Positions 1-34,836 of a stretch of DNA of 34,836 bases are shown piece by piece (the stretch's first letter is position 1; each line of letters starts with the position of its first letter). A model generated the notes under the pieces. That model was not told where the DNA came from and did not search any database. It worked only from the letters and a program-made list of their open reading frames with translations. The stretch covers positions 1-34,836 of IMG/VR virus record IMGVR_UViG_3300032086_001876; one strand, given 5' to 3'. The position numbers and the translations under genes are program-made. The stretch comes from a virus.

Positions 1-91
1 GCATCACATTGGCAGCTGCTATGCCTGCCAAGGCTGATTTGACGCACAAGATCATGTCATCAGTGTCACTGCAAGTTGGTGGCGCGGTAAC
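1..91. repeat. Terminal direct repeat, left copy (circular overlap)
   Basis: Bases 1-91 are identical to 34746-34836 at the far end of the window. The repeat lies inside one coding sequence and the join keeps its reading frame and signal peptide intact. It is therefore best read as the overlap left when a circular or circularly permuted genome was assembled, not as a biological terminal repeat. Its odd length fits a de Bruijn k-mer overlap. Unique genome length is 34,745 bp. Confidence 0.93.
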
Positions 92-467
92 AAGTGCAGA
101 TCGGATTGGCAGCTCATTTCAAATCAGTGGCACAGGCATAGATACCACTGACTCCAATACAGCCAACACTGTTTCAGCTGGAACAATCACAAGCGGCGTA
201 TATTCGCCCGGCACGATTGCAGCCACTCAAGACACCCCAGGTGAAGCCTTTAGCTTCAGCCAGAGCTATACGCAGGCTGATGTGATTCCCACAGCCGCAG
301 TGACGACAGGCAATGCCGCCAACTTTGGCAGCGTTGTTAGCACTGCTGCAGGCACCGCAGGCGACCTGGCAGGCACAATCGCTTCAGATGGAGCTATGAG
401 CATCACGGCCGGTTCGGGGAATACTCTGGCTATCGGTCAGCTGACCACCGAGCTGACCATCAAATGA
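1..467 (+). CDS. Exported phage protein 1 (5' end cut by window edge)
   Basis: This is the main part of a gene that begins at 34721 and runs across the circular join; complete, it encodes 163 residues. The true N-terminus starts MNRALLVLSITLAAAMPAKA, a clear Sec signal peptide with an AKA cleavage site before DLTHK. The mature part is rich in Ser, Thr, Gly and Ala with little charge, suggesting a beta-rich secreted or surface protein. It is the first of three adjacent signal-peptide proteins downstream of a holin-like gene. Its start overlaps the holin-like stop, and its own stop overlaps the next start (ATGA), so translation is coupled. The apparent start near base 9 is an artefact of the linear cut. 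I do not recognise a functional family. Confidence 0.8.
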   Translation, partial: ITLAAAMPAKADLTHKIMSSVSLQVGGAVTSADRIGSSFQISGTGIDTTDSNTANTVSAGTITSGVYSPGTIAATQDTPGEAFSFSQSYTQADVIPTAAVTTGNAANFGSVVSTAAGTAGDLAGTIASDGAMSITAGSGNTLAIGQLTTELTIK

Positions 468-886
468 TTTTGCTGCTGTTGTTGTTAATCGCCGCTCCAG
501 CAGCGGCGGTTCCTGTTACCCCAAATTTTTCCCAGGGGTCCCTCAGTTCAACGACAACAACAAAAACTAAAGTCAATGAGGTCATCAACTCTTATGAGTA
601 CCGCACGGGTTATGAGATGACCGTTTCTGGAACAAACATTGCTCCGAAAAACGGTGAACTCACCCCACGCGAGTTGACCACAATCGTCAACGATGTAAAC
701 GGCATCACCAGCACTTGGACTGGTCTTAATCCAGCTGATAGACCAAGCTGGAGCATCGTCAACGAAGGCGGCAGTTTCCAGCTTCTCGAAACTTTTAACG
801 GCCCTGGGCTTGTGAACCACACGATCATCAACCGCGAAACTGACATCGAGTCGGTTAACGAGACGATTAGCACCTTCACCCAATGA
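464..886 (+). CDS. Exported phage protein 2, hypothetical
   Basis: 140 residues. The first 15 or so residues are a Leu run ending in AAPAAA, a signal peptide without the usual basic n-region, with cleavage likely before VPVTP. The mature protein is polar, with a Thr/Lys stretch (TTTTKTKVNEV) and alternating beta-type sequence. The start overlaps the upstream stop and the stop overlaps the downstream start (both ATGA), so all three exported-protein genes behave as one coupled unit. Its place directly downstream of a holin-like gene suggests envelope action late in infection, but it could also be a virion or host-surface protein. No catalytic motif is visible. Confidence 0.8.
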   Translation: MILLLLLLIAAPAAAVPVTPNFSQGSLSSTTTTKTKVNEVINSYEYRTGYEMTVSGTNIAPKNGELTPRELTTIVNDVNGITSTWTGLNPADRPSWSIVNEGGSFQLLETFNGPGLVNHTIINRETDIESVNETISTFTQ

Positions 887-1590
887 AGCGAGTTATCGCA
901 GCCTTTTTGCTGCTTTCCGCTCCAGCTCAAGCGCAGGTAAGCAGTACAGCCGCACCAGTCGCGAACAGTAGTGGCTCAGTCACTAATCAAAATGTGAACG
1001 TAGCGCCTAGCAGCTCATTTAGTTCGACATACGGTGGCGGAATCAGCTGTCAGTCGGGCACTCTGCATATAGCCCCTTTCCTGATGAGCACTACAAGTTT
1101 TGCAAGCCCCTACGAGCCGTATTACACCGAGCCGGTTTACGACGCAGACAATCCAGGAAATATCCTCTATGAGCAACAGATTCGTACAGGCCAGAAAAAC
1201 AACTTCTCAATCAATGGCGGAATTACTGCAACCTTCTCCATCCCGCTAGATCGTCATCACGTCAGAACCTGTCGGGCAGCGGCAGAAAAACAAGTGGCAT
1301 TGCTCGAAGCAAAGATTGCTCACGAGCGCATGGTGTACGAGATAAAACGCCTCAAAAACTGCTCGGATTTGATGAAGGATGGAATCATGTTTCACCCCAG
1401 CTCGCCTTACAGAAAAATCTGTGCAGACGTAGTGCTAACCAATCCGCCAGGTACTTTGCCGCCCCATACGCATCCAATTACTTACCCAAAGCCCGCCTCA
1501 GATCGCGAATGGCTTGATTCCGGTGACGCTGCTGCGCCCGTCGCTCCTGTAAGGATTCCAGTTTCTCCTTACGGCCAAGCTTCTGATTGA
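883..1590 (+). CDS. Exported phage protein 3 with C-terminal Cys/His-rich part
   Basis: 235 residues. The signal peptide is MKRVIAAFLLLSAPAQA with cleavage before QVSST. A Ser/Asn-rich segment (about 20-50) is followed by an STYGGGISC motif, a region with SFASPYEPYY, and a helical, probably coiled segment (about 128-165, EKQVALLEAKIAHERM). Next come Cys-containing NCSDLMKDGIMFHP and KICADVVLTNP and a His-rich PPHTHP. I recall similar exported proteins from marine cyanophages, function unknown; this was not checked. The last 113 bases overlap the 3' end of the opposite-strand gene ending at 1478, so the C-terminal tail shares DNA with another real gene. Confidence 0.8.
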   Translation: MKRVIAAFLLLSAPAQAQVSSTAAPVANSSGSVTNQNVNVAPSSSFSSTYGGGISCQSGTLHIAPFLMSTTSFASPYEPYYTEPVYDADNPGNILYEQQIRTGQKNNFSINGGITATFSIPLDRHHVRTCRAAAEKQVALLEAKIAHERMVYEIKRLKNCSDLMKDGIMFHPSSPYRKICADVVLTNPPGTLPPHTHPITYPKPASDREWLDSGDAAAPVAPVRIPVSPYGQASD

Positions 1591-2338
1591 TCTTCTTCAC
1601 CACTTTCTTTGTCACCGGTTTGGCTAGCTTTTGCAGCACTGATGCGATGGGCTTGGCAAAAATTGCCGTTGATGTAGCTACGGCAGCCGTAAGGCTTACG
1701 GACGTCAACGGTCCAGCGTCAGGCAGATAATTATTCACTACTTGGCTGACTGGCACAGGGTCCCACAGCTTGATGCACTCGCCGTTTTGCATCTCATAAC
1801 CGGCTAAGACCTCTGTCCCTAATTTGTTAAACGATCCGATTTCTTTTGACCCAAAAGGTGGGCACGGCTTGTTCACTGCCAGATTTGAAATGTCGAGACT
1901 TGCACTTGGCGGATTGGGGAGAGTTGCTGGAGCCGGACTTGAAACCTCTGGCTCTTTTTCTTTCTTTGCGGCTCTTTTAGTGGCCTTGGTCGCGCTCTCT
2001 AGAACCTTGTCCGCAGTTTCAGCATCAACAGCAGGGGCTTCTGTTGGGGCGACTTCTGGTGCTGTCGTCGCTAAAGCAGGATTGAAAACTGGTGGGTTGT
2101 AAGACGGCATCGTTCCGTCACACAGAACGAAGTTGCCGTTCGGATCAGTGTCGTAAGCGTCTTTGTTGCCGGGCTGTGTGTTCCTGGTTTCTACGCATCC
2201 AGGGACCTGGGCAATAGGAAAGCCGAGCAACAGAGTTACCGGCGGTTCAGCTGGGATACTCTGAGGCGGCAGTGCTTGCCAGCTTGGAATCTCTGGAACA
2301 GAGATGACTGGCAACTTAATTTCAGGAATCTCCGGCAT
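1478..2338 (-). CDS. Proline-rich membrane protein, cyanophage-like
   Basis: 286 residues. The N-terminus is a proline-rich repeat-like segment (MPEIPEIKLPVISVPEIP). A region with paired cysteines (GCVET, LCDGT) is followed by an Ala/Glu/Lys-rich linker (about 90-135), then a second Cys region (KPCPPFG, GECIKLWDP). A hydrophobic stretch near residues 205-235 (SVSLTAAVATSTAIFAKP) precedes a very basic tail. This looks like a large periplasmic or virion part tethered by a C-terminal membrane helix, with the basic tail in the cytoplasm. I recall similar proteins among marine cyanophages without an assigned function. The start codon shares a CATG with the start of the opposite gene, and the 3' end overlaps the convergent exported-protein gene. 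Confidence 0.78.
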   Translation of the reverse strand: MPEIPEIKLPVISVPEIPSWQALPPQSIPAEPPVTLLLGFPIAQVPGCVETRNTQPGNKDAYDTDPNGNFVLCDGTMPSYNPPVFNPALATTAPEVAPTEAPAVDAETADKVLESATKATKRAAKKEKEPEVSSPAPATLPNPPSASLDISNLAVNKPCPPFGSKEIGSFNKLGTEVLAGYEMQNGECIKLWDPVPVSQVVNNYLPDAGPLTSVSLTAAVATSTAIFAKPIASVLQKLAKPVTKKVVKKINQKLGRKEKLESLQERRAQQRHRNQAIRDLRRALGK

Positions 2339-2651
2339 GAAGTCCGAACGGTTTACAGCAGGTCAGCTCTGGATTGAACGTAACCGTAGACGCGAAGGAC
2401 CGCCTGTCGTCTACACCGTATTGTGCGGCAAATCTGCCAGACCATTTACCGATCCAAAAGCAATCCTCAAATGGGTGAAGTGGCCAAAAGGCACACCAAC
2501 TGGTGATGCTCTACGTGAATGGTTGGCGTCGTTTGAGCAGAAACCTCAGGCACCCGCGCCAGAACTTGATATGGCAAAAATCAAGGCTGAAGGTTTCGGG
2601 CCTGAAGCTCATGACGACGATCCAACCGCCAACACCAAGATGGTGACCTGA
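2337..2651 (+). CDS. Hypothetical protein, 104 aa
   Basis: Reading from ATG at 2337 gives MKSERFTAGQLWIERNRRRE, then VVYTVLCGKSARPF and WVKWPKGTPTGDALREWLASF, then an acidic tail. It is soluble, with mixed alpha/beta content and no signal peptide. An in-frame upstream ATG at 2304 would add 11 residues, but these are antisense to the neighbour's N-terminus and do not look native. The chosen start overlaps by two bases the start of the minus-strand gene at 2338. The gene ends two bases before the end of the convergent gene at 2654, so this single plus-strand gene is inserted tightly among minus-strand genes. Function unknown. Confidence 0.65.
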   Translation: MKSERFTAGQLWIERNRRREGPPVVYTVLCGKSARPFTDPKAILKWVKWPKGTPTGDALREWLASFEQKPQAPAPELDMAKIKAEGFGPEAHDDDPTANTKMVT

Positions 2652-2653
2652 TC

Positions 2654-2887
2654 TCAAGGCATCTTGAACGGCACAGCCGGTCCAGTGCTACTCGGCAGTT
2701 CAGGCATCAACTCATCAACCTGAACAGGCATCATCTGCGTGACCATCTTGGTCATCTCCAGCGTTAGCTCGCTCATGTAATACTTCGTGAGCGATGGAAT
2801 CCGCGTGTAAAGCAGCACCGATCCAGCAACCATCCCCGCAGACATCGTGAATGCTGCAACGGACATCACGTTGAAAAGCTTTTGCAT
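2654..2887 (-). CDS. Small single-pass membrane protein
   Basis: 77 residues. The N-terminal hydrophobic helix spans about residues 8-28 (MSVAAFTMSAGMVAGSVLLY). It is followed by a polar, methionine-rich segment (IPSLTKYYMSELTLEMTKMV) and a proline-rich end. It has the shape of an inner-membrane anchor with a short amphipathic helix. It resembles small proteins I remember from marine cyanophages, role unknown. No Shine-Dalgarno is visible before the ATG. A terminator lies just upstream on the same strand (2901-2927), so this gene may depend on readthrough or a weak local promoter. Confidence 0.7.
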   Translation of the reverse strand: MQKLFNVMSVAAFTMSAGMVAGSVLLYTRIPSLTKYYMSELTLEMTKMVTQMMPVQVDELMPELPSSTGPAVPFKMP

Positions 2888-2900
2888 GGTGATTTCAGAT

Positions 2901-2927
2901 AAAACAAAAGGCCCCCTTTCGGGAGCC
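2901..2927 (-). terminator. Rho-independent terminator after the beta-barrel gene
   Basis: On the minus strand GGCTCCC, loop GAAA, GGGGGCC forms a 7-bp stem (one G-T pair) with a GNRA tetraloop, followed by TTTTGTTTT. It starts about 40 bases after the stop of the 2967-3329 gene and precedes the 2654-2887 gene. Confidence 0.8.
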
Positions 2928-2966
2928 TGATGTCGGTCTGTGTGAGAAACCTACAGTTGTTATAGC

Positions 2967-3329
2967 TCAGAAGCTGTACTTCAGGCCAAGCTTGCTACCA
3001 ACTGAAAGTTCGTCGCCAGTGATGCCGCTCAGCTCACCGTAAACAGACACGTTTTCGGAAGCTTGAATAGCACCGCCAAACTTGCCGGCAAATTCAACTT
3101 CGTTCTCAGCGCCGTTAGGCATCACGATTGCAGGTCCACCCTGGATGTAATAGCTGTAAACGCCAGAAGAACCTTCGTAACCTACATCGAGCGTTAGCGT
3201 TCCACCCAGGTACTCGTCACCGTAGGAACCCCCATTGAATTCAGGGTTCACGTAGACGTTCGCGAGCGCAGGAGATGCCAGCGCAGCTGCTGAAACGGCG
3301 ACACCACTCGCAATGAGAAGTTTGAACAT
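2967..3329 (-). CDS. Exported outer-membrane beta-barrel-like protein
   Basis: 120 residues. The signal peptide MFKLLIASGVAVSAAALASP ends in ALA, with cleavage before NVYVNPE. The mature part alternates hydrophobic and polar residues in short Gly-bounded strands and ends in LGLKYSF, with a C-terminal Phe as in outer-membrane barrels recognised by BamA. It contains only enough sequence for a small barrel of about 6-8 strands. A phage-encoded outer-membrane protein could alter host receptors, block superinfection or help lysis; the sequence does not decide between these. It lies downstream of the tail-fibre block on the same strand and is followed by a strong terminator. Confidence 0.72.
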   Translation of the reverse strand: MFKLLIASGVAVSAAALASPALANVYVNPEFNGGSYGDEYLGGTLTLDVGYEGSSGVYSYYIQGGPAIVMPNGAENEVEFAGKFGGAIQASENVSVYGELSGITGDELSVGSKLGLKYSF

Positions 3330-3340
3330 TGGAAAGAGGA

Positions 3341-3466
3341 TTAACGTTTTCCCTGTCCACGATACTTCTTACGTCCATGGGACGGTCTTGAATGTGATCC
3401 ATTTCCCTGACGTGTCTTTTTAGGCTTGCTAGGGACAAAATTTTGTCCGTTAAGTGACTTAGCCAT
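3341..3466 (-). CDS. Small basic protein, 41 aa
   Basis: The product starts MAKSLNGQNFVPSKPKKTRQ and ends in a basic Gly/Arg/Lys segment (GRKKYRGQGKR). The ATG overlaps the stop of the upstream gene (ATGA). It is highly charged, probably disordered and possibly nucleic-acid binding. The opening MAKSLNGQNF recalls a tiny protein I remember in many marine cyanophages; this is recollection, not a search. It ends 11 bases before the beta-barrel gene. Confidence 0.65.
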   Translation of the reverse strand: MAKSLNGQNFVPSKPKKTRQGNGSHSRPSHGRKKYRGQGKR

Positions 3467-3636
3467 CAGTAGCCGTCAGTTGAATCTAAGTTTTGATACT
3501 TGGCAGCCAAGCCCGTGAACAAGCCGTGCATTGGATGCGAAATCATGTCCCGGCCATCGAGGAAGAACAATTCTTCGAGCCACAGCGTTCGTGATTTTTG
3601 GCAAGCAACATCAGTCGCGCCATAGCTGGCGGTCAT
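3466..3636 (-). CDS. Hypothetical protein, 56 aa
   Basis: From ATG at 3636 the product reads MTASYGATDVACQKSRTLWL, a helical segment, then SHPMHGLFTGL and a short polar tail. An upstream in-frame ATG at 3657 adds seven residues. The stop overlaps the start of the 41-aa basic protein (ATGA), so the two are coupled. It is soluble with no known domain. Its place just downstream of the fibre genes and the link to the 41-aa protein support a real gene. Confidence 0.6.
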   Translation of the reverse strand: MTASYGATDVACQKSRTLWLEELFFLDGRDMISHPMHGLFTGLAAKYQNLDSTDGY

Positions 3637-3677
3637 CAAAGGGTCAGGGCGTTGCATCAGGAAAGCTCACGGTTGAA

Positions 3678-3995
3678 TTACTCTTCAGCCTCAGCGTTTG
3701 GATCTTCCCAAAGGCAAGACTCCTCGTTTAAGACCGCAGACTCAAACGGCTTAGGCGCGATGAAGGCATCTCTGCCTGCGTCGTAAGCATATCCAGTCCC
3801 AGCAAAGTTTTTGCGGAAAGGCGTTCCATCGTTCACATGAACACCCCCAGCGGTGTTGTAGCTGGTGCGTTTGCAGGTCAAGCCACGAAAATTGCCGTAA
3901 TGCTGTTCCCAGTCGACACCATCTGTGCCCTCGTCTACGCCGACGATGACTTCAACAACAATGTTGTTCTCGTCCAAAAATGCGTAATGGGCCAT
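3678..3995 (-). CDS. Tail-fibre-associated hypothetical protein
   Basis: 105 residues from ATG at 3995; GTG at 3998 is also in frame. It starts MAHYAFLDENNIVVEVIVGV, carries a central TSYNT segment, then FRKNFAGTGYAYDAGRDAF and IAPKPFESAVLNEESCLWED. The FRKNxAGxGYxYD...F(I/V)xPKP pattern is familiar from small proteins next to tail fibres in marine phages. They may be fibre-assembly or fibre-capping factors, but none is characterised to my knowledge. The start overlaps the polyglycine adhesin stop (TGATG), consistent with a dedicated partner or chaperone of that fibre. Confidence 0.7.
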   Translation of the reverse strand: MAHYAFLDENNIVVEVIVGVDEGTDGVDWEQHYGNFRGLTCKRTSYNTAGGVHVNDGTPFRKNFAGTGYAYDAGRDAFIAPKPFESAVLNEESCLWEDPNAEAEE

Positions 3996-4897
3996 CACTC
4001 TGAGAATTGAACGTTGCCAGTTCCGGCGGTGATTGTTGTCACCTTATCTGTTCCATCCGTAGCCGTTGAAAGAGTTAAACCACCACCAGGATTTGAGATC
4101 GTGTAAGTGTTTGCATAGCGGAGAATAACGACGCCAGATCCTCCAGGGCCTCCAAGGCTGATGTTTCCTGCAAATTGGCCACCACCACCGCCGCCTCCGC
4201 CAGTGTTAGCAGTGGCAGACGATGGAGCGCTAAAGCCGCTAGTACCGTTGGCGCCACCACCAGATCCACCGCTTCCTTCAAAAGGACCAAAAGCGAATTG
4301 GCCACCGCCACCGCCGCCACCACCTCGCGTCACGCTGGTTCCGGTAATTGCTGAGGCCAAGCCATCACCACCGTCACCAGCACCAGAACTGGTGCCATCC
4401 GCGCCAGCCGCGCCAGCACCACCACCACCAGAACCGGCTGCAATAGAAATTTGCGCACCACCATCTGAACCTTGACCGCTTGTTCCAGAACCGCTTGCTG
4501 AACCGTTAGCGCCACCACCACCAGAACCACCATCTCCAGCACTTCGGTCACCACCACTACCGCCGTCACCGGCAGCACCACCGCCACCGCCTGTCGAAGT
4601 AATTGTTGCGAACGTGGAATTATTTCCGTTTACACCTGGAATATCACCAGCGCCGCTACCTCCCGCACCACCAGCGCCAACGGTCACTGAATAGTTTGTG
4701 CTGACTGCAAAAGAAAATTCAGCCTCTGCAGCACTATTGCCGCCTGAAGTGCTGTAAGACGTTCTATAACCACCAGCGCCACCACCGCCGCCGCCTTTAC
4801 CGCCACCGCCTCCACCAGCGATGACAAGGTAATGCAACGTAGGACCTGTCGCCCCCGAGTCAGCACTCGTTGCTAGAAGCATCTGAATGATGCTCAT
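3995..4897 (-). CDS. Polyglycine-rich tail adhesin
   Basis: 300 residues. A short N-terminal segment leads into HYLVIAGGGGGGKGG, then long alternating blocks of Gly-rich runs (eight or more Gly) and short variable segments (about residues 28-265). It closes with GGPGGSGVVILRYAN and a polar C-terminal domain. Gly-rich motifs of this sort form polyglycine-II sandwich folds in receptor-binding tips such as T4-type gp38 adhesins; variable loops between the runs bind the host surface. I infer a distal adhesin. It overlaps the next fibre gene by one base and is the last large fibre gene in the operon. Low-complexity GGN codons make it prone to recombination and length change. Confidence 0.8.
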   Translation of the reverse strand: MSIIQMLLATSADSGATGPTLHYLVIAGGGGGGKGGGGGGAGGYRTSYSTSGGNSAAEAEFSFAVSTNYSVTVGAGGAGGSGAGDIPGVNGNNSTFATITSTGGGGGAAGDGGSGGDRSAGDGGSGGGGANGSASGSGTSGQGSDGGAQISIAAGSGGGGAGAAGADGTSSGAGDGGDGLASAITGTSVTRGGGGGGGGQFAFGPFEGSGGSGGGANGTSGFSAPSSATANTGGGGGGGGQFAGNISLGGPGGSGVVILRYANTYTISNPGGGLTLSTATDGTDKVTTITAGTGNVQFSE

Positions 4898-5532
4898 TAG
4901 CTCAGCCCCGCACCAGAAATTACAAACTCATTTGATGCCACACAAAGCACGGTGCAGATGCCACGTTGAGCCAGCGTACGGTTGCCGGTGTCTGCCGTTC
5001 CAGCGCTACGCAAAGTGACTGACGAGCCTTGAGTAATAGTTTGGTCTGAGCTGCTGTCGTTGTAAATAGTCACTGCATCGCCAGCAGAAAACACACCAGA
5101 TGGAACAGTTACACCGCCAGTTGTGATGTTGATGTGCTTGCCAAGATCTCCAACAACAAGCGTATAGGCAGCGGTTTTGCTGTTTTGCGGAATGGAGCGA
5201 ACACCACCCTTTGAGTCCTGAATGTCCTCACCGCTTCCTGTAGAAGACGTTCGAGCAACCAACAATCGACCTGAACTGTCAACACGAAGGCGCTCACTAC
5301 CTTCAGTTGTGACCTTGAAATGACCATCTGACCCAGTATCGACAACCTCAGCTTCTGTGTTGCCCTCAGTAATTTTGTCGACTGAGACGTTTGATCCAAC
5401 TTCAACAACCGTTCCACCATCAGTCTTGGTGAAGACACCACCATCGGTGGTATTGATAGCGAGTTCACCTACAACAAGATCTGAGGCCCCAGGGTCAGAG
5501 GTGCCACGCTTCTGCTTAATTGTGTTCGCCAT
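4897..5532 (-). CDS. Tail-fibre protein, short
   Basis: 211 residues. The N-terminus MANTIKQKRGTSDPGASDLV is a fibre-attachment motif also present in the next fibre protein (MANTIRLKKR). GELAINTTDGGVFTKTDGGT follows, then a beta-rich centre with ERLRVDSSGRLLVARTSS (a motif shared with the 7370-9193 fibre) and a C-terminal jelly-roll-like segment (about 115-211, TLVVGDLGKHINIT). The shared N-terminus suggests that both proteins dock to the same tail site or to each other. It overlaps both neighbours by one base at the stop/start. Confidence 0.8.
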   Translation of the reverse strand: MANTIKQKRGTSDPGASDLVVGELAINTTDGGVFTKTDGGTVVEVGSNVSVDKITEGNTEAEVVDTGSDGHFKVTTEGSERLRVDSSGRLLVARTSSTGSGEDIQDSKGGVRSIPQNSKTAAYTLVVGDLGKHINITTGGVTVPSGVFSAGDAVTIYNDSSSDQTITQGSSVTLRSAGTADTGNRTLAQRGICTVLCVASNEFVISGAGLS

Positions 5533-6737
5533 CAGAACGTACCGCCGTCAATATCAAAACCACTCGTAGCACCATCCTCCAGGAAAGTCACAAGGTCAGA
5601 AAGTGCGACCTGCTTCATAGTGCCTGCGTCGTTCATCACCATGCGGTCAGCTGTTGCAAGCGTTGTTGACGTTGCTGAAGTGTTGCCATCAATGATGTTC
5701 AGCTCGGTCGTTGTAACCGTTGCCCCGTCAAGGATGTTCAGCTCAGAAGCCGTTGACGTGACTCCATCGAGAATGTTTAGCTCAGACGTTGTTGCAGTAA
5801 CGCCGTCAAGAATGTTCAGTTCAGCGGTCGTTGAAGTGACACCATCGAGGATGTTCAACTCAGCAGCAGTTGAAGTCACCCCATCAAGAATGTTCAGCTC
5901 AGCGGTGGTGACTGTCGCTCCATCAAGAATCTGAACTTCTGTAGAGGTCAGCGCAGCAAGTGCTGCTGATGCTCCAGATTGGCAACCAGAAAGGTTGTCC
6001 AGATCCGCGTCGTAAGCCTGAACATCACTGCCGATTGCTACACCAAGGTTTGTGCGTGCAGCTGATGCAGTTGACGCTCCAGTGCCACCGTGCGCAACAC
6101 CGATGTCAGTGCCGTTCCAAGTTCCTGTGGCGATGGTGCCAACAGAGGTAAGGCTGGAGCCAGTAACACCAGAACCAAGAGTGCTACCGCTAAGAACGCT
6201 GGTGCCATTGATTTTGAATTCTTTGCCGGATGCGAGGTCAATGTGTTCACTGCTAGTCCAGCTGTCAGTTGCGTTTAGCCAGCGAAACAGCTTGTCAGTT
6301 GCACCCTTAAGACTGATGCCTCCGCCGTCAGCTGTTGAATCAGTCGGGCTGGCGACGTTGCCCAACGTGATGTTTTTATCGGCTACATCGACTTGAGTGC
6401 TGTTGACCGTTGTGGTCGTACCAGACACGGTCAGGTCACCTGAAACCGTCAGGTTGTTGCTGAAAGTCGTGTTGCCCGAAAGCGTTGCGCCGCTAAGGTC
6501 AACCGTTCCGGTAAAAGTCTTGTTGCCGCTAATCGTTTGATTGGTCGTCAGCGTTGTAAACGCACCAGATCCGGCAATCGAAATAACAGAACTGGCAGCA
6601 CCTCCACCGGCATCACCAAAGCCATAGTACAAAATATTGTCAACTTCAGAATAGGCGGGTTCGCTGGGTGCCAGGCTGCTAGGAGCACCAGACGCACCAC
6701 CAGATGCACGTTTCTTCAGGCGAATGGTGTTAGCCAT
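5532..6737 (-). CDS. Tail-fibre protein with seven ELNILDG repeats
   Basis: 401 residues. An N-terminal attachment motif (MANTIRLKKR) is followed by a beta-rich shaft with Thr/Ser/Gly repeats (SGNKTFTGTVDLSGATLSGN; LTVSGDLTVSGTTTT). A DKLFRWLNATDSWTSSEHI segment comes next, then VAHGGTGASTASAARTNLG, a common fibre motif. Seven tandem 13-residue repeats built on ELNILDG(V/A)T occupy about residues 267-355, before a short C-terminal cap. Such repeats usually make elongated trimeric fibres, and repeat number can change length. It lies between the other fibre genes and is co-transcribed with them. Confidence 0.85.
   Translation of the reverse strand: MANTIRLKKRASGGASGAPSSLAPSEPAYSEVDNILYYGFGDAGGGAASSVISIAGSGAFTTLTTNQTISGNKTFTGTVDLSGATLSGNTTFSNNLTVSGDLTVSGTTTTVNSTQVDVADKNITLGNVASPTDSTADGGGISLKGATDKLFRWLNATDSWTSSEHIDLASGKEFKINGTSVLSGSTLGSGVTGSSLTSVGTIATGTWNGTDIGVAHGGTGASTASAARTNLGVAIGSDVQAYDADLDNLSGCQSGASAALAALTSTEVQILDGATVTTAELNILDGVTSTAAELNILDGVTSTTAELNILDGVTATTSELNILDGVTSTASELNILDGATVTTTELNIIDGNTSATSTTLATADRMVMNDAGTMKQVALSDLVTFLEDGATSGFDIDGGTF
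5676..5939 (-). repeat. Seven tandem 39-bp repeats in fibre gene
   Basis: The core Glu codons of each unit fall at residues 267, 280, 293, 306, 319, 332 and 345 of the fibre, an exact 13-residue (39-bp) period. Internal units are nearly identical in protein (ELNILDGVTS(T/A)), while third codon positions vary, so selection acts on the protein. First and last units are degenerate (EVQILDG, ELNIIDG). Confidence 0.9.
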
Positions 6738-6740
6738 GGC

Positions 6741-7010
6741 TTAAAAATTGCCTCCAAGGACGATGGTGTTAATTGTCCAAGTGTCGTCAGCCTTGAACTC
6801 GCCAGAGGCGGAGTCGTAGTAAATGACGCTTTTGTCTACTTTAGCGGTCTGATCCAAGGTAAACCCAGAGCCGGCGGGACCTTGAGGGCCTTGCGGACCA
6901 GCAGTTGTGGCAGTGACTGTTGTCGTTTTTGGTGTTTCAACGACCGTCGATGAACCATCTTCTGTGACGGTAACGGTGTTCTTTGTCGTAGTGACGTTGA
7001 CTGTCGTCAT
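6741..7010 (-). CDS. Collagen-like tail-associated protein
   Basis: 89 residues. A Thr/Val-rich first half (MTTVNVTTTKNTVTVTEDG) precedes a short collagen motif, GPQGPQGPAGSG, near residues 38-49, then a C-terminal part with YYDSASGEFKADDTWTINT. Short Gly-X-Y triplets with a trimerising head are frequent in phage fibre adaptors. It overlaps the upstream gene by ATGA and sits between the baseplate-like protein and the fibre genes, so a connector or trimerisation role is likely but unproven. Confidence 0.72.
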   Translation of the reverse strand: MTTVNVTTTKNTVTVTEDGSSTVVETPKTTTVTATTAGPQGPQGPAGSGFTLDQTAKVDKSVIYYDSASGEFKADDTWTINTIVLGGNF

Positions 7011-7348
7011 GGTGCGGTGTATCCCTGGCTAACAGTGATCACACCTTCTAGGTAATACTCGCGAATCCCGCTGCCATCCTCAAGCAACACGTCATATCGC
7101 AACTCATCGATGAAAGTCGCGGTCTGCGCGTCGGTCAGACTGATCGTGATTTGCCCGTTGGTGCGGTTGGTGTAGGCAACAGAAAAGTCAGCATATTTTG
7201 TGCTGCGGTCTTTGTTCCAAACTTGAGCATACGCCGTATAACCAGTCAGATTGATGACGGCATCGGTGCTGTCCTTAAACTGCAGCAGCACTGAATAGTC
7301 TGCCCGCCGCTGGAGCGTGATGTTGTACGTCCCAGGTTGAACAGACAT
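7007..7348 (-). CDS. Baseplate/fibre adaptor protein (BppU-N-like)
   Basis: 113 residues. It starts MSVQPGTYNITLQRRADYSV, contains LQFKDSTDAVINLTGYTAYAQVW and TNRTNGQITISLTDAQTATF, and ends with EDGSGIREYYLEGVITVSQG. This beta-sandwich pattern (ground-state sentence plus T-D-A switch) is common in phage proteins that connect fibres to the tail tip, and similar to the N-domain of BppU-type proteins. The ATG has one of the best Shine-Dalgarno sequences in the window (GAGGAGGT, 5 bases before the start), so it is probably well translated. It opens the short run of fibre-adaptor genes. Confidence 0.65.
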   Translation of the reverse strand: MSVQPGTYNITLQRRADYSVLLQFKDSTDAVINLTGYTAYAQVWNKDRSTKYADFSVAYTNRTNGQITISLTDAQTATFIDELRYDVLLEDGSGIREYYLEGVITVSQGYTAP

Positions 7349-7369
7349 GACGCACCTCCTCGGTTAAGT

Positions 7370-9193
7370 CTATCGAACGAGCCACTCTTCGACAGTGGCG
7401 CTTACGTCACGCATCTTGATCCAACGGGCACCTGTCACTTGACCCTTGCGAAGACGAAGCTTGCCCATCAAGCCAACAGGCGACCACTCAGGACGAAACT
7501 CCCGCTCAACGTGCTTCAACGAAGCATCAAAGTCAGGGTTTAAGACGCGGCGCTTCTGAGTCAGTGCATTGCCGTCGTCATCTGTCAGGACTTCGCCCTC
7601 TTCGTCTGTGGGCTGATAATCCTCGGTCAAATACGTTCCATAGTCATCGCGCATATACTTGCCGACCCAGCCTGTACCGTCTGAATCACCAACGACGCTT
7701 GGAGTGGCAGAGATCACGCCGATAGGGTCTTCACCTTCGGTGGCTTCTCGGATTTTGTCACCGACTAAAACAACGCTGAGACCGCGACGATCTTCGTTGG
7801 ATGCGTTGCCATCAGACCACTCAAAGTTTTCAGCGTAGTCAGCACCGCCTGTATTCCAAGTGCCGTCAGCGTATGCGTTGCCATCTCCTCTGAAACGAAA
7901 CTCAGCGTCAGAAAAAGCGTCAGTGCCATCGCCTGAATTAAACCGAGCGATGTCATACGCCGTAGCAGAAGCCCTTACGACTCCAACACTTAATCCGTTG
8001 CCGGTATAGCTGCCATCGGTGGCCCGAAGTCGCGCAATAGTTTCGGCGCTAGCGCTGTTATTAAACTCGTGATACGTATTAGTTGCGCCGATGTAGCTGC
8101 CTACATTACTAGCCTTAAAGAATCCATTGTTGCTAATTCTCGCTTTTTCAGCTTGGGTGCTCCCTCCATCAGTAGTGACGGCAAATTCCAAACGGCCCGG
8201 CATATCATTGCTGCCAGGCGTGCCATCAACTTTTGCACTAATTGATGCCGCAACAGTTGCATAATCTGTGCCGTCGTCTCCCCTAAATTGGATCTGGCCT
8301 AAAACGTCATCGCTTTGAACAACTGTAAAAGAGTTGTGTGAGGCGTTTCGACTTTTTATAAACGCAACAGTAGGGCCGCCGGCATCTGCGGAATTTCTAA
8401 TAAAAGATCCGCTAGACGAATGATCAGTAGTGCCTGCAACCTGAAGGCGCATGTCAGGCGAACCAGTTGCTGATGTTCCTACAAGCAGTCGACCAGAACT
8501 GTCGATTGTTGCCTTGGCGCTGTTATCAACAAGGAACTTTAGAGTGCTGTCAGCGTCAGCGTTCCCGGAGTCAGAGTTAATCTCTAAAGCAGGTCCAACC
8601 TGATTGATTTTTGATGTTGCGTCGCTGTCAACCAGTTCAATTGCCGCGCCAGCATCTGTGCTTTCAAACTTTGCGACAGTATTGGTGCCGCCACTGTTCA
8701 CATGCAGGTGAGCATCAGGCGTGCCTTCGTTGATGCCAACGCGATCATTCCCAGCGTCAACAAACAGCATATTTGCTGCATTGTTTGACTCAACACGGAA
8801 GTCAACGTCGTTGCTTGGATCGTTAACGACAACCTCAGCAGTCGTCACATTAAACCGTTCAACACCAGCAGTCGAAAGGCCAACAGAATCATTCGCACCA
8901 GAAAACAGTCCGGTGTTGGTGTCGTCGGTGAACGCCAGTGCAGGAGATGCAGCGCTGCCATCAGCAATGGTCAGTGATCCATCCAAAGATCGAATCGTGA
9001 TCCATGCGTTGTTGGCGCTATTACGCAGCTTCAATAGGCTGGTGTTCGTATCCGCCCACCACTGATAGGCATACGTCGTCGAAGGTTCAGTGCTACTGCT
9101 GTTATTGCTGACGATTGCCGCTAACGCATTATTCAAATCTGAACGGACCGCCGAACCAGACCCATTCGCGATCACATAATCATGAGTGGCCAT
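7370..9193 (-). CDS. Large tail fibre with C-terminal G2-type self-cleaving chaperone
   Basis: 607 residues. The N-terminal attachment region (MATHDYVIANGSGSAVRSDL; STTYAYQWWADTNTSLLKLR) is followed by LTIADGSAASPALAFTDDTN and DRVGINEGTPDAHLHV. The beta-helical shaft contains IDSSGRLLVGTSATGSPDMR. The C-terminal about 180 residues, from GADYAENFEWSDGN through DRRGLSVVL, IGVISATPSVVGDS and WVGKYMRDDYG, match the Peptidase_G2 intramolecular chaperone seen in tailspikes: it trimerises the fibre, then cuts itself off. This is probably the main side or central fibre. It follows the J-like tip gene with a 33-base gap that holds a small GTCCG/CGGAC hairpin (9200-9212) without a T tract. Confidence 0.85.
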   Translation of the reverse strand: MATHDYVIANGSGSAVRSDLNNALAAIVSNNSSSTEPSTTYAYQWWADTNTSLLKLRNSANNAWITIRSLDGSLTIADGSAASPALAFTDDTNTGLFSGANDSVGLSTAGVERFNVTTAEVVVNDPSNDVDFRVESNNAANMLFVDAGNDRVGINEGTPDAHLHVNSGGTNTVAKFESTDAGAAIELVDSDATSKINQVGPALEINSDSGNADADSTLKFLVDNSAKATIDSSGRLLVGTSATGSPDMRLQVAGTTDHSSSGSFIRNSADAGGPTVAFIKSRNASHNSFTVVQSDDVLGQIQFRGDDGTDYATVAASISAKVDGTPGSNDMPGRLEFAVTTDGGSTQAEKARISNNGFFKASNVGSYIGATNTYHEFNNSASAETIARLRATDGSYTGNGLSVGVVRASATAYDIARFNSGDGTDAFSDAEFRFRGDGNAYADGTWNTGGADYAENFEWSDGNASNEDRRGLSVVLVGDKIREATEGEDPIGVISATPSVVGDSDGTGWVGKYMRDDYGTYLTEDYQPTDEEGEVLTDDDGNALTQKRRVLNPDFDASLKHVEREFRPEWSPVGLMGKLRLRKGQVTGARWIKMRDVSATVEEWLVR

Positions 9194-9226
9194 TACTCAG
9201 TCCGCTGCGGACAACATGTGCCCACT

Positions 9227-12200
9227 CTACTGTTTCTTGCCATAGCCAACCGCGCTGTAAGTGAAGTTGCGGTCGACGTTGTTACCGCTTGAGTCCAGTA
9301 CATCAAGGCTAAAGCCAGTAGCAGAAACGCTGCTGATGTTGACCCGCTCCCCAGCGCCAAGGTTCTGCACTGTCACACCAACACTTGGAAGGTAAGCGTT
9401 TGTGCCGCCAAGCGACGCCGTACCAGTGAAGAACGCCTTATCGAACGTGACTGCCTTGGTGCTAGTGCCTGAAGCCGTTGCGCCGTTGCTGTTCTCTTGC
9501 CGACGCTGAAGCGTTGCCAAATAACCCAGCTCGTCAACTTTGATGTTTTGAGATACGTCGTTGCTGGTCAGCTCAGCTTTGAACTGGAACGCTCTTGCTA
9601 CAAACGTCCCACCTATAAATTGCTGCCAGCTGCTGTAGGTGGGCGATCCGGACGGGTCGTCATCAGTTTTACGCATGTAGAGCTTTGCGCTTACTGCGTC
9701 AGCATCCGGACCGTCAAAGTCGTTCCATGTATCTATGTTTGCCTGCCTTTGGTCAATAGTGTTGTTCGGGAAGAATGCCTGCGTGACAAGATGTCTGGTC
9801 AGGTCAAGTGAAAACACATTGCCTAGGTCGAGCGTATTTGCAAACGCATACTCTGCAGAGGATTTGATATTGCCTAGCGCATCAATATCGGTAACTGCAT
9901 CGACGTCTGCGATCGAGTCAAAATCTGCATCGCCATCAATAAGCAGAGCGTCAAAGGTCGAACTATAGAAACAATCGGTTTTAGTCCCTTGGAACGGCGT
10001 AGAGTCTTGATCTTCACGCCTGTTCTGCACCAGTAGGCGGCCAAGGGTGTCAGGAAAATCGACTAGGACACTGGTGGCGTTAGTAGATCTGTTGCCTGTG
10101 TCATCTTCAAACTTGGCAAGGACTTCGCCCTCAACTAAGGGCACAACTGCCTCTGTTGAATTACCTGGAAGCGCATCTACAAAATCAACAGAGTTTGGCC
10201 AAGTTCCTGATCCATCCGTAAGACTGCTATGACGAATGATCACCTTGCCGCCAACTCTTACGTCAAGATCAGCAGACAAGTCCCAACGCAGTCTTGCGCT
10301 GTTTGCGCTGATTGTTTCGATTGAAAGGTTTTGAACATCGCCTGGAGGCGCTGTTTTGCCCAGCAACGTGAACTTGCCGGTTGCCGGTTTGCTTAACTTG
10401 CCGGTATAGCTAGCTGCCCTGACCTCTACTTCTAAGACGCCAGCTTTCAGGTTTCGTATTGTCAGGTCTGCCGTGGTTGTTGTTACTTCAGTAAAGTTAT
10501 TGTCGCCGAGTCGGTATCTTACCCTGAACTCGTTTAAGTTTATGCGATCATGTTGCCAGCCAAGATTAAAGCCAGTGTGAACAGTTTGTCCCTCTTCATA
10601 CAAGAACTCTGTTCCTGTTAAGTTATCTGGCGCAGAAGGTGCATTGTCTAGGTTGGTAATATCTCGATTAGTTAGCGCAATGTCACGCTCCACTGCATCG
10701 TAAATAGAGCTGTTGAATGCAATGCAGTTGACGCCATACGCTTCATCGCCTGATTCAACGACTGAAACGACACGGAATTGCTGTGGTTGCACAGTGTCGT
10801 TTTGGAACAAAAAGACAGAGCCAGCGGGCGGAGCCTCACTAAAAGCAGAGTCAACACTAATGACTGCCGTTCCACCCGTAATTGTTATGCCGTCTGTCGA
10901 GACATCACGCTGCTCTATCAGCCCAGTCGGCAAAAGCACAGACAGTTTTGGGTTGTTAGTAGCCAGCTCAGCAGTTAAATCAACACTGCTGTCTGTTGTG
11001 ACTTGAGTAGTCGTTGCAGACTTAACCCGTCCTGAACGACGAACGCCGGATTTTGTTGGATCGGCAATCTCAACCACCGTCCCAGGGCGCAAAATAATCC
11101 CACTCTCAATCGCAACACTAAAGCTGCACGTCTCAGTCAGTTCTTGCTCTGACAACAAAGTCCACTTGCCGATACGGTGCGCTTGCCCTTGGCTGTAACA
11201 ACCGATGGCCTTGATGTCTTTTTTGATGATGCCGTACTTGGCAACAGCATCATGATCCTCAACGTATTCGTATTCAGTGTCGCCACGAGTGTCGTAAGAC
11301 TGCCAAGCCACACAAGCAACGGTGTGCCGCGCTTTTTGGGACGTGCCTTGATACTGAAAAATGCCCTCAACGACATTGCTAGGACCAAGCAAATACTGTG
11401 CATCAGCTGGCTTGTCCTGAAGCAGCTGCAACGTTCCAGCGCCGTAGTACGAGATACCACGGAAGATTGCTGTCATCTGCTGAATGACGTTGTATACCTC
11501 GTCCCTGCTGTTAATCAGCAGGTTGAGACTAAAACGTGGCTCTTGGCCGCCTTTACCGTCGTCAACCAGTTCGTTGCAATACTGAGAAATTGCAAAAAAG
11601 TCATACTTATCAAGGGACGATTCCGGAATGCCCGCCCCAAATCTTTCCGAAGTCAAGAGGTTGTATAGACACCAAGCCGGATCATTTGTCCAAACTGTGC
11701 CCCCTGGGGCTCCCGGATCACTACTAAGCTGACCGTCCCAAATCCCGCTGTATGTAATCCTTCCAGGTATTCCACCTGAAATAGTTTCAGTTGCGCCAGT
11801 TGACACAACAAGTCTTTCAGTTTCGCTTTTATCTACTTTTGCGTTGGTTGGCACGCCAATCTTAATGCCGCGAATCAGATATTTACGGCTTGGAATGTTG
11901 TTAAACTGGCGTGAGTCAAATCGCAGGCCGACCAATGCTGCATTGGGATAGCTAAATTTTTCGTCAATTATTTCGGTAAAACTTGAAAAAATTGTTGTGC
12001 TTGCTCGAAATGTATCTGATCCGCGATTGCTGCTAGTTTCATCCTCGCTGACACGCACCAAGCGCACATCAACGGGGTGACTGCCGGTGAGATCGATTAA
12101 ATAATCACGCTGATAACGGCTGCTGCTTTTGCCGCTAATTGTGTCACTAATAACGTCAGTAAAACCACCGCTATTGTATTGAACTTGAATTTTTATGCTG

Positions 12201-12652
12201 ACCGAATGACCCTCGATGTCTCCGTCGTCCTCTATCCTTTGAAGCTGCGGAATAGTTAGCGTGACACGTACGCGATCAACGTCTGTATCTGTAATGGTGC
12301 GCGTGACTGGCGTGTCTTTTGCAACTGTGACTCCAACCCCTGTTTCACGCTCTACCGCGCTAAAAGGTCCAGGGATATAAGCCTGACCCTGCGTTCCAAC
12401 ACGGGGAACAACCTTGAAGCCCTCAAAATTACTGGTGCCGTCCGCGTTCTCAATAGGCGTATTGTCTAGAAAAATACTTTTATTACCGCTTTCCAAGCCT
12501 TCAATCTCGCCTTCGGAAAGCAAGTCAAGAACGTTGCCAAACTGTACTGACTGAAGGGTGTCATCTTGCTCAGTAGGCGTTCGGGCGCTGCTTCCACCGC
12601 CACCTTTGCCGCCGCCACCGCCAGCACCTTGGACGTATTTAGTTTGTGTCAT
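9227..12652 (-). CDS. J: Tail tip attachment protein (lambda J-like)
   Basis: 1141 residues, similar to lambda J (1132). After a Gly-rich start come SVQFGNVLDLLSEGEIEGLE, then TDVDRVRVTLTIPQLQ, SYPNAALVGLRFDSRQF, TYSGIWDGQL, DPAWCLYNLLTSERFGAG and the SQGQAHRIGKWTLLSE motif, all in lambda J order. Fibronectin-III-like domains occupy about residues 665-860 (APSAPDNLTG; APPGDVQNLSIETISANSAR). The C-terminal part differs from lambda J and ends in beta-rich sequence, as expected for a host-specific tip. It forms the central tip and receptor contact. The start overlaps the I-like gene stop by ATGA. Confidence 0.95.
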   Translation of the reverse strand: MTQTKYVQGAGGGGGKGGGGSSARTPTEQDDTLQSVQFGNVLDLLSEGEIEGLESGNKSIFLDNTPIENADGTSNFEGFKVVPRVGTQGQAYIPGPFSAVERETGVGVTVAKDTPVTRTITDTDVDRVRVTLTIPQLQRIEDDGDIEGHSVSIKIQVQYNSGGFTDVISDTISGKSSSRYQRDYLIDLTGSHPVDVRLVRVSEDETSSNRGSDTFRASTTIFSSFTEIIDEKFSYPNAALVGLRFDSRQFNNIPSRKYLIRGIKIGVPTNAKVDKSETERLVVSTGATETISGGIPGRITYSGIWDGQLSSDPGAPGGTVWTNDPAWCLYNLLTSERFGAGIPESSLDKYDFFAISQYCNELVDDGKGGQEPRFSLNLLINSRDEVYNVIQQMTAIFRGISYYGAGTLQLLQDKPADAQYLLGPSNVVEGIFQYQGTSQKARHTVACVAWQSYDTRGDTEYEYVEDHDAVAKYGIIKKDIKAIGCYSQGQAHRIGKWTLLSEQELTETCSFSVAIESGIILRPGTVVEIADPTKSGVRRSGRVKSATTTQVTTDSSVDLTAELATNNPKLSVLLPTGLIEQRDVSTDGITITGGTAVISVDSAFSEAPPAGSVFLFQNDTVQPQQFRVVSVVESGDEAYGVNCIAFNSSIYDAVERDIALTNRDITNLDNAPSAPDNLTGTEFLYEEGQTVHTGFNLGWQHDRINLNEFRVRYRLGDNNFTEVTTTTADLTIRNLKAGVLEVEVRAASYTGKLSKPATGKFTLLGKTAPPGDVQNLSIETISANSARLRWDLSADLDVRVGGKVIIRHSSLTDGSGTWPNSVDFVDALPGNSTEAVVPLVEGEVLAKFEDDTGNRSTNATSVLVDFPDTLGRLLVQNRREDQDSTPFQGTKTDCFYSSTFDALLIDGDADFDSIADVDAVTDIDALGNIKSSAEYAFANTLDLGNVFSLDLTRHLVTQAFFPNNTIDQRQANIDTWNDFDGPDADAVSAKLYMRKTDDDPSGSPTYSSWQQFIGGTFVARAFQFKAELTSNDVSQNIKVDELGYLATLQRRQENSNGATASGTSTKAVTFDKAFFTGTASLGGTNAYLPSVGVTVQNLGAGERVNISSVSATGFSLDVLDSSGNNVDRNFTYSAVGYGKKQ

Positions 12653-13296
12653 GCCTGTACCTGGTCAACATCAAGGCCGCTCGACAGCACAGCCGATCCA
12701 ACGAAAACACGCCCGTATGCGATCGGTACAGGCAGGCCTTGTCGGGATGTGTTTACAACGTTGGAAATGCTGAAAGACTCAAGCTGTGCAGCCTCTCGGC
12801 CATTCTCCAAGCTTGTAGGCTCCGGCTGCGGTGAAAGTGCTTGAGCAACACCGCCAAGCACTAGAGCAACGCCAATGTTGCCAGCAGCAGCTGCCAGAGC
12901 GCCTCCGGTTGCAGTGGCAACAAACCCAACACCCTGAGTTGCGTTCAACGCAAAACCAGCTCCAGGAGCTGCAATAGCAACAGCAATCAACGCTGCTCCC
13001 AACAAAATTGCACCAGTGCCTCGCCCTGCACCAGTGACAACAGGCGTAATACTGAACACCTCCTTATCGCTAAAAGGCATCAACAAAGGGCCAACATTTT
13101 CCTCTGTAGCTTTCTCTTTGCTGACGGCAACGCGATAGCCAACGCCATCTTTCTCGCTATCAATCAACCACTTGTCTAAACCTGGAAAGTTGACGCACAA
13201 CGCTTTGATTGCCTGCGCTGGTGTCGCTACGTCAAACTCAAACCGGCATTGGCCTAGCCGTTTGCGTAAAGCGCCATAAACCTTAACGGTCTTCAT
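12649..13296 (-). CDS. I: Tail tip assembly protein (lambda I-like)
   Basis: 215 residues, close to lambda I (223). It starts MKTVKVYGALRKRLGQCRFE with a ubiquitin-like fold (AIKALCVNFPGLDKWLIDSE; SDKEVFSITPVVTGAGR). A long Ala/Gly hydrophobic middle segment (about 92-160) follows, and the C-terminus contains ISNVVNTSRQGLPVPIAYGR, a strong lambda I motif. It acts with L, K and J in tail-tip initiation. Its start overlaps the K-like gene by 14 bases and its stop overlaps the J start. Confidence 0.9.
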   Translation of the reverse strand: MKTVKVYGALRKRLGQCRFEFDVATPAQAIKALCVNFPGLDKWLIDSEKDGVGYRVAVSKEKATEENVGPLLMPFSDKEVFSITPVVTGAGRGTGAILLGAALIAVAIAAPGAGFALNATQGVGFVATATGGALAAAAGNIGVALVLGGVAQALSPQPEPTSLENGREAAQLESFSISNVVNTSRQGLPVPIAYGRVFVGSAVLSSGLDVDQVQA

Positions 13297-13999
13297 GCCT
13301 CAGGGCGCAAGCTGTGCTCATTGCATAGTAACTGGTGCCAAGGGTGTAAACATCCCTGCTCGACAGCCTTCCTTGAACATGATGCAAGACCCGACAGTCG
13401 CCTAAGTAGATCGCCGCATGGTTTGGTACGGGTGACACCAGATTCATCAAAATCAGATCACCTGGTTGCAGCTGCTTAACTGGGATCTTGTAAAACCCTT
13501 CCCGGCTGAAGTTTTCGACATACAAGTTCTCACCGTGATCCCACCACTGATCACGCCGTTGGTAATCCCGTAACTGGATGCCGTACTCTCGTGCGTACCA
13601 GTCCCGCACCAACGTGTAGCAGTCCACAACACCGTGGACAAACTCACGTCCCACATACGGCAGCTGAAAGCCCTCAGGCTCGCAGTAACCCCAACCTTCA
13701 GTGTTTGGGTTGACGATAAACCACGGCAACTCTGACTTTTCACACGCAACACGATCAGCCGGCGATGGTGCCGGATTGGTTTTTGGGTGACTGTGGACAA
13801 TGGCAACGATTTCACCCTTGTCCTCCACTTCGTTCCAGCCGCTCAGCACGAAGTGCTCATCAGGCGTTTCCGCGATGTTTTGGCACGGAAAATAACGCCG
13901 ACGACCTTTGACCACAGCGACCAACCCACAACACTCTTTTGGGTACTGATCCTTAGCGTGCTGCAAAATTTCAGCCTTTATGGCTGCTGGCAAACGCAT
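13283..13999 (-). CDS. K: Tail tip peptidase (lambda K-like, JAMM + NlpC/P60)
   Basis: 238 residues. The N-terminal JAMM/MPN domain shows Glu22 (PKECCGL), His69 and His71 (VHSHP) and Asp82 (SPADR), the metal ligand set. The C-terminal NlpC/P60 cysteine peptidase shows Cys127 (VVDCYTLVRDWY) and His194 (NHAAIYLGD). Lambda K has the same two-domain design and works in tail-tip assembly; the NlpC part can cut cell-wall peptides during DNA entry. Both catalytic sets look intact here. The ATG at 13999 overlaps the L-like stop (TGATG); an in-frame GTG at 14002 is less likely. Confidence 0.92.
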   Translation of the reverse strand: MRLPAAIKAEILQHAKDQYPKECCGLVAVVKGRRRYFPCQNIAETPDEHFVLSGWNEVEDKGEIVAIVHSHPKTNPAPSPADRVACEKSELPWFIVNPNTEGWGYCEPEGFQLPYVGREFVHGVVDCYTLVRDWYAREYGIQLRDYQRRDQWWDHGENLYVENFSREGFYKIPVKQLQPGDLILMNLVSPVPNHAAIYLGDCRVLHHVQGRLSSRDVYTLGTSYYAMSTACALRHEDR

Positions 14000-14892
14000 C
14001 ACTTAGTAAGACCCGCTCCAGGGAATGAGCCAAACGGTAGTTCATTGTTCTCGCCAAACCGCAACTTGCAGCTGGCTACTCGCTTCCCGCAAACGTCCTC
14101 AGCTTCCGTTGCAACACTGTTGCCGTTAACGTCAAAGTAATTAGTGCCGGCATAGCTGCACTCACTACTGCGGTACTTCCATTGGCACACGTTGGCGATT
14201 AACTGTCGTTTCGGAATGGACTGACCAGCTAGATCAAATTTGCTGGCTAGCTCAAAAGACACAGCATCCCGTGTCTCACTTGCTTTGCGATCAATAAACC
14301 ATCGCTCTTGCGGAAACTGAACATTAGGGTCAGCTGCGCTTTCTCCGTCAAGGTATTTTTTCAACGTTCGGATCCGGCGCACCTCCGCTCCACCAAGGTC
14401 ATTCCCTTTGGTCGTTGCGTTCACAACCAGCAAAATCGACGTAATTTCACTGCCCAGGTTGCTCACCGTCAACGTAGGTCGCGGCAACGTACCGGTATTT
14501 GTGTACTCAAACCCATCTGCTTTGACCGGAATCCGCTCATAGGTTTGCCCACCAAAAACAATGTTGCCCGTCACATCAGCATTGGTGCCTGCGTGCCAGC
14601 GATAGATGTCGTTGCTGCCGTGTAGCGCCGAGTCCAACCTCAACTCAAATAGCTCAATGATTGCGCTTGGATTTATCTTGGCTAGCTCTTCAAATGCAGA
14701 AGCAATAGCTGTCCATACACAGGTCCCGTCTGTAACGGTGTCGCCAATGTTGTTAGGCCAGCTTGGCTCTGCACTTGCTGAGTTGCCAGCTGTCGTGCAT
14801 CGAAAAAACAAGCCAGACGGCTGTTGGTCGCTGGCACGTCTAATGTCGCCAACTGAAAATGCAGTGCTACCAGACCAAACTGCTACTGCCAT
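13999..14892 (-). CDS. L: Minor tail protein L-like with extra N-terminal module
   Basis: 297 residues against 232 in lambda L. The C-terminal part has the family's cysteine signature: CQWKYRSSECSYAG, then VCGKRVASCKLRFG and LPFGSFPG, four Cys that in lambda L bind an iron-sulfur cluster. The first 65 or so residues form an extra module (GLFFRCTTAGNSASAEPSWP; DTVTDGTCVWTAI), a small beta domain seen on various phage virion proteins and likely surface exposed. Lambda-type order M-L-K-I is preserved. The fusion may decorate the tail tip. Confidence 0.9.
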   Translation of the reverse strand: MAVAVWSGSTAFSVGDIRRASDQQPSGLFFRCTTAGNSASAEPSWPNNIGDTVTDGTCVWTAIASAFEELAKINPSAIIELFELRLDSALHGSNDIYRWHAGTNADVTGNIVFGGQTYERIPVKADGFEYTNTGTLPRPTLTVSNLGSEITSILLVVNATTKGNDLGGAEVRRIRTLKKYLDGESAADPNVQFPQERWFIDRKASETRDAVSFELASKFDLAGQSIPKRQLIANVCQWKYRSSECSYAGTNYFDVNGNSVATEAEDVCGKRVASCKLRFGENNELPFGSFPGAGLTK

Positions 14893-15236
14893 TACGGTTC
14901 AAAGACTTGACGGAAGGTTGTTTGAATTGTGGCGCGATTAGCGTACGGAATTGATTTAGTCCATTCATCACACACCCACTTGTATGTGTCTGTGTCGTCG
15001 GGTGGTGACCAATCAAAAGCAGCATTATCGTCTGCGCGTGCGTCCAGAAACGTTTCAATTGTGTCAGCGTCAGTCTCCGTCAAATTGACAAACGACAGCG
15101 TCCATACCTTTGGGTTTTGATTGAGGCCATAAGTCAATCTCTTTTCATAACCATCAGCAAATTGGACCTTGCGAACAATCGGCGTGCTTGCCTTTTGCGC
15201 ACCGTAGTCAGGTTCTATAGACGGAAAAGTTGCCAT
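14892..15236 (-). CDS. M: Minor tail protein M-like
   Basis: 114 residues, the same size as lambda M (109). It begins MATFPSIEPDYGAQKASTPI and has FADGYEKRLTYGLNQNPKVW, FLDARADDNAAFDWSPP and ATIQTTFRQVFEP, characteristic of the phage minor tail family at the distal tube. It sits between the tape measure gene and L, joined by one-base overlaps on both sides. It probably joins the tail tube to the tip complex. Confidence 0.9.
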   Translation of the reverse strand: MATFPSIEPDYGAQKASTPIVRKVQFADGYEKRLTYGLNQNPKVWTLSFVNLTETDADTIETFLDARADDNAAFDWSPPDDTDTYKWVCDEWTKSIPYANRATIQTTFRQVFEP

Positions 15237-17086
15237 TAGCTTGCAAGTAGACCACCGGGACGTTTTTGTTTGACCAGCTCTTGCTGCACTGCAACGCCTA
15301 TTGCCTTGCCAAGCTGTGACGCCTGAGCGCCATCGCCTTCTACAACAGAGCCTGAAGCGTCAACATTAACCGTCACGTTACCAACGCCACCACCTGAAGT
15401 CTCAACACCAAGGCGACCGCCACGACCACGGCGCAAGGGAAGCACGGCTTCAGGACCAGCCTCACCCATGAGCGCCATTGTTGGCCGGCCGATATAACCG
15501 CCCTTCGCATAAGGAACGATGCCGTTTTGAGCAAACACGTTGCCTTTAGCGCTTGGGATTAGATCCACAAGACTGCCCACACCCGACCGCAGGAACATGC
15601 TGGCAAATGTCCGCAGCAGGCCAGACAACGACTCGCCCAAAGACTTGGTGCCGTCAATAAGACCTTCAATCGCGCTTGTCATTTGATTCGCCAGCGTGTC
15701 TTTGACTTGATCAAGCGTGATCTTGTACTTGTCGGTTTTGTTGTTTAACTCTTCCTGCTGCTTAATTCTGTCTTGAATCCCAGCGTTGCCGCGAACTATT
15801 TCTTCAACATGGGCAGCAAGCTCAGGAGTAAGACCTTTCGTAAGATTTTCAACTTGGATGTCCAGCTCAACCTCTTCCCTCTTCCCTTCCAAGGTTGCAT
15901 CTAGCAAACGCCTTTCTTCTTTCAATGCAGCGAGCATTTCCATCACTTTGCCAGTTCGCCCAAGCCCTATCCCTAAAGCGTCTAGCGTAGTTTTGCCAGT
16001 TGTATCTTTTTCAGGCTTAGACCTATCAGGTGTAGGCAAAAACCCAGAAAGAGGCTGATCATCTTCTGTAAGGTCAACTGAGGTTGGAGTTGTTGCTCGG
16101 TTAATATCGCTGCGCAGCTGATCTCGCCGTTTCACTAATCCAGCAACCGTCCTCTCTATTTCATCAATAACGCCTTGTCTCGTAAAGCTTGGCGTTGTCT
16201 CTGCACGCATATCTTTGAGCGTCTTTCTGTAATGAGCCAAGGCTTTGTTGATGCCTTGAATTTGCAACGTATTTTTTGCAATCATGGCATCGTCACCAAT
16301 GCCAAAGAACTTGGCAAAGGCATCTGCCCCGTCACGGATAGTCTTGGTCAGATCAATAAAGCCTTGCGACAGCTCAATAAGACCAGGCAACAAATCGTCC
16401 AAGATCTGCATTTTGAGCCGATCCATCTCAATTCCAACCTTTGTGAGGTTGTCATTGAACGTCTCAGAGTTACGAGCAAAGTTCTCGCTTAACTCAAACC
16501 CAAACTCATCAAGAGCTTCTGAGCCACCGTTCAGCAACGTGATCATCTTTTGGCCAGAACGGCCAAAGATGTCCATTGCAACAGCAGCTTTTTCAGGACC
16601 GTTTGGCAGATCTTGGAACCGATCTGCAATATCAGAAAGCAGCTGGTCAGAGTCCTTAAGCGTGCCGTCTTGGTTCTTGACCGCGACGCCCAGCTTTGCG
16701 TATGCGTCGGCGTAAGTTGCAACACCTTCCGACGCCTCAACCTGCGTGCGGGCCAAAGTCCGCAGACCTGTTTCTAGATCGCTCTGACTAACGTCGGCGA
16801 GCTTGCCAGCGTTGACATACGCCAGCAGCTTGTCAGCGGCGATACCTGTCCTGGTGCTCAGCTTGCCGAACGCGTCAGCAGTATCGATTGCGCTTTTGCC
16901 AAGGGCGACAATTCCACCAACAGCAGCGATTGCAAACAGACCTTTGAAGGCTGCGCCGACGCCACGCACAGCCATCCCAAGATTTTTGGCTTTGCCCTCA
17001 ACCCCTTGCATTGAGTTGCCGAGGCGCTTGATATTGTTTTCGCCCTTGGTTTTGGCGTCTATTAGCAAGCCAAACTTGGCAGTCAT
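15236..17086 (-). CDS. H: Tape measure protein (lambda H-like)
   Basis: 616 residues. The N-terminal coiled region (MTAKFGLLIDAKTKGENNIK) precedes hydrophobic segments (about 45-65, AFKGLFAIAAVGGIVALG) and the tape-measure core with KSAIDTADAFGKLSTRTGIA and MDIFGRSGQKMITLLNGG. Long charged coiled-coil helices (about 270-430) follow, then VKDTLANQMTSAIEGLIDGT and a Gly-rich C-terminus (PYAKGGYIGRPTMALMGEAG) typical of the family. At roughly 0.15 nm per residue the tail would be near 90 nm, an estimate only. It lies directly after the frameshifted G/T chaperones that coat it before tube assembly. Confidence 0.93.
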   Translation of the reverse strand: MTAKFGLLIDAKTKGENNIKRLGNSMQGVEGKAKNLGMAVRGVGAAFKGLFAIAAVGGIVALGKSAIDTADAFGKLSTRTGIAADKLLAYVNAGKLADVSQSDLETGLRTLARTQVEASEGVATYADAYAKLGVAVKNQDGTLKDSDQLLSDIADRFQDLPNGPEKAAVAMDIFGRSGQKMITLLNGGSEALDEFGFELSENFARNSETFNDNLTKVGIEMDRLKMQILDDLLPGLIELSQGFIDLTKTIRDGADAFAKFFGIGDDAMIAKNTLQIQGINKALAHYRKTLKDMRAETTPSFTRQGVIDEIERTVAGLVKRRDQLRSDINRATTPTSVDLTEDDQPLSGFLPTPDRSKPEKDTTGKTTLDALGIGLGRTGKVMEMLAALKEERRLLDATLEGKREEVELDIQVENLTKGLTPELAAHVEEIVRGNAGIQDRIKQQEELNNKTDKYKITLDQVKDTLANQMTSAIEGLIDGTKSLGESLSGLLRTFASMFLRSGVGSLVDLIPSAKGNVFAQNGIVPYAKGGYIGRPTMALMGEAGPEAVLPLRRGRGGRLGVETSGGGVGNVTVNVDASGSVVEGDGAQASQLGKAIGVAVQQELVKQKRPGGLLAS

Positions 17087-17431
17087 TTACTTGCTCCTTT
17101 TGTTAAGGATCTTGACTGCCGCAGCCTCCATGACCTGCAAGTCCTCAAGCACGGCCAGCTGGTCATCAACTTCATACAGTCTAAACAGCCATTCAACAGC
17201 TGAATAGTCCAACCCGCAAACACCTGACATCGTCGTGCGCCACTGCGTCTGACAACGTAAAAACATCTCAACAGCAGGCCAGTTGTCAGGCCACACCTCG
17301 AAGTCTTCTACCTTTTTTGCCTTGCGCATGGCATTTATCTCACCAGGGTCCATCCCCTGGTCGAGAAGCTCTTGCACACTGTCCTCAAAGATCCCGCCGA
17401 GTTCGCCCCAATGCGAAACGGCGTCTTCTAG
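17087..17431 (-). CDS. T: Tail assembly chaperone T extension (made as -1 frameshift fusion GT)
   Basis: This reading frame has no convincing start of its own; its first internal start is a GTG at 17377. It joins to G by -1 slippage at AAAAAAC (17431-17437). In the shifted frame it continues KKLEDAVSHWGELGGIFEDS, then QELLDQGMDPGEINAMRKAK and FEVWPDNWPAVEMFLRCQTQ. The fusion GT is about 228 residues. In lambda GT binds the tape measure through its T part and brings tube subunits; the same is expected here. It ends at the tape measure start. Confidence 0.88.
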   Translation of the reverse strand, partial: LEDAVSHWGELGGIFEDSVQELLDQGMDPGEINAMRKAKKVEDFEVWPDNWPAVEMFLRCQTQWRTTMSGVCGLDYSAVEWLFRLYEVDDQLAVLEDLQVMEAAAVKILNKRSK

Positions 17432-17437
17432 TTTTTT
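17395..17437 (-). promoter_or_regulatory. Programmed -1 ribosomal frameshift signal
   Basis: The slippery heptamer A AAA AAC lies in the zero frame of G (AGA AAA AAC) one codon before its TAG stop. After a 7-base spacer a stem-loop forms on the mRNA: CGCCG pairs with CGGCG (outer), TTCGC pairs with GCGAA (inner), with a small internal bulge and an ATTGGG loop. Heptamer, spacing and stem all meet the standard for -1 frameshifting. Confidence 0.9.
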
Positions 17438-17772
17438 CTTTTAGCTCCCCGCTTGCTGTCCAAATATGCTCCAGCGATCGCTGCTGCAATCATTGGAACG
17501 TCTAGGAGTTGGTCGCGTGAGCTGATGCTGTAAGGCACTTGCTCACCGTCTTCATCCTCAATACCAGTCCAGCCCATAATGACTTCACGGGCGATTTCGA
17601 CATCAGACAAGCTGCCCTCTGCGCTCAAATCCGCAATTTCTATAAGACGGCTTTGAGTGAGGTCCTTGAATTCAACATCAAAAGTGACCCGCTGGTGTTT
17701 GCCCCCATCAACAGGGACATCCACAGATACGGGCCACTTGTAGCAGTTTGACTTTTTAAGGACAAAGCCCAT
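17428..17772 (-). CDS. G: Tail assembly chaperone G-like
   Basis: 114 residues. It starts MGFVLKKSNCYKWPVSVDVP, has an acidic helical centre (LSAEGSLSDVEIAREVIMGW) and ends with a basic AKRKN just before TAG. It is made alone in excess and, by frameshift at its last codons, as GT. Position between the tube protein and tape measure is the invariant siphophage arrangement. It keeps the tape measure soluble until the tube grows around it. It follows the tube gene after five bases. Confidence 0.9.
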   Translation of the reverse strand: MGFVLKKSNCYKWPVSVDVPVDGGKHQRVTFDVEFKDLTQSRLIEIADLSAEGSLSDVEIAREVIMGWTGIEDEDGEQVPYSISSRDQLLDVPMIAAAIAGAYLDSKRGAKRKN

Positions 17773-17777
17773 AAAAA

Positions 17778-18722
17778 TTAGGTGAAGGCGAGGCTAACCT
17801 CGTCGTTTCCACTAGAACTAGGCACCATAGTAGTAGGGATGTTTAACATCACCATGCCTTGATCCTCAGAATAGGTCGGATTACCAAGCGACAGCCCGCT
17901 AGTAGGTGCAGTCAGCGTGATGATGTTGCCAGCGGTAGCCCCGTGAACGATGCTGAGGTTGCCTGAAGTGCCTGCGACAGCAAGAGCAAAGAAATCTTTG
18001 GTGGCAAGTGTCGGGGCCTCAATCACAAAGTTTGCAGTAGCTGAGCGATTAGTGATCAGCACTTCCTTTGTTGAATTAACAAGCTCTCGATAAACAACCT
18101 CGTTCCCAACATCGATCTCAGCAGACTGCAAGGCCAAGTTGGTTGCAGAGAAAAGCGTGAAAGACGTTGTGTTGGTGTCGTTAAAGATCTCAGGGTCTGC
18201 CTGATTGCTAAACGTCTGAGACGGTGATGCAGTATCAGTCGGAGCGTTGTATTGACCTGTGAGAGTGAAGTTAAAAACAGGTATCTGGTTTGCGTTCAAG
18301 CTGATCGTGTATGTCCCCCGGCAACCAGTGACAATGTGACGCAGGCCGTCGGTATCGTAGTGAATTGTGCATGACTCAAAACCAGTCGAGCGCGGCACAT
18401 AGGTCACAGAGGTATTGGCAACTGTGGTGGGGTTCATCCCACAGGCCCTCAGAATCGGGTCATATTTAGGAGCAGTGCCGGCAGTCCCAGAGCCTGCATA
18501 CTCAACTTCAAAGCTGACAACTACGCGGGTGTTGGCAATCAGCTGCGGGCTGTTGCCAAGATAGCTGCGGATAAGGTCACGAGACAAAACCTCAGACTCA
18601 GCCGGCTGAATTTCAAGATTGCGCAGTTTGATGGAATCAGCGCTGCCCGTAGGAGTTGGATCAGTGCCGTAAACCGACTCAATCTTAGCAAGAGCGCTCC
18701 TTACGCGATAAAGCTTAGCCAT
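17778..18722 (-). CDS. V: Major tail tube protein (lambda V-like)
   Basis: 314 residues. It opens MAKLYRVRSALAKIESVYGT and has LEIQPAESEVLSRDLIRSYL, FEVEYAGSGTAGTAPKYDPI, LRACGMNPTTVANTSVTYVP and NQIPVFNFTLTGQYNAPTDT, the pattern of siphophage tube proteins. A C-terminal beta domain (about 230-314) resembles the Ig-like extension of some tubes. It is placed between the terminator-protein gene and the chaperones. It follows a 68-base gap (18723-18790) containing a 10-bp palindrome AGCCATGGCT and AT-rich sequence; I cannot assign a promoter there with confidence. Confidence 0.88.
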   Translation of the reverse strand: MAKLYRVRSALAKIESVYGTDPTPTGSADSIKLRNLEIQPAESEVLSRDLIRSYLGNSPQLIANTRVVVSFEVEYAGSGTAGTAPKYDPILRACGMNPTTVANTSVTYVPRSTGFESCTIHYDTDGLRHIVTGCRGTYTISLNANQIPVFNFTLTGQYNAPTDTASPSQTFSNQADPEIFNDTNTTSFTLFSATNLALQSAEIDVGNEVVYRELVNSTKEVLITNRSATANFVIEAPTLATKDFFALAVAGTSGNLSIVHGATAGNIITLTAPTSGLSLGNPTYSEDQGMVMLNIPTTMVPSSSGNDEVSLAFT

Positions 18723-18790
18723 CGTTCAGAGCCTCAAGAGTAAACGGGTTTCTGCAATTAGTTTAATTCAACTGGTCGCCTAAGCCATGG

Positions 18791-19210
18791 CTAAGCCGCC
18801 GTTAAGTCCTCTCGGTCTGTCCGGTACTTGACCACAAAATCCATGGCTACGACACCGAGCGGCACGTCTGCATCAAAAAACTCAAAGGTAGTCGTGTCTG
18901 CATCGATGTCTAAGGCGTATCCGTTCACGGTTGGATCAGCCATGATCTTGCTGTGAACCTCCTCAACAAACGCATCAGCAGCGTTGCCTGGAGCATCGTT
19001 GCGAACAAAGACTGAACACCTAACCCTTAGGTTCCACATAGTCTTGACGAAAGAATCCTCGTTCGGATCGTCAGAGACCGGCTCTAAAACAATGGCAGGG
19101 ACTTCGCCACGGGCCAAAGGCGTTGTTTTGACGCGGTAAACGTCAACGCCTGAAATTGCGTCTAGGTTTGTTTTTAGACGGGCCAGGATGTTTTCGCGGC
19201 GGGTTGTCAT
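18791..19210 (-). CDS. U: Tail terminator protein (lambda U-like)
   Basis: 139 residues, near lambda U (131). MTTRRENILARLKTNLDAIS opens a small alpha/beta fold, with VPAIVLEPVSDDPNEDSF, LRVRCSVFVRNDAPGNAADA and VPLGVVAMDFVVKYRTDRED. This is the gpU/tail-terminator pattern: a ring that stops tube growth and binds the head. It is coupled to the FII-like gene by ATGA and precedes the tube gene. Some family members are annotated as minor tail protein U or head-tail closure; placement favours tail terminator. Confidence 0.82.
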   Translation of the reverse strand: MTTRRENILARLKTNLDAISGVDVYRVKTTPLARGEVPAIVLEPVSDDPNEDSFVKTMWNLRVRCSVFVRNDAPGNAADAFVEEVHSKIMADPTVNGYALDIDADTTTFEFFDADVPLGVVAMDFVVKYRTDREDLTAA

Positions 19211-19500
19211 ACCTTCTGCAGCGAGATCTCACAGAACAAGCCGTCATCAATCAATCGGGTCTCTCGGACCTTGTAGGCAACAGAATTGACGGTGATGCTG
19301 GTGCCTGCTGTAAGGGTGCCAAAGTCAGAGGCCTTGGCGGTGATTTGGTAGTCAGTACTGAGCACCATGTCACCGGCCAAGACTTGACTGGGCTCATCAA
19401 GGATCACATTGGCTGTCGTTGCGCCTGACGTTGCAGACACACCAAACGGATCGTCAAGAAAGACGCCTAGATCAGTTGCGAGAAAATCAGCTAGCGCCAT
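19207..19500 (-). CDS. Head-tail joining protein (lambda FII-like)
   Basis: 97 residues from ATG at 19500 (MALADFLATDLGVFLDDPFG). It continues ATTANVILDEPSQVLAGDM and ends with VNSVAYKVRETRLIDDGLFC, the beta-barrel pattern of gpFII: an aspartate-rich start, a strand ending in a polar turn, and a Cys-containing end. A longer reading upstream lies antisense to nothing and overlaps the small head gene. It forms the head's connector surface to which the tail binds. Confidence 0.8.
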   Translation of the reverse strand: MALADFLATDLGVFLDDPFGVSATSGATTANVILDEPSQVLAGDMVLSTDYQITAKASDFGTLTAGTSITVNSVAYKVRETRLIDDGLFCEISLQKV

Positions 19501-19666
19501 CAGCCTTAGCTTTGCGCTTTGCTTTGGGCTTTGCAGGTGCTGCGACCTCGACTGCTTTACCCATGCGGATGAGCAGTGCGCCGTCAGAGTCCGACACGTC
19601 ATAAGACTGGCCAGCCTCTAAGGCTTTGCCAGATGCCATGACGTTTCTAGTGCAGGTGATTTGCAT
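19487..19666 (-). CDS. Small head-region protein, 59 aa
   Basis: The product begins MQITCTRNVMASGKALEAGQ and has SYDVSDSDGALLIRMGKAVE followed by a basic Ala/Lys/Pro tail. The K-x-L-E-A-G-x-x-Y-D-V-S-D-x-x-A-x-x-L-I-x-x-G-K-A pattern is familiar from short phage proteins beside the capsid gene; its place matches lambda FI, though it is not an obvious FI homologue. It overlaps the FII-like gene by 14 bases. A strong terminator lies between it and the capsid gene upstream. Confidence 0.72.
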   Translation of the reverse strand: MQITCTRNVMASGKALEAGQSYDVSDSDGALLIRMGKAVEVAAPAKPKAKRKAKADGAS

Positions 19667-19669
19667 AAG

Positions 19670-19696
19670 AAAAAAAGGGGACCGTTGCCGGCCCCC
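19670..19696 (-). terminator. Strong terminator downstream of the capsid gene
   Basis: On the minus strand GGGGGCC, loop GGCAAC, GGTCCCC forms a 7-bp stem (one G-T pair) followed by seven or eight T. It starts 10 bases after the capsid stop codon, between the capsid gene and the small head gene. This would reduce transcription into the tail genes, a common way to raise capsid over tail product. Confidence 0.85.
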
Positions 19697-19705
19697 TCCC
19701 CGTTA

Positions 19706-22234
19706 TCAAGCGGTGGTGATGTCCTCGATTGAGGCAAAGGCAGATGCCTGACGCACTGCAACATCGAAAGTGATGATGCCGCGAACCGAGGTCAGAGCCT
19801 TGCTGAAGTCATCGGAGTCAGTGCCCACGGTGATTTCAAGGCCGTTGCCGTAGAAGCCGAGCATTGCCTGGCTGAAGTCACCAGCAACCAGAGCGGAGCA
19901 CACGCTGGAGCTAGTGCCCTTGGTCAGGTTGGAGGGCACAGCGTTGGTGACGGCGATCGGGTAGCCGTTCAGGGTCAGAGGCGTGGGGCCACGACCAACA
20001 GCCTGCAGATCGGTGTTGTAAAGGAAAGCACCGTCGGTGGTGGTAGAACCACCAGCGCGGAGTTTCTTCAGGCCACCCATCACCTTGGCGTTGGTGACAT
20101 AAGCCATGTTCGGGCCGAAAGCGTTGTCCTGGGTGACTTCAGTCTCCAGGTCAACGATCTTCTCCATGGTGATGGCACCGCCGTTGGTGCCCATGGCCAC
20201 AGAGCCGATGCCGCTGGTGTTGCGGATGCCGGTGGGCTGACCGGAGGAACCGGAACCGTTGAGCACTGCAGAGTCAACAGCAGCGTTGATACCGTCAGTC
20301 AGATCGCGACGAATCAGCTCCTCAATGCCAGGGGTTGCCTGCAGCAGCGTTTGACGGCTGTAGCGGCTCAATGCAGCCAAGTTCTTGGGCGACATTGAAA
20401 TTTGGTCGAATGTCGATTCCGACTGCGTGATTGCAGTGGTCTCGTTCGCCAGGTAATAGGTAGATGCGACTCCACTCCTTCGCGGAATTGCCACATCACC
20501 GACCAGACCGGTCAGGGTGCGGACGCCAAGGCCAACAACAGGGGAGGAGTTCCGCAGAGCCTCGATGAAGTCATCGGCCAGCAGATCGGTCGCGACAAGA
20601 TTCCCTCCCGTCGTCGCACCGCTTGTCACGTACGTCGCCCGTTGAGACAGGGCAGAGAACGGAACAAAGAAGGAACGCTCACCAGTGGCGCTAAGACCGG
20701 AAGTGCGTGCAACTTCCTGGCTCAGTTCACGAACAAGACCAGCACCATGAGAGGACCAGTCGCCAGTGATCAGGGCACGAACGCCGTCGATCATTGAATA
20801 ACGCTCTTGCACTGACTGACCGAGGTCAACAGGTGCCACGGTCTCGACAGGCTTAGCGCCGATCTTCTCAAGCACAGCCTCACGGGCCACGTCCAGAGAT
20901 GCGCCGTTGTCGATCAGCTGCTCAGCAAGGTCACGCATATCGTGCTTGCCGCACAACTCTTGAATGTTGCGGATGCGGTTGCGCTCTGCAGAAGCTGCCT
21001 TTTTAGAAGCTTCATCGCGCACCACATTGATGTCGGGTGCTGTGGACATTTGATTCTCAGAATCGGGTGAACTTTGTGGTGCGACGCGAGCCGCAGAATC
21101 CGCCGTAATGGCTTCTTCTTTCTCGATTGTAGTAGTGGGAAGCAAGGATCTTCCTACCCCAATCTTGGGATCGGCAGGCACGCTGACGATGGAAACTTCG
21201 TAAGGCTCCCAGTTCGTCGCTACAAACTCATTGTTCCGCTCTTCCATCTCCTTAATCCTGTATCCAACGCTGATATTTCTCATCACGCCATCTTTGACAT
21301 CCGTCAAAATTTCCTGCGCAAAAGAGTTACGGCTAAACCGCACTCGGCTGTAGCCCTTCCTTTTGTCCTTGTCTAAGTAGGCACGCTCAACAACACCGAT
21401 CGGTCGATCCATGTCGTGATTGAACAGCAGCGGTGCGCCGTCGTTAAGTCGGCCAAGGTCAGCTGCGCCATCCTCGTGGCTCAGCACCTCCATGCCAAAA
21501 GCTCGCTCTACTGGATATTCAGAGCTGAAGCTGAACTCCATCACGCGGTCTTCCTGCTCCTCAAACTTTGTTTCGCCAGCCCGCTTGTAAAGGGTGGGTG
21601 CGTAACGCAGAGCAGCAATCTTGGTCAGCGTTGAGAAGCGGTGAGCAACCTGCACATCGGTTGCCTCATTGCCTTCATCGGTCTCGCGATAAACCGTAAT
21701 CAGTGCAGCAGGATCATCCTCGTCACCATTCACGGTGAACTCAGAATCAGGAACATTGATTGTGCCGTCACGCTCAATGCGATCAATGCGGCCCTGTGCA
21801 GTGCCACCTGAGCTGTTCCAACGCACAAAGTCTCCGACGCTAAGTTCGTCGGGCTCGGCCCTTACTTGCGATTCGTCGGACATAGTACGTTCGCGGATTT
21901 CTTTAATTCTATCCGCCTTGTTAGTAGCCCACACCTGCCCTGGGTCTCCGCCCCACGCAGCCCACGCCACACGGCCATTAGATGGGTAGCCGTCTTCTCC
22001 AGGCGAAAAACCTTCGCCTTGTTTGTCTACGGCGTGTCTGGCGAACCAAGCCGACATTTGGATCACAACAGAAGCTGACAGTTCATCGCCGCTCAGGATC
22101 TGCGTGGCTCTGCGTGCCGCAACTTCAGTGCCGCCAGATTCACCGTCAGCCTTCCAATCGCGATGTCGCTGCGCCTCTTCCCTCATGCCCTCAGTAGGCA
22201 TTAGGTCGATCTCTGTGCCGTTAATAGTTGCCAA
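19706..22234 (-). CDS. Prohead protease-major capsid fusion with N-terminal accessory domains
   Basis: 842 residues from TTG at 22234. Residues 20-110 are a small domain seen in phage head proteins (HRDWKADGESGG; MSAWFARHAVDKQGEG; GYPSNGRVAWAAWGGDPG). Residues 130-205 form a tudor-like domain (SVGDFVRWNSSGGTAQGRID). Residues 240-360 are the S78/U35 prohead serine protease with His273 (LFNHD) and Ser322 (MRNISVGY). A helical scaffold-like link (about 370-475) is followed by the HK97-fold capsid (about 480-842; TSGATTGGNLVATDLLADDF; LNGSGSSGQPTGIRN). Protease-scaffold-capsid fusions are known; the added domains are unusual. TTG is chosen because GGAGG (22241-22245) lies 6 bases upstream; the first ATG would overlap deep into the portal gene. 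Confidence 0.9.
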   Translation of the reverse strand: MATINGTEIDLMPTEGMREEAQRHRDWKADGESGGTEVAARRATQILSGDELSASVVIQMSAWFARHAVDKQGEGFSPGEDGYPSNGRVAWAAWGGDPGQVWATNKADRIKEIRERTMSDESQVRAEPDELSVGDFVRWNSSGGTAQGRIDRIERDGTINVPDSEFTVNGDEDDPAALITVYRETDEGNEATDVQVAHRFSTLTKIAALRYAPTLYKRAGETKFEEQEDRVMEFSFSSEYPVERAFGMEVLSHEDGAADLGRLNDGAPLLFNHDMDRPIGVVERAYLDKDKRKGYSRVRFSRNSFAQEILTDVKDGVMRNISVGYRIKEMEERNNEFVATNWEPYEVSIVSVPADPKIGVGRSLLPTTTIEKEEAITADSAARVAPQSSPDSENQMSTAPDINVVRDEASKKAASAERNRIRNIQELCGKHDMRDLAEQLIDNGASLDVAREAVLEKIGAKPVETVAPVDLGQSVQERYSMIDGVRALITGDWSSHGAGLVRELSQEVARTSGLSATGERSFFVPFSALSQRATYVTSGATTGGNLVATDLLADDFIEALRNSSPVVGLGVRTLTGLVGDVAIPRRSGVASTYYLANETTAITQSESTFDQISMSPKNLAALSRYSRQTLLQATPGIEELIRRDLTDGINAAVDSAVLNGSGSSGQPTGIRNTSGIGSVAMGTNGGAITMEKIVDLETEVTQDNAFGPNMAYVTNAKVMGGLKKLRAGGSTTTDGAFLYNTDLQAVGRGPTPLTLNGYPIAVTNAVPSNLTKGTSSSVCSALVAGDFSQAMLGFYGNGLEITVGTDSDDFSKALTSVRGIITFDVAVRQASAFASIEDITTA

Positions 22235-23804
22235 GATCTTCCTCCGCAACGTTCTCTGCATCCTCGCCACCAGGCGCAGGCGTGTCACCAAAGGCGTCGA
22301 TGGTGTTGGCCGGCTTGTACTGGCTAGCGCCGCTGCCATTCACAGCAGACGGGTCGGTGTCCGTGATGATGTTCATCTCGTCGAGCTTGGCCAGCTCTGA
22401 CTGACGGGCGACCAAGAACTCATCAAAGTCCCCACCGTTTTCAGCCACGCAATCAGCAAGGGTCTTGAATCCGCTACGCACTGCTGCCTTCTGTGCAGCG
22501 ATTTCTTTCTGCGGGTCAACGTAGTGGTAGCCCCTGCAGACCCAGCGCACAGCCTCGTAACGCTCAGGCTCAGTCTCGTAAGTAGGCAGATTTAGTGCGC
22601 CACTAAGCACAGCCATCTCAAGCCAAGCGTCATAGATCGGCTGATAAAACTGGTCTTTCATCATCTGCTGAATGGATCGCCAGTTGTCGCGGTCCTGCAG
22701 TAAAGCGAGTCGTGATGAAGAATAATTTGACTGTGAATAATCGTTTGACAGGACTTCGTAGCTGCAGCCGACACCCGCACCGAGTGCCCTGAGCTGTGCC
22801 CTAAGGAACGGCTCATACTCGCCAGTAGGCGAATCCATGTCAGGAATGGTGACCGTTTCGCCTGGCTGCAGGTACTTGAATTGCCCAGGCTCAAAGCCTG
22901 TTACCCGCTGTTCGTCATAGATCTCGCCGCCTGGATCAAGCTCACCCTCCGGTGATTGAATGAATCCCATCAGAGCAGAACTTGCACGAGCACGCACAAC
23001 ACTTGCCTGTTCCCAACCATCTAGGTGGTGCATCCTCTGCATCGCAGATGCAAGCCACGGCACTCCACGGGTCTGGCCAGGACGTGCAGATGTCCGGTCA
23101 AACAGATGGATTACATCTTTGGCCGGAACAATGATGTGGCGCTTGCCAGGTTCCCGCGTAGGGAAAGCAGTATCACCAGGGTGACGGCTCAGGAAGGCGT
23201 AGCTGACAGGCCGGCCAAACTTGTCCAGCTCAACGCCAAGTTTCCAAACGTTGCCAGGCTTGGTTGCAGGGCTGTTGTAGTCCTCGTCAAGCTGATCAGC
23301 CTCAAGCACTTCAAGGGCAAAGCTGACTTTGCTGCGGCCAAACTTCTGCCGCACCATGCGGATAAACACTTCGCCGCTCTCGCACATTGACGAGACAGCA
23401 AGCTTTTCAATATCGGCAAAACACAGCTGGCCTGCAGTATTGCAGCTGTCCTTACGGCCCCACATCGACCAAGCTTTTTCAATCTGCTCGTTAATGCGGG
23501 TGTCGAGCCTGCCGCCACGCTGACGCATCACCTGCGCTTGCAGCCTGACGCCTGTCCCCACAACAGAGTTGCGGACAACGCGGACAGCAGACTTTGCATA
23601 GTCGTTGTCGCGTACAAGCTGACGCGACCTAGACCGCAGGCGCTTCAAGCTGCCCTTAATTTCTTGGTCAGCAGAGGTAACAGAGGTGACCCAATCAGCA
23701 GTCAGGCGACTGGCCTGGGCACCGCCAAACATGCGAGCGCGTGGCCGTGCAATCGGCTCAGGATTAGTGCGCCACAGTTCGCGCCATGCAGAACGGATAC
23801 CCAT
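22221..23804 (-). CDS. Portal protein (lambda B-like)
   Basis: 527 residues, close to lambda B (533). It starts MGIRSAWRELWRTNPEPIAR, has LTADWVTSVTSADQEIKGSL, LVRDNDYAKSAVRVVRNSVV, HLFDRTSARPGQTRGVPWLA, and LRALGAGVGCSYEVLSNDYS with SSSRLALLQDRDNW, all landmarks of the lambda-type portal. Shine-Dalgarno GAGG lies 7 bases from the ATG. It forms the dodecameric ring for DNA packaging and the head-tail joint. The C-terminus (ENVAEEDLGNY) overlaps the TTG start of the capsid fusion. Confidence 0.95.
   Translation of the reverse strand: MGIRSAWRELWRTNPEPIARPRARMFGGAQASRLTADWVTSVTSADQEIKGSLKRLRSRSRQLVRDNDYAKSAVRVVRNSVVGTGVRLQAQVMRQRGGRLDTRINEQIEKAWSMWGRKDSCNTAGQLCFADIEKLAVSSMCESGEVFIRMVRQKFGRSKVSFALEVLEADQLDEDYNSPATKPGNVWKLGVELDKFGRPVSYAFLSRHPGDTAFPTREPGKRHIIVPAKDVIHLFDRTSARPGQTRGVPWLASAMQRMHHLDGWEQASVVRARASSALMGFIQSPEGELDPGGEIYDEQRVTGFEPGQFKYLQPGETVTIPDMDSPTGEYEPFLRAQLRALGAGVGCSYEVLSNDYSQSNYSSSRLALLQDRDNWRSIQQMMKDQFYQPIYDAWLEMAVLSGALNLPTYETEPERYEAVRWVCRGYHYVDPQKEIAAQKAAVRSGFKTLADCVAENGGDFDEFLVARQSELAKLDEMNIITDTDPSAVNGSGASQYKPANTIDAFGDTPAPGGEDAENVAEEDLGNY
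22241..22245 (-). promoter_or_regulatory. Shine-Dalgarno deciding the TTG start of the capsid fusion
   Basis: GGAGG followed by six bases and TTG on the minus strand. It lies in the last codons of the portal gene, so capsid translation is coupled to the portal's end. Confidence 0.75.
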
Positions 23805-23805
23805 G

Positions 23806-24369
23806 TCAGAACCTCACGTAAAGGGAGTGGGGATCACCCAAACCGTTGGCGATCATTGCAGCTTTGCGCTCTCGCACAACGATTGCTTTTAATCGGTCCC
23901 GCCGCAACTGCAGATCAGCCATGGCTACACGCTTAAAGGTCCGGTTGCCGATGCTGTATTCCTGAGCGCCATCACGAAACTTGGCTAGTGCAGCCTCAAT
24001 GTCGTCAAGCTCTTTTTGTGCTGCTGTTCGTCCGTCAAACTTTCCTGGGTCACTTGTGTAGGCCAGGCTTGTCAAGATTTCAAGCTGACCGCTTCCAAGC
24101 GTGAATTTTTCGCTGCCCTTTGACGCTTCAACAAAAAAGAACCAATCCCCAGCTTCAAACCCAGCACTGTCAGTTGCGCTGATTGCAAACTCCCAACCAG
24201 TGCCGTAAGAAGTTCCAGTAACTGTGTGACCTTGTGGCCTCTCGTTAGTCCGCAGGAAGTATTTCAGAGTCCAATCAGCTGATGTGATGCTTTCATTGAG
24301 CGGACCAACCGCCGCGTCATCTCTCCATTTGATCGTCGTGCCGGCGTAGATCTTCTTAGGGATGTTCAC
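23806..24369 (-). CDS. Head-tail joining protein W-like with N-terminal beta module
   Basis: 187 residues, GTG start just after the terminase stop. The C-terminal 70-80 residues (AAQKELDDIEAALAKFRDGA; IGNRTFKRVAMADLQLRRDR) match the helix-hairpin-helix pattern of lambda W (68 residues), which closes the filled head. The first 100 residues are an additional beta-sandwich module (IYAGTTIKWRDDAAVGPLNE; FEAGDWFFFVEASKGSEKFT) like fibre adaptor domains. Gene order A-W-B is as in lambda. The fusion is uncommon and could expose a decoration at the head-tail vertex. Confidence 0.8.
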   Translation of the reverse strand: MNIPKKIYAGTTIKWRDDAAVGPLNESITSADWTLKYFLRTNERPQGHTVTGTSYGTGWEFAISATDSAGFEAGDWFFFVEASKGSEKFTLGSGQLEILTSLAYTSDPGKFDGRTAAQKELDDIEAALAKFRDGAQEYSIGNRTFKRVAMADLQLRRDRLKAIVVRERKAAMIANGLGDPHSLYVRF

Positions 24370-24370
24370 G

Positions 24371-26227
24371 TCACCAGCTGTTTACAAACGACTGAGCCGG
24401 TTTAGACGGCTTTGTCCTTGATTTTAGCGGTCTATTGTCGCCTGATTCCAGCTTCTCACGCAGGTTTTCCCACATCGTGAGCTTGGGCAAACGGCGGATA
24501 TACAGCTGAAACGCGGCGTAGGCGTAGACCGCACAGTCCAAGCACTCAGCCCGTGCTGATGCTTTTCTGACCCATATTCGCGTTGGCATCCCTCCGCGAT
24601 AAACAAGCTTCTGCCGCTCAGAAGTAAGTTGCTGGAAGTATTCAGTATCAGCAGCTAAGCCAAAATTGAGGTTGCCAGGGCCGTTTTCTAGGCGCAGTTT
24701 GCCAAATAGCGTCGTCTTAATAGTGTCAGTCCCCAGCATGTAAAGGGTTACGCCTTTTTTGATGGTCCGACCCTTCCAGTTGACATCAACCTTGCTGCCT
24801 TTTCCTACTGCTGCAGCATTGCGTCGGCTGCTGCCCTTAATGGCTACAACGCCACGCGGCAGACGTTCACGCACATAGGCATAGACCTCATGCGTGCAGT
24901 AGCCAGTGTCAACGGCCAGCTGCGCAATCTTGAGTTGGTGGTGTTTCTCCGTCTCCCACTCAGTTGCCAAAACAACGTCCAGCTGTTTCCATACTTCAGG
25001 CTGTGTCGGATCCCCAAAAAGCTTGAGGTGGCTTACAAGCCAGCCCGTTTCTGGTTGTCCCTTAGCTCCTGACCAGCCCCACACTGAGATCTCAAGACGG
25101 TCAAGCTGTACGTCAACGCCAGCCGTCAACAGGACAACCTCTTTAGGCACAGTTCCAGGCTCATACGGCAAGCGCCGGCCCATCAGGCCCTCAGCACTGA
25201 CCTGCGCTGAATAGTTCTCCTCATATGTCTCAGCAAGCCGGGTGTTGATAAACGTGCGCAGCGCAGCCGGGTCGTTCTTCGCACGCAAAAAGTCTTCAGC
25301 CAGCTCAGACCAACTAGCCCAGCCAAGCGGGCTATAAAGGCCATTCAGATGAAAGCCAGCAGTTTTACCGTCAAAGTGCGAGTGGTTGCGCCACTCTCCA
25401 GCAGCCAGCATCTGCGTCTTGTGGTGTTCGTCAAACCGCTCGCCGCAGTGCTTGCACTGATACTGCGCCGTTTCTGGCCTGTCCTTTTCCCATTTCAACC
25501 GGCTCCACTCAAGGTGCTGATATTCACCGCACACGGGGCAGGGCACCCAAAACTTGCGCTGGTCAGACTTCATATATTCCGCCTCGATCTTGCTGAAGTC
25601 TTTGACCGTTGGCGTAGAGGTCAACAGCACCTTCCGCCTGGCGAATGTCGTCGTCCTGCGTTCGGCTAGCGCAACGGGATCGCCCTCCCCAGGTATCTCC
25701 TGCATAGCGTCCACCTCATCCATGAACAGGTAACGGCAAGGTGCAGAGCGCAGCTGGCTAGGACTATTCGCACCAGTGAGCAGCAGAATCCCACCAGGGA
25801 AGTCTTTGGCAAACATTGAGTTAGAACCATCTCTAGAGCGTGCAGGTGCAATTTTTTCTTTGAGCCTTGGCGTGTCCTCTATCAAGCCTTCCAACCTCTG
25901 CTTTGACATCCTGCGGGCCATCTCAATGGTCGGCTGCACAGCAAGCAACGGCCCAGGGCTGTGGTCAATGATCCAGGCCAGCCAGTTCAGGCCAACCTCT
26001 GTTTTGCCGCTCTGCGCTGAGAACATCAGCACAACACGCTGCACACTGCTCTCACTGCTCAGGTCACGCATGACCTGACGCAAGTAAGGCGTGCGGTCTG
26101 TACGCCACGGCCCGGGCTCCGCACTGGCCTTGCTACTCAGTCGCCTATATCGATCACTCCACTCATCAACAGTCAACGGCTCCTCTGGCCTGAGCCCGTC
26201 TAAGAAACCTTCACGCCAAGGGTTCAT
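24371..26227 (-). CDS. terL: Terminase large subunit (lambda gpA-like)
   Basis: 618 residues; lambda gpA is 641. ATPase part: Walker A-like FSAQSGKTE (69-77) and Walker B YLFMDE (166-171) with adjacent VDAM; LLTSTPTVKDFSKIE follows. A zinc ribbon Cys set is at 230, 233, 258 and 261 (VPCPVCG; QCKHCGE). The nuclease part starts near LLTAGVDVQLDRLEISVWGW and ends with ASARAECLDCAVYAYAAFQL. It cuts concatemers and pumps DNA into the prohead. The ATG overlaps the small-subunit stop (ATGA); an in-frame start nine codons upstream is unlikely. Confidence 0.96.
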   Translation of the reverse strand: MNPWREGFLDGLRPEEPLTVDEWSDRYRRLSSKASAEPGPWRTDRTPYLRQVMRDLSSESSVQRVVLMFSAQSGKTEVGLNWLAWIIDHSPGPLLAVQPTIEMARRMSKQRLEGLIEDTPRLKEKIAPARSRDGSNSMFAKDFPGGILLLTGANSPSQLRSAPCRYLFMDEVDAMQEIPGEGDPVALAERRTTTFARRKVLLTSTPTVKDFSKIEAEYMKSDQRKFWVPCPVCGEYQHLEWSRLKWEKDRPETAQYQCKHCGERFDEHHKTQMLAAGEWRNHSHFDGKTAGFHLNGLYSPLGWASWSELAEDFLRAKNDPAALRTFINTRLAETYEENYSAQVSAEGLMGRRLPYEPGTVPKEVVLLTAGVDVQLDRLEISVWGWSGAKGQPETGWLVSHLKLFGDPTQPEVWKQLDVVLATEWETEKHHQLKIAQLAVDTGYCTHEVYAYVRERLPRGVVAIKGSSRRNAAAVGKGSKVDVNWKGRTIKKGVTLYMLGTDTIKTTLFGKLRLENGPGNLNFGLAADTEYFQQLTSERQKLVYRGGMPTRIWVRKASARAECLDCAVYAYAAFQLYIRRLPKLTMWENLREKLESGDNRPLKSRTKPSKPAQSFVNSW

Positions 26228-26775
26228 GCGACCTTCGCAATCTCCATCAGGCACTGCCGGTGCTCAGTCGTCAGCACGCGATGAATGACAGCAGGATCGC
26301 TTTCACCCGCCAGCTCATTGCTCAGACGATCAGCAAGGTTGGCCAGCTGCTCACGGATAGAACGGCCCAGCTGAAAGCTCTCCTTCTTTACCTGCTCAGC
26401 AGGCACCAGCTCCTCCATCTGAGTCGCCGCCGTGATCTTTGCAATCTCCGCGTTGTAATGCTCCTTTCGTGCGCGGCTCGTGTAGAAGTCCGGCACATCC
26501 TCCTCCTCGACGTAAGTCACCTGCCGGCGCACTTCTTTCTTCGCCGCCTCAAGAGGTGTCGGCTCTTTCTTGGGCTTCTCAGGCATCTGCGCAGCACTTG
26601 GCCGCTGACTGACTCCCCAAATCCGCAGCCCCTTCTCCAGGTCGATCTTCGGGTTGACGTTTCCTGTGTCAACTAAAGCGCCCTCCAAGCGACCCTGTTG
26701 AATCGCCTTAGAAACCGCTTGGCGACTGCATCCTGCAGCAATCGCAAACTTTGATGCTGTTACTAACTCAGCCAT
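26224..26775 (-). CDS. terS: Terminase small subunit (Nu1-like)
   Basis: 183 residues from ATG at 26775 (MAELVTASKFAIAAGCSRQA). The N-terminus is a winged helix-turn-helix (GCSRQAVSKAIQQGRLEGAL) as in lambda gpNu1, which binds R sites in cosB. A helical linker (PKKEPTPLEAAKKEVRRQ) and a long C-terminal helical part (RARKEHYNAEIAKITAATQM; LGRSIREQLANLADRLSNEL) bind gpA. Reading further upstream is possible but would include the repeat region and is unconvincing. No clear Shine-Dalgarno precedes this start. Upstream repeats at 26779-26826 are plausible binding sites. Confidence 0.85.
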   Translation of the reverse strand: MAELVTASKFAIAAGCSRQAVSKAIQQGRLEGALVDTGNVNPKIDLEKGLRIWGVSQRPSAAQMPEKPKKEPTPLEAAKKEVRRQVTYVEEEDVPDFYTSRARKEHYNAEIAKITAATQMEELVPAEQVKKESFQLGRSIREQLANLADRLSNELAGESDPAVIHRVLTTEHRQCLMEIAKVA

Positions 26776-26860
26776 ATCGTTGACATTGTCAGTTGACGTT
26801 AGCTTAGCTTTTGTCAACTGGTTGACGTTCCGCTCGCTACATAAAAAACGCGCGTTGGAC
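26776..26860. other. Candidate cos region / Nu1-binding repeats
   Basis: Non-coding stretch between the small terminase start and the Z-like gene. GTTGAC or its complement occurs at 26779, 26792 (as GTTGACGTT), 26813 (as GTCAAC) and 26821 (as GTTGACGTT): four in about 48 bases. An A-tract (26841-26848) and a perfect 10-bp GC-rich palindrome AACGCGCGTT (26847-26856) follow. Going away from the small terminase gene the order is repeats, bend-like A-tract, palindrome, as in lambda (cosB then cosN). It could equally be a late promoter with operator sites. Confidence 0.45.
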
Positions 26861-26878
26861 GACCCGCACGGTGTAGGC

Positions 26879-27616
26879 CTAAAAGGACCCGCGGTTTTGC
26901 AGGCGGACCTCTTTGGCGACGTTTGTGGCGAGGGCTTGGCGCAGGTATGGGCCAAAGGATCGCGTGACGCTTGTTTCTATGACGCGCACAGCAGGGAAGC
27001 GTGCTGGGTATTGGCCAGGCTGGACAGCGAGGAACAAAGCGCGAAGTGTTTGGTTGCGTTCCCGCCTGTAAACACCTGGCGTGCGACTGCCACCGCGTGG
27101 TTTGCCAATAAAGATGTTGCTGCCTGAATTGCCAGTGTTACCGACACTGTTGACGATCTTGACAAGGTTGGACTGACTGACGTTGCCGAACCTGTCCTTT
27201 TTCATGTGGCGCGTTGGCACAAACTTTGTGCCTTGTGCAATGTCGCCTTTAGACAATGATGCAAACTCAACCTCATAACCTTTGACAGCACGGGCAGTGC
27301 CAAGGATGTTGCCTGACAGATAACGGTTGCGATCACCGCCCTTGTCCTTAGGTCTGATCAAGATTTGTAGGTTGCGCTTCTTAGCTGTTGTGGCAAAGAA
27401 GCCTTTAGAAGTGAATGGCTTGGGTCTGTCTAGATATTGCTTAGATGCGCCCTCTAATGCCTTGAGGGCATTGCGCTGCTTAGCCTGTGGCAGGGCACGT
27501 CCAGACACGCTGGCGTTCATTGCCTGAGAGATGCTGAACGGAAGCTGCTTAGTGTGCTCGTTCGTCCACTTGATCGCTGTAGGCAGCTCAGACTTGATGT
27601 CAAGTTGTAGTGCCAT
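26879..27616 (-). CDS. Minor tail protein Z-like (tail completion)
   Basis: 245 residues. MALQLDIKSELPTAIKWTNE, QLPFSISQAMNASVSGR (compare the Ala-rich start of lambda Z), KRNLQILIRPKDKGGDRNRY, then SNIFIGKPRGGSRTPGVYRR, LRALFLAVQPGQYPARFPAV and a C-terminal SFGPYLRQALATNVAKEV helix fit the gpZ-type tail completion family. In lambda Z lies between FII and U; here it lies upstream of the small terminase, across the candidate cos. The start overlaps the 57-aa gene by 17 bases. Confidence 0.65.
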   Translation of the reverse strand: MALQLDIKSELPTAIKWTNEHTKQLPFSISQAMNASVSGRALPQAKQRNALKALEGASKQYLDRPKPFTSKGFFATTAKKRNLQILIRPKDKGGDRNRYLSGNILGTARAVKGYEVEFASLSKGDIAQGTKFVPTRHMKKDRFGNVSQSNLVKIVNSVGNTGNSGSNIFIGKPRGGSRTPGVYRRERNQTLRALFLAVQPGQYPARFPAVRVIETSVTRSFGPYLRQALATNVAKEVRLQNRGSF

Positions 27617-27773
27617 TGGCTGCCTGAGCTTTTGTCCAGTATTGCTGCAGCTGTAAGCATTTGGGCTCGACTAAGTGCATAGAGCTGACAACGCCTACAA
27701 ACGCACCAGGGCCGTCACCTACCTGAACCCTCACGCAGCCGTCCTCTAGGGTGCGGATCTTGCAGACGGGCAT
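27600..27773 (-). CDS. Hypothetical protein, 57 aa
   Basis: From ATG at 27773 the product reads MPVCKIRTLEDGCVRVQVGD and continues GPGAFVGVVSSMHLVEPKC with a helical end. Longer in-frame starts reach 27821 but run through the frame of the neighbouring 47-aa ORF. Short beta-strands suggest a small barrel. It is close to both neighbours (59-base overlap with 27715-27858, 17 bases with the Z-like gene). Function unknown. Confidence 0.5.
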   Translation of the reverse strand: MPVCKIRTLEDGCVRVQVGDGPGAFVGVVSSMHLVEPKCLQLQQYWTKAQAANGTTT

Positions 27774-27858
27774 AGGCGTCTCTGAGGGCTGCTTCATATT
27801 CCAAGAAATGTTTAAGGGCATTTTGGCGTGCGATTTCGCGGAGTCGATTGTCAGGCAT
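27715..27858 (-). CDS. Hypothetical helical protein, 47 aa
   Basis: MPDNRLREIARQNALKHFLE opens an amphipathic helix, followed by EAALRDAYARLQDP and an Arg-rich tail. The start overlaps the end of the RHH gene (ATG at 27856-27858, stop of the RHH gene at 27851-27853). It is plausible as a coupled small gene but its 3' part overlaps the 57-aa gene in another frame; one of the two could be spurious. Confidence 0.45.
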   Translation of the reverse strand: MPDNRLREIARQNALKHFLEYEAALRDAYARLQDPHPRGRLREGSGR

Positions 27859-28069
27859 AACCGGAATAAAGCTTCTGAAGGGTTTCGTAGTTTGCGATAA
27901 GCCAGTCTCTGATTGCAATGTTGGCTGTAGCAGAGACATTCGTACCACTGAGATGCGCAATCTCTTTAAGCATGTCCATGTGAGGCTCTGAGATTGAGAC
28001 TTGAAGTTTTTGTAACACAACAGGCTTACTGCCGTTGCAAGGCTCTGAAGAGTTAGTTGATTCAGTCAT
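27851..28069 (-). CDS. Ribbon-helix-helix DNA-binding protein, 72 aa
   Basis: A disordered Ser/Asn-rich start is followed by a strand (VVLQKLQVSIS), helix (EPHMDMLKEIAHLSG), and second helix (VSATANIAIRDWLIANYETL), the CopG/Arc order. Such proteins dimerise and bind operators in phage early regions. The start overlaps the upstream 57-aa gene's stop (ATGA). It could control the early region or its own operon; the palindrome at 28687 or repeats at 29869-29900 are candidate targets, unproven. Confidence 0.6.
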   Translation of the reverse strand: MTESTNSSEPCNGSKPVVLQKLQVSISEPHMDMLKEIAHLSGTNVSATANIAIRDWLIANYETLQKLYSGYA

Positions 28070-28239
28070 TTGAGTTCGACAAGGTCTGCACGTTTGAGGG
28101 AATCAAGGATGCCCTCATAGATGACCTGCTCCGTTTGGGAGTCAAGCTCTAAGCGGTAGCGGTCAAGCCACTCAGCAATGGCGTCTTGAGCGAGCAGAGC
28201 GCCTTCCTGAGCGTCGATGTAGCTGTCAGCAAGCTTCAT
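28066..28239 (-). CDS. Hypothetical acidic protein, 57 aa
   Basis: MKLADSYIDAQEGALLAQDA, then IAEWLDRYRLELDSQTEQVI and EGILDSLKRADLVELK. It is acidic and nearly all helical, resembling small phage inhibitors or adaptors but with no family I know. The stop overlaps the RHH gene start (ATGA), which supports translation. Upstream is a 222-base stretch with little coding content. Confidence 0.6.
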   Translation of the reverse strand: MKLADSYIDAQEGALLAQDAIAEWLDRYRLELDSQTEQVIYEGILDSLKRADLVELK

Positions 28240-28461
28240 GGCGTGAAGGTCAAAGTGTTGAGGACTTACACGAAGCGTCTCAAAGGGCGAGGTTCACCCC
28301 GCAGCCGTTTCCGGTACTGCACGCTTGATGCCTCATAAGTTGCTGTCGGGGGATGGATCGGCAACACCGAGCCGCCCTGCCTTTCCCTGAGGCCACTCAA
28401 GGTGTTGTATAGCTTTCAGCCTGTTCAGTCAGCAGGCATCAGGCTCCCCGACAGAAGGGCC
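28240..28461 (-). other. Intergenic stretch with a doubtful 44-aa ORF
   Basis: The longest gap between confident genes. On the minus strand a TTG-start frame (28266-28400) would encode 44 basic residues ending RGEPRPLRRFV; it lacks a good ribosome site. No tRNA-like fold is evident. GC-rich inverted segments and CAGCAGG/CAGG elements near 28420-28445 may form RNA structure. A leader RNA for the downstream early genes is possible. Confidence 0.35.
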
Positions 28462-28472
28462 TTACGGCCCCT
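28455..28472 (-). terminator. Weak terminator-like hairpin
   Basis: Minus-strand AGGGGCC, loop GTAA, GGCCCTT forms a 7-bp stem overlapping the stop codon of the gene ending at 28462. Only a short T-containing tail (TTCTGTC) follows, so termination is likely weak or the hairpin has another role. Confidence 0.35.
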
Positions 28473-28644
28473 CGGTCATCGGTAGGTCGTCAAGCGATCT
28501 CTGTAGGTCGATGTTCAAATCGCTGATGTAGTCAGCGAAATGATCAAAAAGGCACTCATAGAGGTCGCACTCTTCGTCTGTCATCAGGGCCTCAAGGGCT
28601 TGCCTGATCTGCAGAGCGCGCGTAAGGCGCTGCTGTGGAGTCAT
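28462..28644 (-). CDS. Hypothetical acidic protein, 60 aa
   Basis: From ATG at 28644: MTPQQRLTRALQIRQALEAL, then DEECDLYECLFDHFADYISD and a short end. The C-terminal part is acidic and helical. A longer reading from 28716 (TGATG with the upstream gene) would add 24 residues with odd composition (HNRCGRDSQHH) and would run through a promoter-like sequence; I prefer the shorter form, but the longer is possible. Function unknown. Confidence 0.5.
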   Translation of the reverse strand: MTPQQRLTRALQIRQALEALMTDEECDLYECLFDHFADYISDLNIDLQRSLDDLPMTEGP

Positions 28645-28669
28645 GGGCTTCAGAGCGTGGTGCTGGGAA

Positions 28670-28712
28670 TCTCTCCCGCACCTATTATGGCATACCAGTT
28701 GCAGATGCGCAA
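28670..28712 (-). promoter_or_regulatory. Candidate promoter with TGGCATACCA operator
   Basis: On the minus strand TTGCGC, 17 bases, CATAAT with an extended -10 TG two bases before (TGCCATAAT). The near-palindrome TGGTATGCCA overlaps the spacer and -10. The same 13 bases, ATGGCATACCAGT, recur at 30904-30916 in another promoter-like region. One 13-base match in 35 kb can occur by chance. Confidence 0.4.
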
Positions 28713-28715
28713 CCA

Positions 28716-28916
28716 TCACCAGTCAGGTTCGTCTAGGACTTTTCCTACATCCCCAATAGGGGGTGCATCAGGCTGGTCACGCAGCAGGTTGCGAAAGTTC
28801 TTGCCGACGTAGCCAGGCGGTGGCACGTCAAGATCCTGCATTGTCCAATAGCCCTTGCCTATGCCGTCCCGCAGCGTGCGCAGGACGGATTGCAAGTCAT
28901 TCAGTGGCTGCATCAA
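28716..28916 (-). CDS. Hypothetical protein, 66 aa
   Basis: MMQPLNDLQSVLRTLRDGIG, WTMQDLDVPPPGYVGKNFRN and LLRDQPDAPPIGDVGKVLDE. Mixed helix and proline-rich linker, acidic. The start overlaps the next gene's stop (ATGA); the stop may overlap a TGATG start. No domain recognised. The gene row 28462-29203 shows tight coupling typical of early phage operons. Confidence 0.6.
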   Translation of the reverse strand: MMQPLNDLQSVLRTLRDGIGKGYWTMQDLDVPPPGYVGKNFRNLLRDQPDAPPIGDVGKVLDEPDW

Positions 28917-29203
28917 TAAGGCCTGCTCGCCTTGTACTCAGCGTCGGCCTGAGGGTGCAGCAGAAACCTGCCAGGCATGATGCCCTCCACAGGCGGGCAG
29001 TAGGTGCAGTAGCGCCCAACGTGGTCATAACGGCCCATGCAGTACGGGGCAGCAGGACGCACACGGCCATCCATCTGATTTAGGGCTGATTCCATATCGC
29101 CTGCGCGTATCGCCTTGTATTCAGCGACAGCGCCAGGCTTGGCATTGACAGGGATCGTCGCAAAGACGAAGTGCTCAGCGGCTTCAGGTTCAAACAGTTT
29201 CAT
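28913..29203 (-). CDS. Hypothetical protein with Cys cluster, 96 aa
   Basis: MKLFEPEAAEHFVFATIPVN, then EYKAIRAGDMESALNQMDG and a Cys-rich centre YCMGRYDHVGRYCTYCPP, ending in a Tyr/Arg-rich segment. The C, H, C, C set could bind zinc. The start overlaps the stop of the RHH-replication protein gene (TGATG), so the two are probably made together. Function unknown. Confidence 0.6.
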   Translation of the reverse strand: MKLFEPEAAEHFVFATIPVNAKPGAVAEYKAIRAGDMESALNQMDGRVRPAAPYCMGRYDHVGRYCTYCPPVEGIMPGRFLLHPQADAEYKASRPY

Positions 29204-29874
29204 CAGAGCATCCAGGAGGGCTTGCGTTCTTGCGGCTGCTTCTCTTCTAAGTACGTGCAGTAGTAGCCCTCACGGAGCCATCTGTCGCACATTGGCAGCC
29301 TTTGCTTAAAGGTGTCATCAGAGCGCCTCTGACTCTCTTGATCAGCAGCATCAATGGCACGCATTAGGTCATCAGCAGACACCTCATCAGGCACGATCTG
29401 CATCCACATCTCAAGGGCCTTGCCTTTTGGCTGTGAGCTGACGAGGTGTTGACAGGCTTGGTAACGCTTCCAGAAAGCCTCGAACTCAGGCGAGCCTTTT
29501 GTGGCCTTAGCGCGTGTTTTTCGCGCTTTTTTTTCAGTTTTAACCTTAAAAGTATTTTTTTCGCTCGGATGTTCTTTGGCCAAAGACTGAACAGCCTCTA
29601 GCTGCAGCGAAGGTTGTTTCTCTGCTGCGCTTGCAGGTTGCTTTGGCGATTGCTGAATTTCTATCAGCGGGCGTAGGTTATCTACTGGCTCGGATCCGCC
29701 AGCAGAGCACGTGGCTAATTTAGCTACCCCGTCAACCCCTTGAATCCCTAAATCGATGAGATCCCTGATGACAGCTGACTTGTTGCGGAATGGTTTGACC
29801 TGCGAGGACAGCCATATCAGCTGTTCCTCTGTGATTCTGACGTTGATTTGCGGCACAACCGGTTGACGTTGCAT
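29203..29874 (-). CDS. RHH protein with replication-initiator-like C-terminus
   Basis: 223 residues from ATG at 29874 (MQRQPVVPQINVRITEEQLI); starts up to 29907 add 11. Residues 1-45 are an Arc/CopG-like RHH (INVRITEEQLIWLSSQV; KSAVIRDLIDLGIQGV). A low-complexity basic linker (about 75-125) follows. The end (FEAFWKRYQACQHLVSSQPK; GKALEMWMQIVPDEVSADD; CDRWLREGYYCTYLEE) follows the pattern of C-terminal domains in phage O-like/helicase-loading replication proteins, with an FW..Y....GK.A...W core and a terminal aromatic W...G.Y motif. I infer a replisome organiser that may also control its own divergent promoter. Confidence 0.55.
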   Translation of the reverse strand: MQRQPVVPQINVRITEEQLIWLSSQVKPFRNKSAVIRDLIDLGIQGVDGVAKLATCSAGGSEPVDNLRPLIEIQQSPKQPASAAEKQPSLQLEAVQSLAKEHPSEKNTFKVKTEKKARKTRAKATKGSPEFEAFWKRYQACQHLVSSQPKGKALEMWMQIVPDEVSADDLMRAIDAADQESQRRSDDTFKQRLPMCDRWLREGYYCTYLEEKQPQERKPSWML

Positions 29875-29904
29875 CGCAAAGGTGCCACGTTTGCATCGCA
29901 TAGG
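29866..29904. promoter_or_regulatory. Tandem repeats in the divergent control region
   Basis: ACGTTGCATCGCAAAGG (29866-29882) and ACGTTTGCATCGCATAGG (29887-29904) are near-identical, with cores TTGCATCGCA starting at 29869 and 29891, 22 bases apart, about two helical turns. They overlap both start codons of the divergent RHH-replication and nuclease genes. Spacing and phasing fit cooperative RHH dimers. A GTTGACGTT (29862-29870) overlaps the first. Confidence 0.5.
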
Positions 29905-30550
29905 CAACCCATTTGTGAGACAATTGCTAGATCCCGTTCCAGGACTAGAGTTTTACCCAGATCCGCATCACCGTTACCGCTATAAAGGCGAATGGCTGCC
30001 CTACACGGTTACCCAGGTCCTAGACCACGACCTCAAGCCGTTCTTGCGTGCCCAGTTTGAGAAGACTAAGGACGGCCCTGATGGTTGGAAGGCTCGTGGC
30101 GATGCTGTCCATAAAGTCTTCGCCAACCATCTGCGCGGCGAAGGAAGCGTGCATCAGGACAAATGGTCCCCATGGATCGACACGCTGCTTGCTGAGCCCC
30201 TGTTGCAGGACATCACGCCGCTTGCTGTAGAGCAGCCCCTGGTCAACACGATCAAGCGGGTAGGGGGCACGCCTGATGCGATCTTTGTCAAAGGCGACGA
30301 CATCTACATCGCTGACCTAAAGACCGTCAGCAAAAAGGAGGGTGTATCTAGTCGCAAAGAAGCCCTTCCACAGTTAGGCGCTTATCTTGAATTTGCCGCA
30401 AGCTGCTATCCCGGCGTGTACGTCACCAAGCTGGTGACGATCATTGCTGGCCCAGGCAAATGCAAGGTCCGGTTCTCGGAGCTTGAGCAAGCCACGGACG
30501 CATGGCAAGACGCTTGGGGCCGTTTCTCTGTTCTACAGCCAGATTTTTGA
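29882..30550 (+). CDS. RecB-like PD-(D/E)XK exonuclease
   Basis: 222 residues from GTG at 29882; a GTG at 29915 is also possible. An N-terminal part with GEWLPYTVTQVLDHDLKPF leads to RGDAVHKVF (His77), then VGGTPDAIF (Asp132), IADLKT (Asp145, Lys147) and QLGAYLEFA (Gln164, Tyr168), the full RecB/Cas4-type nuclease set. With an Erf annealing protein downstream this is the exonuclease half of a recombination pair. It shares its start region with the RHH protein. Substrate likely linear double-stranded DNA. Confidence 0.88.
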   Translation: MPRLHRIGNPFVRQLLDPVPGLEFYPDPHHRYRYKGEWLPYTVTQVLDHDLKPFLRAQFEKTKDGPDGWKARGDAVHKVFANHLRGEGSVHQDKWSPWIDTLLAEPLLQDITPLAVEQPLVNTIKRVGGTPDAIFVKGDDIYIADLKTVSKKEGVSSRKEALPQLGAYLEFAASCYPGVYVTKLVTIIAGPGKCKVRFSELEQATDAWQDAWGRFSVLQPDF

Positions 30551-30786
30551 TGAAGTGCCCTGAGTGCGGATGCTCTTGGATAAGCGTCCTCGAATCACGT
30601 CACACCAGCGAAAAGGCCATTAGCCGACGACGCCAGTGCAAGGGATGCAATCACGTTTGGGCAACTGCTGAGGTGCCTGTGCCAGACGGGGAGTGGGGCT
30701 ACAAGCCTGTTGAGCGATTCAACGGCAAGTCCAAGCCTGAGTTTGGCGTGCATCGCAGAATGCTTGAACGCTTAGCGTCTGCGTGA
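30550..30786 (+). CDS. Zinc-ribbon protein, NrdR-like N-terminus
   Basis: 78 residues. MKCPECGCSWISVLESRHTS and RRRQCKGCNHVWATAEV form a four-Cys ribbon like the zinc finger of NrdR (CPxC...SR...RRRxCxxC). The rest (EWGYKPVERFNGKSKPEF) lacks NrdR's ATP-cone, so it is not a true nucleotide-reductase repressor. ATG overlaps the nuclease stop (TGATG). Possible DNA- or RNA-binding regulator of the operon. Confidence 0.75.
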   Translation: MKCPECGCSWISVLESRHTSEKAISRRRQCKGCNHVWATAEVPVPDGEWGYKPVERFNGKSKPEFGVHRRMLERLASA

Positions 30787-30902
30787 ACTGGTCTGAGATC
30801 CTGCGCAAGGGGGGCGTGCCTGAGCCCCCTGGCTACTTAGAGACTGTGCAGCGAGTGCAACAGAAGCCAAAGAAAAAGAAGAAAGGCAAGGCTAAGCGTT
30901 GA
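30783..30902 (+). CDS. Small basic protein, 39 aa
   Basis: GTG start overlapping the zinc-ribbon stop (GTGA). MNWSEILRKGGVPEPPGYLE followed by TVQRVQQKPKKKKKGKAKR, a strongly basic end. Short phage proteins of this form are often nucleic-acid associated; no family assigned. It would be easily missed by length cut-offs. Confidence 0.55.
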   Translation: MNWSEILRKGGVPEPPGYLETVQRVQQKPKKKKKGKAKR

Positions 30903-30927
30903 CATGGCATACCAGTGACGTCATGAT
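30899..30927 (+). promoter_or_regulatory. Candidate internal promoter/operator
   Basis: TTGACA (30899-30904), 17 bases, CATGAT (30922-30927). The spacer contains ATGGCATACCAGT, also at 28687-28699. A consensus -35 with a four-of-six -10; plausible second start for the downstream recombination genes. Confidence 0.4.
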
Positions 30928-31156
30928 GCTGCGCATGAGCCCTTTCCCCCGTTCGCTCATGAAACACATCAACGACCGCAGTCCTGGTTTCTATGACCCG
31001 GAATACCGCAGCCCAAAAACCAACGGCATCATTGTTGCCATTTTTTGCGTCTTGCTTGGCGGTGCTTTTTGGATCAGTCTTACTGACACTCTCGACAAGC
31101 AACAGCGTCAACACTGTGAGCAGGGCTGGCAAGCAGCCTGCGAAAAGCTGAAGTAA
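30923..31156 (+). CDS. Small single-pass membrane protein
   Basis: 77 residues from ATG at 30923; ATGs at 30935 and 30959 (MKHINDRSPGFYDPEYRSP) are alternatives, the last favoured if the promoter at 30899 is real. One membrane helix (GIIVAIFCVLLGGAFWISL) and a short polar tail with two Cys. It sits inside a DNA-processing operon; role unknown. The stop overlaps the next start (TAATG). Confidence 0.55.
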   Translation: MMLRMSPFPRSLMKHINDRSPGFYDPEYRSPKTNGIIVAIFCVLLGGAFWISLTDTLDKQQRQHCEQGWQAACEKLK

Positions 31157-31317
31157 TGGGCCGTGGGATTTACTGGAACACCCGGCCTGAGGACACCGTT
31201 AAGGCTGCCAAGGCCAGGGCCAAGGCAGCACTCAACGAACAAAACCCAAAGCTCACAAAACTAGAGCTTGCTTTTTACCTTGCCCGCAAAAATGAAATCA
31301 GTCGCGATTCACCTTGA
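31156..31317 (+). CDS. Small basic helical protein, 53 aa
   Basis: MGRGIYWNTRPEDTVKAAKA, then an Ala/Lys helix (ARAKAALNEQNPKLTKLELA) and FYLARKNEISRDSP. Starts on TAATG with the previous gene and overlaps the following 67-aa gene by 26 bases. The helix could bind DNA. No known family. Confidence 0.55.
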   Translation: MGRGIYWNTRPEDTVKAAKARAKAALNEQNPKLTKLELAFYLARKNEISRDSP

Positions 31318-31495
31318 TCAGTCACGTTCTGACAAGCTTGCCAAGCTCTCAGAAGCCACAAAAGGCAACATGACCAATGTCAGCATTGCCGGTGAGTTTA
31401 TCGAGTTCGAGCAGCCCAGGCTTAGCTCAACCAAACTCGCCCAAGCGCTGCTGAACTCTGCAATCGACAAGGCTTATGCACAGCTACCCGGCTAG
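31292..31495 (+). CDS. Hypothetical protein, 67 aa
   Basis: MKSVAIHLDQSRSDKLAKLS opens with a strand and helix reminiscent of RHH folds, then SEATKGNMTNVSIAGEFIEF and a C-terminal helix LAQALLNSAIDKAYAQLPG. A weak RHH resemblance only. It overlaps RusA by 20 bases. Confidence 0.55.
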   Translation: MKSVAIHLDQSRSDKLAKLSEATKGNMTNVSIAGEFIEFEQPRLSSTKLAQALLNSAIDKAYAQLPG

Positions 31496-31931
31496 TTTCA
31501 CGTTCCGCGTTCTTGGCACACCAGTCCCGCAGGGCTCTGTCAAAGCCTATGGGAGCAGAGTCGTTGCCAACAATGAACATGCTCTAGGCAGCTGGCGCTC
31601 AGATATTGCATCCGTTGCGTATCGCGAGAAGCCAGCTGACTGGGACATCACTGCAGCGGTATCGCTGCGTTGTGAATTCGTGTTCCCTAGGCCTTTGTCG
31701 CACTACGGCACAGGCAAGAACGCCACAAAGTTAAAAGCATCAGCGCCAAGGCATTACGTCAAAACGCCCGATTTAGACAAGCTATGTCGGGCATGTGGTG
31801 ACGCGATTGCTGATGCGTGCGGCATGGTCCTTCTAAGGTCCGATGCGCAGATCGTTTCTATCTACGCCGCTAAGAGGTACGCCACAGATGACTTTATCGG
31901 TGCCATTATCACCGTCACAGCCCTTGATTGA
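31476..31931 (+). CDS. rusA: RusA-like Holliday junction resolvase
   Basis: 151 residues. GTPVPQGSVKAYGSR near the N-terminus, FVFPRPLSHYGTGKN, KTPDLDKLCRACGDAIAD (Asp99, Asp101) and LLRSDAQIVSIYAAKRYA (Asp123, Lys133) form the complete RusA catalytic pattern. It resolves branched DNA before packaging. In an operon with exonuclease and Erf, as in many phage recombination modules. The 3' end overlaps the Erf gene by 44 bases. Confidence 0.92.
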   Translation: MHSYPASFTFRVLGTPVPQGSVKAYGSRVVANNEHALGSWRSDIASVAYREKPADWDITAAVSLRCEFVFPRPLSHYGTGKNATKLKASAPRHYVKTPDLDKLCRACGDAIADACGMVLLRSDAQIVSIYAAKRYATDDFIGAIITVTALD

Positions 31932-32532
31932 GGCGCTTGTCTCGTTTCACAAGACAGTGCCCGCCATTGGCAAAACAGCCAATGCTCAATATGGCAAGTT
32001 TGCCGATCTTGAGACTGTGCTTTCTACCGTCACGCCGCATCTAATCAAGAACGGCCTTGTGATCTCACAGACGTTTGAGCCGAGTGAAGGCGTTGATCCG
32101 ATCCTAGTGACGCGGTTGCTGCACGTCAGCGGCGCTGACCTTGTGAGCCGCCTGCCAATGATTATCGGCAAGGGGAGAAACCCGCTTCATGACTTCGGTA
32201 GTTCTTGCACCTACCTAAAACGCTACGCCTTGTTAGCCATGCTTGGCCTCACGGCTGACATGGACATGGATGGCGATTTTGCAGACGACAAGCCTGCAGC
32301 AAAGCCACAAGCAAAAAAAGCGCCAGCTGTCAAAGAGGTATCTGCAGAAGATCAACCTCTGTCAGAAGATGAGCGCCAAATGCTTATCGGTCTTATCCAG
32401 GAGATGACACCTGGCAAGCGTGAGAACTTCTGCAAGTCTTTTCGCTTTGCGTTCAAGTTAGGTGACGACGCTAAGGTTGCTCCCGCAATCACCAGCCGAA
32501 AGCATCAAGCCTGGATTCAAGAGAATGCCTAA
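31888..32532 (+). CDS. erf: Erf-family single-strand annealing protein
   Basis: 214 residues from ATG at 31888. ALVSFHKTVPAIGKTANAQY and GKFADLETVLSTVTPHLIKN, VISQTFEPSEG, SGADLVSRLPMIIGKG and SSCTYLKRYALLAMLGL with DMDMDGDF are the Erf/Sak motif set. An Ala/Lys linker and a C-terminal helical part follow. It anneals homologous strands exposed by the nuclease, giving circularisation or concatemers. Confidence 0.9.
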   Translation: MTLSVPLSPSQPLIEALVSFHKTVPAIGKTANAQYGKFADLETVLSTVTPHLIKNGLVISQTFEPSEGVDPILVTRLLHVSGADLVSRLPMIIGKGRNPLHDFGSSCTYLKRYALLAMLGLTADMDMDGDFADDKPAAKPQAKKAPAVKEVSAEDQPLSEDERQMLIGLIQEMTPGKRENFCKSFRFAFKLGDDAKVAPAITSRKHQAWIQENA

Positions 32533-32710
32533 TTTTCTTTCACCCGAGGACCAAGCAAAGGCTGACGAAAAACGCCGCTCACAGCACTTTCAAGTGCGGC
32601 TAGATAAACAGCTAGCCCAACAGCTGCAGCACTATGCCGACCAACGTCACAACGGCATCATCAACTCTGCACTGATGACCATCATCTCCAAATTCTTCAA
32701 CGGAAAGTAA
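32525..32710 (+). CDS. RHH-like small protein, 61 aa
   Basis: MPNFLSPEDQAKADEKRRSQ, then HFQVRLDKQLAQQLQHYADQ and RHNGIINSALMTIISKFFN: strand, helix, helix as in RHH regulators. Start ATG overlaps the Erf stop. A third RHH-like protein in this genome; likely regulator of the operon or of later genes. Confidence 0.6.
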   Translation: MPNFLSPEDQAKADEKRRSQHFQVRLDKQLAQQLQHYADQRHNGIINSALMTIISKFFNGK

Positions 32711-33000
32711 TGCCTGACTTCGCACCCGACGCCTTCACCATCTTTGGCAACTTCAACAAAGACCAAAAGAAGGACGGCCACTATTGGGCACTAATGGACG
32801 TGCCCGTTGACCAACTGCGCAAGCTTTTTGAATGGGCCAAAACAGCAGAACGCTGCGAGGACATCCAAGGGAACGAGTGCGTCAAGCTTCGCGCCAACCT
32901 TATGCCACGCACAGCTAAGGAAAGCCGCAATGCTTATTTGATGATGGCTCTAAGCGATGCCAAGCCCAGCACAGCTGACAAACCTCGCATTGATTTCTAA
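32710..33000 (+). CDS. Hypothetical protein, 96 aa
   Basis: MPDFAPDAFTIFGNFNKDQK, HYWALMDVPVDQLRKLFEWA, CEDIQGNECVKLRANLMPRT and a disordered acidic tail. The strand-rich start followed by helix is compatible with a small DNA-binding or accessory replication protein. Coupled by TAATG to the RHH-like gene. It is the last gene before the operon terminator. Confidence 0.65.
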   Translation: MPDFAPDAFTIFGNFNKDQKKDGHYWALMDVPVDQLRKLFEWAKTAERCEDIQGNECVKLRANLMPRTAKESRNAYLMMALSDAKPSTADKPRIDF

Positions 33001-33019
33001 CGTGGGAAAGAACGAGGGG

Positions 33020-33043
33020 GGAGCGCAATCGCGCTCCTTTTTT
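33020..33043 (+). terminator. Strong terminator of the recombination operon
   Basis: GGAGCGC, loop AATC, GCGCTCC then six T: a perfect 7-bp GC-rich stem with a U-tract, 20 bases after the stop of the 96-aa gene. Confidence 0.92.
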
Positions 33044-33055
33044 ATGAGGCCAACC

Positions 33056-33205
33056 ATGAAGCAAGTCGAGAAAGACGGGTTGCTTTTATGGGAGGTGAGC
33101 CATTGCGGCATGGTCCGCTACTTCAAGCACGACTGGCAGGCCAAATGGCACTACGAGTCTTGCGTCAGGCTCTACAGGTCAAGGATCACAGGAAAACATG
33201 GCTAG
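33056..33205 (+). CDS. Hypothetical protein, 49 aa
   Basis: MKQVEKDGLLLWEVSHCGMV, then RYFKHDWQAKWHYESCVRLY and a basic end. ATG at 33056 has GAGG six bases upstream. It begins 12 bases after the terminator's T-run, so it depends on readthrough. Its last 4 bases overlap the convergent 71-aa gene. Confidence 0.6.
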   Translation: MKQVEKDGLLLWEVSHCGMVRYFKHDWQAKWHYESCVRLYRSRITGKHG

Positions 33206-33417
33206 TCCCAACAAGCAATCTTGGCGTCTAGCTCACCAATGCGGCCAACAGCTTGACTAAGCAGTTTCGATTGATGCCAGCTCTGTCTCACAAGGGCAGA
33301 GCAGAGCATCTTTAATGCTTCCTCGTCATCGCAGTTGCTGACTTCTCTAACGCTGCGTTCAAGCTCAAAGGCTTCCTCCGTTGTGGGGACCACCTGCATC
33401 CAGTCAGCCCAGCCCAT
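33202..33417 (-). CDS. Hypothetical helical protein, 71 aa
   Basis: MGWADWMQVVPTTEEAFELE, then RSVREVSNCDDEEALKMLC and SALVRQSWHQSKLLSQAVGR. Acidic, all helical; family unknown. Convergent with the 49-aa gene. It is 62 bases beyond the C39-like peptidase stop and could share its transcript. Confidence 0.6.
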   Translation of the reverse strand: MGWADWMQVVPTTEEAFELERSVREVSNCDDEEALKMLCSALVRQSWHQSKLLSQAVGRIGELDAKIACWD

Positions 33418-33479
33418 CGGATTGTTACAAAATCTATTGCCCTGAATGGTAAGCAGCGTTTTTGTGCATGTCCATGGGG

Positions 33480-34223
33480 CTACTGCTCGACAAAGATTGC
33501 CCAGCCGCTCTTGGGCCCGCGATCTTGCCAGCGTTGATGAAATGCAGCCTGTCGGACGCTGACGCGATAACCAGACAGCGCAGGATTGTGCCCGCCCCGT
33601 TCGATGTCAGGCAGCCCAGCTGGGTCCGTCATAAGCCAACTCGGGTCTGATGAATATCGCGATTGGTAGCCGTGCAGGACCGACCAGTGGCCGCACGTCA
33701 GGTTTGAACACATAGGCGGTTCACCGCGCAACATGTTGCCCTGATGCAGCCAGCCGACAAGGACAGGGATGCCAGCGTCAATCGCTTCCATCACGTCCTC
33801 TGCGTCAGCATTGTCAACAAAGCGGACCTGCAGGCCCAAGTTGGTCAGTGCCTCAACGTGAGCGAAAACAGAAGTGGTGTCGCCGTATCGAGCCCTAATG
33901 CGCTCATACTCTTCCTGTGTGGAGATTTTTTTGTAGTACGCGGCCACAGCAGCTGCCGCACTCGTAAAGCACTTGCGCTCACCGCCAGGCAGGTCTAGTT
34001 GCTTGAAGTAACGAGGCAAGTACACCTCCTGGTCAATGCCACTGGCCTTCCACGACTGAAACCATTCAGCGTCTTCAGACAATAATTCTGCGGGCATAGC
34101 CTCCTCTAACTGCTTGATTGCAGCCATGCGATGCGGCACGTCTGGCTTGTACCACTCGAAAAAGGGCAGCAACGCGAGCGCCATGGCGATGACCAGCAGG
34201 GTCACTTGGATGATGCCGGACAA
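33480..34223 (-). CDS. Membrane-anchored C39-like cysteine peptidase (candidate lysis enzyme)
   Basis: 247 residues from TTG at 34223; GTG at 34205 is an alternative. A hydrophobic N-terminus (VTLLVIAMALALLPFF) acts as a signal anchor. The globular part has Cys85 (ERKCFTSAAAAVAAYY), a GIPVLVGWLHQG strand, His179 (CGHWSVLHGYQ) and Asp200 (MTDPAG), the papain-like C39 triad. Known C39-like domains cut peptides; cell-wall use is inferred. There is no other recognisable endolysin in the genome, and a small hydrophobic protein precedes it and a holin-like gene is divergent, so a SAR-type lysis peptidase is the leading idea. Confidence 0.7.
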   Translation of the reverse strand: MSGIIQVTLLVIAMALALLPFFEWYKPDVPHRMAAIKQLEEAMPAELLSEDAEWFQSWKASGIDQEVYLPRYFKQLDLPGGERKCFTSAAAAVAAYYKKISTQEEYERIRARYGDTTSVFAHVEALTNLGLQVRFVDNADAEDVMEAIDAGIPVLVGWLHQGNMLRGEPPMCSNLTCGHWSVLHGYQSRYSSDPSWLMTDPAGLPDIERGGHNPALSGYRVSVRQAAFHQRWQDRGPKSGWAIFVEQ

Positions 34224-34226
34224 GGT

Positions 34227-34400
34227 CTAGTGGTCAATCCTTGTGTCAGGTAGAAGCATTTCACGAAGGTGCCTGACAGCCAGGTCATCCAAATCGTTGT
34301 CGGTGCGCGATACAAGCTTCTCGCACATCGCGACAATCAGTTCCTTGAAGGCCCGTGATTTCCACATGGTCATCAACACAGGCTTGAGAATTAGAAGCAT
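34227..34400 (-). CDS. Small N-terminally hydrophobic protein (holin-like?), 57 aa
   Basis: MLLILKPVLMTMWKSRAFKE, then LIVAMCEKLVSRTDNDLDDL and AVRHLREMLLPDTRIDH. A hydrophobic start and amphipathic helices with a TDNDLDD motif that I recall from marine phage small proteins next to lysis genes. It ends four bases before the C39-like peptidase start, so the two are coupled. It could be a membrane-active partner, but the hydrophobic part is short for a classical holin. Confidence 0.6.
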   Translation of the reverse strand: MLLILKPVLMTMWKSRAFKELIVAMCEKLVSRTDNDLDDLAVRHLREMLLPDTRIDH

Positions 34401-34442
34401 TGGCCTGGCCTAGTTACTCTTGAAGCGTAGCTCTGTTGTCCA

Positions 34443-34724
34443 ATGGCAGAAACTCCACAGCCAAAGGTAGAAGAACAGGACGAACAGCAGCACTCTTGGC
34501 TGGGCGACTTGGTCCGCATCACAATCCTGTTGTGGTCGATGGGCATCCTGACCGCCAACTATCTTGGCATCTTCTCTCAAGCTGTCGATCCGACTTTCCC
34601 GGCCTCGTTGCTCACGGGGACGGCGGCGACTTACACGCCAGCCTTGGGCAAGATTGGCAAGAAAAAGAAGGAAGACAATGGCGTTAACGTAGATAACAGC
34701 AACACCCGCTCTGGCATCAAATGA
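34443..34724 (+). CDS. Holin-like membrane protein
   Basis: 93 residues. A polar acidic start (MAETPQPKVEEQDEQQHSW) precedes a strong membrane helix (LVRITILLWSMGILTANYLG), a turn DPTFPASLLTG with a second hydrophobic stretch, and a basic tail (KIGKKKKED). Size, topology and charge distribution fit small phage holins. Its stop overlaps the start of the first exported-protein gene (ATGA). It is divergent from the C39-like peptidase pair with a 42-base gap. Confidence 0.6.
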   Translation: MAETPQPKVEEQDEQQHSWLGDLVRITILLWSMGILTANYLGIFSQAVDPTFPASLLTGTAATYTPALGKIGKKKKEDNGVNVDNSNTRSGIK

Positions 34725-34836
34725 ACCGCGCACTTTTGGTATTAAGCATCACATTGGCAGCTGCTATGCCTGCCAAGGCTGATTTGACGCACAAGATCAT
34801 GTCATCAGTGTCACTGCAAGTTGGTGGCGCGGTAAC
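34721..34836 (+). CDS. Exported phage protein 1, start (continues at base 1)
   Basis: ATG at 34721 overlaps the holin-like stop; MNRALLVLSITLAAAMPAKA is the signal peptide. The reading frame runs to the window end and, through the 91-base overlap, into the part annotated at 1-467. The two pieces are one 163-residue gene. Confidence 0.88.
   Translation, partial: MNRALLVLSITLAAAMPAKADLTHKIMSSVSLQVGGAV
34746..34836. repeat. Terminal direct repeat, right copy
   Basis: Identical to bases 1-91; assembly overlap of a circular map (see left copy). Confidence 0.93.

What the first reader, a model, noticed from the sequence alone, without database searches (positions are those of the whole stretch)
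464..1590. Three coupled signal-peptide proteins downstream of a holin-like gene
Three consecutive genes (the first crossing the join) each begin with a Sec signal peptide and are ATGA-coupled to each other and to a holin-like gene. Exporting three proteins is costly for a 35-kb phage, and none looks like an endolysin or spanin. They may form an envelope-remodelling, superinfection-exclusion or lysis-assisting system that has not been described.
Basis: partly seen in the sequence, partly recalled or inferred. Interest (0 to 1): 0.75.

Follow-up and report, generated by a model that had tools for sequence, protein, structure and literature searches.

The report
Exported gene trio in cyanophage lysis cassette
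Three secreted phage proteins next to a holin-like gene belong to a gene set shared by about 400 marine cyanophages, and where the set sits suggests it helps these viruses burst host cells when they carry no recognisable spanin and mostly no recognisable endolysin.

Summary
A holin-like gene (HOL) and three genes, P1 (across the circular join), P2 and P3, form an ATGA-coupled operon, and all three products carry Sec-type signal peptides. P1 and P2 are distant paralogs. The gene set is not new: about 400-460 cyanophage records hold each protein, and Sullivan et al. 2010 (PMC3037559) described it as a conserved, mobile 'hypothetical' cluster of unknown function. What I add is a link to lysis. 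(i) In 82 of 84 small siphophage loci an endolysin-like C39 peptidase lies divergently next to HOL. (ii) In T7-like cyanophages HOL-P2-P3 fills the slot between tail fibre and terminase, where sister phages P60 and S-CBP2 keep their endolysin. (iii) Isolates with the trio lack a recognisable stand-alone endolysin, and isolates with the C39 endolysin mostly lack the trio. (iv) Many trio phages are on a published list of 'spanin-less' phages. Best reading (about 0.5): a lysis module whose exported proteins act on the envelope, probably at the outer membrane. No catalytic fold was recognised and nothing is tested in the laboratory. P3 also overlaps a convergent gene antisense, in a fixed phase, across phage groups.

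The parts
34443..34724 (+). HOL: 93-aa holin-like membrane protein (DUF6450, phrog_721; T4-GC 218 in T4-like cyanophages)
34721..34836 (+). P1, first part: start and signal peptide (bases 34746-34836 repeat 1-91)
   Evidence: phrog_564 E 1e-55
1..467 (+). P1, remainder across the circular join (163 aa in all; annotated 'OMP1' in some phages, T4-GC 237)
464..886 (+). P2: 140-aa exported protein (DUF6322, phrog_650, T4-GC 236), distant paralog of P1
883..1590 (+). P3: 235-aa exported protein ('gp165', phrog_848, T4-GC 235), four invariant Cys, beta part plus 42-residue helix in a low-confidence model
1478..2338 (-). X570: convergent 286-aa protein (phrog_570, T4-GC 234), Pro-rich, four invariant Cys, C-terminal hydrophobic segment and basic tail
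1478..1590 (.). 113-b antisense overlap of P3 and X570 reading frames, phase fixed across relatives
2654..2887 (-). S568: small protein called 'plasmid stability' (phrog_568), steady neighbour
2967..3329 (-). OMP417: exported outer-membrane-barrel-like protein (PF24653), steady neighbour
33480..34223 (-). LYS: 247-aa C39-like cysteine peptidase with N-terminal hydrophobic segment, homolog of proteins annotated as cyanophage endolysins, divergent from HOL

Best explanation
HOL-P1-P2-P3 is part of the lysis module of these cyanophages. HOL (inferred holin) sets the time by permeabilising the inner membrane. P1, P2 and P3 are exported by the host Sec system ahead of lysis and collect in the periplasm or outer membrane, with P3 held by disulfides and bearing a long helix. 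When lysis is triggered they carry out the envelope step that spanins perform elsewhere, most likely disruption of the outer membrane. In this phage peptidoglycan is cut by the neighbouring C39 peptidase LYS. X570, a membrane protein with a C-terminal hydrophobic segment and four conserved Cys, may be an inner-membrane partner. Shown by sequence: operon structure, signal sequences, conservation, position in the lysis slot, adjacency to and replacement of endolysin genes. Inferred: holin activity, location, partners and the layer attacked.
For: LYS lies divergently next to HOL in 82/84 loci with room, and P1-P2-P3 follow HOL in 79/79. T7-like P-SSP7, 9515-10a, S-RIP1 and P-SSP3 carry HOL-P2-P3 between tail fibre and terminase, the slot that in P60 and S-CBP2 holds the endolysin. 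LYS absent from all ten trio isolates of a panel and the trio absent from its four LYS isolates; of eight more LYS isolates one has intact P3. Trio isolates lack other recognisable stand-alone endolysins. P-SSP7 and many T4-like cluster phages are listed as spanin-less (PMC6139136). No lipobox candidate that looks like a real gene in the window. Even numbers of invariant Cys in P3 and X570.
Against: No experiment. Spanin-less phages S-PM2, PSS2, P60, Syn5 and S-CBS4 lack P3, so the module is not a general answer. The isolate panel was hand-picked, and the contrast could reflect lineage or habitat. P1-P3 have no lipobox or recognised fold, and models are weak. In T4-like phages HOL lies on the other strand and the cluster is not beside lysis genes. 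Virion-type lysins occur in some trio phages.
Confidence: 0.5

Rival explanations
1. Envelope remodelling or superinfection exclusion: P1-P3 form a complex in the periplasm or outer membrane of the infected cell that blocks adsorption or DNA entry of other phages, or alters transport.
For: All three are exported; two are paralogs and beta-rich; relatives are called 'OMP1' and an outer-membrane-barrel-like gene is a steady neighbour. The set moves between phage groups as an accessory cluster would.
Against: Does not explain the lysis slot in T7-like phages, the adjacency to HOL and LYS, or the near-exclusion with the C39 endolysin.
Confidence: 0.2
2. P2 and/or P3 are themselves a new type of exported peptidoglycan-degrading or peptidoglycan-synthesis-blocking protein, replacing the endolysin rather than the spanin.
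For: Trio isolates have no recognisable stand-alone endolysin while trio-less relatives do; a Sec-exported effector would not need a holin hole.
Against: No catalytic family or fold found; in this window and in DSL-LC03 the trio coexists with LYS. Other endolysin families were not searched.
Confidence: 0.13
3. Thylakoid or metabolic role: in cyanobacteria Sec signals also lead to the thylakoid lumen, and P1-P3 could support photosynthesis or stress tolerance during infection.
For: In T4-like phages the cluster often lies near psbA, hli, talC or plastocyanin genes.
Against: Conserved in small siphophages and T7-like phages at the lysis slot; no similarity to host proteins found by the one pattern-based scan of genome contigs.
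Confidence: 0.08
4. Virion components.
For: In T7-like phages the genes lie next to tail fibre genes, and they are about as widely conserved as structural genes.
Against: Sec export would remove them from the site of assembly. In S-SM1, whose virion proteome was measured (PMC3037559), a detected protein such as T4-GC 969 is labelled 'virion structural protein' and these genes are 'hypothetical'; in S-TIM5 neighbouring genes carry a structural label and these do not. Labels are indirect evidence.
Confidence: 0.05

Closest known systems
Mobile 'hypothetical' cluster of T4-like cyanophages (T4-GCs 218, 219, 234, 235, 237 plus plasmid-stability gene; Sullivan et al. 2010, PMC3037559)
   Same: Same protein families: HOL = 218, P1 = 237, P2 = 236, P3 = 235, X570 = 234.
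   Different: Here in a 35-kb lambda-like siphophage, with HOL moved to the head of the P1-P2-P3 operon and an endolysin-like gene beside it; no function was proposed in 2010.
Two-component and unimolecular spanins (Rz/Rz1, T1 gp11; PMC6139136)
   Same: Exported envelope proteins coded beside holin and endolysin; conserved Cys; overlapping genes.
   Different: No lipobox, no sequence similarity, three exported proteins with cleavable-type signals, and the overlap is between opposite strands.
Lysis slot of T7-like phages (between tail fibre and large terminase genes)
   Same: HOL-P2-P3 occupies this slot in P-SSP7-like cyanophages.
   Different: Proteins are unrelated in sequence to known T7 lysis proteins as far as the libraries show.
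C39-type cyanophage endolysins (S-CBP2, S-CBS1, S-PM2 region)
   Same: LYS is homologous and keeps the candidate Cys-His-Asp triad.
   Different: LYS of this group has an N-terminal hydrophobic segment, as expected of a secreted or signal-anchored enzyme, which the S-CBP2 protein lacks.

Membership tests
Sullivan 2010 cyanophage hypothetical cluster | Homologs of T4-GC 218, 234, 235 and 237 in one neighbourhood | tested here: met
Sullivan 2010 cyanophage hypothetical cluster | T4-GC 219 member present | not tested
   no search was made for this family in the window
Two-component spanin | Outer-membrane lipoprotein with lipobox | tested here: not met
   No lipobox in P1-P3; only two weak candidates in the window, both spurious-looking ORFs
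Two-component spanin | Inner-membrane N-in type II protein with periplasmic coiled coil | tested here: not met
   P1-P3 have cleavable-type signals; X570 has its hydrophobic segment near the C-terminus
Unimolecular spanin | Lipoprotein with C-terminal transmembrane segment | tested here: not met
Works like a spanin (outer-membrane disruption) | Loss delays or blocks lysis at the outer membrane | not testable with these tools
   needs genetics
Phage holin (HOL) | Small protein with at least one hydrophobic segment and charged C-terminus, beside lysis genes | tested here: met
   hydropathy at least 1.6 in 84/87; next to LYS
Phage holin (HOL) | Match to a known holin family | tested here: inconclusive
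   matches only DUF6450 and phrog_721-type families of unknown function
Endolysin (P1-P3) | Peptidoglycan-hydrolase domain | tested here: not met
   no such family in Pfam, PHROGs or NCBIfam
C39-like endolysin (LYS) | Peptidase_C39_2 domain with Cys-His-Asp triad | tested here: met
   PF13529 at 25.8 bits against cut-off 24; C85, H179 and D200 in 85/85
C39-like endolysin (LYS) | Peptidoglycan cleavage | not testable with these tools
   needs an enzyme assay

The most novel reading that the evidence does not exclude
Many marine cyanophages lyse their hosts with a system unlike holin-endolysin-spanin: Sec-exported, partly disulfide-bonded proteins (P2, P3, often P1), triggered by HOL, take the place of the spanins and, in many phages, of the endolysin too.
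Probability: 0.25. Interest if true: 0.85.

Novelty: new variant of a known kind. Interest (0 to 1): 0.6.

Why it matters
How marine cyanophages open the host envelope is unknown: a survey of phage spanins found none in about 20 Prochlorococcus and Synechococcus phages and could only suggest a fragile outer membrane (PMC6139136). A conserved exported trio in the lysis slot, shared by phages of three body types, gives a short list of genes to test. If right, it would name the missing lysis genes of some of the commonest viruses in the sea.

Tried and rejected
AlphaFold2 models of P3 (mean pLDDT 64) and P1 (67) were too weak for fold assignment; Foldseek found only gp165 relatives among viral models and nothing convincing in the PDB, and VIA-align 2 reached at most Z 4.6, on the lone helix of P3, and Z 2.0 for P1. 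Sequence-profile searches of the PDB gave nothing for P3 and only marginal hits to antibody light chains for P1. P3 and P2 share only their signal peptide. One scan of genome contigs for P3 outside phages found only four contigs from unrelated bacterial MAGs that carry the same phage module and look mis-binned. Defence library: no hits. A fusion of P2 and P3 in 9515-10a, suggested by its annotation, is a start-codon error: the two are in different frames. The S-PM2 'lipoprotein precursor' looks RlpA-like rather than a spanin; the next gene has a lipobox-like N-terminus and was not pursued. Promoter and terminator scans gave about what shuffled sequence gives.

Full report
What is there. The window is one circular phage genome (IMG/VR record) with a 91-b terminal direct repeat. 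Across the join runs an operon on the + strand: HOL (34443-34724), P1 (34721 to 467), P2 (464-886), P3 (883-1590), each coupled to the next by an ATGA overlap. Convergent to P3 is X570 (1478-2338), followed by S568 and an outer-membrane-barrel-like gene; divergent from HOL is a C39-like peptidase, LYS (33480-34223). The rest is a lambda-like siphophage: terminase, portal, capsid, tape measure, gpJ, RusA, Erf and exonuclease families.

Families. HOL is DUF6450/phrog_721, P1 phrog_564, P2 DUF6322/phrog_650, P3 phrog_848 and X570 phrog_570, all of unknown function. P1, P2 and P3 match 394, 412 and 461 phage records, nearly all cyanophages by name. P1 and P2 are distant paralogs (hhalign probability 95.7 over 62 columns). 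P3 has four invariant Cys and, in a low-confidence model, a beta part plus a 42-residue helix; no known fold was recognised.

Conservation of the neighbourhood. In 132 distinct IMG/VR loci fetched with P3 or HOL, P1-P2-P3 follow HOL in 79/79 with room, X570 is convergent in 47/47 and LYS lies divergently upstream in 82/84. The same families occur in T4-like phages, in S-TIM5, in siphophages MED4-184 and MED4-117 and, as HOL-P2-P3, in T7-like P-SSP7, 9515-10a, S-RIP1 and P-SSP3. Sullivan et al. [quoted passage not shown]

Why lysis. In the T7-like phages the trio lies between tail fibre and terminase genes, which is where phage T7 keeps its holin and spanin genes (general knowledge). In P60 and S-CBP2, T7-like cyanophages in which the trio was not found, that slot contains the endolysin and small membrane proteins. 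Across isolates, LYS was found in none of ten trio phages, and none of the trio in the four LYS phages of the first panel; of eight further LYS phages, one (DSL-LC03) has an intact P3 frame and one (S-CAM7) a broken remnant. Eleven trio phages also gave no match above cut-off to GH24, GH19, Amidase_2, M15_3 or M23, except GH24 and M15 matches in one 925-aa frame of S-SM1, probably a virion protein. In S-PM2, S-CAM7, DSL-LC03, ACG-2014f and S-CBS2 a GH24 lysozyme lies beside or fused to the C39 domain, which supports LYS as an endolysin. The panel was chosen by hand from hits, so this is a pattern and not a statistical test. Independently, P-SSP7 and most T4-like cluster phages are in the published table of phages without a recognisable spanin; [quoted passage not shown] X570 has such a C-terminal segment (hydropathy at least 1.2 in 74/74; basic tail, median net charge +14) and four invariant Cys, though no signal peptide, so its orientation is unproven.

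Limits. S-PM2, PSS2, P60, Syn5 and S-CBS4 are also on the spanin-less list and lack P3, so the module cannot be the only answer. S-ShM2 has a C39 domain in a large protein next to a tail gene. The holin label, cellular location, partner choice and layer attacked are inference.

A second finding. P3 and X570 overlap antisense in 112 of 114 pairs, by 29 to 215 b, always with a length of 2 modulo 3, including P-SSM2, SynMITS9220M01 and S-TIM5. In the 113-b class (27 sequences) diversity at the X570 wobble position drops from 0.42 outside to 0.14 inside the overlap, and at the P3 wobble from 0.56 to 0.07, as expected if both frames, or another shared feature, are under selection. In MED4-184 the two genes do not overlap.

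Verdict. Observation confirmed; the cluster is known, its function is not; a lysis role is newly supported, at about even odds.

Noticed in passing
1478-1590: Convergent genes P3 and X570 overlap antisense; the overlap recurs in 112/114 pairs in one fixed phase across siphophages, T4-like phages and S-TIM5, with reduced diversity at both wobble positions.
   Followed up: partly
33480-34223: LYS, an endolysin-like C39 peptidase with N-terminal hydrophobic segment and invariant Cys-His-Asp residues; candidate secreted or signal-anchored endolysin.
   Followed up: partly
19706-22339: One 877-aa frame matches both head-maturation-protease and major-head-protein families, as if protease and capsid protein were fused.
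   Followed up: no
2654-2887: The name 'plasmid stability' for S568 rests on annotation only; no Pfam match, and it is largely hydrophobic near its N-terminus.
   Followed up: no
L159 4832-5230 (S-PM2p161): S-PM2, the T4-like phage without the cluster, has near its lysins a protein with a lipobox-like N-terminus (SLSSC), a possible spanin missed by surveys.
   Followed up: no
L146-L149: Contigs binned as Formosa, Lewinella, Sphingobacteriales and a proteobacterium carry the cyanophage module and are probably mis-binned phage contigs.
   Followed up: no
1-91 and 34746-34836: The 91-b end repeat probably marks a circular assembly and not a physical terminus, so the gene across the join is intact.
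   Followed up: no
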